From NCBI RefSeq assembly GCF_032999765.1, contig NZ_CP136051.1, positions 2,518,417-2,582,416 on the forward strand: a stretch of 64,000 nt of DNA. Reading direction: 5' to 3'. This document shows positions 1-64,000 of the stretch, piece by piece; positions within the stretch are counted from its first letter, which is position 1, and each line of letters starts with the position of its first letter. The notes under the pieces were generated by a model that searched no databases, had not been told where the DNA came from, and saw nothing but the letters and a program-made list of their open reading frames with translations. This stretch comes from Imperialibacter roseus (GTDB lineage Bacteria > Bacteroidota > Bacteroidia > Cytophagales > Cyclobacteriaceae). A program made the translations under genes and the position numbers.

Positions 1-1
1 C

Positions 2-115
2 AAGGACGCATTTTACGCCCAGCATCCACTGCTGATCGCCCAGTATACATCCAGGCTGAGCGCCGCCCTTCTTCAATTGGTCATAGACATCGAAGCTGAG
101 ATCGCCATGAGATAG
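2..115 (+). CDS. C-terminal end of an unidentified protein (partial)
   Basis: An open frame enters from the left edge and runs 37 codons to a TAG at 113-115. The residues (many Ala, Leu, Ile and one Arg pair of helices ending in ...EIAMR) look like an alpha-helical protein tail rather than noise, and the other forward frame here closes sooner. It stops 51 bases before the ATG of the hybrid kinase on the same strand. Too little is present to name a family; it may simply be an open stretch of noncoding DNA. Confidence 0.4.
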   Translation, partial: KDAFYAQHPLLIAQYTSRLSAALLQLVIDIEAEIAMR

Positions 116-166
116 CCGCAATCTATTGCGAGACCATTGACCAGAAATTTTACCCAACACTCTCTT

Positions 167-3100
167 ATGAAAAACCTTGCAGACATCCGGAAACAGCGCA
201 TTGCTGCGGTCTTATTGTCAATTCTTTTGTTACTAGCACTTGTTTTTACCGTTGCGGCCCAAAATCAGCGCCTGAAGTTCGAACATTTCGGATCCGACAA
301 TGGCCTTTCACACAGTCACGTTATTTCCATTTTGCAAGATAGCCGGGGGTTTCTCTGGTTTGGTACCCGTGATGGACTCAATAAGTACGACGGTTACAAG
401 TTTACCGTGTACACCGAAGAGCCTGACGACAGCACGACGATTGGAAGCAACTACATTCAACAGTTGGTTGAAGACAGCCAGGGTAATATTTGGGTAGCAA
501 CCTGGGGAGGCGGTTTAAGTATGTACGACCGGCGAAAGGGTAGGTTTTATCGGTTCAAATATAGCGCCGCAGACTCTACCAGCATCAGCAGCAATCTGGT
601 AAAGACGCTTGCGATCGATAAGGATGATAATCTTTGGCTCGGCATGGAAAATGGCACTCTTGACTTTTTTGACAATACTACCCTAACGTTTACACATTTC
701 GCTCACATTCCAGGCGACTCTACAAGCCTGGGCGGATCGACTGTCGAAGCCGTAATGGTTGATAGCCAGGACAGGGTATGGGTGGGAACCTATGCCCACG
801 GCCTCTATTTGCTGAACCCCAACGGAAAATCTTTCACAAAGTTTACGCATGATCCAGCCAATTCCAACTCCCTTGCAAGCAACTCTGTTCGGGTACTCAT
901 GGAAGATGAGAAGGGAAACATCTGGATAGGGGCTATAGAGGGTGGGCTCAACCTGATAAAAGAAAATGAAACCAGTTTTAGAAAAGTGAATTCACCAGGA
1001 GATTTAGTAACAGAAAGCATATATGCACTGGAGGAAGATGCCAATGGAAATATCTGGATTGGTCTTGAAAACGGCGGTGTGTCAGTGTACGACCCAAAGG
1101 GCAAGACTTTTGTAAATCATATAGAAAATGACAGTCAGTTTAGCCTGACGAGCAATTCGGTATGGAGTATCATTGAAGACTCAAAGGGAACGATTTGGAT
1201 CGGTACATTCAATGGCGGAATTAATTATATCGACAACGATTTCAATAAATTTAACCACTTTCAATACAACCCGTCTGCCAATAGCCTCAGCAGCGACAAG
1301 GTATTATGTATGATGGAAGATGCTGACGGGCTTGTTTGGATAGGTACGGATGGAGGTGGCGCCAATCTTTTCGATCCGGCTACAGGTAATTTCACACACT
1401 ATCGGCATGACGGCAACAACCCCAATAGCTTATGCGGCGACTATGTGCTAACCATTATGGAAGACCACGAAGGCAAGCTTTGGTTTGGCACCTGGGCCGA
1501 CGGCCTGACAGTCTACGACCGTATCACAAATAAGTTTACCCACTATAAAAGTGATCCAACCAAACCTGGAAGCCTCAAAAGCAACAACGTTTGGCGTATA
1601 TATGAAGATAAAAAAGGAAATATTTGGGTAGGCACTTTCGGCGGGGGCGTCAGCGTTTTTCAAAGAGAGAAGGGAAGTTTTAGGCATTATCTTAACAACC
1701 CTGAAGTTTCAACTAGCTTATCCTCCAATAGTGTGACTTCTTTTCTTGAGGATAGCGAGGGTGACTTCTGGATAGGCACGCAGGGTGGTGGACTCAATAA
1801 GTTCAACCCAGCCACAGATAATTTTACGGTATTCAAAGAAGGAGAAGGCCCTGGGTCGATAAGCAACAACGTGATTTATAACGTGTTGGAAGATTCCAGC
1901 GGCAACATACTGCTGAGTACCAATAATGGCCTCAATATTCTCGATAAACAGACAAATACTTTCAGCGCTCTTCAGGTAAGGGACGGGCTGCTTAATAATA
2001 TCGTCGCCGGTGTCTTAGAAGACAGCCATTATAACCTGTGGATCGGAACTGATAAAGGACTGTCTAAATTTGACAGAGCAAACAAAACATTCAAAAATTA
2101 CACATCCAATGATGGCCTGCTCAAAGGGGAGTTCAAAGACCATGCATTTTTAAAAACCACCTCAGGAGCGATGTACTTTGGGGGCAACGATGGCTTCAAT
2201 CAATTCGTGCCTGACAGTATTATTGATACTGCCTTTGATCCTCCCATTGCAATCACCAGCTTCAAAGTGTTCAATGAGGAGCTAGCCGTCAGCACCGATA
2301 GTTTGTCAGATGAGGGCTTAAAAATAAGCATCGGTGAGGCCACGGAGGTTTTCCTCCGTCACGACCAGACAGTTTTTAGTATCGAGTTTGCTTCGTTGAA
2401 TTTCACCAAACCGTCTCGAAAGCGGTATATGTACATGTTGGAGGGCTTTGATGAGGACTGGATCGAGATTGGTGAAAAAAATGCCGTTACGTACACCAAT
2501 CTAGATCCCGCCGACTATATTTTCCGGGTTCGGGGTCTTGACAACGAAGGTCACTGGTCTCAAAATGAGGCATCCCTTGCAATATCGATATCGCCGCCAT
2601 TTTGGCTTACATGGTGGTTCAAAGTATTTTCCAGCTTCGCTGTGGCAGGTCTTCTGGTAGGTTACTACCGGATTAAGATGGGAAGAGTAAAAAGTCAAAA
2701 ATTTAGGCTCGAAAAGCAGGTAGAGGAAAGAACCAAACAGCTGGAGAAATCCACGAATCAGGAACGTGAGGCCAGGTTGGAGGCAGAAAAAGCTAACAAA
2801 GCCAAAAGCGTTTTCCTGGCTACTATGAGTCACGAAATTCGAACACCATTGAATGGTGTGTTGGGAATGGCCTCTCTTCTGGCTGAAACCTCCCTCGACG
2901 ACGAACAAAAGGAATATTCAGAAACGATCAAGATTTGTGGTGAAGGCCTGTTGAACGTTATCAACGACATACTTGACTTCTCAAAAATTGAATCAGGCAA
3001 TATCGAGCTCGAAGAGAAAGACTTTGACCTGAGAAACTGTATCGAAGAAGTGCTGGACATGTTCGCTAACAGAGCGACTTTGGCCGGGCTGGACCTCATC

Positions 3101-4336
3101 TACCAGATTGGGTACAATGTGCCTACGCAAGTAGTTGGGGATAGTCACCGGTTGAAACAGGTATTGGTAAACCTTGTTAGCAATGCTATCAAATTCACCA
3201 AAGACGGAGAGATTTTCGTTAATGTAAAACTGGGACATGGCTCAAATGGCACATTGGGACTGCAAATTGATGTGAGCGATACTGGCATAGGAATTCATGA
3301 AGACAAGATAGAACGCCTTTTCAAGCCGTTTTCGCAGGTCGATAGCTCAACCACCCGTGAGTATGGGGGAACCGGCCTTGGCCTGGTGATCTGCGAGCGA
3401 CTGGTGGGCCTGATGGGTGGAAAAATTGAGGTGCAAAGTACTCCTGGTGTTGGTACGGTATTTTCCTTCAACATAGTTGTTGGCACAAGCCAGCAGGCGC
3501 TGCGAACCTACGTGCATTTCAATGTTGCAGGCTTGGAGGGAAAGAAGGTGCTCGTGATTGATGATAACTCTACCAATTTGAAAATTTTGAGTAACCAGCT
3601 TGGGCTGTGGAAGTTGGCACCCTCAGTCGCCACATCGGGCAGCGAAGCTATCGAACTGGTGAAACGACAAGGTGCTTTCGACCTCATCATCACAGATATG
3701 CATATGCCGGAAATGGACGGAGTGACGCTGGCAAAAAGCCTGAAAAAGCTGCATAAGGATATACCCATTATCCTCTTGAGTTCCTTGGGCAACGATCATC
3801 ACAAGACATACATCGATCTGTTTGCCGAAGTGCTCACGAAGCCAGTTCGCCAAAGTGAGCTTTATAAGGCGATTATCGACCAGCTAAAGGGGAAAACGCA
3901 TAAACCAAAAGAGGAGCCAGCAACATCTAACCAGTTGAACGCAGAGTTTTCGAAAAAGCACGCACTCAAAGTGTTAATTGCTGAAGACAATCTGGTCAAT
4001 CAAAAACTGGCCGAAAGAGTGCTGAGCAAGCTCGGTTACAGTCCGGTAATCGTTCAAAATGGACAGGACGCCGTGGATGCTGTTCGCAGCGGAGGCTTTG
4101 ACCTTGTGTTTATGGACGTGCAGATGCCTGTGCTCGATGGCCTTGAGGCCACCAAAAAAATACGGGCCTTACCTGGCGACCAGCCCGCAATTGTAGCCAT
4201 GACGGCAAACGCTATGCAGGGCGACAGCGACATTTGCATTGCTGCAGGCATGGACGACTATATCAGCAAACCGATAAAGATCGAAGAACTTGTTGTGTTG
4301 TTGAGGAAAGTGTCGACTATGAGTGTAACAGCCTGA
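167..4336 (+). CDS. Hybrid sensor histidine kinase with Reg_prop propeller and two receiver domains
   Basis: A 1389-residue one-piece two-component sensor. An N-terminal signal/anchor is followed by about 14 repeats of the Reg_prop type (pattern W-I-G-T/N-x-G-G-G-L, residues about 40-700), a Y_Y_Y domain (about 740-810), a membrane segment near 830, a short coiled coil, a HisKA box with HEIRTPL (His889), an HATPase domain (N-box, DTGIGI, GGTGLGL) and two receiver domains with predicted phospho-Asp 1177 and 1317, each with a conserved Lys-Pro. The ATG at 167 is preferred over an in-frame TTG at 137. Unlike the classical Bacteroides hybrid regulators it has no AraC-type DNA-binding domain, and no HPt domain is seen, so the phosphoryl group must pass to another protein. 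The ligand is unknown; propellers of this kind often sense glycans. Assignment of architecture is firm, role inferred. Confidence 0.93.
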
Positions 4337-4345
4337 TAACGCCGA

Positions 4346-5092
4346 TTAGACTGTATTCGCCTTCACCTGCGTTGCCTTATACCTTTTTGTAAGGTTTAAA
4401 AGCGCAGCACTGGCATCCCTGCCGAACAAGCCGCCGTGGTAGCAGACGAGCCTGTCTATGGCTAGTCGTTCAAGCTTCTTAACCGACGCAAGGGCCGTTG
4501 GCATGTCCAGGGTGAATTGGGGGTTGGCTATTTCCAGCTCTCCATTTTCCACCACTACAGCATCTGCGGCTATCAGGGTTTGGCGATGCGTCAAGTAGAT
4601 GGAAACGTGGCCTGGCGTATGAATTACTTCAACTCCTTCCAGCAACTCACCCTCTTTATTCAGCCCAAAGACTTTATCCACCGGAACAGCTTTCATTCGC
4701 TTGAGTTGGTCAATAAAATAGCGTGCACCTTCTTTGTAAGCCACCGGGAGCTGATCATAGGTGTCTTCAGCCTGGATCAGTCTAAGCGATTTTTTGCTGC
4801 CGTCGATATACCCCGCTTCCAAATCTGAAGACCAAACCTTCAAGTGTGGATACTTCGCCTTTATTTCAAAAAGGCTTCCCATATGGTCGATATCATGATG
4901 GGTGATGAGAATGCCGGTTAGTTCATTGAAGGAAAGGTTGACCTCACACAATTCCTCTTCCAGCTTCGGGAGGAATCCTTCGTAGCCGCAGTCGATGAGC
5001 AAGGTTTCATTGCCCGATTGAATGACTGTTGGGTAAATGGCCTCTTCGGTGCCATTGAAGTTGAATTTGATCTCAAGTATATGAAAGCTCAT
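4346..5092 (-). CDS. MBL-fold metallo-hydrolase
   Basis: A 248-residue metallo-beta-lactamase-fold protein without a signal peptide, so cytoplasmic. It shows the first metal motif as T-H-H-D-I-D-H-M-G near residue 65, a TPGHV motif near 160 and a late His in CYHGG near 220. In the canonical H-x-H-x-D-H motif the second His is replaced by Asp here; this HHDxDH form is found in a hydrolase branch of the superfamily. The substrate cannot be read from the sequence (thioester, phosphodiester and lactone hydrolases share the fold). It converges on the hybrid kinase with a 9-base gap, and no terminator fits between them. Confidence 0.85.
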   Translation of the reverse strand: MSFHILEIKFNFNGTEEAIYPTVIQSGNETLLIDCGYEGFLPKLEEELCEVNLSFNELTGILITHHDIDHMGSLFEIKAKYPHLKVWSSDLEAGYIDGSKKSLRLIQAEDTYDQLPVAYKEGARYFIDQLKRMKAVPVDKVFGLNKEGELLEGVEVIHTPGHVSIYLTHRQTLIAADAVVVENGELEIANPQFTLDMPTALASVKKLERLAIDRLVCYHGGLFGRDASAALLNLTKRYKATQVKANTV

Positions 5093-5166
5093 TTGAACAG
5101 CTGGTTAGCGTTACAAATGACCCAATACGAGAAATGAGGAAAAAAAGTTGACCTGTCTATCAGGCC

Positions 5167-6654
5167 TTAAAGTGTCACAAAACCCACAATCAGGTACAGC
5201 ACCACTGTGATGCCACCAGCCACAAGTGCATAGGGCATCTGGGTTCGCACATGGTCGATGTGGTCAGAAGCAGATGCCATAGACGAAATCATCGTAGTGT
5301 CGGAAATGGGAGAGCAGTGGTCTCCGAATACGCCGCCACCCAATGCAGCAGCAATGGCTACATGAGGATCGGTTCCAAATGACTGCGCCATGGGCACAGC
5401 AATGGAGATCATAATCGCAAAAGTGCCCCAGGAGGTGCCTGTAGAAAAAGCAATGAAACAGCTCACTGCAAACACGATGGCCGGCACCAGCGCAGGCGAC
5501 AACCAGCTTTTTGTCACTTCCGCAACGTAAAAACCTGTGCCTAATGTCTTACAAAGGCTTCCAATGGCAAAGGCCAGCACCATGAGCAGTGCCATGGAAA
5601 TCATCCCGCTCATGCCTTTTAGCGTCAGGTTAATCATTTCTTTGCCGGTCATGATGCCCTGCAGGCCATACATGGTAGCCGCCACAGCCAGCGAAGTGAT
5701 CACGGCATAGGTAACAGAGGCAGAGCCTGATCCACCGCCTATGGCCTCGAAGACGGCGTCAAACATGCCGGGCTGCTGCGACCAGTTGATACTACTCCAG
5801 CCAGTATAAACCAGAAAAATGGGCATCATCACAACCATGGTCACGATGGGCACGAGCATATTGATGGCCCGCTGGGGCTTGCCCTCAATGGGTGCTATGA
5901 TGGTAATCTCCTCTGATATCATCGGCGTGGCGCCATCTGCAATTACTTTGCCCTCCACACGAGCCCTGGTTTCGGCCTTTTTCATCGGCCCAAAATCTTT
6001 GTTGGTAATGATGATCCAAAAAAGAAAAGCAACGGCCAGCAATGGATAAAAGTTAAATGGGAGCGAGGCAAAAAGTGTAGAAAAAGGCCGCTCAAAGCCT
6101 TGCATAAGCAGCAAGCCCATGATATAGGCTCCCCAGGCATTGAATGGAATCAAAATGCATGAAGGCGCTGAGCTGGAGTCGCATATGTAAGCCAGCTTTT
6201 CCCTGGAAATTTTCAGCTGATCAAATAGTGGTCTGTATAATGTACCTGTGGTTAGCACTGAAATATTGGACTCAACGAAAATGAGCATCCCCGTTATGCC
6301 CGCCAGCAGCCTCACATAGAGGCTCTTTTTTTCTACATTATCCTTGTGAGCGCTCTCCATTTTTTTGTTCACATAAACAATGAAGCCCTCCACACCGCCA
6401 GACCGCTGAATGAAGGCAATCAGAGCACCGATAAACAAGGTGAAGATCACCGTTCTGGTATTTCCGTCATCTTTGAACACGTCCACCATCGCCTGCACAG
6501 TATTCAGCGACCCTATGAAAGGATTCCATCCCGCCAGAATGACGTAGCCCAGCCAGATGCCTATGATCAGGGCAACAAACACCTGCTTGGTGCGAATAGC
6601 GAGAAAAATGGCGATAACAGGAGGGAGGAGCGAGAGAAAGCCGTAGTGATCCAT
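5167..6654 (-). CDS. nhaC: Na+/H+ antiporter, NhaC family
   Basis: A 495-residue polytopic inner-membrane protein with about a dozen hydrophobic segments. It carries features of the NhaC/ion-transporter superfamily: a segment with SNISVLTTGT near residue 128, DSSSAPSCILIPFNAWG near 160-180, and the signature GGGVFGDHCSPISDTT near 440. The family exchanges sodium for protons across the cytoplasmic membrane and supports pH and sodium homeostasis, which fits a marine or salt-exposed organism. It is transcribed away from the NlpC/P60 gene, and the 135-base divergent gap must hold both promoters. Related members have been annotated as malate/lactate antiporters, so substrate is less certain than fold. 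Confidence 0.85.
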   Translation of the reverse strand: MDHYGFLSLLPPVIAIFLAIRTKQVFVALIIGIWLGYVILAGWNPFIGSLNTVQAMVDVFKDDGNTRTVIFTLFIGALIAFIQRSGGVEGFIVYVNKKMESAHKDNVEKKSLYVRLLAGITGMLIFVESNISVLTTGTLYRPLFDQLKISREKLAYICDSSSAPSCILIPFNAWGAYIMGLLLMQGFERPFSTLFASLPFNFYPLLAVAFLFWIIITNKDFGPMKKAETRARVEGKVIADGATPMISEEITIIAPIEGKPQRAINMLVPIVTMVVMMPIFLVYTGWSSINWSQQPGMFDAVFEAIGGGSGSASVTYAVITSLAVAATMYGLQGIMTGKEMINLTLKGMSGMISMALLMVLAFAIGSLCKTLGTGFYVAEVTKSWLSPALVPAIVFAVSCFIAFSTGTSWGTFAIMISIAVPMAQSFGTDPHVAIAAALGGGVFGDHCSPISDTTMISSMASASDHIDHVRTQMPYALVAGGITVVLYLIVGFVTL

Positions 6655-6789
6655 GTATTGAATTAATCGTAGTCAGCTAAAACTACTAAATGATTTTATA
6701 AAAATTGTGGCTGATATGATTAATGCGTAAAATCGTTTTTGAATTCAACTAGAAGACCTATTCTGTGTAAACAGTGGTCATCAGAAACT

Positions 6790-7986
6790 ATGACAAAGTA
6801 TATCAAGCCATTCTTTACCATAATTGTGCTGTCTGCGTGTGTGGCAGGTTGCGAGCCGGCCAGCGAAGAACAGAAGGAATCTTTTGCAGACGAAAAAATT
6901 GCCGAGATGAAGCTGCAATTTGCTCCTGATAAACGGGTGGCTTTGTTTCAGGTAGCATCACGAAATGAAGGATCAAAGGTCGTATTAACTGGTGAAACAA
7001 ATATACCGGAGGCAAAAGCAGCACTGCTCGATTCGCTAAAAGGCCGTGGGCTGACTGTCACCGACAGCATTGAGTTGTTGCCATCGTCGGCATTGGAAGG
7101 AAATATTTATGGGTTGGTCAACAACTCGGTAGCTAATATCCGTTCGGATCCCCGGCACTCGGGCGAATTGGCCACCCAGGCACTTTTGGGCACTCCACTC
7201 AACGTGCTGAAGCAAAGTGGCGAATGGTACCTGGTGCAAACGCCCGACAAGTATATTTCATGGGTAGACCACGGCGGCCTTATGGTGCTTGATAAGGCTG
7301 GTTTCGAAACCTGGAAAAACGCCAAAAAAATCATTTACACCCGAGTAGCCGGATTCTCATACATAGCTGGCAGCGAAACTGCTCAGCTGGTTTCGGATCT
7401 TGTAATGGGTTGCGTGCTGGAGCTGGTGGGCGAAGGGAAAGATTTCTATCAGGTGAAATATCCCGATGGACGAGAGGCATTTGTTAATAAGAAGGAAGCG
7501 AAGCCCGTCGAAGGCTGGCTGGCACAGGCAAACCCCACTGGTGAGAATTTGACAAACATTGCTTTTCAACTGATGGGCGCTCCCTATCTATGGGGTGGCA
7601 CATCCACGAAAGGAATGGATTGCAGCGGCTTTACCAAGACAGTATACTTCATGAATGGACTGGTGATTCCACGTGACGCTTCGCAGCAGGTGAACGCTGG
7701 CCAGCCGGTTCAATCCGAGCAGCCATTTGATCAATTGGAAGTGGGCGATTTGTTGTTTTTTGGAACACCAGCTACTCCGGAGAAAAACGAACGGGTAGTA
7801 CACGTGGGGATGTGGATTGGTGACAAAAAGTTCATCCATGCGTCAGGCCAGGTGCGGGTCAGCAGCGTTGACCCCGGCAACGAGCTTTACGATGAATACA
7901 ATGTCAATCGTTTTTTGAGGGCCCGCAGGTATGCGCCAAACTTTGAGGGAAGTATTCTTGAAATGAAAAATGAAGTCCTTTTCTAA
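6790..7986 (+). CDS. NlpC/P60 family lipoprotein with SH3 domains (cell-wall peptidase)
   Basis: A 398-residue lipoprotein. The start at ATG 6790 gives a signal peptide with lipobox V-A-G-C near residue 18; an in-frame TTG at 6739 would add 17 non-signal residues. The middle contains two bacterial SH3-like segments (about 95-155 and 180-240), typical for peptidoglycan binding. The C-terminal NlpC/P60 domain begins near 250, with catalytic Cys278 in MDCSGF, His338 in VVHVGMW and His350 in FIHAS. Enzymes of this kind cleave D-Glu to diamino acid bonds in peptide stems. It stands alone in its transcription unit. Confidence 0.92.
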   Translation: MTKYIKPFFTIIVLSACVAGCEPASEEQKESFADEKIAEMKLQFAPDKRVALFQVASRNEGSKVVLTGETNIPEAKAALLDSLKGRGLTVTDSIELLPSSALEGNIYGLVNNSVANIRSDPRHSGELATQALLGTPLNVLKQSGEWYLVQTPDKYISWVDHGGLMVLDKAGFETWKNAKKIIYTRVAGFSYIAGSETAQLVSDLVMGCVLELVGEGKDFYQVKYPDGREAFVNKKEAKPVEGWLAQANPTGENLTNIAFQLMGAPYLWGGTSTKGMDCSGFTKTVYFMNGLVIPRDASQQVNAGQPVQSEQPFDQLEVGDLLFFGTPATPEKNERVVHVGMWIGDKKFIHASGQVRVSSVDPGNELYDEYNVNRFLRARRYAPNFEGSILEMKNEVLF

Positions 7987-8320
7987 TGCAAACGGTTGGC
8001 TTAGGCACTTAAACCATGGCATCTAAAATAGTTATCCTCCATGGTTATGAAACGGTCACTGTGTACCTTTTTTCGCCCTTCTTTTTCTCAGTCTGATGGT
8101 TGACTGAATACCTGACAGGTTTTTCCTCAAACCTAATGAGGCCTTTTCTTTGGTGAAAAAACCTTGCGGCATCACTAATGGGTGATTTCGGTACAGTTAT
8201 CTCGCTCATTACTCGTCTGGTTTATGGTGTCTACGTGGTAAAACTACCACGAGGCTCTCAACCAGAAAATGAGATCGGTCAACAGGCGAAAAAGACTTTT
8301 GTCAGTTTTTCTGACAAGTG
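7987..8320. other. Noncoding region with five short inverted repeats
   Basis: There is no convincing gene in these 334 bases between the convergent NlpC/P60 and glucokinase genes. Inverted repeats are seen at 8012-8019/8039-8046 (AACCATGG and its complement, 19-base spacer), 8117-8122/8129-8134 (AGGTTT/AAACCT), 8171-8175/8182-8186, 8234-8240/8245-8251 (CGTGGTA, AAAC loop, TACCACG) and 8299-8305/8311-8317. The last belongs to a terminator. Forward open frames here continue antisense into the glucokinase gene and are shadows. Confidence 0.5.
8286..8317 (-). terminator. Probable terminator of the glucokinase gene
   Basis: Three bases past the minus-strand stop codon lies a perfect 7-bp stem TTGTCAG/CTGACAA with a five-base loop (8299-8317). 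Read on the minus strand it is followed by AAGTCTTTTT, a modest T-tract. Confidence 0.5.
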
Positions 8321-9061
8321 TCAGGTCAACTCTTTTTTTGCCGCGAGGGCTGCTCCAATAATACCGGCATTGTTCCTGAGCTTCGCAGGCACCACCTTGG
8401 TGTCAAGATCCAGGTACCTGAAAAATTCCTTGTGTTTTTTGGAGATGCCGCCGCCCACGACAATCAGATCGGGCCACAGCAGAAATTCGAGCCTCTTGAG
8501 GTATTCATTGAATCTTTTGCCCCAAACGTCCCAGTCAAGCTCTTGCTTTTCCTTCACACTGGCAGATGCATAGTGTTCCCCGAAAGTGTTGTTCACCATG
8601 ATATATCCCAGCTCAGTATTAGGGAAAAGCCTTTTCTTGTAGAAGATGGAGGTGCCGATACCCGTTCCCGCAGCCACCATGATCACAGAACCCTTTTCCT
8701 TTTTGCCAGCACCAAACTTTACTTCGGCCAGTCCAGCTGCATCTACGTCGTTGATGAGGTGGGTAGGGCAGCCAGTGGCCATTTCGAAGGCCTTACCCGC
8801 ATTGAGGCCAATCCACTTTTCGTCGATATTGGAGGCGGTCATCACGATTTCTTTCTTAATGGCAGCCGGGAAACCAATGCCAATGATGCCTTTCCAGTCA
8901 AAGTGTTCAACAATGGCTTTAACTGTGGCAATCATTGCGTCTGGCGTGGCTGGAGAGGGTGTAGGGATTCTGAACCGATCTTCCATGAATGAGCCTGTCC
9001 TTGTATCCACCGGAGCTGCCTTCATGCCTGTGCCACCAATATCAATGCCTAAAACCACCAT
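8321..9061 (-). CDS. ppgK: ROK-family polyphosphate-type glucokinase
   Basis: A 246-residue cytoplasmic sugar kinase. The phosphate-binding motif GIDIGGTGMKAA lies at residues 5-16, a catalytic-region NDVDAAGLAE near 108-117, and the second phosphate loop VAAGTGIGT near 130. Length and these motifs match the polyphosphate glucokinase branch of ROK proteins, which phosphorylate glucose with polyphosphate or ATP; the zinc-binding cysteine motif of larger ROK repressors and kinases is absent. It is divergent from the PadR gene, and the PadR operator candidate lies about 75 bases upstream of its start, so shared control is possible. Substrate specificity is inferred from family. Confidence 0.83.
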   Translation of the reverse strand: MVVLGIDIGGTGMKAAPVDTRTGSFMEDRFRIPTPSPATPDAMIATVKAIVEHFDWKGIIGIGFPAAIKKEIVMTASNIDEKWIGLNAGKAFEMATGCPTHLINDVDAAGLAEVKFGAGKKEKGSVIMVAAGTGIGTSIFYKKRLFPNTELGYIMVNNTFGEHYASASVKEKQELDWDVWGKRFNEYLKRLEFLLWPDLIVVGGGISKKHKEFFRYLDLDTKVVPAKLRNNAGIIGAALAAKKELT

Positions 9062-9134
9062 TGTACTCTGTTTAAAGGATGTTTCCGCTAAGCTATAATA
9101 TCTCTTTCTATATAAAAATTATTCTTTTACTCTC

Positions 9135-9180
9135 TTTTGTAGAACAAATAACTACCTACCTTCGTATTAGTTCTACAAAA
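9135..9180. promoter_or_regulatory. Inverted-repeat operator at the PadR promoter
   Basis: TTTTGTAGAAC at 9135-9145 is repeated as its exact reverse complement GTTCTACAAAA at 9170-9180, an 11-base perfect inverted repeat with a 24-base spacer. A TACCTTCG at 9157-9164, one base from the Bacteroidota -7 consensus, lies between the arms, so a bound repressor would cover the promoter. The right arm ends 10 bases before the ATG of the PadR gene. Autoregulation by PadR is the natural reading. Confidence 0.6.
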
Positions 9181-9190
9181 TAGAGTGACT

Positions 9191-9523
9191 ATGAAAGGCG
9201 ACGTATTGGGTGAGTTTGAAGAAATCATCTTGTTGATAGTAGGGGTGCTTGGCCAGGATGCCTATGGATTGGGTATCAGAGACGAACTTGAAAAGCAAAC
9301 AGGCCGCAGTGCTGCCATAGGCGCAGTGCACGCCACGCTCAACAGGCTGCAAGAAAAGGGATACGTGGAGTCTGGTATGACAGAAGGAACGCAAGAGCGG
9401 GGAGGAAGACGAAAAAGAGTTTTTCAAATGACTGGTTTGGGAAAAAAGGCACTGATTGAGTCAAAGGATGTGCGTGTCAATTTGTGGAGCCAGCTGCCTG
9501 ATTTGAATGTTGGAAAAATATGA
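9191..9523 (+). CDS. PadR-family transcriptional regulator
   Basis: A 110-residue winged-helix regulator. Residues about 8-80 carry the PadR fold: a helix around GEFEEIILLIVGVL, a YGLGIRDELE segment and the wing GAVHATLNRLQEKGYVES, followed by a charged GGRRKRVFQMT strand. PadR proteins usually repress adjacent transport genes and respond to small molecules or are antagonised by them. The stop codon overlaps the start of the permease gene by four bases (ATGA), so the two are translated together, a pairing common in Bacteroidota. ATG 9191 is chosen; a GTG at 9185 is an alternative. Confidence 0.93.
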   Translation: MKGDVLGEFEEIILLIVGVLGQDAYGLGIRDELEKQTGRSAAIGAVHATLNRLQEKGYVESGMTEGTQERGGRRKRVFQMTGLGKKALIESKDVRVNLWSQLPDLNVGKI

Positions 9524-12180
9524 ACAATTCATCTCCAGACATCGGAAGACCACCCATTTGGGCCGACAGGTTATTGGAATTCTTCTGTAAAGGTGAGTTG
9601 CTGGAAGAGGTGCAGGGTGATCTTGCCGAGTACTATTTCAGAATATATCAGCAGAAAGGAAAGAGGAAGGCGGGTATCGTCTATTGGTACCATGTGATCA
9701 ACTTCCTGCGCCCTTTTGCATTAAAAAAGCTAAAGTCAAACTCAAATACAACAACAATGATTCGTTTCAACTTAATGATTGCCCTCAGGAACCTGAACCG
9801 CTACCGGTTCTATTCTTTCCTGAACATCTCCGGCCTCGCCATAGGGTTGGCAAGCTGCCTTTTTATCATGCTTTTTGTGATGGATGAGCTCAGTTATGAC
9901 AAGTTCCATCCCGACTATAAAAGGATATACAGGGTGGCATCAGACCTGAGGTTTGGCAACAACCAATTCGATTTCCCTGTTACACCTGCTCCCATGGCAG
10001 AGTCGTTCCAGAAAGACTTCCCGGAAATTGAAATGGCTGGCAAAATGCGAACCTACGGCACCGGCCTGGTTAAAAGAGGAGACTCCTTTTATAAGCAAAA
10101 GAACATCTTTTATGCTTCGCAGGGGCTGCTAGATATATTTGGGTTTCCCACAGTATACGGCTCCCTGGATGATGCCATTACCGAACCCAACACGATCGTT
10201 TTGTCCCATTCGTCCGCCAAAAAAATATTCGGAGACGTTGATCCTGTTGGAGAGAGAATAGAGATAGATGGCCGATTTACTGTAAAGGTTTCGGGCGTGT
10301 ATGAAGATTTGCCTGAAAACAGCCATTTTCACCCGGAGCTCTTAATTTCGATAGAAAATGACCGAGGCAATGACAATGTTTGGCTGGGCAATAACTACTA
10401 CACCTACTTTTTACTGAATCCCCAGAATGACGAAACAGGACTTGAAGCGAAATTTGCCTCCGTGTATGAAAAATATTTCGCTCCGCAGCTCAAGGAAATG
10501 GTGGGTGTGGACTTTAATGAGATGATGGCAAGTGGCGATCATATCAACTACTACCTTCAACCAGTGGCCGACATTCACCTTAATTCACATTTGGCCGTTG
10601 AAGTGGAAGCCAATGGAAGCATGGAGTACGTTTACATTTTCAGCGCCATTGCTTTGTTTATTCTGGTCATTGCTTGCATCAATTTCATGAACCTGTCTAC
10701 AGCAAGAGCCGCCATGAGAGCCAAGGAGGTGGGAGTCAAAAAGGTGCTCGGATCGGTGCGTGGGCAGCTCATTAGCCAATTTCTTACTGAATCTATTCTG
10801 TTCGCCTTTCTGGCTTCCGTGGTAGCTGTTCTTCTCGTCGTATTGTTGCTGCCGCTTTTCAACAGTTTCAGCGGAAAAGAAGTCGGCCACATCCTGCTCG
10901 ATCAGCCAATTGTTTGGGTTTATCTCGTTGCTTCGGTGTTTGCCATTGGTGTATTGGCGGGGCTTTATCCAGCCTTTTATCTGTCGAAGTATCAGCCCAC
11001 AGCAGTTTTGAAGGGTACTTACCAGGCAGGTAGCAGAGCCAGCTGGTTTCGAAATGTGCTGGTTGTTTTTCAATTCGCCACTTCGTTGTTCCTTATCATC
11101 GGGTCACTTACGGTGTACAGTCAATTGAATTACACGCAAAACCGGGACCTGGGCTTTGATAGAGAACAGGTAATAATACTTGAAAATGTTGGTAATCTTG
11201 GAGACAAGAGCAAAGTACTCAGGAACGAACTAGCCAAGAACGCTTCTGTCGTAAATACTTCTATATCATCCTTTTATCCCCTGAGTGACTTCCGTTCTGA
11301 CCAGCCGTTTCTTCCGGAGGGCACCACCAGCATCGAAGAATCAGTTTCGTGCCAGGTATGGTCTGTTGATTTTGACTACCTAAAGACCTTTGAAATGGAG
11401 GTTGTCAGCGGGCGGGACTTCGATATCCAAATGCCAAGTGATTCTTCCGGGGTTGTAATCAATGAGACGGCTGCGAAAAGGTTTGGGATTGACCAGGCAC
11501 ATGGCCAAAAGATCAAGGTGCTTGGTGATTTCGGCATACAAGGTAAAAAGGAATTCACCGTTCTCGGCGTGGTAAAGGATTTTCACTTCGAGTCGTTGAG
11601 AAACAATGTAGTGCCTGTTTTACTGTTCATTACAAAATACTCGGCTGACCACATGGCTGTCAGACTAAAGACTGACAACCTTTCCAGGACCCTGGCTGAT
11701 CTGGAAGAAACATGGAGTCAGGTGGCCGGGGGCATTCCTTTCGAATATCAGTTCCTGAACCAGTCGTTCGAAGCAAAGTACCGGTCGGAGAGCCAGCTGG
11801 GCACTATCTTCGCCGTTTTTTCAGGGTTAGCCATCTTTATAGGTTGTCTGGGACTATTTGGACTCTCGGCTTACACTGCCGAAAGGAGAAAGAAGGAGCT
11901 TGGTATTCGCAAAGTGCTGGGTGCTGAGGTGTTCTCACTGGTGAGGCTGCTGTTCACCGAATTTTCCGTGCTGTTGGTGATTGCCATAATTGTTGCTATT
12001 CCATTGGCCTGGTATGCCATGAATCTTTGGCTCAACGACTTTGCTTACAGGGTAGGCCTGAGTTTGGGCACTTTCGTTGTGTCCAGCCTGATAGTCATCC
12101 TGGTTGGATTGGTCACCGTCAGCTTCCAATCCTTTAAGGCTGCCAGATCAAATCCGGTTGACAATCTGAAATACGAATAG
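9520..12180 (+). CDS. FtsX/MacB-type ABC transporter permease with prefix domain
   Basis: An 886-residue inner-membrane protein. Residues about 1-85 form the short permease prefix domain found next to PadR genes (motif ELLEEVQGDLAEYY). After a first membrane segment (about 105) there is a MacB periplasmic core (about 130-330), an FtsX block of three segments (about 365-500), a second transmembrane/periplasmic half (about 510-740) and a final FtsX block (about 760-880). The repeats A-M-R-A-K-E-V-G-V-K-K-V-L-G and R-R-K-K-E-L-G-I-R-K-V-L-G are the usual coupling motifs. No ATPase gene is adjacent, so a partner ATPase must be encoded elsewhere. The PadR operon context suggests export or mechanotransmission induced by a signal. 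Confidence 0.92.
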   Translation: MNNSSPDIGRPPIWADRLLEFFCKGELLEEVQGDLAEYYFRIYQQKGKRKAGIVYWYHVINFLRPFALKKLKSNSNTTTMIRFNLMIALRNLNRYRFYSFLNISGLAIGLASCLFIMLFVMDELSYDKFHPDYKRIYRVASDLRFGNNQFDFPVTPAPMAESFQKDFPEIEMAGKMRTYGTGLVKRGDSFYKQKNIFYASQGLLDIFGFPTVYGSLDDAITEPNTIVLSHSSAKKIFGDVDPVGERIEIDGRFTVKVSGVYEDLPENSHFHPELLISIENDRGNDNVWLGNNYYTYFLLNPQNDETGLEAKFASVYEKYFAPQLKEMVGVDFNEMMASGDHINYYLQPVADIHLNSHLAVEVEANGSMEYVYIFSAIALFILVIACINFMNLSTARAAMRAKEVGVKKVLGSVRGQLISQFLTESILFAFLASVVAVLLVVLLLPLFNSFSGKEVGHILLDQPIVWVYLVASVFAIGVLAGLYPAFYLSKYQPTAVLKGTYQAGSRASWFRNVLVVFQFATSLFLIIGSLTVYSQLNYTQNRDLGFDREQVIILENVGNLGDKSKVLRNELAKNASVVNTSISSFYPLSDFRSDQPFLPEGTTSIEESVSCQVWSVDFDYLKTFEMEVVSGRDFDIQMPSDSSGVVINETAAKRFGIDQAHGQKIKVLGDFGIQGKKEFTVLGVVKDFHFESLRNNVVPVLLFITKYSADHMAVRLKTDNLSRTLADLEETWSQVAGGIPFEYQFLNQSFEAKYRSESQLGTIFAVFSGLAIFIGCLGLFGLSAYTAERRKKELGIRKVLGAEVFSLVRLLFTEFSVLLVIAIIVAIPLAWYAMNLWLNDFAYRVGLSLGTFVVSSLIVILVGLVTVSFQSFKAARSNPVDNLKYE

Positions 12181-12200
12181 TAAGCCAGACAGGCAAGGTG

Positions 12201-12452
12201 TCAGACCAACTTGTTTCTTTTCAAGCTCTCCCGTAGTTTCTCTATGGGAGGGTTTTTCATTTTATCGTCGCCCACTACTACCATCGGGAATTTTACCTGC
12301 CCTCCGTTCATCGCCTTCACTTCCTCCATTGCCTTGTCATCTTTTTCGATGTCCAGAAATTCGAAGTCTACCCACTCACTTTGCAGGTAATTACGAAACC
12401 CTGATGTTTTTGGGCACCAGTCGGCACCATAAAGTTTTGGCTTTTCGCTCAT
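12201..12452 (-). CDS. Glutaredoxin-like thiol-redox protein
   Basis: An 83-residue thioredoxin-fold protein of the glutaredoxin/NrdH size class. The active-site position reads DWCPKT near residues 11-16, with only one cysteine (C-P-K-T), so a monothiol mechanism is implied. A cis-Pro region FPMVVVGDD follows near residue 55. Its ATG overlaps the end of the antiporter gene by four bases, so it is translated downstream of that transporter. It may supply redox coupling to the antiporter, as glutathione-linked partners do in Kef systems, but this is inference. Confidence 0.75.
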   Translation of the reverse strand: MSEKPKLYGADWCPKTSGFRNYLQSEWVDFEFLDIEKDDKAMEEVKAMNGGQVKFPMVVVGDDKMKNPPIEKLRESLKRNKLV

Positions 12453-13621
12453 ACGGAAGAGGTTTTGGCAAAAATATTAGAAAGTCTGTCGGCATTTTGA
12501 ATGACCAGCGGAGTAATAGCCATTGTTATGATAGCAACCGGAATGAAAACTTTAAAGTTCGTTTCTGAAATCAATCCCTGATTGAAGCCAGCTTTCACAA
12601 GGATAAACGAAAACTCTCCGATTTGCATGATCATGAGCGAAGAAATGATCGCCGTTTTAGTAGATACACGGAGCGATTTTCCAGCGAGGAAGCCACCGAA
12701 AAACTTGACGATGAGAATTAGGAATACACCCATCATCACAAGCAAAGGGTTTTCAAGAAAGACCCGATAATCGAGGAGCATACCAAGTGATATAAAAAAG
12801 AAGCTGATAAAGACGTACCTGAACGGTAAAAAGCAGCTGATGGCCAGTTTGTTGTAGTCAGTTTCAGCCACAATCAATCCTGCTATAAACGCACCCAGTG
12901 CCAGCGAAAGCCCTAGGTAGGAAGTGATCGTGGTTATCATGCAAACAATAAAAATGGTAGCGATCAGAAAAACCTCCTGGCTTTTCGTTTTCATCACCGT
13001 AGCCAGAAACGGTGGTATCAGGTATCGGGCAGCCAGCACAGCCCCGGCTAAAAGCGCCCCAAGTTTCAGTACCAGGATGGCTATGTCCATGACCCAATCG
13101 CTACTCTGCCCCGACAGGATAGGAACCAAAAGCATCATGGGAACGATGGCAATGTCTTGAAACAACAGAATGGCAAGGATCAGCTTGCCGTGGCTCGTTG
13201 GAATTTCTATTCTGTCCTGAAGCTGTTTGATCACTATGGCAGTGCTGCTGCAAGTGACAATAAACCCCAGAAATACTGCCTGGTTCCATGAAACACCGAA
13301 TAGCTTCGAAAGAAGCGTTGAAAGCAGAATTGTGAATATCACTTGAAGCGTGCCTCCCACCAGTACGTATTTCTTAATTTTCAGGAGGTTCTTGATTGAA
13401 AACTCAAGCCCTACCGAAAATAGAAGCAGAATAACACCAATCTCCGCAAACACCTCCACCTCGGTGGCCCCATTTAATATGCCGAACGTGGTGGGGCTCA
13501 CAATGATGCCTGTCAGCAAAAAACCAACGAGATAAGGGATTTTAAAATAATTACATGCAAGTACAACCAGGATAGTAATACCGAAAATTATACCTATAGT
13601 AAGTAAAATAGGAAGATGCAT
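12449..13621 (-). CDS. Cation:proton antiporter, CPA2 (Kef-type) membrane domain
   Basis: A 390-residue polytopic protein with about 12 hydrophobic segments, typical for the sodium/hydrogen exchanger domain of monovalent cation:proton antiporter family 2. Recognisable parts are PYLVGFLLTGIIVSP near residue 30, LLLFSVGLEFS near 65, SSTAIVIKQLQD near 125 and GLSLALGAFIAGLIVAETDY near 225-245. The cytosolic RCK/TrkA-N domain of full KefB/KefC is missing, so it ends after the membrane part. It is the first gene of a two-gene unit with the glutaredoxin-like gene. Confidence 0.88.
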   Translation of the reverse strand: MHLPILLTIGIIFGITILVVLACNYFKIPYLVGFLLTGIIVSPTTFGILNGATEVEVFAEIGVILLLFSVGLEFSIKNLLKIKKYVLVGGTLQVIFTILLSTLLSKLFGVSWNQAVFLGFIVTCSSTAIVIKQLQDRIEIPTSHGKLILAILLFQDIAIVPMMLLVPILSGQSSDWVMDIAILVLKLGALLAGAVLAARYLIPPFLATVMKTKSQEVFLIATIFIVCMITTITSYLGLSLALGAFIAGLIVAETDYNKLAISCFLPFRYVFISFFFISLGMLLDYRVFLENPLLVMMGVFLILIVKFFGGFLAGKSLRVSTKTAIISSLMIMQIGEFSFILVKAGFNQGLISETNFKVFIPVAIITMAITPLVIQNADRLSNIFAKTSSV

Positions 13622-13654
13622 AGGGGAACTGGATTGGTGGTATGCTTTTGTCTA

Positions 13655-13670
13655 AAATTTCATGAAATTT
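13655..13670. promoter_or_regulatory. 16-base palindrome upstream of the antiporter gene
   Basis: AAATTTCATGAAATTT is a perfect palindrome centred 41 bases upstream of the antiporter ATG. Its position in the divergent region suggests an operator, but an AT-rich chance match cannot be excluded. Confidence 0.3.
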
Positions 13671-13851
13671 CCAACAATAGCAAAAATTCAATCGCAGAAG
13701 TAGTAATTTGAAAGGCTCACGCCGGAGAATTGAATATAAAGGGCAACACTCAGCAAAGAAGGCCTTGCCGGAGCGGGAGTGAAGTGGTGCCCATAGGGCC
13801 GACGATAGTAGAAGTGCAGAAGATTGAGAAAAAACAAAAAATGCTTTCAAA

Positions 13852-13871
13852 TAGCTTTGTGTGCGCACACA
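13852..13871 (+). promoter_or_regulatory. Putative -7 box and overlapping palindrome before the nagB-like gene
   Basis: TAGCTTTG at 13852-13859 fits the Bacteroidota -7 consensus TAnnTTTG exactly, but no TTTG sits at the expected -33 distance. TGTGTGCGCACACA at 13858-13871 is a perfect 14-base palindrome that overlaps the box and the expected transcription start, the classical place for a repressor. The remaining divergent region 13622-13851 holds nothing else recognised apart from the palindrome at 13655. Confidence 0.4.
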
Positions 13872-13914
13872 TTTTTTATACCTTGCAACAGATTTGGAAA
13901 CAAACGACACCAAG

Positions 13915-15879
13915 ATGACAACAAAAACCGCCAAGGGATACGACTTCGTCGCTGTGCCTGACATCAGAACAGTAGATAAAAAGGAACTGACACGTTTTGA
14001 GAGGATTCCCACAGAGATTTTGCCTACCAGTCAGCTGGCATCGCTGACCGTGGCCAGGGAAATTGCTGAGCTGATTAAGTCCAAAGCTGCCAAAGGAGAA
14101 AAGTGTGTGCTGGGACTTGCCACAGGTTCCACACCAACGCAGGTGTATAACCAGTTGGTAAGAATGCATAAGGAAGAGGGGCTCAGCTTCAAAAATGTGA
14201 TCACATTCAACCTGGATGAGTACTTTCCTATGCAACCAAATGAGTTGCAGAGCTATGTGCGGTTCATGAAGGAGTACCTGTTTGACCATGTAGACATCGA
14301 CATGGCTAACGTAAATATTCCTGATGGCACTGTGGCCAAGGAAGATGTTTACGAATACTGCCGGAACTATGAGGCGAAAATCGACAGCGTAGGCGGTATT
14401 GACCTACAGCTTTTGGGCATCGGCCGCACCGGTCACATCGGTTTCAACGAGCCAGGTTCTTCAATAACCTCTCCAACAAGAATGATCACCCTCGACCACA
14501 TCACAAGGGTGGATGCCGCAAGTGACTTTTTTGCACAGGAGAACGTCCCACGCCATGCCATTACCATGGGCGTCGGCACTATTATGAAAGCCAAGAAGAT
14601 CATTCTGATGGCCTGGGGCGAAGGGAAAGCCAAAGTTATAGCAAGAACAATTGAGGGCGAAGTTTCGGAGCAGGTACCTGCTACTTACCTCCAGCGTCAT
14701 TCAAACACCCAATTTTATCTCGACATTTCTGCTTCAGCAGAGCTCACAAGAGTGAAAACCCCATGGCTGGTGGGTGAGGTTACCTGGGATGATTACTTAT
14801 CGAAGAAGGCTATTATCTGGCTTTGCCAGAAGATGGAAAAGCCTGTCCTCAAGCTCACCGACAGAGATTATGCAGAACATGGCATGAGCGATTTGGTCAC
14901 GGAGCATGGCCCCGCCTACCAGATCAACATCAGGTTGTTCAACGAGCTGCAGCACACTATCACAGGTTGGCCTGGCGGAAAGCCTAATGCCGACGATACA
15001 CACAGACCAGAAAGGGCAATGCCTGCAACAAAACGTGCGATCATCTTCAGTCCACACCCCGACGACGATGTAATCAGCATGGGAGGTACGTTTATAAGGC
15101 TGGTCGATCAGGGGCATGAGGTTCATGTAGCTTACCAGACATCTGGTAATATTGCCGTGTTCGACGATGATGTGATCCGTTTTGCTGACTTTTTCCGTGA
15201 CTTGAGAAAAGAATTCAACTATTCCAATCCTCAGGAAACAGATCTCTATAAAGGAGTGAAGGAAGCTTTGAAAAAGAAAAAGCCAGGAGAGGTAGACACA
15301 CCAGAAGTGATGAAGATCAAAGCCTTGATCAGGCGTTCAGAGGCCAAAGCGGGTGCCAGGTATGTCGGCATTCCTGATGAGCAAATGCACTTTCTGGACA
15401 TGCCGTTCTATGAAACTGGCAAGGTGAGAAAGAAGCCTATTGGCGAGGATGATATTAAGCTCATCATGGATCTGCTTGACAAGGTGAAGCCTCACCAAAT
15501 CTATGCCGCTGGTGACTTGTCGGATCCGCACGGTACGCACAGGGTATGTCTTGACGCCATTCTCCAGGCTGTTGACAGAATGAAAGGTGAGAAGTGGATG
15601 GATGACTGCAGGGTTTGGCTCTACAGAGGTGCATGGCAGGAATGGGAGATTGAGAACATCGACATGGCTGTGCCAATTAGCCCTGACGAACTCATGAGGA
15701 AACGAAAGGCCATCTTCAAACACCAGTCGCAGAAGGACGCTGCTGTGTTCCCTGGCAACGACGCCAGAGAGTTCTGGCAGCGGGCTGAAGACCGAAACCA
15801 CGACACCGCAAGGATTTACGATTTACTTGGCCTGGCTGAGTACGAAGCCATTGAAGCTTTTAGAAGATATTATTTTTAA
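13915..15879 (+). CDS. nagB: Glucosamine-6-phosphate deaminase-like / PIG-L deacetylase fusion
   Basis: A 654-residue two-domain protein. Residues about 30-300 are a NagB/6-phosphogluconolactonase fold with LGLATGSTPTQVY near 70, NLDEYFP (Asp101) and GRTGHIGFNEP (His174, Glu179). Residues about 375-640 are a PIG-L/LmbE-type N-acetylglucosamine deacetylase fold with SPHPDDD (His381, Asp383-385) and a later DPHGTHR. The fusion is known as a NagB-like protein in Bacteroidota. The position of E. coli NagB Asp141 is Thr172 here (N-D-G-H becomes R-T-G-H), so plain deaminase activity is uncertain. The combination suggests deacetylation and isomerisation of an amino-sugar derivative. The ATG at 13915 is chosen over a GTG at 13861. 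A terminator follows directly. Confidence 0.9.
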   Translation: MTTKTAKGYDFVAVPDIRTVDKKELTRFERIPTEILPTSQLASLTVAREIAELIKSKAAKGEKCVLGLATGSTPTQVYNQLVRMHKEEGLSFKNVITFNLDEYFPMQPNELQSYVRFMKEYLFDHVDIDMANVNIPDGTVAKEDVYEYCRNYEAKIDSVGGIDLQLLGIGRTGHIGFNEPGSSITSPTRMITLDHITRVDAASDFFAQENVPRHAITMGVGTIMKAKKIILMAWGEGKAKVIARTIEGEVSEQVPATYLQRHSNTQFYLDISASAELTRVKTPWLVGEVTWDDYLSKKAIIWLCQKMEKPVLKLTDRDYAEHGMSDLVTEHGPAYQINIRLFNELQHTITGWPGGKPNADDTHRPERAMPATKRAIIFSPHPDDDVISMGGTFIRLVDQGHEVHVAYQTSGNIAVFDDDVIRFADFFRDLRKEFNYSNPQETDLYKGVKEALKKKKPGEVDTPEVMKIKALIRRSEAKAGARYVGIPDEQMHFLDMPFYETGKVRKKPIGEDDIKLIMDLLDKVKPHQIYAAGDLSDPHGTHRVCLDAILQAVDRMKGEKWMDDCRVWLYRGAWQEWEIENIDMAVPISPDELMRKRKAIFKHQSQKDAAVFPGNDAREFWQRAEDRNHDTARIYDLLGLAEYEAIEAFRRYYF

Positions 15880-15882
15880 CAA

Positions 15883-15910
15883 AAAGGGGGCGCTAAGCCC
15901 CTTTATTTTT
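15883..15910 (+). terminator. Terminator between the nagB-like and nitrilase genes
   Basis: AAAGGGG (15883-15889) pairs with CCCCTTT (15898-15904) around an eight-base loop, followed by ATTTTTT. The T-tract ends one base before the ATG of the next gene at 15912. Confidence 0.7.
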
Positions 15911-15911
15911 T

Positions 15912-16862
15912 ATGGAAAAGAAGCCAATTAAGATTGCAGTCGCCCAATTTCAACCTAAGGATGGCGACAAAGCTTACAATCTCTCAGTCATTGACAAGCT
16001 CGCCAAAGCAGCCAGCGACAGGGGTGCTGACGTCATCAGCTTTCATGAAATGTCGGTGACAGCCTACACGTTTTTCAAGAACCTTTCAAAGGATGAGGTA
16101 TTTGGCCTGGCTGAGGCAGTTCCAAATGGCCCAAGCTGTCAGCAGTTGATAAACATTTCCAGAAAACACAACATAGCAGTGTTGGCTGGCCTTGTGGAAC
16201 TTGACGGGGACAAAGTATATAACACCTATGTGTGTGCAACAAAAGATGGTGTGATAGCTAAGTTTCGTAAGCTTCATCCATTTATTAGTGAATACCTGAG
16301 TCCCGGCAACGAGTATGTTGTTTTCGACCTGCTGGGTTGGAAGTGTGGTATCCTGATTTGCTACGATAACAATGTAGTGGAAAATGTGAGGGCCACCGCA
16401 CTATTGGGTGCCGAGGTTATTTTTGCACCACACGTAACCATGTGTACGCCGTCTGCCATGCCGGGCAGAGGTTATGTCGACGATGCTCTCTGGCAAAAAA
16501 GAGACGTCGACCCCGTGCCACTTCGCATGGAGTTTGATGGCCCGAAAGGAAGGGCCTGGCTACTCCGCTGGCTACCAGCAAGGGCCTATGACAATGGTGT
16601 GTACTACGTCTTCACAAACCCTATCGGCTATGACGGGGAGCATCTGAAAAATGGCAATTCCCTTATCCTTGACCCGTATGGGGATGTTTTAACTGAAATC
16701 AAGTGCTTTGAAGATGAAATAAGCCTGGCGACCATAACACCGGAAAAGCTTACACTGGCAGGTGGCTATCGTTACAGAAAGGCGAGGAGACCTTCACTCT
16801 ATAAAGATATTATCGGCAAAGAGCATGAATCAAGTACTCAGCCCACCTGGTTGAAATCATAG
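15912..16862 (+). CDS. Nitrilase-superfamily carbon-nitrogen hydrolase
   Basis: A 316-residue cytoplasmic amidase of the nitrilase superfamily. The Glu-Lys-Cys triad is visible as Glu46 (SFHEMS), Lys120 (FRKLHPF) and Cys150 (ILICYDNN). The family hydrolyses linear or cyclic amides, with branches acting on N-carbamoylputrescine, omega-amides or aliphatic amides; the substrate here is open. The frame fits the usual N-terminus (IKIAVAQFQP) only from ATG 15912, which sits directly behind a terminator T-tract with no room for a ribosome-binding site on a separate transcript. Expression would need read-through from the nagB-like gene or a leaderless start. Confidence 0.88.
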   Translation: MEKKPIKIAVAQFQPKDGDKAYNLSVIDKLAKAASDRGADVISFHEMSVTAYTFFKNLSKDEVFGLAEAVPNGPSCQQLINISRKHNIAVLAGLVELDGDKVYNTYVCATKDGVIAKFRKLHPFISEYLSPGNEYVVFDLLGWKCGILICYDNNVVENVRATALLGAEVIFAPHVTMCTPSAMPGRGYVDDALWQKRDVDPVPLRMEFDGPKGRAWLLRWLPARAYDNGVYYVFTNPIGYDGEHLKNGNSLILDPYGDVLTEIKCFEDEISLATITPEKLTLAGGYRYRKARRPSLYKDIIGKEHESSTQPTWLKS

Positions 16863-16887
16863 CCATTGTTGACGATCAACCGTCTTT

Positions 16888-17463
16888 TTAATTGCTTGCC
16901 AGCATAATTTCCCTGTAAGGGCCCCACTTTAAAGGGTCTTCTTTCTGCTGTTTTCTTTTGAGAATAACCAGCCTATCGCAGGTAAAAGATTTTTGGAAAC
17001 GCAGGGTCTTGATATCATCCCAGGCTTTCTCAAACAAATCGAGGGGAATAGTTCGCCCGAGGGTAATGTGCGGATCGTAGCTATGCTTTCGTAGCCTAAA
17101 GAAGTTAGCCAGCCACTTTTGAAGGTAAACGATGCTGTCCTTTCTCTCTATGTTCACGTACAGCGTTCTACTTTTTTGCCCGTGAGAGTAGTAGTCAAAA
17201 CCATTAACATCTACCTGAAAGGAGGGCATCCAACTAATATTCATCAGTTCCAGCATGTGGTCCATTTGATCAGTGCTGGAAATGTTAAAAAGAGAAATGT
17301 GCGGCGTAGAATGATGCCCTGCATATCGGCTGCCGATGGCATTAAAAACACGGTCTTTTAAAGCCACAACATCTTTTTCTATCTCTTTTAAATGGATCAA
17401 AAACAAATATTCGAACACCTGCTGACTTCTCTGGGCTGGAAACAAGGAAGAACTTTCGCTCAT
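16888..17463 (-). CDS. 2H phosphoesterase (2'-5' RNA ligase-like protein)
   Basis: A 191-residue protein with the two H-x-S/T motifs of the 2H phosphoesterase superfamily: PHISLF near residue 60 and PHITLG near 135, each preceded by a polar strand. Members such as ThpR/LigT hydrolyse 2',3'-cyclic phosphates or ligate tRNA halves; the substrate here is unknown. The ATG at 17463 is preferred to the in-frame TTG at 17472. It converges on the nitrilase gene with a 25-base gap that contains a small hairpin (GTTGA, CGA loop, TCAAC at 16868-16880) followed by CGTCTTTTT. Confidence 0.82.
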   Translation of the reverse strand: MSESSSLFPAQRSQQVFEYLFLIHLKEIEKDVVALKDRVFNAIGSRYAGHHSTPHISLFNISSTDQMDHMLELMNISWMPSFQVDVNGFDYYSHGQKSRTLYVNIERKDSIVYLQKWLANFFRLRKHSYDPHITLGRTIPLDLFEKAWDDIKTLRFQKSFTCDRLVILKRKQQKEDPLKWGPYREIMLASN

Positions 17464-17558
17464 CTGGATCAAATTTTAGTCTTGGTTTTCATATTAGTAA
17501 AAAGAAACGATTTAATTCGCCATAAGTTTACAGATCATAGTTTTTCGAACACAATTGG

Positions 17559-19013
17559 ATGCAGTACCTCGTAGGTTTAGACATTGGCACTACCAGCACA
17601 AAGGCAGTGGCATTTGGCATTGATGGCAGGCAACTCAAAGTAGTCAATAATAATTACCCTCTTATTTCTCCGCAGGAAGGTTGGTTTGAACAAAACCCGG
17701 GACAAATTGTCAATGCGTCGGAGGCTGCGCTGAACACGCTTGTTGAACAGTTAGGTGAAAAGCCGCTGGCTGTAAGCATCTCGTCGGCCATGCACGGGCT
17801 GATGCTGATAGGCAGAAATGGAGAACCTATAACGAACCTGATTATTTGGGCGGACAATCGAAGCGACAAAGAAGCCAGACAACTAAAAGCCAGTAAAGAA
17901 GGGGCTGCCATCTATTTTGCGTCAGGTACACCCATTCACCCCATGTCGCCGCTTTGCAAATTGCTCTGGTTACAAAAAAATCGACCAGACCTGATGCAGC
18001 GGGCAGAGAAATTCGTTTCGATCAAAGAATACATTATCCATAGATGGACAGGGGAGTACCTGTTGGATCAGTCGCTGGCTTCAGCCACCGGGTTGTACAA
18101 TAACGAGTCGACAAAATGGAATGACCTGGCGTTGCAGGTGGCCGGAATAAGGGAGGGGCAGTTGCCTGAGGTGGTACCAACAACGACGATTCTCCCGAAG
18201 CTCAAAGCTGGCGTCGCTCAGCAGCTTGGTGTTGAAGCGGATACTCCGGTGGTTATCGGGGCCAGTGATGGCTGCCTGGCCAACCTGGGATCAGGAGTGC
18301 TTGATGCAACTACCGCCTCGCTCACCATCGGCACCAGCAGCGCCTACCGCAAGACTATAGACAAATTTGTCAGAGATGAAAAGCAAAGTGTATTCAACTA
18401 CATCCTCACAAGTGACTTGTACGTTGTTGGCGGGCCATCTAACAATGGTGGAGTGGTGGCCCAGTGGTTCGAAAAGGAATTTGGCGATGGAGAGTTTGAC
18501 GAACAGGCGCTGCGATCTGTAAGGCCCGGCAGTGACGGTTTGATTTTTCTCCCTTACCTGCTGGGTGAAAGAGCGCCGATTTGGGATCCGGAGTCAAAGG
18601 GTGTGTTTTTCGGCGTACAGATGAACCACACGAAAAATCATTTTTATAAGGCCGTGTGGGAAGGAGTTTTCCAGGCAGCCCATCATATTGCGGAAACTGT
18701 TGACCAGGTAACCGGAGAGGTAGAAAAAGTGGTAGTCAGTGGCGGCTTTGCCAAGTCAGATTACCTGATTCAAACCCTTTCCAATGTGCTTCAGAAGCCT
18801 TGTTGGCTGTGCAATTCTGCTGAAAGTTCGGCATTTGGAGCGGCTATTCTTGGCATGCATGCCATTGGTGAACTGAACGATTTGAAAGATGCGTCGAAGC
18901 TGGTGCATTTCGAAAAGGAGTTTTTGCCCGACCCGGCGGAGGCAGAGGTGTACAGGGATGGCCTGGAAAAATCGAAGAGAATCTACGGCAGACTTAAAGA
19001 TGAGTTCAACTAA
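17559..19013 (+). CDS. gntK: Gluconokinase-type FGGY carbohydrate kinase
   Basis: A 484-residue FGGY kinase. The N-terminal phosphate loop is GLDIGTTSTKAV (residues 5-16). SAMHGLM near 78, WADNRSD near 96 and GTPIHPMSPLCK near 121-132 closely resemble the Bacillus gluconate kinase branch, and the second domain has GASDGCLANLGSG near 238 and VVSGGFAKSD near 395. It would phosphorylate gluconate (or a related sugar acid) with ATP for entry into the pentose phosphate or Entner-Doudoroff route. No permease lies next to it. Xylulokinase is the main alternative. Confidence 0.82.
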   Translation: MQYLVGLDIGTTSTKAVAFGIDGRQLKVVNNNYPLISPQEGWFEQNPGQIVNASEAALNTLVEQLGEKPLAVSISSAMHGLMLIGRNGEPITNLIIWADNRSDKEARQLKASKEGAAIYFASGTPIHPMSPLCKLLWLQKNRPDLMQRAEKFVSIKEYIIHRWTGEYLLDQSLASATGLYNNESTKWNDLALQVAGIREGQLPEVVPTTTILPKLKAGVAQQLGVEADTPVVIGASDGCLANLGSGVLDATTASLTIGTSSAYRKTIDKFVRDEKQSVFNYILTSDLYVVGGPSNNGGVVAQWFEKEFGDGEFDEQALRSVRPGSDGLIFLPYLLGERAPIWDPESKGVFFGVQMNHTKNHFYKAVWEGVFQAAHHIAETVDQVTGEVEKVVVSGGFAKSDYLIQTLSNVLQKPCWLCNSAESSAFGAAILGMHAIGELNDLKDASKLVHFEKEFLPDPAEAEVYRDGLEKSKRIYGRLKDEFN

Positions 19014-19029
19014 AGTGCCAATGGGCCGC

Positions 19030-19602
19030 TCACAAACGGTACTTTAGTAGCCTTTGGTATACTTCCTGAATGGGTAAGCCCACCACATTGAAATAGGAAC
19101 CTTCTATGCCTGTGATGCCAATCATGCCAATCCACTCCTGGATGCCATAGGCACCTGCCTTGTCGAACGGTTTGTAGTTACTGATATAATAATCAATTTC
19201 TCCATTGGTTAACCCTTTGAAAGTTACCCGGGTTGATACCGAAAAGGCGTCAGTCCCGTCTGGTGCTGCAATGCAGACACCGGTAATTACATCATGTGAC
19301 CTGCCCGATAGCCTTGTAAGCATTTCAAAAGCCTCTTTCTCGTCGGCTGGTTTTTCCAAAAGCTGGTTATCCAGCACAACTGTCGTATCGGCTGTGACAA
19401 TGATGGCATTGGAAAGCTTTTTGCAATAAAAGGCACTTTTTTTCCTGGCCAGGTATTCACCCACGCCCGTTTTTTCCAAGGCGGCTGGGTAGCTTTCATC
19501 CACCTGCTCGGTGTAGACTTCAAAATTAAAGCCGGCTTCTCTCAGCAGCTGTTGCCTCCTGGGGGAGTTAGAGGCTAGAATCAAAGGGTGACGTAAATTC
19601 AT
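19030..19602 (-). CDS. maf: Maf-like nucleoside triphosphate pyrophosphatase
   Basis: A 190-residue Maf/HAM1-fold protein. The signature LASNSPRRQQLL is at residues 8-19, the catalytic-region TADTTVVLD near 70 and GRSHDVITGVC near 100. Maf proteins hydrolyse dTTP/UTP or modified nucleotides and have been linked to septum control. The start overlaps the end of the DUF1015 gene by 35 bases, so both are likely on one transcript. Confidence 0.92.
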   Translation of the reverse strand: MNLRHPLILASNSPRRQQLLREAGFNFEVYTEQVDESYPAALEKTGVGEYLARKKSAFYCKKLSNAIIVTADTTVVLDNQLLEKPADEKEAFEMLTRLSGRSHDVITGVCIAAPDGTDAFSVSTRVTFKGLTNGEIDYYISNYKPFDKAGAYGIQEWIGMIGITGIEGSYFNVVGLPIQEVYQRLLKYRL

Positions 19603-20869
19603 CTTCTAGAATAGATCCAAACAGAAAACCGCAAATGACTTTGGGGTAAAAATAAGTAGACTTTTGAGGGAGGGTATACCCACTCAAACACACTTCTTTG
19701 ATTGTTTCGATAGATATGTCTTTGGTAATCACCGCAAACTGTGCCTCTCCGCTCAATACACTTGAATGACATTCAGTGAAATTTCGTTCGAACGATATCT
19801 TTTCGGATCTCGTTTGGTCTTTGCCGGCAATGCCCAGTATCTTTTCGAAAATAAAATAGTGCATCACGGTCAAATCAAGCTCTTTGATTTTATCAGGAAA
19901 GTTCCAGTCAATGAGGTCGATGCATTCTGGCTTGAGTCGTATTTTGTAGGCCTCGTCACCCATAAGTAAACCAAAAGCCCATTGCTTACCGAGAATGATC
20001 TCATTGACATCGGAGGCATTTTCCACCAGTTTAATAATAAAATAAGCAGCCAGCTTTTCGAGAAGTTGGGCCGGGGCAAAGTCGGAGATGTTTTTCACCA
20101 GGCGATGGGTAGGCAAAATTCTTAAATCGTGTGCCTCCGTGTTGGTGAAGTACATCATATGGTAATTGAAGGCTTCTTTGCCAGTGGCCGTCGGCTCTTT
20201 GGCCAGTTGCATTTTTTTGTACCTCAACGATCCCTCATACCGGTGGTGTCCGTCCGCCAGTATTATCTGCTTGTCTCGCATGATTGATACGATCTTTCGA
20301 ATCGATGCCGCATCATTCACCACCCCGAGCACATCCCGCACTCCCTGATAGTCTTCCGCTTCATAAATTGGCTGCTGGATGCCAGCATCCAGCATCGCCT
20401 CTATCTGGAAGTCGGAGTCGGTATACAACCCGTGCGTGGGGCTCACGTTGAGTTTCGTTTCTTCGAGAATGGCCACCCTGTCGTCAACCGAATGCGGCAT
20501 CGTGCTTTCGTGTCGCATCAGCACTTTGTCCGACCAGTCGTAAGCCCGGATAAAGGCAACAAAGCCTTTGCGGCAGTATTCTTTGGTGTCGCCAGGCAGG
20601 GTAAAATACTGGAAGTAACTATAAATGCCCGGCACCATGTCCTGAACAATTACTTTTTCGTCCTTCCACTGCTGGAGAGTTTGCCCTGCTTTCCAGGCGG
20701 CGTTCTCTCCCTGGGGCACCGACAAATGGATGCTATTGTGTGGATTTTGGTACAACCTGGCTCTTTGCTTCTCAGAAACAACGTCGAAAAGGGGGGAAGT
20801 TAGTTCGTCAATTTGTTTTCGCAGCTTGTAGTTGTATCTCCAGGCTTTAAAGGGTCTTATCTCTGCCAT
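19568..20869 (-). CDS. DUF1015 family protein
   Basis: A 433-residue cytoplasmic protein. It matches the DUF1015 family: an opening I-x-P-F-K-A-W-R segment, N-P-x-N-S-I-H-L near residue 45, an ILADGHHRYEGSL motif near 215-227 and a Y-H-M-M-Y-F-T-N segment near 247. The family is widespread in bacteria and archaea, and some members sit in serine-metabolism loci, including kinase-like proteins acting on free serine. The enzymatic role of this one is unknown. It lies between the biotin carboxylase and maf genes on the same strand. Confidence 0.85.
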   Translation of the reverse strand: MAEIRPFKAWRYNYKLRKQIDELTSPLFDVVSEKQRARLYQNPHNSIHLSVPQGENAAWKAGQTLQQWKDEKVIVQDMVPGIYSYFQYFTLPGDTKEYCRKGFVAFIRAYDWSDKVLMRHESTMPHSVDDRVAILEETKLNVSPTHGLYTDSDFQIEAMLDAGIQQPIYEAEDYQGVRDVLGVVNDAASIRKIVSIMRDKQIILADGHHRYEGSLRYKKMQLAKEPTATGKEAFNYHMMYFTNTEAHDLRILPTHRLVKNISDFAPAQLLEKLAAYFIIKLVENASDVNEIILGKQWAFGLLMGDEAYKIRLKPECIDLIDWNFPDKIKELDLTVMHYFIFEKILGIAGKDQTRSEKISFERNFTECHSSVLSGEAQFAVITKDISIETIKEVCLSGYTLPQKSTYFYPKVICGFLFGSILEDEFTSPFDSSL

Positions 20870-20878
20870 TCCTTTCTG

Positions 20879-22384
20879 CTACAGTTTTGCTCTTCGTTTC
20901 CACCGGCTCAACTTTGCATCCGACGGGGAACTGGATGTTTTTTCCATGGTACCGGTTTGATTGACAGCTATTTGCTTTACTCCCAGGAGGGCTGCTATCT
21001 GCGCTTCCTCTTCTGTTAGGCCAACATCCAGCGACGCCGGAGTGAAGTATTTCTCAACAAACCTGGTATCGAAATTTCCCGATGCAAAGGCCTCATGCTG
21101 AAGAACAAAACTGCAGAATGGCAGTGTCGTTTTTATGCCTGATATTTTGTACTCGTGTATGGCCCTGAGCATTCTCCCGATGGCAAGTTCTCTTGTTTCG
21201 GCATGCACGGTCAGCTTGGCAATCATTGGGTCATAATATATAGGTATATCCATGCCTTCTTCAAAGCCATCGTCCACCCGCACACCAAGTCCCTGTGGGC
21301 GCACATAGGTAACCAGCTTTCCAATGTCAGGCAAGAAGCTATTGGCCGGGTCTTCTGCGTATACCCTCACTTCCAGTGAGTGGCCGTGTATTTTTAAATC
21401 CTCTTGTTTAATTTCCAGCGGCTTGCCTTCAGCAATCAATATTTGCTGCCGAACAAGGTCTATTCCTGTAATCTGCTCGGTGACCGGATGCTCTACCTGC
21501 AAGCGGGTGTTCATTTCAAGGAAGAAGAAATCCAGATTTTCATCTACTATGAATTCGACGGTTCCAGCGCCATAATAGTCGCATGCTTTGGCCACTCTCA
21601 CTGCTGCTTCACCGATAGCCTTTCTTTTCTGTTCACCATAAATGGAAGAAGGTGCTTCCTCAATAACCTTTTGATGCCGCCGCTGAATACTGCATTCCCT
21701 TTCAAATAGATGGATGATGTTGCCATGCTGGTCGCCCAGCACCTGCACCTCTATGTGTCGTGGCGATGTAATGTATTTTTCAATAAAAACTGCACCGTCT
21801 CCAAAAGCTGATTCTGCTTCGCTGATGGCCCTTTGCATTTGTTCTTCAAATTCACTCTCCTCGTTCACAATCCTCATTCCCTTGCCGCCGCCGCCTGCAC
21901 TTGCTTTAATAAGTATTGGGTAGCCCACTTCGGCAGCCTGCTTTTTGGCTTTAGCTATATCTGTGATCGCAGTCTGGATACCCGGCACCATGGGTATGTC
22001 GTAGTGAGAAACAGCCTCCTTGGCCGCCAGCTTGCTACCCATCACCTCAATAGAAGCAGGAGAGGGGCCAATGAAGATAAGTCCGGCCTTCGCTACTTTC
22101 GCAGCAAAGGCAGCGTTCTCGGAGAGAAAACCATATCCGGGGTGAATGGCGTCAGCCCCGGCTTGTTTTGCCACGTCAATGATGGCGTCCATCCGAAGGT
22201 AGGATTCTTTGGATGGCGGTGGCCCAACACAGAAAGCTTCATCGGCATAGCGAACATGCAAGGCCTTCCGATCAGCTTCGCTGTATATCGCAACAGTCTT
22301 TATCCCCATTTCCCGGGCTGTCCGCATCACTCGCAGGGCTATTTCGCCTCTGTTGGCAATTAATATCTTCTTAATGTTGGGCAT
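20879..22384 (-). CDS. accC: Biotin carboxylase subunit of an acyl-CoA carboxylase
   Basis: A 501-residue ATP-grasp enzyme that carboxylates biotin using bicarbonate and ATP. Motifs: IANRGEIALRVMRTA at residues 8-22, the glycine-rich loop KASAGGGGKGMR near 160, and EMNTRLQVEHPVTE near 287-300. It is longer than E. coli AccC (about 450 residues), with a basic tail ending in SRWKRRAKL, as in carboxylases serving propionyl- or acetyl-CoA carboxylase in this phylum. ATG 22384 fits the conserved start; the 10 codons upstream are not conserved. The biotin carrier and carboxyltransferase genes are not in the window. Confidence 0.92.
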   Translation of the reverse strand: MPNIKKILIANRGEIALRVMRTAREMGIKTVAIYSEADRKALHVRYADEAFCVGPPPSKESYLRMDAIIDVAKQAGADAIHPGYGFLSENAAFAAKVAKAGLIFIGPSPASIEVMGSKLAAKEAVSHYDIPMVPGIQTAITDIAKAKKQAAEVGYPILIKASAGGGGKGMRIVNEESEFEEQMQRAISEAESAFGDGAVFIEKYITSPRHIEVQVLGDQHGNIIHLFERECSIQRRHQKVIEEAPSSIYGEQKRKAIGEAAVRVAKACDYYGAGTVEFIVDENLDFFFLEMNTRLQVEHPVTEQITGIDLVRQQILIAEGKPLEIKQEDLKIHGHSLEVRVYAEDPANSFLPDIGKLVTYVRPQGLGVRVDDGFEEGMDIPIYYDPMIAKLTVHAETRELAIGRMLRAIHEYKISGIKTTLPFCSFVLQHEAFASGNFDTRFVEKYFTPASLDVGLTEEEAQIAALLGVKQIAVNQTGTMEKTSSSPSDAKLSRWKRRAKL

Positions 22385-22468
22385 TGATGTTGTTTTGACA
22401 GTCAGTGAGCACAATGCTACTTATTTCAATTATAAATTCTAAACTCCCCATGTATTATTTAAAGTTGG

Positions 22469-22500
22469 TTTGATATGCCGAATTATTCCTATTAGATTTG
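22469..22500 (+). promoter_or_regulatory. Promoter of the alpha-oxoamine synthase gene
   Basis: TTTG at 22469-22472 and TAGATTTG at 22493-22500 are separated by exactly 20 bases and match the Bacteroidota vegetative promoter TTTG-N19/20-TAnnTTTG at every defined base. The start codon is 44 bases downstream. Confidence 0.7.
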
Positions 22501-22543
22501 TGTGTTTTTTGAAAAACTTGCACAGATAACGCTAAATTAATAA

Positions 22544-23794
22544 ATGGATCTTTTTGAGAAACTTCTTCAGGACAAGGGACCACTAGGTCGTCATAAGTTC
22601 ATCGATGATAATTACTACATGTTCCCCAAACTTGAAGGGGAAATCGCTCCAAGAATGATGTTCAAAGGCCAGGAAGTACTTACCTGGAGTCTCAACAACT
22701 ACCTTGGCCTGGCCAATCACCCGGAGGTGAGAAAAGTGGATGCTGAGGCAGCTGCTAATTGGGGACTTGGTTATCCAATGGGTGCGAGAATGATGACCGG
22801 CAATTCAAACTACCATGAGCAACTTGAGAAAGAATTGGCCAAGTTTGAAGAAAAGGATGATGTGATGCTGCTGAACTACGGTTACCAGGGAATCATGTCT
22901 GTAATAGATGCTCTTGTTGATAGAAAAGATGTTATCGTATACGATGCAGAATCACATGCCTGTATCATAGATGGTCTTCGCTTGCATATTGGTAAGCGTT
23001 TTGTGTATCCACACAACGACATGGTCAGTCTTGAGAAGCAACTGCAAAGAGCTACGAAGCTTACTGAAGAATCTGGTGGTGGTATCCTTGTCATTACAGA
23101 AGGTGTTTTCGGAATGAGTGGCAACCAGGGTAACCTGAAAGGTATTGCAGCACTCAAGAGTAAATACAACTTCAAGCTTCTTGTGGATGATGCACATGGT
23201 TTTGGTACTATGGGCAAAACGGGTGCTGGCACAGGAGAGGAGCAGGGAGTTCAGGATCAAATCGACCTTTACTTTTCTACCTTCGCCAAATCTATGGCGA
23301 GCATCGGTGCTTTTGTGGCTGGTGAAGCAGAAATTATCGACTTCCTTCGTTACAATACAAGGTCTCAAATTTATGCCAAGTCTATCCCAATGCCTTTGAT
23401 CATTGGCGGGCTTAAGAGACTGGAAATACTAAGAACTCAACCTCAGCACAAGGATAACTTGTGGAAGATTGTTCGTGCTGTACAAGACGGCTTCCGGGCT
23501 AAAGGCTTTAATATTGGAACTACTACCTCGCCGGTCACGCCGGTGTTGCTAAAAGGTGATCTTTATGAGGCAGCAAACCTTGTAAGAGACCTTCGAACTA
23601 ATCACGGTATTTTCTGCTCGATGATTGTTTATCCGGTGGTTCCCAAAGGAGTGATTATGCTCCGAATTATCCCAACTGCTGTGCATACCCTGGAAGACGT
23701 TAAGGTGACCATTGCCGCCTTTGAAAAAGTTAAAGGCAAATTAGATGAAGGAATCTATGCAAAAGCAGGGTCAAAAGGTGCTACAGTTGGATAG
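22544..23794 (+). CDS. Alpha-oxoamine synthase of the serine palmitoyltransferase / KBL type
   Basis: A 416-residue PLP-dependent fold-type I enzyme. It has the PLP-stacking YDAESHAC (His138 region), VDDAHGF (Asp215, His218) and the Schiff-base lysine Lys249 in STFAKSMAS. This family condenses an amino acid with an acyl-CoA or acyl-ACP and releases carbon dioxide. Bacteroidota use such enzymes for sphingolipids (serine) and for sulfonolipids such as capnine (cysteate); 2-amino-3-ketobutyrate ligase is a third reading. Sequence alone does not separate them. It has its own strong promoter and precedes the histone-like gene. Confidence 0.85.
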   Translation: MDLFEKLLQDKGPLGRHKFIDDNYYMFPKLEGEIAPRMMFKGQEVLTWSLNNYLGLANHPEVRKVDAEAAANWGLGYPMGARMMTGNSNYHEQLEKELAKFEEKDDVMLLNYGYQGIMSVIDALVDRKDVIVYDAESHACIIDGLRLHIGKRFVYPHNDMVSLEKQLQRATKLTEESGGGILVITEGVFGMSGNQGNLKGIAALKSKYNFKLLVDDAHGFGTMGKTGAGTGEEQGVQDQIDLYFSTFAKSMASIGAFVAGEAEIIDFLRYNTRSQIYAKSIPMPLIIGGLKRLEILRTQPQHKDNLWKIVRAVQDGFRAKGFNIGTTTSPVTPVLLKGDLYEAANLVRDLRTNHGIFCSMIVYPVVPKGVIMLRIIPTAVHTLEDVKVTIAAFEKVKGKLDEGIYAKAGSKGATVG

Positions 23795-23889
23795 TTTTCC
23801 ACAAATTAGCACTCGGGATATGCATTTTTAAACAATTTATTTATATTGCTCAACCTTTTTAATTCATCAATAACCTAAAATTCTTACAT

Positions 23890-24063
23890 ATGAAAAGATT
23901 TGACCAAATCAGAGATTTAGTTATGTCACTTGAAGGAGACTTCGTGAAATTTTATGACAAAGAAAACCAAGCTGCAGGTACGAGAGTACGTAAAGGCATG
24001 CAAGAGCTGAAGAACTTAGCTCAAGAAATTAGAATTGAGGTTCAGAACAAGAAAAACGGTTAA
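23890..24063 (+). CDS. Histone H1-like (Hc1-type) protein
   Basis: A 57-residue gene, easily missed because of its length. The product begins MKRFDQIRDLVMSLEGDF and continues with FVKFYDKENQAAGTRVRKG and an alpha-helical MQELKNLAQEIRIEVQNKK tail. This is the Hc1 histone-like family found in single copy in many Bacteroidota; it is small, lysine- and arginine-rich and probably binds DNA as a nucleoid protein. A strong terminator follows 37 bases after the stop codon. The 95-base leader contains no recognised promoter, so it may be co-transcribed with the oxoamine synthase gene. Confidence 0.88.
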   Translation: MKRFDQIRDLVMSLEGDFVKFYDKENQAAGTRVRKGMQELKNLAQEIRIEVQNKKNG

Positions 24064-24100
24064 TTAGTTATATAACCTGCTTACTTATAAAGGAATCTAT

Positions 24101-24132
24101 GGCCTTCGGAAGTTTTCCGAAGGCCTTTTTTT
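24101..24132. terminator. Strong rho-independent terminator
   Basis: GGCCTTCGGA (24101-24110) pairs perfectly with TCCGAAGGCC (24116-24125) around a five-base loop, followed by seven T. It closes the histone-like gene; the minus-strand dapA gene ends 24 bases later. Confidence 0.92.
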
Positions 24133-24155
24133 GTACCAACAATAAGAGGGGTTTT

Positions 24156-25031
24156 TCAGATACTGCCGATAGCAGACTTGATCCTGGCTTTCAGTGTGCT
24201 ACTCGCTGAAACCAAAGGCATTCTCACCCGGTCGTTGCCGATGCCAAGAGCGCTTACAATGGCTTTGATACCCGTAGGGTTTCCTTCTTCAGTAGTGAGC
24301 TGAATTACTTCATACAACTTGTGTAAAACATCGCTCGCCTTTGCAGCGTCACCGGCCAGCGAATGACGAACCATTCCACTGAACTCGGCTGGGAATGCAT
24401 TGGCTATGACCGATATCACACCGCTACCTCCAATCGAAAGTATGGGCACAGTTAACACGTCATCTCCCGATATCAGCTGAAAGCCTTCAGGCATTGACCG
24501 GGCAACTTCTATGCACTGCACTAAATCGCCCGAAGCTTCTTTGATGGCAATGATATTGGGGTGCTTTGCCAGTTCCAGTGTAGTTGAAGCTTTAATATTG
24601 CAGCCAGTCCTTCCGGGTACGTTGTACAGTATGATGGGCAGCTTGCTATGGTCAGCCAGGTAGGTGAAATGCTGCAGTAATCCTGCCTGGTTGGGTTTAT
24701 TATAATAAGGTGTAACGGAGAGTAGGGCCTTTAAAGGATATTGCTCCAACTGTGGCATGAAGTCTACAAGCTCTTTGGTATCGTAGCCACCAAGGCCAAA
24801 CACAACGGGCAGGTTCTTGCTGTTGTTCTTGAAAACGAATGAAAGTATTTTGTGTTTTTCCGCTATGGAAAGAGTAACAGACTCACCTGTTGTGCCCAGC
24901 ACCACCAGGTAGTCAACCCCGCCTTCGCTTACGTGATCAAGCACTTTCTTTAAAGCGTCGAAATCTATCTCCAGCTGTTCATTAAAAGGAGTAATCAGGG
25001 CTACCCCAGTCCCACTTAACCAATCATGCAT
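24156..25031 (-). CDS. dapA: 4-hydroxy-tetrahydrodipicolinate synthase
   Basis: A 291-residue TIM-barrel aldolase that condenses pyruvate with aspartate semialdehyde, the first step of the lysine/diaminopimelate branch. The Schiff-base lysine is Lys164 (AIKEASGD), Tyr136 lies in YNVPGRTG and the Thr pair 47-48 in GTTGES. It is the last gene of the long minus-strand run and overlaps the DUF6913-like gene by eight bases. Confidence 0.95.
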   Translation of the reverse strand: MHDWLSGTGVALITPFNEQLEIDFDALKKVLDHVSEGGVDYLVVLGTTGESVTLSIAEKHKILSFVFKNNSKNLPVVFGLGGYDTKELVDFMPQLEQYPLKALLSVTPYYNKPNQAGLLQHFTYLADHSKLPIILYNVPGRTGCNIKASTTLELAKHPNIIAIKEASGDLVQCIEVARSMPEGFQLISGDDVLTVPILSIGGSGVISVIANAFPAEFSGMVRHSLAGDAAKASDVLHKLYEVIQLTTEEGNPTGIKAIVSALGIGNDRVRMPLVSASSTLKARIKSAIGSI

Positions 25032-25544
25032 TTGCCCTTAGTTTTTTGATATAGAAGTAAATCTTGTCGAGGAATACCTCGAAGTCAGTAGAAGGGTCAA
25101 TGTGTATCATCAGTTGGTAGAAGTCTTTCCTTTCTACCATAAAGTGTCCAATCTTACACTTTGCATTCGCTCTGGATAAGATGTTGTCAACGAACTCATG
25201 AGATTCAGTATCTAAATTGATAAGGAAGTCAAAGTTGCGAGTCAAAAATAGGTCTATTTCTTCAGAAGTTAGCTTACCCCACACAGATAAGTTGTCAGTA
25301 GAGTAGCGGGGAATTCTATACTGGGAGGTGGCTTCCTTTTTTGGGAAGAAAGCCAATGTGGTCACTTCTTTTTTATCTATTTGAATTTGGCGAATGAAGC
25401 TTAGCACCTTTTCATAGTGCTCGTCGTTCAAATACTTGAAAATGATCCCTATTTGATCTGCATCAGAATAACCAGGTGACACTTGCAGTGTACTTTTTCT
25501 AATTGCTTTTTTCGTATGAACCGGTAGTAATAGTTTGCCCAGCA

Positions 25545-25545
<1 letters not shown>
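25024..25545 (-). CDS. Conserved hypothetical protein (DUF6913-like)
   Basis: A 173-residue protein without signal peptide or membrane segment. It resembles a Bacteroidota-specific family (DUF6913) that occurs beside dapA and ligA. Recognisable stretches are a strand TTLAFFPKK near residue 62, DNLSVWGKLTSEEIDLF near 84 and FLINLDTES near 107. No catalytic motif is seen. It overlaps ligA by one base and dapA by eight, so it is tightly coupled to both. Confidence 0.7.
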
Positions 25546-27608
<2,063 letters not shown>

Positions 27609-27648
27609 TTAAGGCACCTAAATTTCTACAAATAAGCTGTCAAATGCA

Positions 27649-27855
27649 TCATTCTTCCAATTTTTTCATAGCCTCGGTCAGCTGCACTTCTGTGTGAGTA
27701 AGCTTTTCCTTGCAGTAGAGGATCAAATCGGTCGCCCGCTGAACCATTTTTGTTATTTCATCCACATCCAATTCGGCACTTTCTATCTTCTCCACGATAC
27801 CCTTTAGCTCATCTAACGCTTCGGAATAAGACAATTTTATATTACTCATGGTCAT
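27649..27855 (-). CDS. xseB: Exodeoxyribonuclease VII small subunit
   Basis: A 68-residue all-helical protein with the XseB pattern SYSEALDELKGIVEKIE near residues 9-25 and a D-E-I-T-K-M-V-Q-R-A-T-D-L segment. It forms the small subunit of ExoVII with XseA. Two in-frame ATG codons (27855 and 27849) both overlap the end of xseA; the first is listed. Confidence 0.93.
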   Translation of the reverse strand: MTMSNIKLSYSEALDELKGIVEKIESAELDVDEITKMVQRATDLILYCKEKLTHTEVQLTEAMKKLEE

Positions 27856-29146
27856 TAAGGCTTTTTATTTGAGACGTTAAGACCCCATGGCTGTAGTGAG
27901 TCACAATGGAATCCCCATTCTTTAATTTACTGTTCTTCAAAAGTTTCCCCTCCAGGGTGGTAATGCTGTATCCCCTTGCCAATACTTTTTTTGGGTCGCT
28001 GGCTTCAACCGACTTCTCTGCTATAGCCAGCTGGTTTTTTGCGGCCTTCAACTGCTCATTCACTGTGTGGATAGTAGTAGCGGAAACTTCTCTAAGGCGG
28101 TTTCGTTCCCGTTCTATCTTCCATTTTGCCGACTGCGCTATATCTCTTTTAACGCTGTTGATATAGGAGAGACCCTGCGCCATTTGTTGCCTGGCAAGGT
28201 AGTTCAGGTCTTTTGAAAGTTGCCCCAGCAGGTGCTTCTGACCTCTCATTTCTTCATCAACCTGCCGCAAAAGCCTGCTTGCCATCCACTGGATAGACTC
28301 GGTGAACGCCTCGAAACCTTCAAGGATAAAATCGGCCACGGCGGTAGGGGTCTTGAGCCGGGTGTGTGCCACCATATCGGCAATGGTTTCGTCTCTTTCG
28401 TGGCCTATGCCGGTGAGCACAGGCAGGGGAGCATTGGCTATGGCCGCACAAACATTGTATTCGTTGAAAACGTCCAAATCGAGCTGTGCACCCCCACCAC
28501 GGATGACAACGATAGCATCGAAGTCATCTTTTTCGTTGGAAATATTTTCGATGGCCCTGAGGATGGCTCGCTCAGCTTCATCTCCCTGCAAAGTCACAGG
28601 AAAGAGCTTCGTCGACACCGCATAGTGTTTTTTATTGTTTTCCAGCTGATGCAAAAAATCGCCATAGCCGGCAGCGGTGGAAGAGCTTATGACAGCAATT
28701 CGTTGTGGGACAACAGGAAGCACCAAACCTTTGTTGCGATCGATAAGGAACTCTTCAGTTAACCGTGAAATGACCTCCTGCTTTTTTCTCTCCCTTTCTC
28801 CAATGGTGAAGTTGGGGTCTATATCTTTGATGGTCAGGTTGAGGCCATATACTTCGTGAAAGCTCACCTGCGCATTGGCCAGTATTTTAATTCCCTGCCT
28901 TAAAGAGTTGCCGGTTATTTTCTCAAACCATTGATTGATGTTCCTGAAGTCGTAGGCCCAAATGGCTGCCCGAAGTTTGGCTTTCACCTGTTGATGGTCT
29001 TTTTCAAGCAACTCAAGGTAGCAATGCCCCTTGGCATTCACCTTCATGTCGCCAATTTCGGCTGTTACCCAATAGGAAGGGGCGAGGTTGCCGGAAATAG
29101 CATCCTTGATAGTAAAGGCCAACTCTGAAAGGGTTACAGTCTGCAT
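27842..29146 (-). CDS. xseA: Exodeoxyribonuclease VII large subunit
   Basis: A 434-residue nuclease subunit. An N-terminal OB-fold (residues about 1-105, TLSELAFTIKD ... YWVTAEIGDMK) precedes the catalytic domain with RIAVISSSTAAGYGDF near 155 and VIRGGGAQLDLDVFNEY near 215, then GIGHERDETIADMVAHTRLKTPTAVADF split over 245-275. A long coiled coil and a short C-terminal ARGYSI segment follow. ExoVII degrades single-stranded DNA from both ends. ATG 29146 is taken; a TTG six codons upstream is the alternative. Confidence 0.95.
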   Translation of the reverse strand: MQTVTLSELAFTIKDAISGNLAPSYWVTAEIGDMKVNAKGHCYLELLEKDHQQVKAKLRAAIWAYDFRNINQWFEKITGNSLRQGIKILANAQVSFHEVYGLNLTIKDIDPNFTIGERERKKQEVISRLTEEFLIDRNKGLVLPVVPQRIAVISSSTAAGYGDFLHQLENNKKHYAVSTKLFPVTLQGDEAERAILRAIENISNEKDDFDAIVVIRGGGAQLDLDVFNEYNVCAAIANAPLPVLTGIGHERDETIADMVAHTRLKTPTAVADFILEGFEAFTESIQWMASRLLRQVDEEMRGQKHLLGQLSKDLNYLARQQMAQGLSYINSVKRDIAQSAKWKIERERNRLREVSATTIHTVNEQLKAAKNQLAIAEKSVEASDPKKVLARGYSITTLEGKLLKNSKLKNGDSIVTHYSHGVLTSQIKSLNDHE

Positions 29147-29176
29147 CTGAACAAGAAAACCCAAATATAAAGAATC

Positions 29177-30142
29177 TTACTTCTTTTGGCGGAGTGGAAT
29201 CATATAACCCAGGCTTGTGCTGAAATAGCTATTGGGTTTGGTGTCAGCCAGCGACTCCCCGGGCAACTCAACGGGTATGTTGTAGGTGTAGGAGAGAAGC
29301 AAGCTAAACTGTTTGTACCTGAGGGAGATGGGGGTAGAAAAGCTTACGTTCATCAAGCCAAACACATCCCTGGTTTCGGGTGTCAGCACTCTTCTTCGCA
29401 GCCTGGGAAAGCGCCTGATCAAACGCTGGATTCTTGGATCCGTGAGGTCTACATTGAAACGGTAGGAAACTAGCTCCTCGTTGCCAAATAGAAAATTAGC
29501 GGAGGGGAACAGCGTAATTTTATCGAGAAACCAAACTTTTCGAAACACGATGTTACCAGACAAAGCGCCGGAAAGGCGGTGTGCATCATTATTTCCAAAA
29601 AGATACGTGTAGTCGATGGTGGCATACAACCAATCGGCGTCAAAAAATAGGGTGCCATTAAGCCCGTTAGGAGGAGCAGTAATGACAGAATCGGAGACTG
29701 TCTGAGCATAAAAAGACCTTTCGAAGGCAATATTATAGGAGAGCCATTTGGTGGGAAGCCCTAGATAGCCCGCACTTAATACAGTCAGGCTATAGTTGGG
29801 CTCAAACTGACTGTTCCAGTAGCCGGAAACATCTGCAAATGCACCGCTGTGGTGATAAAAGGAAACACCCGGCGTTAGCCCGTACTGCTTCACGCTAAAA
29901 TCTCTGCCAGCTGAAGTGACCCTGCTGGTGTAGGAAAGCCTGACATTCAATGTTGACGACTTTTGAGTAGCGGAAAGCACACTGTCGATCAACCTAAAGA
30001 TTGACAGCGAGTCCATGTCGTCAAAAATGGACAATGAGTCTTCATAAGATAGCTTATAAACTGTAGTGGTGTCCTCCTGCGCCGCTGAGTCGAAACTCAA
30101 AAAGGCAAAGCCTGCAATCAATGCAAGCTTTGCCCATGCCAA
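29177..30142 (-). CDS. Probable outer-membrane beta-barrel protein, unknown function
   Basis: A 321-residue exported protein with a signal peptide ending near SFDSAAQ. Alternating hydrophobic/aromatic strands fill residues about 60-320 and it ends with a charged LRQKK, which suggests a beta-barrel or a porin-like domain. No family was recognised. No in-frame ATG lies upstream before a stop; TTG 30142 is used, but basic codons in the open frame before it (R-G-R-I-H) look like a signal-peptide n-region, so the real start may be a rarer codon a few triplets upstream. It sits between the Spy-like gene and xseA. Confidence 0.65.
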   Translation of the reverse strand: MAWAKLALIAGFAFLSFDSAAQEDTTTVYKLSYEDSLSIFDDMDSLSIFRLIDSVLSATQKSSTLNVRLSYTSRVTSAGRDFSVKQYGLTPGVSFYHHSGAFADVSGYWNSQFEPNYSLTVLSAGYLGLPTKWLSYNIAFERSFYAQTVSDSVITAPPNGLNGTLFFDADWLYATIDYTYLFGNNDAHRLSGALSGNIVFRKVWFLDKITLFPSANFLFGNEELVSYRFNVDLTDPRIQRLIRRFPRLRRRVLTPETRDVFGLMNVSFSTPISLRYKQFSLLLSYTYNIPVELPGESLADTKPNSYFSTSLGYMIPLRQKK

Positions 30143-30190
30143 ACAGACAAAATGTATTCTCCCCCTTATGATACGCCGTGTTATCTAAAT

Positions 30191-30694
30191 TCAGTTACCT
30201 CTTTTACCATTGATCCTGTCCTGGTTTCTTTCCCTGAGATTCTCCCGCATGTTTTGTTGCCTGGCTCTTCTTTCGAGCTGTTCCAGCACCATGCGGCGGA
30301 AATCGTCTTCAGCCTGCCGCAGCGAAACCAGCTGTCGGGTACTAATCACCCGGAGCAGTTTTTCGGAATATTCTTTTTCAAGATTAAGTTCTCTTTCTTT
30401 CACCTGAAAGCTCAGGTCCATCATAGCCCTGTTTTCTTCCTCAGTGGCAGTTTGAGGATTGAAGTCTCTCCGTGCATTTCTCATCTCTCCCAAAATGCTT
30501 CTTCTTTTGTCACTAAACTCCCGGTAAATAGGCCAGAATTGCTCTGCCTGTTCGGGTGTTAAGCCCAGCCGCTCGGTTATCACTCCAATTTTGGCAGCTT
30601 CCACCTTTTTCATCGCCTCCGGATCCTGCGCTCGCAAATAAGTGGCCAATAGCAAGATCATTAGGGTTATATATGTAAAACGTTTCATAATCAT
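30191..30694 (-). CDS. Exported Spy/CpxP-like helical protein
   Basis: A 167-residue exported protein with a signal peptide (cleavage near LRAQ). The mature part is helical and charged, with LGLTPEQAEQFWPIYREFSDKRR split over residues 44-66, a pattern shared by periplasmic Spy/CpxP-like proteins and heavy-metal resistance sensors. It ends with an Arg/Asn-rich tail. In Bacteroidota such genes commonly lie behind an ECF sigma factor and a membrane protein, as here; it starts five bases after the upstream gene ends. Role as a periplasmic sensor is inference. Confidence 0.72.
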   Translation of the reverse strand: MIMKRFTYITLMILLLATYLRAQDPEAMKKVEAAKIGVITERLGLTPEQAEQFWPIYREFSDKRRSILGEMRNARRDFNPQTATEEENRAMMDLSFQVKERELNLEKEYSEKLLRVISTRQLVSLRQAEDDFRRMVLEQLERRARQQNMRENLRERNQDRINGKRGN

Positions 30695-30698
30695 TCAA

Positions 30699-31151
30699 TT
30701 AAAGGATGTCATCCTGTGTACTTAACTGATCATAGAGCTGTAGCAGCTCTTCATCAGTCATTTCTTCTTCTGGCAATAAATTTAGCTCACCGTCATTCCA
30801 AATTGAATCCTCTGCTTCAGCATGATTCATCAATTGCACGAGCTCATCGGCACTGACAGATTCGATTTCCAGATAGTAAATAAGGTCGGCTGTAGCCACT
30901 GCATCGAGAGGGTTCAAATCTACCTCTGTTGCTTTATTGTTGTTCCAAACAAACAATCCAACACCCAGCATAAGCACCATGGCAAGTGCCGACAAGGACC
31001 ATTTGGGAGAAAGCAAGGGCTGCCACACTGGTGAGCCAGCAGTTTTTGCTTCTATCCTTTTCTGCATCTTCAATGGAAACTCATCGAAGTACCTTTCGGG
31101 TGCCTCAAACGGCTCTTTCCTTTCTATATCGTCGAGCTTAAACTTTTTCAT
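30699..31151 (-). CDS. Putative membrane anti-sigma factor
   Basis: A 150-residue protein with one transmembrane segment (residues about 52-70, LSALAMVLMLGVGLFVW). The cytoplasmic N-terminal part is short and charged (F-E-A-P-E-R-Y-F-D-E-F) and the periplasmic C-terminal part is very acidic. Its place directly behind an ECF sigma gene and before a Spy-like gene supports a role as the cognate anti-sigma factor, although no zinc-binding anti-sigma motif is visible. Confidence 0.62.
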   Translation of the reverse strand: MKKFKLDDIERKEPFEAPERYFDEFPLKMQKRIEAKTAGSPVWQPLLSPKWSLSALAMVLMLGVGLFVWNNNKATEVDLNPLDAVATADLIYYLEIESVSADELVQLMNHAEAEDSIWNDGELNLLPEEEMTDEELLQLYDQLSTQDDIL

Positions 31152-31193
31152 CTGAAGTCGATTAATACTTTGATTGTTTTTTGAGCCAAAGGT

Positions 31194-31733
31194 TTAACCA
31201 GCAGTAACATATTCTTCTATTTTTTTGGCTGCCAGGTGATAACTCGCCTTGAGCGCACCTACGCTTGTGCCGGTTATGCTGGCTATCTCCTCAAATTTTA
31301 ACTCGTCGTAGTACCGCATGTTAAAAACGAGGCGCTGTTTGTCCGGTAGTTTCAAAATAGCCTTTTGCAGCTTCAACTCAATCTCGCTACCAGACAACCC
31401 TGCCGACTGCTCAGCTTTTGCAAACAATTCGCTGCTTATGTCGTGAATAGGGAGGAAAAACCTTCTCTTTTTTTTTGCCAGAAACTGCAAACACTCATTA
31501 CTGGCTATCCGATAAACCCAGGTGAAAAGCCTGGCATCTTCCCTAAAGTTATCAATTCCTTTCCAAACCTTTAAAAAGACCTCCTGAAGCACGTCGTCTG
31601 CGTCATCGTGGTCTATCACCATTCGTCTAACTACAGCGTACATTGGCTTCTGATAGTGGCGTACAAGCAGAGAGAAGCCAAATTGCTTCGACGATGGATC
31701 CCTTATTTTTTCAAGAATGTCTTTCTCCTGCAA
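31194..31733 (-). CDS. ECF-type RNA polymerase sigma factor
   Basis: A 179-residue sigma-70 family protein. Region 2 runs through ARLFTWVYRIASNECL with the preceding DHDDADDVLQEVFLKVW (residues about 41-57), and region 4 contains LPDKQRLVFNMRYYDEL followed by a helix-turn-helix EEIASITGTSVGALKASYHLA. Open reading starts at TTG 31733; a stop codon lies four codons upstream and the next ATG is deep inside region 2, so a TTG (or CTG) start is needed. It leads a run of nine minus-strand genes. Confidence 0.9.
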   Translation of the reverse strand: MQEKDILEKIRDPSSKQFGFSLLVRHYQKPMYAVVRRMVIDHDDADDVLQEVFLKVWKGIDNFREDARLFTWVYRIASNECLQFLAKKKRRFFLPIHDISSELFAKAEQSAGLSGSEIELKLQKAILKLPDKQRLVFNMRYYDELKFEEIASITGTSVGALKASYHLAAKKIEEYVTAG

Positions 31734-31822
31734 AACCAGATTTTAGCTATTAGATAAAGATACGAAGTGAAGGTTTAAAGAGGCGATAGATTTATTTCTC
31801 CAAATAATACATGTACCTACAA

Positions 31823-31860
31823 CTATCTTGTAATTTATTTCGTTGTTTTCTTACAAATAG
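31823..31860. promoter_or_regulatory. Inverted repeat between the sigma-factor and MarR genes
   Basis: CTATCTTGTAA (31823-31833) and TTACAAATAG (31851-31860) form an inverted repeat of ten paired bases with one extra base and a 17-base spacer. It lies in the 183-base divergent region, 57 bases before the MarR start, and could be an operator for either gene. Confidence 0.35.
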
Positions 31861-31916
31861 ATGTTAACAAAGCAGTTAAATACTAATTTAGGGTGCCTGG
31901 AAAATAATTTATTGAA

Positions 31917-32366
31917 ATGGGAATAGCCGAAGACATAAAACAACCAAAATTCAAAAGCGAGTTTCAGAAGGCGACGATCAACCTTTTTTATACTGCCAGT
32001 TGGCTTGGTGAAAAACAACATACCTTTTTCAAGGGATTTGGTATAACCGCAGCTCAGTTCAATGTATTGAGGATTCTAAGAGGGCAATACCCTCAGCCGT
32101 CAACGGTAAACCTAATCATTGACCGAATGCTGGATCGCATGTCTAATGCCTCGAGAATAGTGGATAAGCTGGAAAGCAAGGAGCTGGTGATTAGAAAACA
32201 GTGCCCGAATGATCGTCGTGCAGTAGATGTATTGATTTCTGATAAAGGACTTGAATTGCTAGGCAGGATAGATAAAGCAATGGATGTTCATGAGAGGCAG
32301 ATTTGCAATTTGACCGAAGAAGAAGCTGTTCAGCTCAACGATTTGCTGGATAAGTTCAGAGCATAG
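31917..32366 (+). CDS. MarR-family transcriptional regulator
   Basis: A 149-residue winged-helix regulator. Residues about 45-115 carry the fold with FGITAAQFNVLRILRG, a recognition region NLIIDRMLDRMSNASRIVDKLE (in pieces from 64 to 86) and a wing with KQCPNDRRAVDVLISDKG. MarR proteins control stress, efflux or catabolic genes in response to small ligands. It is a single-gene unit, converging on glpD with a 21-base gap. Confidence 0.92.
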   Translation: MGIAEDIKQPKFKSEFQKATINLFYTASWLGEKQHTFFKGFGITAAQFNVLRILRGQYPQPSTVNLIIDRMLDRMSNASRIVDKLESKELVIRKQCPNDRRAVDVLISDKGLELLGRIDKAMDVHERQICNLTEEEAVQLNDLLDKFRA

Positions 32367-32387
32367 TAATTTGAATATAAATGCCTT

Positions 32388-34040
32388 CTAGGCAAAAGTG
32401 GTTACTCTTTTCAGCGCTTCATCAATGGCTTGTTTTTCCAGAGCTATTCTGTCCTCACCCCATCCAAACTTTTTTGCAAAATATTTGAGAGTTAGGTGTG
32501 AAAATTCATTGACACTATCAATGTCAAAATAAAGCCTTCCGGAACGCTGCACCAGATAATCGACCGGCTTGCAAATCATTTCGTTTTCAAATGAGAAGTC
32601 CAGTTCGGCCATTAGCAGCTTCTCCCTGATGTCATTCACCTGCTGGTAATCAGGCAGCATGCTTAGAATGGTGTCAGTCTGCTTCCCATACGTAGACACC
32701 AAATACCATGATTCATAAGGAGCTGCTCCAAGCTTTTTCAGTGCTTTTTCAATTGCTGAAGTGTATTTCTCAACTTCTTTGTAGTTTTTGAAATCGCCTC
32801 CAGGCAATGTAAGGCTGTCTGTACTGCATTTTACAAACTTGTGTTCATTCTTCTCGTACATGCGCTCCATCACCACATCCACAATGCGCTCAGCCATCTT
32901 TCTGTAGCCAGTAAGCTTGCCACCAGCAATGGAAAGCAGCCCGCTTTCCGACTCGAATATTTCGTCCTTCCTTGAAAGTTCAGACGCCGACTTGCCATCT
33001 TCATGAATCAGAGGACGAAGCCCGGCCCACGAAGAGCATACATCTTTGATGGTAAGATGTACGGAGGGGAAGGTATTCATCACCGCCGAGAGCAGGTAGT
33101 CTGCATCCTCCTTTTTGGTAAGCACAAGGTCTTTGTTGTCTTTATAATCGGTGTCAGTGGTACCGATATAGGTAATCTTGCCACGAGGGATAGCAAATAT
33201 CATTCTGCCATCGGGTACGTCGAAATACACCGCTTGCTTAAGTGGAAACTTAGCGTGAGGCACCACAATATGTACTCCTTTGGTGAGATGAAGCCGCTTA
33301 CCTTCCAGAGAATGGTCCTGATCTCTAAGTGTGTCTACCCATGGGCCGGCCGCATTGATGATATAGTTGGATTTTACTTCTATCTCCTCACCGGTAATTT
33401 CATTAAACACCTTTACGCCAACAGCCTTTGACTTTTTGTAGATGAATTCCTTTACATGACAGTAGTTGAACGGCATGGCACCCAACTGGGCCGCCCTCTT
33501 CATGTTCTCAATAGTAAGCCGGGCGTCATCAGTTCTGTATTCTGCGTAGTAGCCACTACCGATAAGCTTCTCGGGATTGAGCAGTGGTTCTTTCGCCAAT
33601 GTTTCCTCCTGGTTGAGCATTTCCCGGCGGTCGTCTCCATCTACTCCGGCCAGCACATCGTATACCCATAAGCCAAGTGACGTCGCCCACTTTCCAAATG
33701 TGCCGTCTTCTACGAGGGGGAGGAGCATTTTTTCAGGAATGACCATGTGAGGGGCCATTTTGTGCACTATGGAGCGTTCCATTCCCACTTCTCGCACGAG
33801 ACCAATCTCCAGCTGTTTGAGATAACGCAGGCCGCCGTGTATGAGCTTGGTCGACCGGCTGCTGGTGCCCGAAGCAAAGTCACCCTTTTCGAACAACACT
33901 ACTTTGAGTCCTCTCTTGGCAGCATCGACAGCAATGCCGGCCCCTGTAATGCCACCGCCAATAACGATGACATCAAAACGTCCAGTAGAGAGCGATTTGA
34001 ATTGTTTGAAATGAGACGACGCCGAAAATTGGAATTCCAT
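32388..34040 (-). CDS. glpD: Aerobic glycerol-3-phosphate dehydrogenase
   Basis: A 550-residue FAD-dependent, membrane-associated dehydrogenase that oxidises glycerol 3-phosphate to dihydroxyacetone phosphate and passes electrons to quinone. The dinucleotide loop IVIGGGITGAGIAVDAA is at residues about 26-42, FASGTSSRSTKLIHGGLRYL follows (56-75), GTTDTDY lies near 293 and SIAGGKLTGYRKMA near 371. The C-terminal domain is of the GlpD/GlpA class. No glycerol kinase or facilitator is adjacent. Confidence 0.94.
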   Translation of the reverse strand: MEFQFSASSHFKQFKSLSTGRFDVIVIGGGITGAGIAVDAAKRGLKVVLFEKGDFASGTSSRSTKLIHGGLRYLKQLEIGLVREVGMERSIVHKMAPHMVIPEKMLLPLVEDGTFGKWATSLGLWVYDVLAGVDGDDRREMLNQEETLAKEPLLNPEKLIGSGYYAEYRTDDARLTIENMKRAAQLGAMPFNYCHVKEFIYKKSKAVGVKVFNEITGEEIEVKSNYIINAAGPWVDTLRDQDHSLEGKRLHLTKGVHIVVPHAKFPLKQAVYFDVPDGRMIFAIPRGKITYIGTTDTDYKDNKDLVLTKKEDADYLLSAVMNTFPSVHLTIKDVCSSWAGLRPLIHEDGKSASELSRKDEIFESESGLLSIAGGKLTGYRKMAERIVDVVMERMYEKNEHKFVKCSTDSLTLPGGDFKNYKEVEKYTSAIEKALKKLGAAPYESWYLVSTYGKQTDTILSMLPDYQQVNDIREKLLMAELDFSFENEMICKPVDYLVQRSGRLYFDIDSVNEFSHLTLKYFAKKFGWGEDRIALEKQAIDEALKRVTTFA

Positions 34041-34105
34041 GCCAGCAAGTTATGATAAGAGGGCTTATTATAAAATCACATGGCGGCAAGAATGTTTTAA
34101 AATAG

Positions 34106-35029
34106 TTAAAGTTCTTTCAGGTACTCCAGCAAACCTTCCGTTCTTCCCGTAGGTCTTATCACAAGGATGGGGATTTTTGAGTCAATTTGCACCAGTTTTT
34201 CTGCGTTTGTACCTATGAACAGGGCGGCTGTTGCCGAACGCCCTTTGGCTCCAATGATGATGATGTCGGCGAGGCTCTTTTTAGCAACGGCAAAAATAGT
34301 CCCCATCACGTCGTCGTTCTTGTCGAGCGAATAAATCGGTTCAATGTCAATGCCCTCAGTGTCTATCTGCTTGATGAACTTCTCATAGTTTTTTTCTGCG
34401 TTGGCTTTCATTATGGCAGCAAATTCCTTGTAGGATTTGCCCGTGTAGTGGTAGCCCTGAGGCACGTTGTAGACGTTCTGCGCTATAATTTTCACCGGTT
34501 TAGTATTGGATCGGGCAATTGCCACCGCCTGTTGCATGGCGTCAAGAGAGTAGTCGGAAAAATCGATAGGAACAAACAGCTTCTCAAGTGCATGGTCATA
34601 CTCTTTGGGGACTATAAGCAGAGAGCACCCTGCACGCCTCGCAAGACGGTTGATAATGATGCCGCCGCTTTTGGGCTTTGGTTTTCGCCCCACCATGATC
34701 AGGTCTATCTTTTTCTCATCAGCAAACTTCATGATCTTTTTGGTAGGCTGTCCCTGCTTCACAAGGAAGTTGACCTTTATTCCGTCCGGAAAACTGTAGT
34801 ACTGATTGACTTTGTTTTCCATCTCATGCTTTCTATCGACAATGAGTTGTTCCACAACAGTTGGGAATTCCTTGATAAGCTCTTCAGGCACGCTGAAGTC
34901 CCTGATCACATTATAGAAGTAAATCTCTTTGGACTTAAACGCAGTGGTGATGAATGACGCTGCTTTGATCAACTGCTCATCAATATCAGTCAAGTCGAGT
35001 CCTACCAGAATTTTATGAAAATTATGCAT
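34106..35029 (-). CDS. Tandem universal stress protein
   Basis: A 307-residue cytoplasmic protein made of two Usp domains (residues about 1-148 and 150-290). The second has the ATP-type motif GAKGRSATAALFIGTNAEK followed by PILVIRP; the first is divergent (VGRKPKPKSGGIIINRLARR, then SLLIVP). Tandem Usp proteins bind nucleotides and respond to starvation and other stresses. It stands alone. Confidence 0.9.
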   Translation of the reverse strand: MHNFHKILVGLDLTDIDEQLIKAASFITTAFKSKEIYFYNVIRDFSVPEELIKEFPTVVEQLIVDRKHEMENKVNQYYSFPDGIKVNFLVKQGQPTKKIMKFADEKKIDLIMVGRKPKPKSGGIIINRLARRAGCSLLIVPKEYDHALEKLFVPIDFSDYSLDAMQQAVAIARSNTKPVKIIAQNVYNVPQGYHYTGKSYKEFAAIMKANAEKNYEKFIKQIDTEGIDIEPIYSLDKNDDVMGTIFAVAKKSLADIIIIGAKGRSATAALFIGTNAEKLVQIDSKIPILVIRPTGRTEGLLEYLKEL

Positions 35030-35154
35030 CTACTTCATTAAGGTTTTATCAACACAAAGTTACTTTACTAAAACTAATTTATTCTTGAAACAACTCCGCC
35101 TAAGAAGTATTTGTACGGTATTTTTTTGGCCATTAGCAGTTAAATGGGCAAAAA

Positions 35155-36240
35155 TCATTGCTTGAAGGTGTCAATCGTGTCGACCAGCAGCTCGATGCTT
35201 TCTTTTGAGTGTGTTGGAAAGTTGGCAACCCGGATATGCGAATCTTTGAACGGGCCATAACCACTACCCACTACCATGCCTCTAGTTTTCAAAAAATCGA
35301 TCAATGCCGCTGTGTGTTGCCCTGTTTCTGCCACAATCACTGTTTTGGATCTGGCGCCTGCGTCTTTTACAAAAGGAGCAAACAAAGGATGATTTTCGAA
35401 ATAGGTGTACAGCACCGTTGCTTTGTATTCCGCTTCAATTCGGATTCTATCTAGGCCTTTGGACAGCATATCACCGGCGACTTTGCCAAGTAGGTAGATG
35501 AACAAGACGTTTGGCGTTTCCGGCGTCTGCTTCTTGAGGCCACCTTCGTGTAGCTTGAGCAGGCTGTGGTAGGAGCCAATTACCTGACCTTTTGATTGTA
35601 AGGCCTTTGCTCTTTCGAGACAGCGATCGTTGTAAAACCAAACACCCAATCCGGCCGGCAAGCCGAAGCATTTCTGCACTGAAAGGTAGGCAGTGTCGAT
35701 TTTGCTAAAGTCAATATTGGAAACTGGCGCTGAGCTAACAAAGTCTACAGCAATCAGAGCATTTGGATAGGCGGCTTTAAGCTGTTCTATCTCATTTTGC
35801 GGGAAGGCAACGCCGGTGCTGGTTTCATTTTGCGTGACCGAAATAAGCTCTGCGGAAGCTGGAATAGCGACCTCTCCGATAGGTGTGTAGCTGCCGTAGT
35901 CAGCCTTTGCCATTTTAGCAGTCCGGCCCAGCTCTCCGGCTATTTCATAAAACCTTTGAGAAAATGACCCATTGACAAAATGGAAGGATTCTTTCTCTAC
36001 ACAGTTTTGAATCAGTCGCTCCCACACCTCGGTGGCGGAAGCGGTAAAAGCCAGGTGAAAATCGTTGGGCAGGCCAAACAGGGTGCGGAGATTGCTTTCA
36101 GCCTCTGCATAAATTTCCTGAAACCGCTTACTTCTATGAGAAATAGCAGGTATTTGCTCTTTGAGGGCGTTTTTTAAATGCTCCTCCACAGTGAAATAGA
36201 TGTCGGAAGGACCTGGGGTGAAGTAAATTTTCTTTGCCAT
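35155..36240 (-). CDS. Class V PLP-dependent aminotransferase
   Basis: A 361-residue aminotransferase of fold type I class V. The N-terminal TPGPSDIY, a GSFSQRF segment near 92, VDFVSSAP (Asp near 168) and a Schiff-base region LSVQKCFGLPAG (Lys near 190) support this. It resembles the alanine/serine-glyoxylate and phosphoserine aminotransferases; which donor and acceptor it uses is not clear. No serA lies nearby, so phosphoserine aminotransferase is only a candidate. Confidence 0.8.
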   Translation of the reverse strand: MAKKIYFTPGPSDIYFTVEEHLKNALKEQIPAISHRSKRFQEIYAEAESNLRTLFGLPNDFHLAFTASATEVWERLIQNCVEKESFHFVNGSFSQRFYEIAGELGRTAKMAKADYGSYTPIGEVAIPASAELISVTQNETSTGVAFPQNEIEQLKAAYPNALIAVDFVSSAPVSNIDFSKIDTAYLSVQKCFGLPAGLGVWFYNDRCLERAKALQSKGQVIGSYHSLLKLHEGGLKKQTPETPNVLFIYLLGKVAGDMLSKGLDRIRIEAEYKATVLYTYFENHPLFAPFVKDAGARSKTVIVAETGQHTAALIDFLKTRGMVVGSGYGPFKDSHIRVANFPTHSKESIELLVDTIDTFKQ

Positions 36241-36449
36241 AAAGGGTGGATAAAAAATCGATAGAACCGTTGCGCAAAAATGAGGAAGTAATGTGGCTCT
36301 AACAAAGAAATAAGCTGGGAAAAAGTGTTTTTGTTTGGCAATTTGCTAAGGGCATCAAAAGCTTTCATCCTTCAATTTTTCCATTCATAAACTCTCGAAT
36401 CAGAAAGCAGCAAGAATAGCCTTACATTTAATTGTTTAAGCTACATCCT

Positions 36450-39400
36450 ATGAAACTACTTCTTTACTCCAGGCACCTCCTTTCTGGCTGTGTTCTTTTA
36501 CTCTCATTGCTAACACTTGAATCGTGCGAAAATGGTTCAGGCGGCCCAAGGGTGCTGGTTTTTTCTGAAACCAGGGGCTACCAGCATGGCTCCATTCCCT
36601 ATGGGATAGCCGCTATTCAAAAATTAGGCGAGGAGCACGGGTTTGCCGTAGACACCACCCGTAACTCCGAGGTATTTACCGACGATAACCTAAAGAAGTA
36701 TAAAGCAGTAGTATTCAATTGCACGACCGGTAATGTACTGAATGCCAAACAGCAGGCGGCCTTCGAACGCTATATCCAGGCGGGTGGTGGCTATATTGGT
36801 ATTCACTCTGCCGCTGACACCGAATATGACTGGCCGTGGTACGGCAAACTCATGGGAGCCCACTTTTCCAGCCATCCCCGAAATTCCAATATTCAAAAAG
36901 CCACTGTGCTTGTCACCGACACTACGCATATTTCTACAAAGGGGCTTCCAGCCAAATGGGAAAGAACAGACGAGTGGTATAGTTATAAAAGCTTTTACTC
37001 TGAGTTGAATGTGCTCGCCTACCTGGACGAAAACACCTACAATGGTGGCACGAATGGAGCCAACCACCCCATTGCTTGGTACCATGAGTTTGACGGCGGT
37101 CGGGCCTTCTACACCGGAGGCGGTCATGTGGAAGACAGCTTTAGTGACCCCTTGTTTCTACAGCATCTTTATGGCGGTATTCAATATGCCATAGGAGAAA
37201 ATGTGACCCTTGATTACTCTAGATCATATGCGGTGGAAGCGCCTGAGGAAAATCGTTTCGTGAAAACAATCCTGGTGAATGACCTTGACGTGCCGATGGA
37301 AATGGCCATTGCTGACGACGGGAGGCTTTTTTACACCGAAATGTTCAACGGAAAGCTATGGATGTTCGACACAAAGAGCGGGGAGAATAAGCTGGTGCAT
37401 CAGCTCGATGTGATGAACAAAGGAGGCACCGGACTGATAGGAGTGACGCTTGACCCGGACTTTGCCAGCAACGGATATATTTATCTGTATCACTCACCGC
37501 CGATGGAGGGGGAACCATTTTTCTTCCATTTGTCCCGATTTGTGGTAACTGCCGACAACACGCTAGACCTGAATTCGGAAAAAGTGCTCTTGAAAGTGCC
37601 TGTGCAGATCAACAGCGGGGCACACCATGGTGGCTCACTGGCCTTCGACAAGGATGGCAACCTGATTCTATCGACCGGGGATGGCACCACACCATTTCCT
37701 TCGAATGGTTATGCACCCATCGACGAAAGGCCTGAGCCTCAGTACTTCCCCATGGATGCGCAACGGTCGGCTGCCAACACCAACGATTTCAAAGGAAAGA
37801 TTTTGCGGATTCGTCCGCAGGAAGATGGAACGTACACAATACCGGAAGGAAACTTGTTTGCACCAGGCACAGAGAAGACTTTGCCTGAAATTTATGCGAT
37901 GGGCTGCCGCAATCCGTACCGGATAGCGATCAATCCTAAAACAGGAACAATCTATTGGGGCGAGATAGGGCCGGATGCAGGTGAGGACAGTATACAAGGC
38001 CCAAGAGGATATGATGAATTTAACCAGGCCAAAAAGGCAGGCTACTTCGGCTGGCCTTACTTTGTTGGCAACAACTACGCCTACGCTGAGTGGGACTTTG
38101 CCACAAACACCGCAGGGCCGAAATATGACCCGGCAGCACCGGTGAACAACTCGCCGAACAATACGGGTCTTACTAACCTGCCTCCTGCGACTCCAGCAAT
38201 GATTTGGTACCCTTACGCTGCATCACCCGATTTTCCTGAGCTGGGCAAAGGAGGAAGAAGCGCCATGGCGGGGTCTTTTTACACATATAATGCTTCGCAG
38301 AAGTCTCCAAATGGGTTTCCCGAGTATTTCGACGGCAGCTTGTTCGTATTCGATTGGATGAGAAACTGGGTCATGGTGCTGCGGTTCGATGAAAACGAGA
38401 ACTATGTGCGCAACGAGCCCTTTATGACCAACAATGGCGACTTCCGAAGACCTATTGATATGGTGTTCAGCAAGGAAGGCGTGATGTACATGCTGGAGTA
38501 CGGGTCGGTGTACGGTGCCGATAATGACGATGCGAGGTTGGTCAGGGTGGAATACAATACCGGCAACCGGGCACCAATTGCCAGGGCAAGCATTGTCGAC
38601 TCGGTAGCGATGGAGGAGATGAGATCCAGGGCTTTTGTTACCTCAGAGTCACGATACAAGGGGCCTTCGGAAATAGCAGGTGTGGCACCACTGGCCGTGA
38701 AGTTCAGCAGCGCTGGCACAACCGATTATGATGATGACGATAAAATGAGCTTCCAGTGGTTGTTTGATGGGAAGACAGTGGGAGCTACGGAGCGCAACGC
38801 AAACTATACCTACGAGACGCCAGGACTGTATAACGCAGTGTTGCGGGTAATCGACGAGGCTGGTGCGGTAGGCTTGGATACAGTGCTGGTGCGAGTGGGC
38901 AACGAGCGGCCACAGGCAGCAGTTGAAACGGCTGGCAACAAGTCGTTTTTCTGGGACAATAATCCGTCGTTCGCTTACAAGGTGAAGGTAAACGATAGGG
39001 AAGAAGGGATTATACCCCCTTCAGCAGTGACTGTATTGTTTGACTACAATCCCACGCCAAGTATGGCAGCAGCGGAAGCAGTTGGTCACCAGGCAGTGCT
39101 GGGGGATAACTCTCTTGGTAAATCGCTTATTGAAGCCAGCGATTGTAAGGCTTGCCATACTGTAAAAGACATTTCTGTCGGGCCCGCCTACCTGAAAGTG
39201 GCAGAAAGATACAAGGGAGACCCTTCGGCAGTCAATACATTGGCCAGGAAGATTATCCAGGGCGGCGGCGGCAACTGGGGTGACGTGCACGTGATGGCAG
39301 CCCACCCGCAGATCCCCATGGACGACGCCAAAGAGATTGTCAATTACATTCTATCGCTGGCCAACCCATCAACGGCTACTACGCTGCCGGCGGAAGGCAA

Positions 39401-39899
39401 AGTGGCCCTGAACAAGCACAAAAAAGACGATAGACGTGGTGTGTATAATTTATTGGCTACCTACACAGACAAAGGCGCCAATGGCGTGGGGCCGCTGACC
39501 GGCTCAGAGCTAATTACTCTTCGAAATGCCAGGGTGAGCACGGTATTTGCAGACGCACACGAAGGCTTCCCACGGTGGGGAAACAGCTTGAGTCAGGGAG
39601 GCCATAAGTCTTATATTCTTTTGAAGAATATAGACATGACCGGGATCAAAGGGTTCAGCTACGAGTATGCCGCAGACAAGAAAAATGGCTATATAGAAGT
39701 TCGATTGGACTCATATGCCGGGCCAATTGTCAGCAAGACAGATTTTGTTGCCACGGGCTCCTGGGGTGAGAACGGTACAGTGAGCGGAACACTGGAAAAA
39801 CCGTTAGAGGGACGCCATGATATGTACTTCTTTATCATGAAACCTGAAAAGCCGAACGACAACCTGGCGGTTTTGAAAACGATTCAATTTGAAAAATAG
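36450..39899 (+). CDS. ThuA / sugar dehydrogenase / PKD / cytochrome c multidomain lipoprotein
   Basis: A 1149-residue exported lipoprotein (lipobox L-E-S-C near residue 27). In order: a ThuA-like domain (about 35-250, GYIGIHSAADTEYDW), a six-bladed PQQ-dependent sugar (sorbosone/glucose) dehydrogenase-like propeller (about 265-690), a PKD domain (about 735-815), a class I cytochrome c with CKACH (Cys899, Cys902, His903) and a C-terminal beta-sandwich like carbohydrate-binding module 6 (about 1010-1149). It should oxidise a sugar and pass electrons to the attached heme. The DUF1080 gene downstream on the same strand supports a role in glycoside metabolism. ATG 36450 is preferred over TTG 36432. 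Confidence 0.92.
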   Translation: MKLLLYSRHLLSGCVLLLSLLTLESCENGSGGPRVLVFSETRGYQHGSIPYGIAAIQKLGEEHGFAVDTTRNSEVFTDDNLKKYKAVVFNCTTGNVLNAKQQAAFERYIQAGGGYIGIHSAADTEYDWPWYGKLMGAHFSSHPRNSNIQKATVLVTDTTHISTKGLPAKWERTDEWYSYKSFYSELNVLAYLDENTYNGGTNGANHPIAWYHEFDGGRAFYTGGGHVEDSFSDPLFLQHLYGGIQYAIGENVTLDYSRSYAVEAPEENRFVKTILVNDLDVPMEMAIADDGRLFYTEMFNGKLWMFDTKSGENKLVHQLDVMNKGGTGLIGVTLDPDFASNGYIYLYHSPPMEGEPFFFHLSRFVVTADNTLDLNSEKVLLKVPVQINSGAHHGGSLAFDKDGNLILSTGDGTTPFPSNGYAPIDERPEPQYFPMDAQRSAANTNDFKGKILRIRPQEDGTYTIPEGNLFAPGTEKTLPEIYAMGCRNPYRIAINPKTGTIYWGEIGPDAGEDSIQGPRGYDEFNQAKKAGYFGWPYFVGNNYAYAEWDFATNTAGPKYDPAAPVNNSPNNTGLTNLPPATPAMIWYPYAASPDFPELGKGGRSAMAGSFYTYNASQKSPNGFPEYFDGSLFVFDWMRNWVMVLRFDENENYVRNEPFMTNNGDFRRPIDMVFSKEGVMYMLEYGSVYGADNDDARLVRVEYNTGNRAPIARASIVDSVAMEEMRSRAFVTSESRYKGPSEIAGVAPLAVKFSSAGTTDYDDDDKMSFQWLFDGKTVGATERNANYTYETPGLYNAVLRVIDEAGAVGLDTVLVRVGNERPQAAVETAGNKSFFWDNNPSFAYKVKVNDREEGIIPPSAVTVLFDYNPTPSMAAAEAVGHQAVLGDNSLGKSLIEASDCKACHTVKDISVGPAYLKVAERYKGDPSAVNTLARKIIQGGGGNWGDVHVMAAHPQIPMDDAKEIVNYILSLANPSTATTLPAEGKVALNKHKKDDRRGVYNLLATYTDKGANGVGPLTGSELITLRNARVSTVFADAHEGFPRWGNSLSQGGHKSYILLKNIDMTGIKGFSYEYAADKKNGYIEVRLDSYAGPIVSKTDFVATGSWGENGTVSGTLEKPLEGRHDMYFFIMKPEKPNDNLAVLKTIQFEK

Positions 39900-39988
39900 C
39901 CTATGCTATGGTAAGTTTCGCCTTTGGAGTCGACAGAAGGTAATACAATTTAGTAGCTAATAAAGATATACTTAAACAATAAGCAACA

Positions 39989-40597
39989 ATGAAAAGAATG
40001 AAATTAACGGGGGTATCCTTGGCGATTGGCCTGGCGCTTTTGATGACTAACGGGGCGTTTGCTCAAAAATCCATTTTCAATGGCAAGAACCTGAAAGGGT
40101 GGAAGATTTACGGCACTGAAAAGTGGTTTGTAGAAGACGGCTTACTGGTGTGCGAAAGTGGGCCGGATAAAGGATACGGTTATTTTGCAACAGAGAAAAC
40201 TTACAAGGACTTTGACCTTACGCTCGAGTTTCAGCAGGAGGCCAATGGAAACAGCGGTGTGTTTTTCAGGTCGAGCATCGAGGGCACAAAGATCACTGGC
40301 TGGCAGGCGGAAGTGGCACCTCCGGGACATGATACTGGCGGAATTTACGAGTCCTACGGCAGAGGCTGGTTGATCAAGCCAGATCCTGAAAAGGACAAGG
40401 CCCTGAAGATGGGAGAGTGGAACACGATGCGCATCAAGGTGGTGGGCGATGAAGTGACTACCTGGGTTAATGGTACCGAGATGATCTCTTTCAAAGACGA
40501 GAAGATCGGGCAGGCGACGGGGTCAATTGCCCTTCAAATTCACGACGGAGGTGGTATTCGTGTGAAGTGGAGAAACATCATGATCAAGGAGCTTTAA
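39989..40597 (+). CDS. DUF1080 (3-keto-disaccharide hydrolase-like) secreted protein
   Basis: A 202-residue protein with a clear signal peptide (cleavage after GAFAQ, residue 26). The rest is a laminin-G/concanavalin-like beta-sandwich of the DUF1080 family: SIFNGKNLKGWKIYG near 28-42, NSGVFFRSS near 88-96, GWQAEV near 104 and a closing LQIHDGGGIRVKWRNI. Related proteins hydrolyse 3-keto-glycosides, products of periplasmic sugar 3-dehydrogenases. The pairing with the ThuA/dehydrogenase gene fits such a pathway. Confidence 0.88.
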   Translation: MKRMKLTGVSLAIGLALLMTNGAFAQKSIFNGKNLKGWKIYGTEKWFVEDGLLVCESGPDKGYGYFATEKTYKDFDLTLEFQQEANGNSGVFFRSSIEGTKITGWQAEVAPPGHDTGGIYESYGRGWLIKPDPEKDKALKMGEWNTMRIKVVGDEVTTWVNGTEMISFKDEKIGQATGSIALQIHDGGGIRVKWRNIMIKEL

Positions 40598-40668
40598 GGT
40601 GCCTATAAACGATGCTTTTTGCCATTTATTTCGGTTCGAAAAATTAATAGAAATATTGGTTCCTTCTC

Positions 40669-40700
40669 TTTGTCAAAAAGTATTGAATGCTCTAACTTCG
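40669..40700 (+). promoter_or_regulatory. Promoter of the putative small RNA
   Basis: TTTG at 40669-40672 and TAACTTCG at 40693-40700 are exactly 20 bases apart. The match to TTTG-N20-TAnnTTTG has a single deviation (C for T). No coding start follows, so it appears to drive a noncoding transcript beginning near 40705. Confidence 0.6.
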
Positions 40701-40783
40701 TATTAAATCCTGAGCAGGCAGATGGTTCTAAACCTAACATGAATACAATTCCGGGTTAACCTTCTTGCCAAAACCAGGCCTCA

Positions 40784-40821
40784 TCCGCCAGCTGGCGGAC
40801 CTCGCCCGCCAGCTGGCGGGC
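40784..40821. repeat. Pair of GC-rich palindromes (REP-like)
   Basis: TCCGCCAGCTGGCGGA at 40784-40799 and GCCCGCCAGCTGGCGGGC at 40804-40821 are perfect palindromes sharing the 12-base core CGCCAGCTGGCG. They can each form a hairpin or pair with one another. Such tandem palindromes resemble dispersed intergenic repeats of Bacteroidota genomes. Confidence 0.8.
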
Positions 40822-40907
40822 AGGTTAACAGTGGAAGGTTGCGATAAGGAGGAGCCTAAATCTTGTCTAAAAGAGGTTTAGTTACCTCATTCCTGAGCAG
40901 GTAAAAG

Positions 40908-40935
40908 GCTTTCGGGTTCGCCCGAAAGCTTTTTT
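40908..40935 (+). terminator. Rho-independent terminator of the small RNA
   Basis: GCTTTCGGG (40908-40916), loop TTCG, CCCGAAAGC (40921-40929), then six T. The nine-pair stem is perfect with a UUCG loop. Confidence 0.9.
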
Positions 40936-41031
40936 GTTTTCAGTCTCATCGTGTAAAAGTCAGCAGGTTCATGCTGAGCGATCCTATCAAAAATGGTTGA
41001 TAGCAGAAAAACAAAAATACCCACTGCCTCT

Positions 41032-42369
41032 TCAGTTTGTGCCTTTGCTGGCTGGCTTCAGAACCTTGTTGATGGAATTTGTGCCTACGGCCCGGCCTTG
41101 TTTTACTCCCTCGTCGCAGGCGTCTCGGTAGTGAATGCCGCCGTAAAGCCTTGAAATGGCCGCTTCGGCTGCAGCCTCGTAAAACGAATTGAAATCCCTT
41201 TCCGGTAATCCGAAATACACCTCAGAGTCGTCTCTAAAAGCGAAATTATCGCCGAGAAGTGTTGTGAGCACAACAGAAGAGGCTGCAGACACTACGCTGT
41301 GCCCGCTGGTGTATTCAGGAAAGGGAGGTGTTTGGAGAATTGGTCGCCATTCGGAGTCGATGTATTTGTTGATCATGGTTTCAGGCCTGATCCTATCGCT
41401 GCGGTATTTTTCATCCCAGCAACTAATAAAGCCGTCGTGTAGGGTAGTGCTTACCATGACATGAACAAAGAGGGTGGAGTCGAAGGAAATGTTAGCCTTT
41501 TCGCAGGCGATGCCCGCAATACTCATCCAATGGCCGCCAGGAGAGATTTTCTTCAATCCAATGGCCATATGGCCCGAATAGGCCACGGCAAAGGGGTTGC
41601 AGTCCCAAAAGCTGGCAATCAATTTGTGCTCTGGCGTTATGTTCTTCACAACATCATACACCTCCATGGTTTGCTTGTAAAACGAGCTCGTAGTGTCGAG
41701 GCTGAAAGGAGCCGGGGCTGCCGGCACAAACTGGTCATACGACTCGAGAAAGAATGGTCTGATGGTTTTCCATTGCGGCTCGATGGCCGACATGTATTCA
41801 GGAGGTGTGGGGTACCACCGACCTTCCTCTTTGCTTGGCGTGTACCTGGTGTAGGTGCTCAGCTTATTGTACCCATCGCCTTTGGCATACTGAATGATTT
41901 GGTCTGCTATTTCAATGGCGTACTTCTTATTGGCGTCAATAGACCTGGATGAAAGCTTGTATTGCTCTTTGAACTGAGCTTCCAACTGCTCCTGATTGCT
42001 TTTGAGCAGGTAGCCCGAGGGCATGATCTTTTTTCCCACCTCCAGCATAGCATAGGTAGCGGCAAAAGTCAGGTCAAAGCCTTTTGCGGAGTAGGGGGCA
42101 TGAACGCCAGGGTTTACTTTGAAGTTTGGGCCAATTTGAGGAATGTCGCTACCACTGGTGCTAGCTGTGTAGTAAGCACCCAGCATTGCATAAGCATAAA
42201 ACCGGCTGGCAGCAGGCGGGTTAGCCACATCGTGAAGCATCACCTCCGACAGGTGGAAGACGTTCTCGGCAAACACTTTGGCCGCTTCCGTATTGCTTAG
42301 GCTGGTCTGCGCAGAGGTGGTAAATTGCATAGTGCCCAACAAAACACCCAGTATAACAATCTTTCTCAT
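41032..42369 (-). CDS. Vanadium-dependent haloperoxidase-like PAP2 enzyme (secreted)
   Basis: A 445-residue exported protein (signal peptide ending near TTSAQ). The C-terminal half has the vanadate/phosphate-binding triad of the PAP2/vanadium chloroperoxidase fold: KYRSDRIRPE near 330, PEYTSGHSV near 355 and SRLYGGIHYRDACDEG near 410-425. Bacterial members are annotated as haloperoxidases or phosphatases; the halide is not predictable. Its ATG overlaps the stop of the VCBS/ASPIC gene (TGATG), so the two are coupled; a GTG one codon earlier is possible. Confidence 0.88.
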   Translation of the reverse strand: MRKIVILGVLLGTMQFTTSAQTSLSNTEAAKVFAENVFHLSEVMLHDVANPPAASRFYAYAMLGAYYTASTSGSDIPQIGPNFKVNPGVHAPYSAKGFDLTFAATYAMLEVGKKIMPSGYLLKSNQEQLEAQFKEQYKLSSRSIDANKKYAIEIADQIIQYAKGDGYNKLSTYTRYTPSKEEGRWYPTPPEYMSAIEPQWKTIRPFFLESYDQFVPAAPAPFSLDTTSSFYKQTMEVYDVVKNITPEHKLIASFWDCNPFAVAYSGHMAIGLKKISPGGHWMSIAGIACEKANISFDSTLFVHVMVSTTLHDGFISCWDEKYRSDRIRPETMINKYIDSEWRPILQTPPFPEYTSGHSVVSAASSVVLTTLLGDNFAFRDDSEVYFGLPERDFNSFYEAAAEAAISRLYGGIHYRDACDEGVKQGRAVGTNSINKVLKPASKGTN

Positions 42370-45300
42370 CACTTATTCAATTTATACGCTTCGATACCCA
42401 CATTATTCACACCCACGAGCAGGAACTGCTCACCTGCCACATCTATCACGTCAAGCGACTTGGTATCTCCAGTGAACCTGAAGCCAGATTTTGATTGCGA
42501 TACATATTTGAAATGTCCCTTGCCGTCACCTTCATACAGTTGGCCAAAGTTGGCATCGATAACCCCCATGCGAATGCGAATAGAGCTTTGGTTACCCGCA
42601 ACAACCAGGTCCATGTTTCCATCTTTGTTGTAGTCGACCAGCGTCATTGCATAAACAGGAGCGAACTGTGCTTCATCCGGCAAGGCGTGAGAAATGAGTT
42701 TGCCATCTCTATTTTCCAGGTACATACTCCGCAGCTCGGTGGCCTTCAGCTCTTTGGCATCCTTTAAGTCAGCTTTTGAGAAGATGGTGCTCAGCCTGGC
42801 ATCGGCGTAGGAAGAATAGTCAGTATACTTGCTTCGCATAGCGTAAATCTGATCAAGCAGTTCGTCTCTGCTGGCAAATGGAACCGATTCGCCTTTAATG
42901 TAGTAGTTGAGGATGGGATCCACCGACCCATTGTTATCAAAGTCCTTGTAAACAAGGGTGATGGGCTCTTTTTCGCTGGCATGAAGCTGGGTATTTAGCC
43001 CGAAGTTCCCCACAACAATGTCAGGGTCGCCGTCTTTGTCAAAATCATGCACTACCATTTTGCTCCAGAGACCTGAGATTGGCTTGTCGAAATATTGGCT
43101 CGTTGACCGCTCCAGCGATTTTCCCTGCTTATTAATGAACACTTCAATGGTCATAAACTCGCCAACCACTACCAAATCATCCCACTTGTCGCCATTCAAA
43201 TCCACCCAGGAAGCATCTGTCACCATGCCAATAGTGCCGAGTTCTTTGGCTTTGGCAGCCGTTACGTCGACAAACTTGCCGTTTCCTTTGTTCTCAAGGA
43301 AAAAGCTTTGTGGCACTTCGGGATACCTTCCGGGAATAACTCTTCCGCCCAGCACAAGATCCATGTCTCCATCTTTGTCAAAGTCGGCATAGGCGATGCA
43401 TGATTTACTAACGAGCATGTCAGGTAAGGCATCCATCGCTTTGGTGAAGTTTCCTTTCCCATCGTTCAGGTAAAGCCTGTCTTGTGTGGCTTTATCCTTC
43501 TCACTGTAATCATTGTAGCCACCGCTAACAAGGTAAAGGTCGAGGTCGCCGTCTTTATCGGCGTCGAAGAAGCTGGCACCTGCGTCTGTATACTGTAGGT
43601 CGGACTGCGTGACCGGAAAGTTGCCAGGCTCGAACGAACCAGCGGCCGACTGAATGAACAGCATCCCGGGGTTCTCCTGTGCGCCGCCCACGAAAATATC
43701 TTCTCTGCCATCTCCATTCACATCACCCGTCGTCATGATCGGGCCGCAGTTGGTGAGCATCGTCATCAGGAGTGGCTGACGTTTGAAGTCGTTGAAACCA
43801 TACTCGAGGTGTTCGTAGTAGACAGGGCATTCTACTCTTGAAAAGTTTGTTGGCTCAAATGACGTCCTGGCAGAAGCAAACAGGTAAGGCTTTTCAGGAT
43901 TTGTTTCTTCTATCGTAATAGTTTGATTCGCAGCGATGCCTGAAAGCTTTTGCTCAGCACCACTCAGCCATGTTACTCTGATTGAGTCTATTTTGTTCTG
44001 CTGCCCAAGTCCGACATGAAGCCTGCCGGTAACGGACGACTGAAAGCCTCTGGTGGGCATCTGCTCAAAATATTGTACCTGTTCGCCTGCATACACATGT
44101 ACTTTTGCACCGTAGCCCCTTGAGTTTTTTGAAAGGCCTTTCAGCGTAATGTCCAGGTAGTTGCGGTCGGGGTATCTTTGTTGGGTTTGATTTCTATAGA
44201 TGGAAACGGCGTTATTTTGATTGTTGACGATCAGGTCAATATCTCCATCCTTGTCAAGGTCGGCATAAGCAGCGCCGCTGGAAAAGCCTGGATTGGCAAA
44301 GCCCCAGTCGTTGCTCATGTCCGTGAATGTCAGATCGCCATTATTTTTATAGATATAGTTATGAACGGGCGTGGACGTCATGGTGGAGACCAGGTGAAAG
44401 GTGTCGGCAGGCTGCTTTTCTCTGGCCATATCAAAGAAGTAGTCGCCCTTGTATTTCAGGAAGTCACGGTTGGTGTAGTCACGGAAATAGCCATTGCTGA
44501 TGAACAGGTCTTTCCAGCCGTCGTTGTCGTAGTCGGCAAAGAGGGGAGACCAGCTCCAGTCGGTGTTGGAAATGCCAGAAAACTGCCCAATCTCGCTGTA
44601 GGTTCCATCGGTGTTGTTCAGATGGAGCATGTTGCGCATGTTCTGAAAATAGAAGCCGTTGATGACCAGCAGGGCAAAATGCTCGTAATTTTCCGGCCCG
44701 TAAAGCAGCTTTTGGCGCTTGTTGTCCTCCGGCAGCATGTCGAGCGTGTAAATGTCGGGCCAGCCGTCGTTGTTGATATCGCTGATGTCGCAGCCCATGG
44801 AGAAGTAGGAGATGTGCTGCATGTAGTTGGTCATCTCATCAGTAAATGTGCCGTCGCCATTGTTGATGTAGAGATAGTCGGGCTCTACATAGTCGTTGGA
44901 TACGTAAATGTCCTGAAAACCATCCTGGTTCACATCTGCAATGTTGACGCCTAATCCGAAACCAAGCGGATTGCCTTTGATACCTGCTGAGGCGCTAATG
45001 TCGACAAAGTGCCCGTTGTCGTTCCTGTAAAGCTTGTCGCCAGCGTAGGGATCACGTGTTTCTTTTGCCTTGGCAAACTCAAACTCACGGATCACAGTAA
45101 TGTTGTGATTGAGCAGGTACATGTCCAGATCACCATCATTGTCGATGTCGAAAAAGGCCGAGTGGGTGCTGTGTGATGGATCATCCAAGCCGTATTCTGC
45201 CGCCTTTTCTGTGAAGGTCAGGTCTTTGTTATTGATGAAGAGTTTATTCCTTCTGGTATCGGGCGCAGTTTTCCCTGAAAGGCATACATAGATGTCGAGC

Positions 45301-45725
45301 CAGCCATCTCCGTTAATATCCACCATGTTAGCTCCTGTCTTCCAGCCTGTACTCACAGCTGTTCCCGAAGACTTCGTGATATCTTTAAAGCTGAAATTGC
45401 CCTGGTTGAGGTAGAGCTGATTTTCTACCATATTACCAATAAGGTATACGTCGTCCAAGCCATCGTTATTGATGTCGCCAATGGCCACGCCGCCGCCGTT
45501 GTAGAAGTATTCGTAGGTGAGCACGTTGGCAGTAGGGCTCTCCGTCAATATGTTCTTGAATGTAATGCTTGTTTTAGTTGTGGGCATCAGCTCAAAAAGC
45601 GGTCCTTTTTGTTGACCAAAGGACAATGTGCTTATGAAAGACAGTGCTACTATTATATTAACAATCAAATAATTATTGATCGAAATAGCGCTGAATTGAT
45701 TCAATATGTATCTACGGGCGTCCAT
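42369..45725 (-). CDS. FG-GAP/VCBS repeat protein with ASPIC/UnbV domain
   Basis: A 1118-residue exported protein. A signal peptide (cleavage near LSFGQ) is followed by two integrin-like FG-GAP/VCBS propellers full of calcium loops of the D-x-N-x-D-G-x-x-D form (residues about 70-520 and 660-1100), separated by an ASPIC/UnbV domain (about 540-620, GYGAKVHVYAGEQVQYFEQM). This CRTAC1-like architecture is common in Bacteroidota and Planctomycetota; such proteins are probably calcium-binding surface or secreted proteins. It precedes, and is translationally coupled to, the haloperoxidase-like gene. Confidence 0.92.
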   Translation of the reverse strand: MDARRYILNQFSAISINNYLIVNIIVALSFISTLSFGQQKGPLFELMPTTKTSITFKNILTESPTANVLTYEYFYNGGGVAIGDINNDGLDDVYLIGNMVENQLYLNQGNFSFKDITKSSGTAVSTGWKTGANMVDINGDGWLDIYVCLSGKTAPDTRRNKLFINNKDLTFTEKAAEYGLDDPSHSTHSAFFDIDNDGDLDMYLLNHNITVIREFEFAKAKETRDPYAGDKLYRNDNGHFVDISASAGIKGNPLGFGLGVNIADVNQDGFQDIYVSNDYVEPDYLYINNGDGTFTDEMTNYMQHISYFSMGCDISDINNDGWPDIYTLDMLPEDNKRQKLLYGPENYEHFALLVINGFYFQNMRNMLHLNNTDGTYSEIGQFSGISNTDWSWSPLFADYDNDGWKDLFISNGYFRDYTNRDFLKYKGDYFFDMAREKQPADTFHLVSTMTSTPVHNYIYKNNGDLTFTDMSNDWGFANPGFSSGAAYADLDKDGDIDLIVNNQNNAVSIYRNQTQQRYPDRNYLDITLKGLSKNSRGYGAKVHVYAGEQVQYFEQMPTRGFQSSVTGRLHVGLGQQNKIDSIRVTWLSGAEQKLSGIAANQTITIEETNPEKPYLFASARTSFEPTNFSRVECPVYYEHLEYGFNDFKRQPLLMTMLTNCGPIMTTGDVNGDGREDIFVGGAQENPGMLFIQSAAGSFEPGNFPVTQSDLQYTDAGASFFDADKDGDLDLYLVSGGYNDYSEKDKATQDRLYLNDGKGNFTKAMDALPDMLVSKSCIAYADFDKDGDMDLVLGGRVIPGRYPEVPQSFFLENKGNGKFVDVTAAKAKELGTIGMVTDASWVDLNGDKWDDLVVVGEFMTIEVFINKQGKSLERSTSQYFDKPISGLWSKMVVHDFDKDGDPDIVVGNFGLNTQLHASEKEPITLVYKDFDNNGSVDPILNYYIKGESVPFASRDELLDQIYAMRSKYTDYSSYADARLSTIFSKADLKDAKELKATELRSMYLENRDGKLISHALPDEAQFAPVYAMTLVDYNKDGNMDLVVAGNQSSIRIRMGVIDANFGQLYEGDGKGHFKYVSQSKSGFRFTGDTKSLDVIDVAGEQFLLVGVNNVGIEAYKLNK

Positions 45726-46014
45726 CAGGGAAGAAGTAAAAATTCAACATCACAATTCGTAAGGGTTCAATTCTCAAATATGGCTGCATTTTATCACATG
45801 CAGGTCAGAGAATAGCATATTTTTCCGATCCAAACCAAACACAAGTTAATGTTTATGAAAAGCATATGGTAGTGCTCACCGGGTTTTTTAAGCAAGGATA
45901 CTACAATAGCGGCTCGGGCTCACATTTCGAAGTTGCCGTCAAGTGGCCAAGACTTTCATTTATTTAGCTTTATGTCCGGTTTTCAATACTTTAGCGACCG
46001 AAATAGCGATTACT

Positions 46015-47523
46015 ATGAAATTTTCCCATCAACTGTTGCTCTTGCTTGTTGTGTGCGCTGGCGTGGCAGTTACCTCCTGCAAAAAAAAGAAGACGGAAGT
46101 TGCCTGGGTGCAGGACTTCTCTATCATTGGTTCTCAGTCGTCGCCAAGGGCCGCTGACCTTAATCTGGATGGTGTGTTGGATATTGTGATGGGTGCCGGG
46201 AAGAACGAATACCAAAAGTCAGAATTTGGCGTGATGGCGCTGGACGGAAAAACAGGTGAGTTGCTTTGGAGACAAGAAACCACTGACCAGGTGTTTGGTT
46301 CGGCGACACTCTACGATGTGAACGGTGACCAGGTGCCTGATGTGTTTATTGGTGGGAGGTCGCCCCATTTAAGGGCGCTGGACGGAAAAACAGGTGAGGT
46401 TATCTGGGCCTATAATCATGAGTTGTACCACCAGGATTCCATCCTTCAGTATGCCCGTTTCAATTTTTACAATAGTGTGCTGGTGCCTGACCAAAATGGG
46501 GACGGGCTCAAGGACTTGCTGATTGTGAATGGCGGAAATTCCAAGGTTGAGCCATTTTCCACCAGCAACCGATTTCCTGGCGTACTAATGCTGATGGATA
46601 CCAAAACCGGTGAGATTTTGGCAGCGGATACGATGCCTGATGGTAAAGAGTCGTACATGTCGCCTATAGCTTTTCAGCAGCCCGGTAGCAACGACGTTAT
46701 TATACTATTCGGCACAGGAGGGGAGACGATCTCAGGCAGCCTGTACGCAACTACCCTGGCTGATTTAAAGGGCCGTCAGCTGGCAAAAGCCAACGTGCTG
46801 GCTACAGAAATTGACCACGGTTTCATTGCACCACCTTCTGTGGCTGACATTACTGGTGATGGCTTTTATGACGTCGTAGCTATTTCACATGCTAGTAGCA
46901 TTTTTGCCATCGACGGGAAAACTGAAAAGCCTATTTGGACAAAAAAGATTGAAGACTCAGAGTCGAGCAATAGCTTTGCTGTGGGCTATTTCACTGATGA
47001 CAGCGTGCCTGACTTTTTCACCTTTGTGAGCAGAGGTGCCTGGCCGGAAAACACAGGATCGGTGCAAGTAATGCTTGACGGACAAACAGGAGAGATCGCC
47101 TACCTGGCCGAAATGGGGTGCACTGGTTTCTCTTCGCCCGTTGTTTACGACCTAAACGATGATGGAATAGATGAGGCGATCATCAGCATCAACGAATTTG
47201 ACTGTGCAGAGGGCTTTGTGAACAAGAAATCGAGCGAGATACTTACAAAACTGGTTGCCATTAATTTTACAGACAAATCAGTCATTCCCATCGACCAACT
47301 CAATGGATTCAAAAACATTTTCTCAACTCCCCATATCGGAGACATGGACAGTGATGGCTACCTCGATATTGTTCATTGTCAGTACTTCAATCCCACCTCT
47401 GATCTGATGGTGTTTCTTGGTATGAAGATCAAGCGCATATCAACGGGTATCGAAATGGACAACCCTGTGAGATGGGGAGCTTATATGGGCTCCAACGGCG
47501 ATGGGGTATTCGAAGGAAAGTGA
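46015..47523 (+). CDS. PQQ/FG-GAP beta-propeller lipoprotein
   Basis: A 502-residue lipoprotein with lipobox V-T-S-C followed by four lysines. Repeats of D-G-K-T-G-E-L-L-W / V-I-W type (PQQ-like blades) alternate with calcium loops such as DVNGDQVPDVF and DSDGYLDIV, giving a propeller over residues about 40-490. No catalytic residues are recognised; it may bind a ligand or act as scaffold. ATG 46015 gives the signal peptide; frames opening at 45933 and 45943 do not. The divergent gap 45726-46014 holds no gene. Confidence 0.82.
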   Translation: MKFSHQLLLLLVVCAGVAVTSCKKKKTEVAWVQDFSIIGSQSSPRAADLNLDGVLDIVMGAGKNEYQKSEFGVMALDGKTGELLWRQETTDQVFGSATLYDVNGDQVPDVFIGGRSPHLRALDGKTGEVIWAYNHELYHQDSILQYARFNFYNSVLVPDQNGDGLKDLLIVNGGNSKVEPFSTSNRFPGVLMLMDTKTGEILAADTMPDGKESYMSPIAFQQPGSNDVIILFGTGGETISGSLYATTLADLKGRQLAKANVLATEIDHGFIAPPSVADITGDGFYDVVAISHASSIFAIDGKTEKPIWTKKIEDSESSNSFAVGYFTDDSVPDFFTFVSRGAWPENTGSVQVMLDGQTGEIAYLAEMGCTGFSSPVVYDLNDDGIDEAIISINEFDCAEGFVNKKSSEILTKLVAINFTDKSVIPIDQLNGFKNIFSTPHIGDMDSDGYLDIVHCQYFNPTSDLMVFLGMKIKRISTGIEMDNPVRWGAYMGSNGDGVFEGK

Positions 47524-47621
47524 GCAGTGCTCGTAGCCGGATTCGGATATGATATTTGCCACAACTTCGCTTTGGATCATTTAAATCTCTAGCTTTGCAG
47601 CCGAATTAACAGAGGGCAGCA

Positions 47622-48071
47622 ATGAAGCGCATCAATGAATACAGGAAACTGTTTAATGCTGAGGCAGATACAGACCTTAAACAACTAAAAACCACTTACA
47701 GGAACCTGGTGAAAGAGTGGCATCCTGATAAGTTTCAGCAGGATGATGAAAAAGCTGCCGAAGCAAAGCAGAAGAGTTTACAAATCATCGACGCATATCA
47801 TTTTTTGGTGAGCATAGCGCCCGAAACCAAAGAAGCCAATTTGGCTGAATACACGACTACCACAACCGAATCTGGTATTGTCGATTTCAAGCTCAAGGGA
47901 TTGGTACTTGAAGTAACCTTTCTGGATGGTACCACCTATGAGTATTTTGGTGTGACAAAGCACGTGTATCAGGGCCTGATCAATTCAGACAAGCCCTACA
48001 GGTTTGGCAAGCGAAATATCTTCAACTCGTTTCTTTACAGAAAGTCAAAAAGGGACTTGGAGCCGGCGTAA
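47622..48071 (+). CDS. J-domain protein with KTSC domain
   Basis: A 149-residue cytoplasmic protein. Residues about 5-65 are a J-domain with the HPD tripeptide (EWHPDKF), which stimulates Hsp70 ATPase. Residues about 85-145 match the KTSC domain (DGTTYEYFGVTKHVYQGL, then FNSFLYRK), found fused to J-domains and to lysyl-tRNA synthetase in Bacteroidota. The KTSC domain's role is unknown. It stands alone. Confidence 0.85.
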   Translation: MKRINEYRKLFNAEADTDLKQLKTTYRNLVKEWHPDKFQQDDEKAAEAKQKSLQIIDAYHFLVSIAPETKEANLAEYTTTTTESGIVDFKLKGLVLEVTFLDGTTYEYFGVTKHVYQGLINSDKPYRFGKRNIFNSFLYRKSKRDLEPA

Positions 48072-48337
48072 ATTTCTCTGCTCTTGAAGTTCCGGTGCGG
48101 GTTGGTAAGGTGGGCTATTGAGGTGTGTCTTTTTGAAATGGTTAATGAATCGCTCGAAATGCTTTAACCCACGCCTAATCTCTAACTACAGCGGTAATTT
48201 TTTTTCGAAAATATCTCCCAAGGATCGCATAAGTATTGTTATAGAAAATATCCATATAATTCAATATTTGTCAGGCTGGTATTTGATCGTTAATTTATTG
48301 AGCGAAATCAATCAATTACCCCATTATCTACACAGTT

Positions 48338-49312
48338 ATGAGAAAACTAATCACCGCCTTATTAACCGTTGTTTTATTCATTTGGAGTTGCGAGCCAAAT
48401 GAGAATGTGCCACAAACCGTTGAGTTTAACCCTACGCTAAAGGACAAGCTAACAAGGGTGGATCCATCATCGGTTGAAAACAGAAACGGCAGAACCGCTG
48501 GCATTGAACAATGGATTGCCAGTGTCAATGAAACGATTGCCTCTCAGGGCTTAGCCATACAAAAAATGGAATTTCTTGGGGCTGAGCAGGCTGGAAACAC
48601 TGTTTTTTTTGCCAACACTGGTAATAAACAACTGTCGTCTGACTTCGTGCCGAACGACCCACGCAATGGCACAGGGATTGATGTTCCTTATGTTATCGAC
48701 GGCACAGAATTAGGCACATCTTCCGGGATGTCTGAATTTGAAACCTATAGTGCAACGGTGGCTGCTATGGAAACCTGGGGCAATGTTACGTGCTCGTCCG
48801 GGTTGGAGATTCCGAATTTGGGTGTCGCTTCCTTTGATATAGGCTACGTTCAGTACCTGCTTGGCTTTGGTGGAATTGCGGGGTATTTTCCAGGCACGGT
48901 GGTTCATGGAGGTATCCTTCCGGGAGCATTTTTTGATGCAGTTTCGCCTGGCGGAGCGAGTTCAATTTTAGGAGTGACATTTACCTTTGTATGGCTTGAC
49001 GACCTTGACGCAGACGGAAAATCTGATGTGGCCATCAAAGAAATCTACATTAACGATGTATTCAACTGGCAGGATGCACCCGATGATGTGCTTGGCAATG
49101 GCATATATGACCTGGAAACAGTGATTCTTCATGAAGCAGGCCATGCCTTGAGCCAGGCCCATTTTGGCAAGGCATTCGCCAGTGGAAACGGAAAGCTGCA
49201 CTTTGCGCCTGCAGCTCTGATGAATGCCGGATATAGTGTTGCCCGACGAAATATATCGGGAACTGACAATGCCGGCCATTGCAGCAACTGGTCAAATTGG
49301 CCAAATAACTAG
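48338..49312 (+). CDS. Metzincin-type zinc metalloprotease lipoprotein
   Basis: A 324-residue lipoprotein with lipobox I-W-S-C at residue 18. The C-terminal domain has HEAGHALSQAH (His265, Glu266, His269, His275), the zinc site of matrixin/metzincin proteases, with Ser where the family normally has Gly. ALMNAGY near 300 could be the Met-turn. The middle domain is Gly-rich without a clear family. It is probably surface- or periplasm-exposed. A long 266-base leader precedes it and a terminator follows. Confidence 0.8.
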   Translation: MRKLITALLTVVLFIWSCEPNENVPQTVEFNPTLKDKLTRVDPSSVENRNGRTAGIEQWIASVNETIASQGLAIQKMEFLGAEQAGNTVFFANTGNKQLSSDFVPNDPRNGTGIDVPYVIDGTELGTSSGMSEFETYSATVAAMETWGNVTCSSGLEIPNLGVASFDIGYVQYLLGFGGIAGYFPGTVVHGGILPGAFFDAVSPGGASSILGVTFTFVWLDDLDADGKSDVAIKEIYINDVFNWQDAPDDVLGNGIYDLETVILHEAGHALSQAHFGKAFASGNGKLHFAPAALMNAGYSVARRNISGTDNAGHCSNWSNWPNN

Positions 49313-49335
49313 GATGTAGCCATCCAATAAGAATG

Positions 49336-49367
49336 AAGGCCTCCATCCAGGGGCCTTTATTGTTTTT
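49336..49367. terminator. Terminator after the metalloprotease gene
   Basis: AAGGCC (49336-49341) pairs with GGCCTT (49352-49357), with additional CC/GG pairing inside, followed by TATTGTTTTT. It sits between convergent genes. Confidence 0.7.
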
Positions 49368-49458
49368 CACCGGTGTCGTTGGCGCTTGCGGGATAGTGGT
49401 ATTTCGACTACGGATAACTTCCTTTGGTTCTGCGCTGGAGCGAGCCTGTTGTCAACCG

Positions 49459-49839
49459 CTAACTTGCCTCTGCAAGCTTTAGTCGCTTGTGGTAATAGAT
49501 GTAGGACAATGCCTCAACCCCAAATATCACCACCATCATCAGCATGGCAGGGTCAAAGCCGCCGACGGCAATGCCTGAGTAGGTAGCGCCTATGAGGTCG
49601 AAAGTCAGTCCGGCATATGCCCAATCTTTGACCCTTGGGAATCCAGGTATAAAAAGGGCAATTACACCAAGTGCTTTGGCCACTCCGAGAAAGGGAATAA
49701 TATATTCAGGATAGCCCAGCTGGCCTGAGACCATTTCAACAGCATCCGGCACAGAAATAATGTCGGGGATAGCGGAAAACATCATGAAGCCGCCAAACAG
49801 ACCGGTGAATACCCAATAGAGGAGGTTGATCCTTTTCAT
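49459..49839 (-). CDS. DoxX-family membrane protein
   Basis: A 126-residue polytopic protein with four hydrophobic segments, matching the DoxX family: YWVFTGLFGGFMMFSAIPD near 6-24 and PFLGVAKALGVIALF near 50-64. DoxX proteins are found with thiol- or quinone-redox partners, but no partner is adjacent here. ATG 49839 starts the membrane protein; the ten codons before it in the open frame are not hydrophobic. Confidence 0.82.
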   Translation of the reverse strand: MKRINLLYWVFTGLFGGFMMFSAIPDIISVPDAVEMVSGQLGYPEYIIPFLGVAKALGVIALFIPGFPRVKDWAYAGLTFDLIGATYSGIAVGGFDPAMLMMVVIFGVEALSYIYYHKRLKLAEAS

Positions 49840-50060
49840 AATAGTTGGTTGGTTTAAGTGATAACACAAAGATAGCGCCTGTTAGCCCAACTGTAGCTGC
49901 GTGATAACGCCATTTTTGTGGGGCGTTTGCGGCATGGAGTGCCAGGAATTGAGCTCTTGGTATTCGCTATTTACTCTTGCTTTTGCTACCGCATTCTCTT
50001 TTGCTCTAAATTTTCCTATTTTGTTGAACAGAATTCACGCCAACCTACTTCAACCAAACT

Positions 50061-50438
50061 ATGAAAACCCTTTTTGTCTATTTACTTATAGCTTCGGCCC
50101 TTGGGCTGGCTGCACTTAGCTTTTTTCAAAGCAAAAGAATTAAGAACCTCCGGGAGATTCAGAAGAACTACGAGGCTTTAACAGCGAACTTCGCTGAATT
50201 AAGCAAGAACTATAAAAGCACGCTTTTGAAATACCAGGAAATTAAAACGTCACTTGACCAGACCACTATGAGCCTTGACTCCATTAGCCAGCAGCTTGAC
50301 AGTGTAAACAGGCAGAGCACACTACTGATTGCCTCTGCACACGCCAATATCGTGGAGATCATTCAGGAGGTGGATACCCTTGAGTTGGACGATGTGGAAA
50401 CGATAAGAAGTCTCAGAACGCTTCTCAATGAAAAATAA
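50061..50438 (+). CDS. Small exported coiled-coil protein, unknown
   Basis: A 125-residue protein with an N-terminal hydrophobic segment (residues 3-21) that could be an anchor or signal peptide. The rest is a nearly continuous coiled coil with heptads (YEALTANFAELSKNY, then LDSISQQLDSVNRQS). No family was recognised. It lies directly before a second coiled-coil gene, six bases apart, so both are likely made together. Confidence 0.65.
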   Translation: MKTLFVYLLIASALGLAALSFFQSKRIKNLREIQKNYEALTANFAELSKNYKSTLLKYQEIKTSLDQTTMSLDSISQQLDSVNRQSTLLIASAHANIVEIIQEVDTLELDDVETIRSLRTLLNEK

Positions 50439-50444
50439 TTGGAT

Positions 50445-51002
50445 ATGAGATATTTAGCCATCTTGTTTTTCATGATTAGTTATAGTGTGGAAAGCTGTGG
50501 TCAGGTAAAAGTGTTTACTTCGCACGATACAAAAATGACGTTGTATCGGGGCGACACAGTGGCCATAGAGGCCGACACTGCTTCTTTACTGAGTTCCAGT
50601 GTGATATATCAGATCAATGAGCTTACCTATAAGTATGAAGCGTTACTTCAACGGTACAATACGAACATTGGCGTAAACAAACGCTTGCTTGCGCAACTCA
50701 CCACGACCAAGGAATCCCTGGAGAAGCTGCTGGACAATAACACCGAGGGCAACGTTCAAATTGGAGCGTTAAATGAAGTGGTTGCCAGGCTTACGACCCT
50801 GTCAGTCAGCCTTAACGATACCAACAAAAACCTCGAAGCAAATACAACCGACCTGGATGCAATGATTCAGGAGTTAAAAGAACAAAACAAGGAGTTGAAG
50901 CGGCAGATCAACAGGATGGGCTTAGATAAATTTAAAGACAGGTTGTTGTTTGGCACCATTGGGGCCGCCATATTAGGTGTTGTTTGGTTGGTGGCGAGCT
51001 AG
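50445..51002 (+). CDS. Exported coiled-coil protein with C-terminal membrane segment
   Basis: A 185-residue protein with a signal peptide (YLAILFFMISYSVESCGQ; a Cys at 18 makes a lipoprotein possible), a short beta region (about 25-45), a long coiled coil (about 50-155) and a hydrophobic C-terminus (FGTIGAAILGVVWLVAS). It could anchor at both ends. Its partner gene immediately upstream is also a coiled coil with an N-terminal anchor; they may form a heteromeric envelope complex. ATG 50445 is chosen over TTG 50439. Confidence 0.62.
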   Translation: MRYLAILFFMISYSVESCGQVKVFTSHDTKMTLYRGDTVAIEADTASLLSSSVIYQINELTYKYEALLQRYNTNIGVNKRLLAQLTTTKESLEKLLDNNTEGNVQIGALNEVVARLTTLSVSLNDTNKNLEANTTDLDAMIQELKEQNKELKRQINRMGLDKFKDRLLFGTIGAAILGVVWLVAS

Positions 51003-51128
51003 ATGGGGCAAATGTACCCTTAATGCCAAATTCAAGATAACTTCCCACGAAGTGGCGGTCACAATTGGCCAAAATCTGGTACTTTAGCACCAACACGTAG
51101 CATTGTTTTCGCAAACACCCTCTCCTGA

Positions 51129-52616
51129 ATGAAAAAGATCGCTTTTGTCTTCCTGTGCTGTTTAATGGGTGCCGCCTTCGGCAAAGCCCAAAGCACAAAC
51201 CAATATTTCCTTTTCATAGGCACCTATGCCACTGAGGCCGGCCCCAACGGTATCCATACTTATCAGTTCGATAGTGAAACAGGCACTTTGAGGAAGGTGC
51301 AGCCGGTTACCGAGCTGGGAAATGCTTCCTTTCTAGCCGTGAGCGACGACCAAACCAATCTGTATGCGGTAAGTGGCTCCAAGGTCAATGCCTACGATTT
51401 GAATCCCGGCACGGGTCAGCTATCATTCCTCAATAGCGTTCCTTCCTCCGGATCTTGTTACGTCTCAGTTGCTCCTGGCGGCAACGCTGTTTTTGTAGGC
51501 AACTATGGGGGCGGCAGTACGGAAGCTGTTCGTACCCATGCCGACGGATCGTTTGATGAGGGGAGCGTGCAGCTGGTTCAGCACCAGGGTAGCAGCGTGA
51601 ACAAAGAAAGACAGGAAGCACCCCATGTGCATGCGACGGTGCTTTCGCCTGACGGCCGCTTCCTGATGGTGCCTGACCTGGGAACAGACAGGGTGTACCA
51701 GTACCAGCTGAGTACCACATCAGGCGAAATACTGACACCAGCTTCGAAGCCATGGTTGTCGGTAGCCAAAGGTGGTGGGCCGAGGCACCTGGTTTTTCAT
51801 CCCAATGGAAAATATGCCTACCTGATATTGGAATTGCATGGTGCGGTAATGGCCCTCGACTATGCTGAAGGTGTGCTGAAGGCAAGGCAAACCATCAGCA
51901 TGGTAGACAAAGGCTTTAATGGTCGTTTGTCGGGGGCTGACATTCATGTGTCGCCCGATGGGAAGTTCCTGTATGCTTCGAACCGGGGCGACGCCAACGA
52001 AATAGCCATTTACTCCATTGATCAGAAGGGAAAACTCACAAGGATAGGCCGCCAACCCGTTATGGGAAAAACGCCAAGAAATTTCGCCATCGACCCGACC
52101 GGCAGGTTTCTGCTCGTAGCCAACCAGGATACGAATGAGGTGATCGTGTTCCGGCGAGATGAAAACACGGGCCTTTTGACACCCACAGGCCAAAGCGTTG
52201 CTGTAGAAAAGCCCGTTTGTCTCAAGTTTGCTCCGGTGCAACAAGCACCCGAAGAAAAGCTGGTGGCTATGGCTGTCGAGCGTTTCCGCCAAGCCATGAC
52301 CGATCCTGACAGCGACGTGCTGGCTTCCCTCGCCAGCGACGACCTGGAGTATGTACACTCAAGCGGTACCGTCAGAGACAAGCAGGGCTTCATTGACGAA
52401 TTCATGAAGCGCTGGACCAACTTCAGTAAAGTAGACATACTGAATCAGACGATCAAAATATCCGGCGACAATGCCATTGTGAGGCACAGATTGGTGGCCG
52501 ATGCCAACAACCCTGGCTATCCTTCAAAGGTCGATATCATCATTTTGATGGTATGGAGAAAGGAGGGCGGTCAGTGGAAAATGCTGGCCAGGCAGGCCGC
52601 CAAAATACCTGAATAG
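51129..52616 (+). CDS. Lactonase-family propeller fused to a DUF4440 domain
   Basis: A 495-residue exported protein (signal peptide ending near FGKAQ). Residues about 25-370 form a seven-bladed propeller of the 3-carboxymuconate/6-phosphogluconolactonase type (GTYATEAGPNGIHTYQFD, HATVLSPDGRFL, HVSPDGKFLYASNRG). Residues about 380-495 are a SnoaL-like DUF4440/NTF2 fold (SDVLASLASDDLEYVHS ... ILMVWRKEGGQWKML). The two halves are normally separate proteins. A lactone hydrolase in the periplasm linked to sugar dehydrogenases is consistent with the neighbours. Confidence 0.88.
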   Translation: MKKIAFVFLCCLMGAAFGKAQSTNQYFLFIGTYATEAGPNGIHTYQFDSETGTLRKVQPVTELGNASFLAVSDDQTNLYAVSGSKVNAYDLNPGTGQLSFLNSVPSSGSCYVSVAPGGNAVFVGNYGGGSTEAVRTHADGSFDEGSVQLVQHQGSSVNKERQEAPHVHATVLSPDGRFLMVPDLGTDRVYQYQLSTTSGEILTPASKPWLSVAKGGGPRHLVFHPNGKYAYLILELHGAVMALDYAEGVLKARQTISMVDKGFNGRLSGADIHVSPDGKFLYASNRGDANEIAIYSIDQKGKLTRIGRQPVMGKTPRNFAIDPTGRFLLVANQDTNEVIVFRRDENTGLLTPTGQSVAVEKPVCLKFAPVQQAPEEKLVAMAVERFRQAMTDPDSDVLASLASDDLEYVHSSGTVRDKQGFIDEFMKRWTNFSKVDILNQTIKISGDNAIVRHRLVADANNPGYPSKVDIIILMVWRKEGGQWKMLARQAAKIPE

Positions 52617-52737
52617 CAGTTCGACGACATTGAAGGGAGTCTTAATATTGAAACCCTCCAAGGGTTATCTTTGAATCGTTCTCCATTTCTGGGGATTGTC
52701 GGGTAAAAAAAAACGGTAAATAGTTCATGCAAGCCGG

Positions 52738-52810
52738 TAATAAAAAAACAAAAGGTCCAATCCTATCCCGGCCGGGCGGGACGCATTGAACCAGTTTTGT
52801 TTTTTTATTA
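52738..52810. terminator. Long bidirectional terminator hairpin
   Basis: TAAT, seven A, CAAAA at 52738-52753 pairs exactly with its complement at 52795-52810; the stem continues through GGTCCAAT (52754-52761) and ATTGAACC (52785-52792) with one mismatch and a two-base bulge, and has a TCCCG/CGGGA tip. In RNA from either strand it gives a stem ending in a T-run, fitting convergent genes on both sides. Confidence 0.8.
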
Positions 52811-52876
52811 TTAGTCGCCCAAGTATTCACCTCCATGTACCAATCTACTTGACCCTTCGCTTTAGCTAGCCTCCCG

Positions 52877-54579
52877 TCAGTAGGCCCTTACAATCTTCCA
52901 GATCCTTCCGTCGACCTTGGTTATGACATACATCTCTTTTTCGACTCGGTCATAGCCAATACGCAAATGCTGACGCTTGATGCCTGTCAGCTCCTGCATG
53001 GTCGTTTCCTTTCCGTTTTCGGCAACGGAGAGTTGGTAAACCGTTGAATCGCTGAGCTGGGGGTTAATATTAACAAAGAACAGCTTGCCGCTTACAATGT
53101 CTCCAAACACATACTTGTCTTTAAGCGCCGCTAAGTTTCCCTCGTACACATAGCCGCCGCTGATGGCATTGCCCGTTTCATGGTCGTATTGGGCGAACGG
53201 GCCTTTGTAGAGCGCCTTGTCTGTGGTGCTGAGCTCGTAGACTGCTTTGAGGTTCTTGATTGTATTGATGCCGTAGTTGCCTTCCCGCACCGGCCAGCCA
53301 TAGTCGCCGCCGGCTACTACAATATTCAACTCTTCAATATTGGCTTCCCCGATGTCGGTGACGAACATTCTGTGGTCATTGGCTTCATCCCAGGCCATTC
53401 GGTGGGGGTTTCGGAATCCGTAGGCATATATTTCCCTGACCACGCCATCACCAGTATCCTGTGAGAAAGGGTTGCCTGCTGGTATCCCGTATTTACCGTT
53501 TTTACTGTTGCTGCCAGCGGGATCAATCCTCATGATGCTCCCCAGGAACGATTGAGGGTGATGCCCAGCTCGGGGTGGTGGATGTTATTGGAGCCACCGT
53601 CGCCATAGCCAAAATAGAGCATACCATAGTCGGGGTGGTTTTTTTCCAACCCCGGAATGAAGCCGATGTCCTGCATGCCATGGGCAAAGGTAGGGGCATG
53701 CACCCGCAGTAATTCTCTGTAGATTCCTGAGAAAACTGTGTCCATCGGATTGTTGGCCTTCCACTCACCAACAATCCACTGCGCCACCGACCGGAGTGTG
53801 TCGGAAACGACGTAGTCGGCGGGCTGGCCCTTATAAGCTTCGGCATGGCTAATATAGAGCAGACCGTTGTTTCGAAAATGCGGGTGAAAATCGAAGCTGC
53901 CAAGGCCGGTGGCGATACCGGGGCCACTTTGGAAGTCGGGAAGCTCGTTTCTGAGATCCATAAATACGGTCGCCTTTCTATCTTTGATGCGATAGATCAC
54001 GCCGTGCTGGTCGCTGGCAAACATAGCACCATCGCCAATGGGAGAGGAGCGCAGCGTGACCACGCCGAGGTCGGAAGATTCACCCAAAGCTGGTAGCTGA
54101 ACGACCTCTTCCAGTTCTATGCTGATATCTGACGGTTGAGGTGCACTTACCAGCTGCCCTGACAGTCCCGCTTCTTTGCTTTGTTGCGTCACATCCAAAG
54201 GGGGAATATCGAACAGCTCAGTCTGCTGCTTGAGGTAGGCCACAATAGCGCTGATATCGTCTTCGGGCAACCATTCAAAAGGCGGCATTACCAGCTTGTA
54301 CTTTTGCTTTAACAGTGAAAATCTAATATCCTGTGAGTCAATGTATTTTGATGGGTTCTTAATGAAGTCAATAAGCTGTGGCTCTGCCACCACCGAAGTC
54401 ACACCTCCAAGCGGCGGGCCTATGCCGTCATCCTGTAGTCCGTGGCACGACATGCAGTGTTTGGTAAACAAGTCCTTGCCTTTGCTCAGGGTGCCCTCAT
54501 CAGGTTGTGAGTTACAGCTAATAATGGCGAGGGCGAAACCAATGGGGAGTGCCAGGGTAAGCAGCAGACGTTTAGACAT
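52877..54579 (-). pseudogene. Cytochrome c / PQQ sugar-dehydrogenase lipoprotein gene, split by a frameshift
   Basis: Two overlapping frames encode one protein. The first (54579-53530) has a lipobox I-I-S-C, a cytochrome c with CMSCH (near residue 45) and the first blades of a sorbosone/glucose dehydrogenase propeller; it breaks off after GITLNRS with a spurious WGAS. The second (53533-52877, 218 residues) resumes at MRIDPAGSNSKNGKYG and holds the catalytic-face segments IYAYGFRNPHRMAWD and GGDYGWPVREGNYG. The reading frame is restored by one added base around 53545-53550 (giving N-R-S-L-G-S-I-M-R-I-D). Either a real mutation or a sequencing error; the product would be about 567 residues. Confidence 0.85.
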
Positions 54580-54830
54580 AGAGTGAAGATAGCAATCGTC
54601 TTCCAAATATATTGTCAAGTGCTCAACTCGCCTTGCAAAATGTTACATAAGGCCCTGGTAAGCTGGCTGCCATTGAAACCACATTTTTTTAGACTATTTC
54701 ACTGAATAGTGAATAAAACAATTGATAATGACATGATTGTTAGGTTGTTACCATCAAAATACCGATAAATAGGGATTGCAAGGGTGTGAAAATTTACTGA
54801 AATTCATCCTCTTATCAACCACCTACTGCA

Positions 54831-55988
54831 ATGACCGGACTTGTCGTGCTCGATGTCTTCATCAGCCTGATATTCATTTTTTTGCTTTACAGTCTTTTTG
54901 CTACCACCATTGTGGAGTCTGTCACCTCTTCTTTTGGTTCCAGGGGCAAAAACCTTCTCGCAGGTATTGACAGGATGCTTTCGGATGATGGAAGCACCAA
55001 TAGGTTCAACTACACTTTTCTCAATCTCTTTATTGCTTTTCGTGGCAACGGCTTCACGGAAGCCTTCTACAAACATCCGTCTATTAAATTTCTGGCACAG
55101 AAGGGCTTAGTTAGTCTGGCAACCAGCAGGCCTTCTTACATCGCACCAGAGAGGTTCAGTGCTGCTATGGTCGACTTGTTGAGAAGTGGCGATTACGACG
55201 ACGAAGGAGAAAACATCAGTGCCTCGCTCGGCATCATTCCCCGGTTTGATCTGAAAGAATTGCAAGACCGGATCGATCAGCTCGAAAGCGATATCAGTCA
55301 GTTTGACGCCAAAAAGGATTTGTTTGAATTCGAGGCCTTTTCTGAGGAGTTGGCCTACCTCAAAGGCGACCTCCAAAAAAAAGCCAATCGCAGTAGCGCC
55401 GAAATTCTCAAACCCTTTACCATCGATAAAGAAACTAACTACCAGCTGAAGTCGCTTTGGTACGATGCCGCCAATGACATTGACAAATTCAAGGTATTGA
55501 TAGAGAAATGGTACAACGAGCAAATGGATCGCATTATCGGCTGGTATAAGCGTAAGGTGACTTTCGTGACCTTCCTGATAGGACTCGGCCTGGCAATTGC
55601 ATTTAAAGTCGACACGATTCAAATTGCGTCGGACCTGTCGAAGAACGAAGACATGCGGGCGATGTTTGTGGCAGGGGCAACTGAGTTCCTGGCGCAGCAT
55701 CCCGACGGTGTCGATGCGGAGGCTTTTACTAAGCAGAAGCAGTACATGGACTCCGTAAAAAGCGAAATTGCTAAATACAATGCTGTGTTGAGCAGCCAAA
55801 AAGAAGAAACCGACACATGGCCCGGATTTGGATACCTCATTACAGCCTTCGCTATTTCGTTGGGTGGCCCCTTTTGGTTCGACCTGCTGAATAAGCTGGT
55901 GAAAATCCGAAGCTCTCTACAAATGCCCGTGGCGGCGAGGGAAGAACCCAGGAAGGCAGATGCGGTGGAAGTTAAAGCAGTTGGGTAA
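54831..55988 (+). CDS. Membrane protein with coiled coil, unknown function
   Basis: A 385-residue protein not recognised as any family. An N-terminal segment (residues 5-27) is hydrophobic, residues about 120-190 are charged and helical (coiled coil), and two more hydrophobic segments lie near 244-262 (VTFVTFLIGLGLAIAF) and 325-348 (FGYLITAFAISLGGPFWFDLL). It opens a cluster with a YdjC-type deacetylase and another membrane protein; its stop codon overlaps the next start by one base. A structural or transport role in the envelope is possible. Confidence 0.7.
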   Translation: MTGLVVLDVFISLIFIFLLYSLFATTIVESVTSSFGSRGKNLLAGIDRMLSDDGSTNRFNYTFLNLFIAFRGNGFTEAFYKHPSIKFLAQKGLVSLATSRPSYIAPERFSAAMVDLLRSGDYDDEGENISASLGIIPRFDLKELQDRIDQLESDISQFDAKKDLFEFEAFSEELAYLKGDLQKKANRSSAEILKPFTIDKETNYQLKSLWYDAANDIDKFKVLIEKWYNEQMDRIIGWYKRKVTFVTFLIGLGLAIAFKVDTIQIASDLSKNEDMRAMFVAGATEFLAQHPDGVDAEAFTKQKQYMDSVKSEIAKYNAVLSSQKEETDTWPGFGYLITAFAISLGGPFWFDLLNKLVKIRSSLQMPVAAREEPRKADAVEVKAVG

Positions 55989-57190
55989 TGGAAAAGCTCA
56001 AAGGAACCGTTACTCACCTGGTGAATGTAAGGCTGGATAGGCCGACCGTCAGGGCAAAAAGAGCGCCTGCCTTGCCCGTCGGAACCGTGGTAGAGGTTTC
56101 GCATGCCATCAGAGGCGAGATGTACAAGGAAATCGACATTTGGTACGTGCTAGCCAACCAAACCTTTGTGTGGAGCGGCGCTGTCAACGCCAATTCCGAA
56201 GTGCCATTTATAGAGAAAAAACTAATTGTCACTGCCGATGATATTGGTGTGGTGGACGATATTGATATGGGTGCTAAAGTAGCGCTAAGGTATGGTAGGA
56301 TCAACTCCATCGCCGTATTCGTTAACCGACCTGGAGATACCAAAGGCGATTACCTCAAAGCTTGGCACGACTTCCTGTGCAGCTATGAACGGGTGGGTGA
56401 CAGCCGTAAGCTGTACGAAACCACCCATGTGGGGCTACATTTCACCATCACATCGGGCGAACCCGTATCAACCGGGGATGTAAGCAACCTGCTCAATGGC
56501 AAATATTTCCGCAAATACACCGACTTCGATACGGACTACGAGCGGGAGGCTTTTGTTGAACAGATCAAGGCTGAACTCGATGCGCAGTATGAGAAATTCA
56601 AGGCGGTGTTCAAGCGCAAACCTGACCATTTGACGTCGCATCACGATATACTGACATTCAATAAGCCGCTTTTTCGGCACATGCAGGAGTGGTCACAGAA
56701 AAACGACGTTCCCCTCAGAACGCACAGATTCCTGCCCTCTTCGAAGAGGTTTTGGTACGACACGCTGGTCATCACCGACATTGATCTGCCGTCGATTGAT
56801 AAAATGAATGCATGGGAAGAAGAGTTTGGATCGAGAGTAGAAGGAGCTCAACATACTATTGTCGATCACTATGGGCCACTGCCACCTTTCGCTGTGATCA
56901 GCTACCTGAGCCAGGTGAAGAAAAAGCAGGGTAAGCTAGACGAATGGCTATTTGATTTTTTGGTGAGCAAAGACCACACGAGAGAGATCGTCATCCATTT
57001 GCTCAAAACCACTTTGCGGCGGCAAAGGGACCTGGTGCGCCATTACAAAGACCTGGATACTTCTTACCCGGGAGTCAATATCAAACATTTCGACGGGAGG
57101 GTGGCTGAATACCTGTCACTGGAAAAGGGTAGCCCCTGGAAGTCGGACCCAAGTTTGGCATTGAGCCCTGTGGTGGTGAGGAAGGCGTGA
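55988..57190 (+). CDS. YdjC/ChbG-type carbohydrate deacetylase with N-terminal SH3-like domain
   Basis: A 400-residue protein without signal peptide. Residues about 1-75 look like an SH3-type beta domain (VGTVVEVSHAIRG ... WYVLANQTFVWSGAV). From about 80 the YdjC fold appears: LIVTADDIGVVDD (Asp pair), HVGLHFTIT and HLTSHHD, the metal-binding motifs of deacetylases acting on short N-acetyl-glycans such as diacetylchitobiose or hopanoid sugars. It overlaps the upstream membrane-protein gene by one base, pointing to a shared complex or substrate. Confidence 0.8.
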   Translation: MEKLKGTVTHLVNVRLDRPTVRAKRAPALPVGTVVEVSHAIRGEMYKEIDIWYVLANQTFVWSGAVNANSEVPFIEKKLIVTADDIGVVDDIDMGAKVALRYGRINSIAVFVNRPGDTKGDYLKAWHDFLCSYERVGDSRKLYETTHVGLHFTITSGEPVSTGDVSNLLNGKYFRKYTDFDTDYEREAFVEQIKAELDAQYEKFKAVFKRKPDHLTSHHDILTFNKPLFRHMQEWSQKNDVPLRTHRFLPSSKRFWYDTLVITDIDLPSIDKMNAWEEEFGSRVEGAQHTIVDHYGPLPPFAVISYLSQVKKKQGKLDEWLFDFLVSKDHTREIVIHLLKTTLRRQRDLVRHYKDLDTSYPGVNIKHFDGRVAEYLSLEKGSPWKSDPSLALSPVVVRKA

Positions 57191-57269
57191 TGACATCCCG
57201 GCGGCTGTTTTCAGAGAGGACTTTTTTGTATTTATTATATTAGGTAAGTAAATCAGCTGATCAAAATTT

Positions 57270-58520
57270 ATGGACTTCAAGGGAAAACATACACTGTGGC
57301 TTGTTCGTGGTTTCATACTTCTGCTAGTCATTTGCTTTCAGCAGGGTGCAATGGCACAAGATAGAAAAATCGACCGGGATAAGCTCGGTAAGATCTTCAA
57401 AGCCAATTCCACACAGTTAAGAGAGGCAACGTTTCAGCAGCAAGAAACAGTGCCTGAGATCAACATTGTTGAAGAAGGTGAAATCACGCTGCGGCAAAAC
57501 CAACTAAAGGCGGTTCGTTTTGGCGACAAAGTGGAAGTAGCCGGTGCCGAAGCCCGGGAGGTGCTTCAGCAGCAGGAAACAAGGCCAGTTTTCACAACCG
57601 GCGACACAACCGTATCACCAGAACAGCTGATCCCCGAAGTGTTTGTGCTGCCGGGCCAAACCGAAAGCCAGGACATCAGATACTACATCTTTTTCACCTC
57701 GGCGCTGCCGCTACAGTACGACTTTTCTCAAAATGCCTTTTTGGGCAGCATTAATTTCATTCTGTTGCCTGAGTCGGGAGGTGGCCATTTACCGACAATT
57801 GACCCTGTCTTCATTGAGCCCGCTTCTCTAGAAATAGGAGGCATCAGCCCCGGATGGATAGAGATTGATCATCTCAACCTGCCCTCATCAAGTATCAAGC
57901 TCACAGCTACCGACAACTTGAAGGATTCGGCAGAGCTGAGGCTCCGTACCCGGCTGAATCCTGAAGGATATATCACCAAAGTGGGGGTGAAGTCGCCCCT
58001 TACTATCAAAGCCCGCAAGAAGTTCGCACAGGGCTATGGCATACAGGAAGTGCCCGTTGAAGTGATATTGAAGGGAATAGGAAACGGCAGCGCAGAGATC
58101 AGGTTCTCGTTCGAAGAGGGAGCAGGCACATTGTCGGAGGAGAGTTTTGTGTTGAGCAACAACGAAACAAAAACCGTCTACATCCGCTCCCAGGGAGATG
58201 GGCCTGTGAAGCTGGCTGCCTTCTCCACCGGCTTTAGCTCCAACCTGGAGGGCTTTCAGTACGACTTTCCTTACACCTTTCTCCTTTTCACACTCATAGG
58301 TGGGCTCATTGGAGCCAGCGTTAAATACCTCAAAAGCGACAGCAAATTTTCCTGGAAATCGTTCAGTGGCGGTGTGCTGGTAGGTTTGCTGGCCGTTGGG
58401 CTTTGGTATGTGCTGGGCATCAATATCCTAAGCATCTCCCTCGACGACGTGTACAACGAAGGCTCAGTGCTCCTGATAAGTGCCGTTGGTGCCTGGGGTG
58501 TGGGGTTGAAGTGGGGGTGA
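57270..58520 (+). CDS. Exported protein with C-terminal membrane domain, unknown
   Basis: A 416-residue protein with a signal peptide (ending near GAMAQ), a periplasmic part (residues about 30-325) that contains a repeated short motif QQQET and beta-rich segments, and a C-terminal block of about three hydrophobic segments (PYTFLLFTLIGGLIGASV, SFSGGVLVGLLAVGLWYVL, VLLISAVGAWGVGL). No family was recognised. It belongs with the two genes upstream, 79 bases away. Confidence 0.65.
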   Translation: MDFKGKHTLWLVRGFILLLVICFQQGAMAQDRKIDRDKLGKIFKANSTQLREATFQQQETVPEINIVEEGEITLRQNQLKAVRFGDKVEVAGAEAREVLQQQETRPVFTTGDTTVSPEQLIPEVFVLPGQTESQDIRYYIFFTSALPLQYDFSQNAFLGSINFILLPESGGGHLPTIDPVFIEPASLEIGGISPGWIEIDHLNLPSSSIKLTATDNLKDSAELRLRTRLNPEGYITKVGVKSPLTIKARKKFAQGYGIQEVPVEVILKGIGNGSAEIRFSFEEGAGTLSEESFVLSNNETKTVYIRSQGDGPVKLAAFSTGFSSNLEGFQYDFPYTFLLFTLIGGLIGASVKYLKSDSKFSWKSFSGGVLVGLLAVGLWYVLGINILSISLDDVYNEGSVLLISAVGAWGVGLKWG

Positions 58521-58629
58521 CTTCGTTTACCGACGCTAATCCCTTGTTCACCGACTTCTCTCCGGTCGTGGCCGTTTTGCTGTAGCCAGGGTCATTTTTC
58601 TGCCGTTACTTTCAGAAAAACTTAATCAA

Positions 58630-59349
58630 ATGGATACACGAAACACTTCTCCGGAAAACGCCCAAAGGGCTTCACCTAAATCTAATCGCCCGCTTGCGGG
58701 AGTCATTCTGATAGTCATAGGCTCGGTGCTATTGGCCAGGCAAATGCATCTCGATGTGCCCCGCTGGATCTTCTCATGGGAAATGATCCTGATCGGCGTA
58801 GGATTGTTCATTGGTGCACGCAGGTCGTTTCAGCCTGGTGGATGGATAGTGCCTATTGTCATTGGAACCATTTTTCTTGTTCAGGATGAACTACTGGGTT
58901 ATGAATATCGCCATGTTTTCTGGCCTGTCATCATTATAGGCGCTGGTCTCTATATGATCCTGAGACCAAAACAAAACCGGTGGGAGAGAGGACTTACCAC
59001 GGAAAACTCTTCCGATGACTTTATCGACTCATCTGTGCTTTTCGGAGGTGTGAAAAAAAAGATAATCACTAAGAACTTTCAGGGAGGAAGAATTGACAAC
59101 ATTTTTGGTGGCACTGACCTGGACCTGATGCAAGCCGATTTCCAGGGTACCATCGTGATGGATTTCAGTGTCGCTTTCGGTGGCGTTAAGCTGATAGTAC
59201 CGCCTCATTGGAATATCAGGAACGAGGCCACGGCCATTTTGGGAGGCATCGACGACAAGCGACCAATAGTGCAGGCCGATGACAACAGCAAAGTCCTGAT
59301 ATTGAAGGGCACAGTGATGTTCGGTGGACTGGATATTAAGAGCTACTAG
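58630..59349 (+). CDS. LiaF-like membrane protein
   Basis: A 239-residue protein. Residues about 20-115 hold four short hydrophobic segments (AGVILIVIGSVLLAR, WEMILIGVGLFIG, IVPIVIGTIFLVQ, VFWPVIIIGAGLYMIL), as in the DUF5668/LiaF transmembrane region. The C-terminal part (about 130-239) is a beta-helix-like domain with DSSVLFGGVKKKI, FGGTDLDLMQADF and GGVKLIVPP, as in cell-wall-active-antibiotic response proteins. LiaF proteins modulate a neighbouring two-component system, and LytS/LytR-type genes follow. It is probably the regulator partner. Confidence 0.85.
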   Translation: MDTRNTSPENAQRASPKSNRPLAGVILIVIGSVLLARQMHLDVPRWIFSWEMILIGVGLFIGARRSFQPGGWIVPIVIGTIFLVQDELLGYEYRHVFWPVIIIGAGLYMILRPKQNRWERGLTTENSSDDFIDSSVLFGGVKKKIITKNFQGGRIDNIFGGTDLDLMQADFQGTIVMDFSVAFGGVKLIVPPHWNIRNEATAILGGIDDKRPIVQADDNSKVLILKGTVMFGGLDIKSY

Positions 59350-59351
59350 TG

Positions 59352-59690
59352 ATGGAATGGTACTTGTCAAAAATCGTCTTTGAGATTTGCGCAGGAGATC
59401 GGCCGCAGTTTGATGAAACGCTGCGGCTGATACAAGCCAATAGTGATGAAGAGGCTTTTCAGAAAGCACGAATGCTTGGCCGTAGTGAAGAAGATACTTT
59501 TGCCAACGTGCATAATCAAACAGTGAAGTGGAAGTTCATCGACGTTTGCGATGTGATTCCGGTCGACGAATTAAAAGATGGAGTTGAATTATTTTCGCAA
59601 ATTCACGAACCGGAAGAAAGCACCGCCTATGTTCATTATGTACATCAAAAGGCGGCATTGCTCCAGCTGATGCATAACCCTGTGTTGTAA
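59352..59690 (+). CDS. DUF4288 domain protein
   Basis: A 112-residue cytoplasmic protein of the DUF4288 family (EWYLSKIVFEIC, FDETLRLIQANSDEEAFQKA, KWKFIDVCDVIPVDELKDG). The function is unknown. ATG 59352 follows the LiaF-like stop by two bases; the kinase gene begins two bases after its stop codon, so this is one operon. Confidence 0.82.
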   Translation: MEWYLSKIVFEICAGDRPQFDETLRLIQANSDEEAFQKARMLGRSEEDTFANVHNQTVKWKFIDVCDVIPVDELKDGVELFSQIHEPEESTAYVHYVHQKAALLQLMHNPVL

Positions 59691-59691
59691 C

Positions 59692-60732
59692 ATGACCAAA
59701 CCACTCGTTTCCCACACCACCATCGCCCTGAGCTACCTGGCCTGGTGGATGCTTTGGATGGCCGTTCAAACCTACGCTATGCTGCATGCTGGCTTTGACT
59801 GGGAAACGGCACTGACGGATGCTTCCATCACTCAATTGATCTATGCTGTGGCAGGTTACACCATGAACACCTCCATGCAGGCTTATCAACCGGGCAGAAG
59901 GACGGCAATATTTGTGCTTATGCGAGCAATTGTGTTAAGCGTTATTTGCCTTTTCGCTCAACAATTCATCCTTGAACAGGTCAATGCCAAAACCCCTGGC
60001 TATGAAGCGTTTCTTGGGAATACGCTGGCGGTTCGGGGTACGGTTGGCTTACTCATGATGATGCTGGTGGCGATACTTACCTGGTTTTGGGTGTATGTTA
60101 CTGAAAGGACAGAAACAGAACAACGGAAAGAGGATGCCATGAAGCTTTCCCGTGAGGCAGAACTCAGCCAGCTTCGCCAGCAATTGCAGCCCCACTTTCT
60201 GTTCAACAGCCTCAATTCTATCAGCGCACTGGTAGTCACACGCCCCGAGGAAGCCCGCAGCATGATTCAGCAACTGTCAGACTTTCTGCGTGGAACGGTA
60301 AAAAAAGAAGACGGTAAGCTGGTGACGCTGGAAGAAGAGATGAAGCATTTACAGCTTTACCTCGATATCGAGAAAGTGAGGTTTGGTCATAGGCTACGAG
60401 TAGAAATTTTAAAAAATGATGATTGCATGGCCCACAAACTCCCTTCGCTGCTGTTGCAGCCTATAGTGGAGAACGCCATTAAATTCGGGCTGTATGACAC
60501 GGTAGGAGAAATCACCGTTTCTGTGAAGGCCGCCATGGAGGGCACCATGCTGCAAATTGAAATAAAGAACCCTTTCGATCCTGAAACGTCAGTCACTGCC
60601 AGAGGAACTGGCTTTGGATTGTCGTCGGTAAAACGCAGACTGTACCTGCTTTATCATAGAAACGATTTGCTTCTCACCTCACAGCAGGGAGGAGAATTTA
60701 CCACCACTATCAGAATTCCTCCATCGATATGA
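59692..60732 (+). CDS. LytS-family sensor histidine kinase
   Basis: A 346-residue membrane kinase. Four hydrophobic segments (residues about 10-135), a short linker, a His_kinase domain with LRQQLQPHFLFNSLNSIS (His168) and a HATPase region with PIVENAIKFGL and GTGFGLSSVKRRL. The periplasmic part is almost absent, so it probably senses within the membrane, perhaps through the LiaF-like protein. Its end overlaps the regulator gene by four bases (ATGA). Confidence 0.92.
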   Translation: MTKPLVSHTTIALSYLAWWMLWMAVQTYAMLHAGFDWETALTDASITQLIYAVAGYTMNTSMQAYQPGRRTAIFVLMRAIVLSVICLFAQQFILEQVNAKTPGYEAFLGNTLAVRGTVGLLMMMLVAILTWFWVYVTERTETEQRKEDAMKLSREAELSQLRQQLQPHFLFNSLNSISALVVTRPEEARSMIQQLSDFLRGTVKKEDGKLVTLEEEMKHLQLYLDIEKVRFGHRLRVEILKNDDCMAHKLPSLLLQPIVENAIKFGLYDTVGEITVSVKAAMEGTMLQIEIKNPFDPETSVTARGTGFGLSSVKRRLYLLYHRNDLLLTSQQGGEFTTTIRIPPSI

Positions 60733-61463
60733 TCAAAGTGATACTAATAGATGACGAGCCGCTGGCCCGCACCATGGTAAAAGAATACCTCAGCGCTTAT
60801 GCCGACATTGCCATTGTTGACGAATGCAACGACGGGTTTGAAGGCGTAAAAGCGATTGCGCAACATAAGCCTGACCTTATTTTTCTCGACATTCAGATGC
60901 CAAAAATCAATGGCTTTGAAATGCTTGAGCTGGTAGAGAACCCTCCAGCGGTCATTTTCACCACTGCCTTCGACGAGTATGCCATTCAGGCTTTTGAACA
61001 ACATGCCCTGGATTACCTGCTCAAGCCCTTCAGCAAAGAGCGCCTCGACAAGGCTATTCAAAAATGGAGAGGCCATCAGGGAGGTGCACAGCAGGGCACC
61101 AAAGAACTGCTCGAAAATACCTCGTTGCCCGAAGAGCGGCTGCGCATTGTGGTTAAGAAAGGCAGTAACATTGTGATTCTTCCCATTCAGACCGTGCATT
61201 ATCTGGAAGCGTACGACGACTATGTGAAAATCCACACGAAAGAGGGTTTTTACCTGAAAAAGAAGACCATGGGTCACTTCGAAAAAGTGCTTGATCCTAA
61301 GCAGTTTGTGCGCATTCATCGCTCTTACCTGATGAACCTCCAGGAGCTCACCCGCATTGAGCCTGCAGAAAAAGACAGCCATCTGGCGCTTTTAAGAAGT
61401 GGTACCCGCATTCCGCTGAGCCAGAGTGGTTACGCCAAGTTGAAGGAGGTGCTGGGGATTTGA
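60729..61463 (+). CDS. LytTR-family response regulator
   Basis: A 244-residue regulator with an N-terminal receiver domain (Asp54 in IFLDIQMPKING, Lys in LLKPFSKERL) and a C-terminal LytTR DNA-binding domain (about 135-240, YLEAYDDYVKIHTKEG, FVRIHRSYLMNL). It is the partner of the kinase before it. Target promoters typically carry imperfect direct repeats; none was identified here. Confidence 0.94.
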   Translation: MIKVILIDDEPLARTMVKEYLSAYADIAIVDECNDGFEGVKAIAQHKPDLIFLDIQMPKINGFEMLELVENPPAVIFTTAFDEYAIQAFEQHALDYLLKPFSKERLDKAIQKWRGHQGGAQQGTKELLENTSLPEERLRIVVKKGSNIVILPIQTVHYLEAYDDYVKIHTKEGFYLKKKTMGHFEKVLDPKQFVRIHRSYLMNLQELTRIEPAEKDSHLALLRSGTRIPLSQSGYAKLKEVLGI

Positions 61464-61567
61464 GGTGTGGAGGGCGATAGGGCAATTCAAAAACCAGATC
61501 TACCTGCGACTGCGATGGAAATAATTGTAATTGTGTATATTCAGTTAGTTGGCTGTAATTTCACGGA

Positions 61568-61990
61568 ATGGCAAATCTAACTGGCAAATGGGAAGGCGAG
61601 TATTCAGTTAACATCGGGTCAGACGAGCAGCCTGAGGTTGAGTATCATGCTTTTACCTTAGAAATGCTGGATATAGACGGCGAACTGACCGGAACGGCAC
61701 AAGATTTGACCTTATCCGACGAGCCTTCTAATATCTCAGGATTCCATGACGACGGCTTTATTAGTTTCATCAAGAAGTATAATAGACTTGTCTTTGTGGA
61801 ATCTGATGAATATTTCGGAGACAATTCAATTGAGCATCCAGACATTCATTACTCCGGGACTTTCGATGAAAATGAGAACAGTTTCCAAGGAACCTGGGAG
61901 ATTCACGAAGACCAAGAACGAGATGGCCTTCAGGACTCTTTTGACGATATGTACAATGTAGGGAACTGGTGGATGAAGCTAACGAACTAA
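61568..61990 (+). CDS. Hypothetical protein
   Basis: A 140-residue acidic protein without signal peptide. It begins LTGKWEGEYSVN and contains several beta strands (YHAFTLEMLDIDGELTGTA; IHYSGTFDENENSFQGTWEI), a pattern like small lipocalin- or FABP-like barrels. No family was recognised. The next start codon overlaps its stop (TAATG), so it is coupled to a small membrane protein. Confidence 0.65.
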   Translation: MANLTGKWEGEYSVNIGSDEQPEVEYHAFTLEMLDIDGELTGTAQDLTLSDEPSNISGFHDDGFISFIKKYNRLVFVESDEYFGDNSIEHPDIHYSGTFDENENSFQGTWEIHEDQERDGLQDSFDDMYNVGNWWMKLTN

Positions 61991-62175
61991 TGGAAGGATC
62001 TTTTGACATTATACTTGGCATCTTAATTTCGTTGATCGGACTTCTGCTGATAATCTACGGAGCCAGAAATAAGCCAGCCAAGAGTTCTTATAGCGAATCC
62101 ACCAAATCCACCCATATTCAAGCCTTGATTCTCGGAATCGCCCTTCTTATCGGAGGCCTTTTATATGCTTTCTAA
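61990..62175 (+). CDS. Small membrane protein
   Basis: A 61-residue protein with two hydrophobic segments (IILGILISLIGLLLIIYG and IQALILGIALLIGGLLYAF) around a polar loop. Function unknown. Its start overlaps the preceding stop codon by one base; the ATG at 61990 is preferred to an in-frame upstream codon because of this junction. Confidence 0.6.
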   Translation: MEGSFDIILGILISLIGLLLIIYGARNKPAKSSYSESTKSTHIQALILGIALLIGGLLYAF

Positions 62176-62426
62176 CGCACAGAAATATCGCCAACACATG
62201 CCTATCATGCATGGGGGCTCGGTTGTAATTATGCCGCAGCAGGCTTGGATTGTCCGCCACAAAATATAAATTTATCAATTGAGTGGCTAAGTGCCAGCGG
62301 GAGCAGAACTACATTAAAAACCCCCACTCATCATGAGTCGGCCATTAATTTGCTTGAATTGCTGTTAGTCAAAACGATCAAAGCCTGATAAAGACGCAAC
62401 CAGTATACAAACCAAAAACATTTACC
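62176..62426. other. Noncoding region with a short hairpin, possible cassette boundary
   Basis: The 251 bases between two hypothetical genes hold a hairpin at 62190-62218: GCC, CATGC, seven-base loop, GCATG, GGC. No promoter or gene was recognised. Confidence 0.35.
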
Positions 62427-62633
62427 ATGCCTAAACACAGCGTAAAACTCAATTTGCCTTCCACTGAGATTGGAAGTTCCGACGTAATCATTGATGTGAC
62501 TCAGGACGGTGGCAAGCTAGGTACCTTAAAAATATCAAAAGGAGGACTTGACTGGACGCCAAGGTATGCGAAAATCATCTCTCTGAACTGGACTCAATTT
62601 GACAAACTTCTTCAGGACAATACAAAGAAATAA
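62427..62633 (+). CDS. Conserved small hypothetical protein
   Basis: A 68-residue protein opening MPKHSVKLNLPSTEIG, with strands DVIIDVTQDGGKLGTLKISKG and a WTPRYAKIISLNW segment. It resembles a widespread family of small basic-to-neutral proteins of unknown function that begin in the same way. It stands alone. Confidence 0.72.
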   Translation: MPKHSVKLNLPSTEIGSSDVIIDVTQDGGKLGTLKISKGGLDWTPRYAKIISLNWTQFDKLLQDNTKK

Positions 62634-62744
62634 GGAAAGACAGTCATTGCTGAATAGCCATGCCAGTGTTGCAATTCTTTGTGCCAAAGCCTAACTTCAT
62701 TCGGGGCTGCGCCTGTGCATCCCGATCATTAAACACTACCTACC

Positions 62745-63779
62745 ATGCTTTTTAAATCATTTCTCCCGCTGGCCATTGGCTGCTGGTTGTTTACCTATAC
62801 TGTAGCAGCACAGTCAAATAGCGAAAATGGCAATGGCAACTTTGTCGTTGGTCCCGACTATACAATTGACCCAGCACTCACCGACCTCGGCAACCCCAAA
62901 GGAAAGTACTTCGAGTTTTCCATGCGTTTGGCCGATAGCAAGATTTTTCCAGGTACAGACGCAACGCTTGACTCGAAAAAGCCAGTAAGAGAAACACGGC
63001 AGATCTTTGTGTATGTGCCCGCTGCCTATAAAGATGGCACGAAAGCACCGATACTAGTCACCCTGGATGGCCCAAGTCGATTAGACCTTGTGCGCAACGC
63101 CCTGGACAACCTCACCATTTCAACAGATGCGACTCGCAAATTGCCCGCCTTCATTACCATCGCCGTGCAGAACGGGGGAGACGACAGCAAAGGCAGCGAG
63201 CGGGGCCTTGAGTACGATACTATGTCAGATCGCTTTGCCCGCTTTATCAACGATGAGGTGCTGCCAGCTGTACTCAGCAACCAGGCCATCAAAGCGGCCT
63301 ATCCCAACATCGCCTTTACTGCTGACCCCTGGGGAAAAGCTGTGATGGGTTGCAGCTCTGGCGGTGCTGCTGCACTGACCATGGGCTGGTTCAGGCCAGA
63401 CCTTTTCAGGCGACTGATCACTTATTCTGGCACCTTCGTCGATCAGCAGGACGATGATGCAGCCGAAGAGGCCACCTATCCACTAGGGGCCTGGGAGTAC
63501 CATTCTGGCATGAAGCTCATCGAAACTACGGACAAGAAACCGCTCCGCATTTTTACCCATGTCTCGGAATTCGACCTGCGCTATGACGACGCCGAGGAAA
63601 CCTACCACAACTGGGTAATGGCCAATAACCGCACTGCCGACGCCCTCAAAGCCAGAGGCTACGACTACCGCTATGTTTTCAGCAAAGCCACCAAGCACTG
63701 CGACACCAAAGTGTATGAGTTGACCCTGGCTAATACGCTGGTTTGGATGTGGAAGGGGTACGAGGGAGGTAGTAGGTGA
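62745..63779 (+). CDS. Secreted esterase of the alpha/beta-hydrolase (EstD/Fes-like) family
   Basis: A 344-residue exported protein (signal peptide ending near TVAAQ). The alpha/beta-hydrolase fold shows an oxyanion-side VYVPAAYKDGTKAPILVTLDGP near 89-110, the nucleophile in VMGCSSGGAAAL near 200-211, a possible acid in EFDLRYDD near 275 and a His in TKHCDTKVYE near 320. It resembles enterochelin-esterase/feruloyl-esterase-like enzymes. The substrate is unknown. Confidence 0.85.
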   Translation: MLFKSFLPLAIGCWLFTYTVAAQSNSENGNGNFVVGPDYTIDPALTDLGNPKGKYFEFSMRLADSKIFPGTDATLDSKKPVRETRQIFVYVPAAYKDGTKAPILVTLDGPSRLDLVRNALDNLTISTDATRKLPAFITIAVQNGGDDSKGSERGLEYDTMSDRFARFINDEVLPAVLSNQAIKAAYPNIAFTADPWGKAVMGCSSGGAAALTMGWFRPDLFRRLITYSGTFVDQQDDDAAEEATYPLGAWEYHSGMKLIETTDKKPLRIFTHVSEFDLRYDDAEETYHNWVMANNRTADALKARGYDYRYVFSKATKHCDTKVYELTLANTLVWMWKGYEGGSR

Positions 63780-63903
63780 ACAGTAAGTGCTAAGCAGTAA
63801 TCGGTGTGGGTGCGGCGTCGGACTGCGAGCTGGTTTGGGGGAAAGTGTGGAGAAAACGCTCTTCAGGCAAAGAATTTTTTAAGCCTGGAAAAACGACAGT
63901 GAT

Positions 63904-64000
63904 ATGAGAGTGACTAAAACAGTGCTTATCATTTTTTTTATGCTGGGTGCATGTATTGTCTCATGCCTGACCAGGGATGGCAGTTGTGAATCCGGTCCTC
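63904..64000 (+). CDS. N-terminus of a lipoprotein (partial)
   Basis: An ATG at 63904 opens a signal peptide with a hydrophobic core (VLIIFFMLGACIV) and a lipobox I-V-S-C, then runs off the right edge after 32 codons. The family cannot be told. Confidence 0.55.
   Translation, partial: MRVTKTVLIIFFMLGACIVSCLTRDGSCESGP

Follow-up and report, generated by a model that had tools for sequence, protein, structure and literature searches.

Results

A Putative Free-Standing Transcription Unit. Between a 3-keto-disaccharide hydrolase gene (39989–40597, plus strand) and a convergent gene of the PAP2 superfamily (41032–42372, minus strand), Imperialibacter roseus carries a unit of about 230 bases (~40705–40935), preceded by the hydrolase gene at a distance of ~110 bases. 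Coordinates are those of the window, the whole 64,000-nucleotide stretch of DNA that was analysed. Three elements delimit the unit:

40669–40672, plus strand: −33 element TTTG, read from the sequence
40693–40700, plus strand: −7 element TAACTTCG, 5/6 against TAnnTTTG
40903–40934, plus strand: intrinsic terminator, from a terminator scan

The original prediction had described this layout as a promoter, about 230 bases without a usable reading frame and a perfect nine-pair terminator, and all three parts are present. TTTG and TAACTTCG are spaced by 20 bases (promoter span 40669–40700), no open reading frame of at least 60 amino acids from ATG, GTG, or TTG overlaps 40669–40933, and the terminator has the nine-pair core GCTTTCGGG/CCCGAAAGC among 14 pairs in total, in a scan for which 1.7 terminator-like sites are expected by chance over the 1.4 kb covered. 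We take the TTTG/TAACTTCG pair to be a Bacteroidota-type promoter; a sigma-70 promoter scan of the locus found none. Lying downstream of the hydrolase gene on the same strand, the unit could be read as a cis-acting leader or 3′-UTR element of a neighboring gene. However, it has promoter-like and terminator-like sites of its own, the next gene is convergent, and the neighbors vary among relatives while the RNA persists, leaving the cis-acting reading with almost no credibility.

Homologues Across the Family, Order, and Phylum. A DNA search of 39 genomes (that of I. roseus, its family, and its order) gave a match in 20. Eighteen of these loci were kept for alignment (G029 and G036 were left out) and were joined by six from matches to the Rfam model RF01685 (6S-Flavo). 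The resulting 24 loci, I. roseus included, have one common core, and from these own-family loci only we built a covariance model, R1. At E ≤ 0.01, R1 has matches in 31 of the order's 194 genomes (16 family genomes, among the matches listed, and 15 from other families) and gives none in the other 163. In G029, R1 gives a weak match at another place (L097), outside open reading frames, which was kept in alignment A3 (below).

A pattern scan of named genomes yielded at least 118 stretches, and the matches listed include many Cyclobacteriaceae (Algoriphagus, Echinicola, Cyclobacterium, Belliella) as well as Fulvivirga, Marivirga, and Flammeovirga. Among the 80 stretches that were searched with R1, 76 fall below E 1e-9; L174 (4e-4) and L109 (9e-4) were kept, and two from Treponema (L150 and L181), in which R1 covers only the head at E > 0.05 and the sequence is coding-like, were left out. 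A wider model, R2, made from 51 R1-aligned sequences with flavobacterial-type loci included, picks up 85 of the 395 phylum genomes searched at E ≤ 0.01 and nothing in the other 310. Genomes without an R1 or R2 match either lack the RNA or have a form that the models miss. Both models match only the present locus in the I. roseus genome at E 0.01, with no second copy.

For comparisons of motifs and gene order we used loci picked by sequence rather than context: 27 flavobacterial-type loci (all 17 loci of the RF01685 test and 10 R2 loci from further genomes), eight from other families of the order (7 of 14 R1 loci plus L034), and a distant set of 20 (17 of the 23 R2 matches outside the class and three within it). 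R1 recovers 18/20 distant loci at E ≤ 0.01 in this small search space, with three of the matches confined to the head. These matches are weak, and because R2 was derived from R1 their recovery shows consistency but adds no independent proof.

A Closing Stem, a Central Bubble, and a Forked Head. The RNA divides into the following parts:

40709–40727, plus strand: closing stem P1, 5′ strand, starting with CCTGAGCAGG (swap test, single-sequence fold)
40728–40735, plus strand: P2, 5′ strand CTAAACCT, presumed pRNA template region, pairing with AGGTTTAG (weak in the swap test)
40736–40752, plus strand: central bubble, 5′ strand (alignment with RF01685 and R1)
40753–40775, plus strand: apical rod, 5′ strand, with pairing blocks GGGT, CCTTCTT, and AACC (covariation)
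40776–40783, plus strand: conserved junction strand AGGCCTCA (alignment, motif count)
40784–40799, plus strand: head hairpin A, containing the palindrome CCGCCAGCTGGCGG (helix 4 of the covariation test)
40800–40824, plus strand: head hairpin B, CCT..AGG, with the same palindrome inside (helix 5 of the covariation test)
40825–40835, plus strand: conserved junction strand TTAACAGTGGA (alignment, motif count)
40837–40857, plus strand: apical rod, 3′ strand, with blocks GGTT, AAGGAGG, and GCCT (covariation)
40858–40873, plus strand: central bubble, 3′ strand AAATCTTGTC..., presumed −7-like element (near-identical string in the R1, RF01685, and RF01693 alignments)
40874–40881, plus strand: P2, 3′ strand AGGTTTAG (single-sequence fold, swap test)
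40882–40901, plus strand: P1, 3′ strand, ending with CCTGAGCAGG (single-sequence fold, swap test)

The single-sequence fold of 40700–40940 reaches −102.3 kcal/mol (z −6.5; 0/200 shuffles as low), and the string CCTGAGCAGG occurs twice, at 40709–40718 and 40892–40901. Comparative evidence outranks the fold energy because the head hairpins and the terminator supply much of that energy. We compared the pairing of each arm with its own partner and with swapped partners; 78 loci were read, and two were dropped (L109, with no recognisable bubble string, and L147, with too little upstream sequence). Among the matches listed (n = 76), the P1 arms average −24.5 kcal/mol with their own partner versus −14.8 swapped, and own pairing beats all 40 swaps in 26/76 (median rank 1). 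Corresponding values are −9.9 versus −7.9 for the inner rod (10/76 beating all swaps) and −8.8 versus −6.2 for P2 (7/76).

Covariation analysis, which the original prediction had proposed as a check, points the same way. Across alignment A3 (51 sequences, 50 distinct), 18/20 inner pairs change on both sides and 89.8% of cells pair, counts that lean toward the R1 structure because A3 was fitted to it; the covariation score reaches 0.517, compared with 0.224 for shuffles and no more than 0.143 when partners are slid. A closing stem and an apical stem around a central bubble are kept by covariation, P2 weakly. The nested pairing of the 5′ and 3′ ends that had been claimed is thus borne out by the P1 swap test and the covarying inner pairs. 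One claimed block, AACCTTC/GAAGGTT, does not survive: it appears in the single-sequence fold only, and relatives pair in a different register, joining AACC (40772–40775) with GGTT (40837–40840) and CCTTCTT (40760–40766) with AAGGAGG (40846–40852) instead. The pairing of hairpin A with hairpin B in the same fold is also unsupported by relatives. Of the long interrupted rod first described, the end-to-end pairing stands, but the RNA is not a plain rod because its head bears two hairpins.

The junction strands AGGCCUCA and UUAACAGUGGA flank these two hairpins. The 24-locus alignment has 34 invariant columns, including strands flanking the head on both sides, and hairpins A and B vary in length and sequence among species. 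Allowing at most one mismatch each, the motifs AGGCCTCA and CAGTGGA are both found in 18/24 family loci, 7/8 loci from elsewhere in the order, both L174 and L109, and 17/20 distant loci; they are found in 0/27 flavobacterial-type loci. The stretch between the motifs folds into at least two hairpins in 17 family, 6 other-order, and 13 distant loci, and in both L174 and L109. The fork may be ancestral and have been lost in flavobacteria. The RF01693 model likewise draws two hairpins in its head, so a forked head as such is already on record.

The palindrome CCGCCAGCTGGCGG occurs at five places in the I. roseus genome, two of them in the head (40785–40798 and 40806–40819), where the shared sequence lets hairpins A and B join as one long stem. 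Hairpin B of a same-genus copy (L005) has another stem, so the second palindrome may be recent. In some relatives (e.g., L010, L108, and L160) hairpin A carries a dispersed repeat, CCCGATAGCTATCGGG, present in 14/41 family genomes with as many as 26 copies, against none for the reversed control, and hairpin A may be an acceptor of repeat palindromes.

Relation to Known 6S RNA Families. The original prediction had named 6S-Flavo as one candidate identity and suggested an Rfam covariance search. That search finds no match in the window at gathering cut-offs, and the best Rfam match of the locus is indeed RF01685, aligned over the full length of the model (1–108, with 4 columns marked non-standard) at 28.7 bits, well under the cut-off of 85 bits. 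At E 10 this locus is the only match of RF01685 in the genome. RF00013 (6S; cut-off 46.4 bits) yields no hit genome-wide at E 10, and RF01693 (Bacteroidales-1; cut-off 60 bits) does not list the window at E 10. Weak Rfam matches to PyrR, YenS, sau-19, osmY, CRISPR-DR9, and three microRNA families lie far below their cut-offs and were set aside.

Weak RF01685 matches alone prove little, because four sub-threshold matches arose at E 10 in 14 control genomes. None of 59 genomes of the family and order passes the RF01685 cut-off, and 25 have a match at E ≤ 10. The match falls on the homologous locus in 15 family genomes, I. roseus included, and on a locus also found by R1 (L034, 38.1 bits) in G035, from another family; in the other 9/25 it lies elsewhere, where R1 gives nothing below E 0.1. 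In the reciprocal comparison, R1 recovers 16 of the 17 RF01685 loci, each with matching coordinates and strand, and has no further match up to E 10 in the 53 kb; 7 of the 17 pass the RF01685 cut-off. The one locus that R1 misses, L076, has an RF01685 match at 38 bits and neither zapA nor rny, and may be spurious. Two of the distant loci found by R2, neither of which had entered a model and both of which R1 matches too, pass other Rfam cut-offs: the fork-headed L262 scores 47.1 bits with RF00013, over the cut-off of 46.4, and L265 passes the RF01693 cut-off.

An unrelated, family-specific trans-acting small RNA, having only a rod shape in common with 6S RNA, would account for the sub-threshold Rfam score and for the long conserved junction strands, which to our knowledge E. 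coli 6S RNA lacks. Against this stand the agreement of reciprocal models on the same loci, the bubble string that the RNA shares with RF01685 and RF01693, the fork-headed locus that passes the RF00013 cut-off, and the zapA–rny context of distant members (below). We regard an unrelated RNA as very improbable. The reciprocal models, the distant loci passing RF00013 and RF01693, and the zapA–6S–rny order of distant homologues make 6S RNA the clear choice, and the probable structured small RNA first proposed is most likely a 6S RNA.

The likenesses and differences are specific to each family. With 6S-Flavo (RF01685) the locus shares an end-to-end alignment, the bubble strands (AAANCUUGU), and the start of the apical stem, but it scores far below the cut-off, and the flavobacterial-type loci lack the fork motifs and, in 26/27 cases, lie between zapA and rny. 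With RF01693, annotated "6S-Bacteroidales RNA suggested," it shares the two head hairpins and the 3′ bubble string CUCAAAUCUUGUC; the RF01693 locus L265 is found by R1 and R2, but is without the junction motifs, even allowing one mismatch each, and shows neither zapA nor rny. With 6S/SsrS (RF00013) it shares the closing stem, central bubble, and apical stem. The RF00013-passing relative L262 is fork-headed and lies between zapA and rny, whereas the I. roseus locus has a forked head, no RF00013 match, and no zapA beside it.

The Gene Lies Away from the zapA–rny Cluster. Upstream zapA and downstream rny (RNase Y) flank the RNA in 26/27 flavobacterial-type loci (families f24, f25, and f26), in both L174 and L109, and in 15/20 distant loci (zapA in 18/20, rny in 16/20). 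These flanks are found at 0/24 own-family loci and 0/8 examined loci from other families of the order. The ZapA profile was made from five proteins (L060, L061, L174, L109, and I. roseus), so a match is built in for the four named loci; ZapA has Pfam support in L060, L174, L109, and I. roseus, and RNase Y was Pfam-checked for samples. In the I. roseus genome, pheT, an ORF, zapA, and rny follow in order near 6.55 Mb without the RNA, 86 bases separating the zapA stop codon from the rny start, and the RNA locus is at 2.559 Mb. The Ignavibacteriales contig L109 has the same order, pheT included, and there the RNA lies between zapA and rny. Because zapA and rny adjoin without the RNA here and flank none of the 24 family loci, the 6S gene has moved from zapA–rny. 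The "orphan" unit originally described is therefore an orphan in an unforeseen sense, absent from its usual zapA place.

The 6S RNA gene of beta- and gamma-proteobacteria comes directly after zapA (PMC7641849). The order zapA–6S–rny spans much of the phylum, and its match to the beta- and gamma-proteobacterial zapA–ssrS order suggests a perhaps very old linkage. From its spread, we infer that the zapA place is ancestral.

A perfect TAnnTTTG lies within 80 bases upstream in 64/76 homologues among the matches listed, nearly all of the Cytophagales set, compared with 5% of shuffles in which dinucleotides were not preserved; a shorter upstream stretch gives 40/76 among the same matches. In the 80-base stretch the element is found at 14/23 own-family loci (23 of the 24), at 0/26 flavobacterial-type loci, and at 1/22 of the distant loci plus L174/L109. 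The RNA probably gained its own promoter after moving. In the zapA arrangement it would be processed from a longer transcript or start elsewhere.

Other strings and genes recur near the RNA. The boxA-like string GTTC[TA]TT, seen between zapA and the RNA in loci such as L060, L067, and L262, lies upstream in 21/26 flavobacterial-type loci (shuffles 1.4%), in 5/22 of the distant loci plus L174/L109, and in 3/23 own-family loci; it is possibly an antitermination or processing signal. At six family loci (L014, L016, L017, L033, L123, and L136) the RNA adjoins a convergent gene with serA-like ends, 2-Hacid_dh by Pfam in L136, the one locus checked, and at some of these loci inspection by eye shows an aminotransferase-like gene at the opposite flank of the RNA. 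In a Fulvivirga contig (L143) a SAM riboswitch (6530–6637) lies just downstream of the RNA.

A new place and a promoter of its own, together with one palindrome in both head hairpins of I. roseus, might indicate a 6S RNA by descent whose role at the polymerase was altered or lost after the gene moved. The bubble and junction strands are conserved across the family, however, and we judge such a change of role even less probable than an unrelated RNA.

Discussion

The unit is thus very probably a free-standing 6S RNA gene, encoding a fork-headed RNA that would mimic an open promoter and hold back RNA polymerase. A Bacteroidota-type promoter would start the RNA near 40705, and the intrinsic terminator would end it near 40935. 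The closing stem P1/P2 is formed by the two ends of the RNA, the central bubble by the middle, and the apical stem with its two-hairpin head by the far part. By homology, the RNA would bind the housekeeping RNA polymerase holoenzyme as open promoter DNA does, with the 3′ bubble strand AAATCTTG playing the −10/−7 element and the apical stem the upstream DNA. Transcription would be blocked as growth slows, and release would follow synthesis of a short pRNA, templated by the 5′ bubble strand and running into P2.

In E. coli and B. subtilis 6S RNA, the 3′ bubble strand contains a −10-like element, the apical arm has a −35-like region, and the 5′ bubble strand serves as the pRNA template (PMC8876501). 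Sequencing has detected both 6S RNA and pRNAs in Bacteroides thetaiotaomicron (PMC7366714), which suggests that the mechanism is at work in the phylum. The candidate element AAATCTTG (40858–40865) has 4/6 fixed positions of TAnnTTTG, and across loci the −7-like string is the best offset only marginally (3.81 of 6 versus 3.78 and 3.62 elsewhere).

A broader evolutionary proposal, to which we give about even chances, is that the fork-headed form is the ancestral Bacteroidota–Ignavibacteria 6S RNA, which flavobacteria lost; that the conserved junction strands AGGCCUCA/UUAACAGUGGA form a separate binding site, which E. coli 6S RNA is not known to have; and that the Cytophagales gene left the zapA–6S–rny cluster, gained a promoter, and was uncoupled from the cell-division operon.

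6S RNA regulates transcription globally. Our literature search found no publication on 6S RNA in Cytophagales, and an earlier survey could still list them. Three features make the locus of interest: the gap it reveals in Rfam, its forked head, and the relocation of the gene. The Rfam models miss 6S RNA in this family, where no family or order genome exceeds the RF01685 cut-off, and the locus and its relatives help fill that gap while linking three Rfam families, RF00013, RF01685, and RF01693. The conserved junction of the forked head offers a concrete, testable site.
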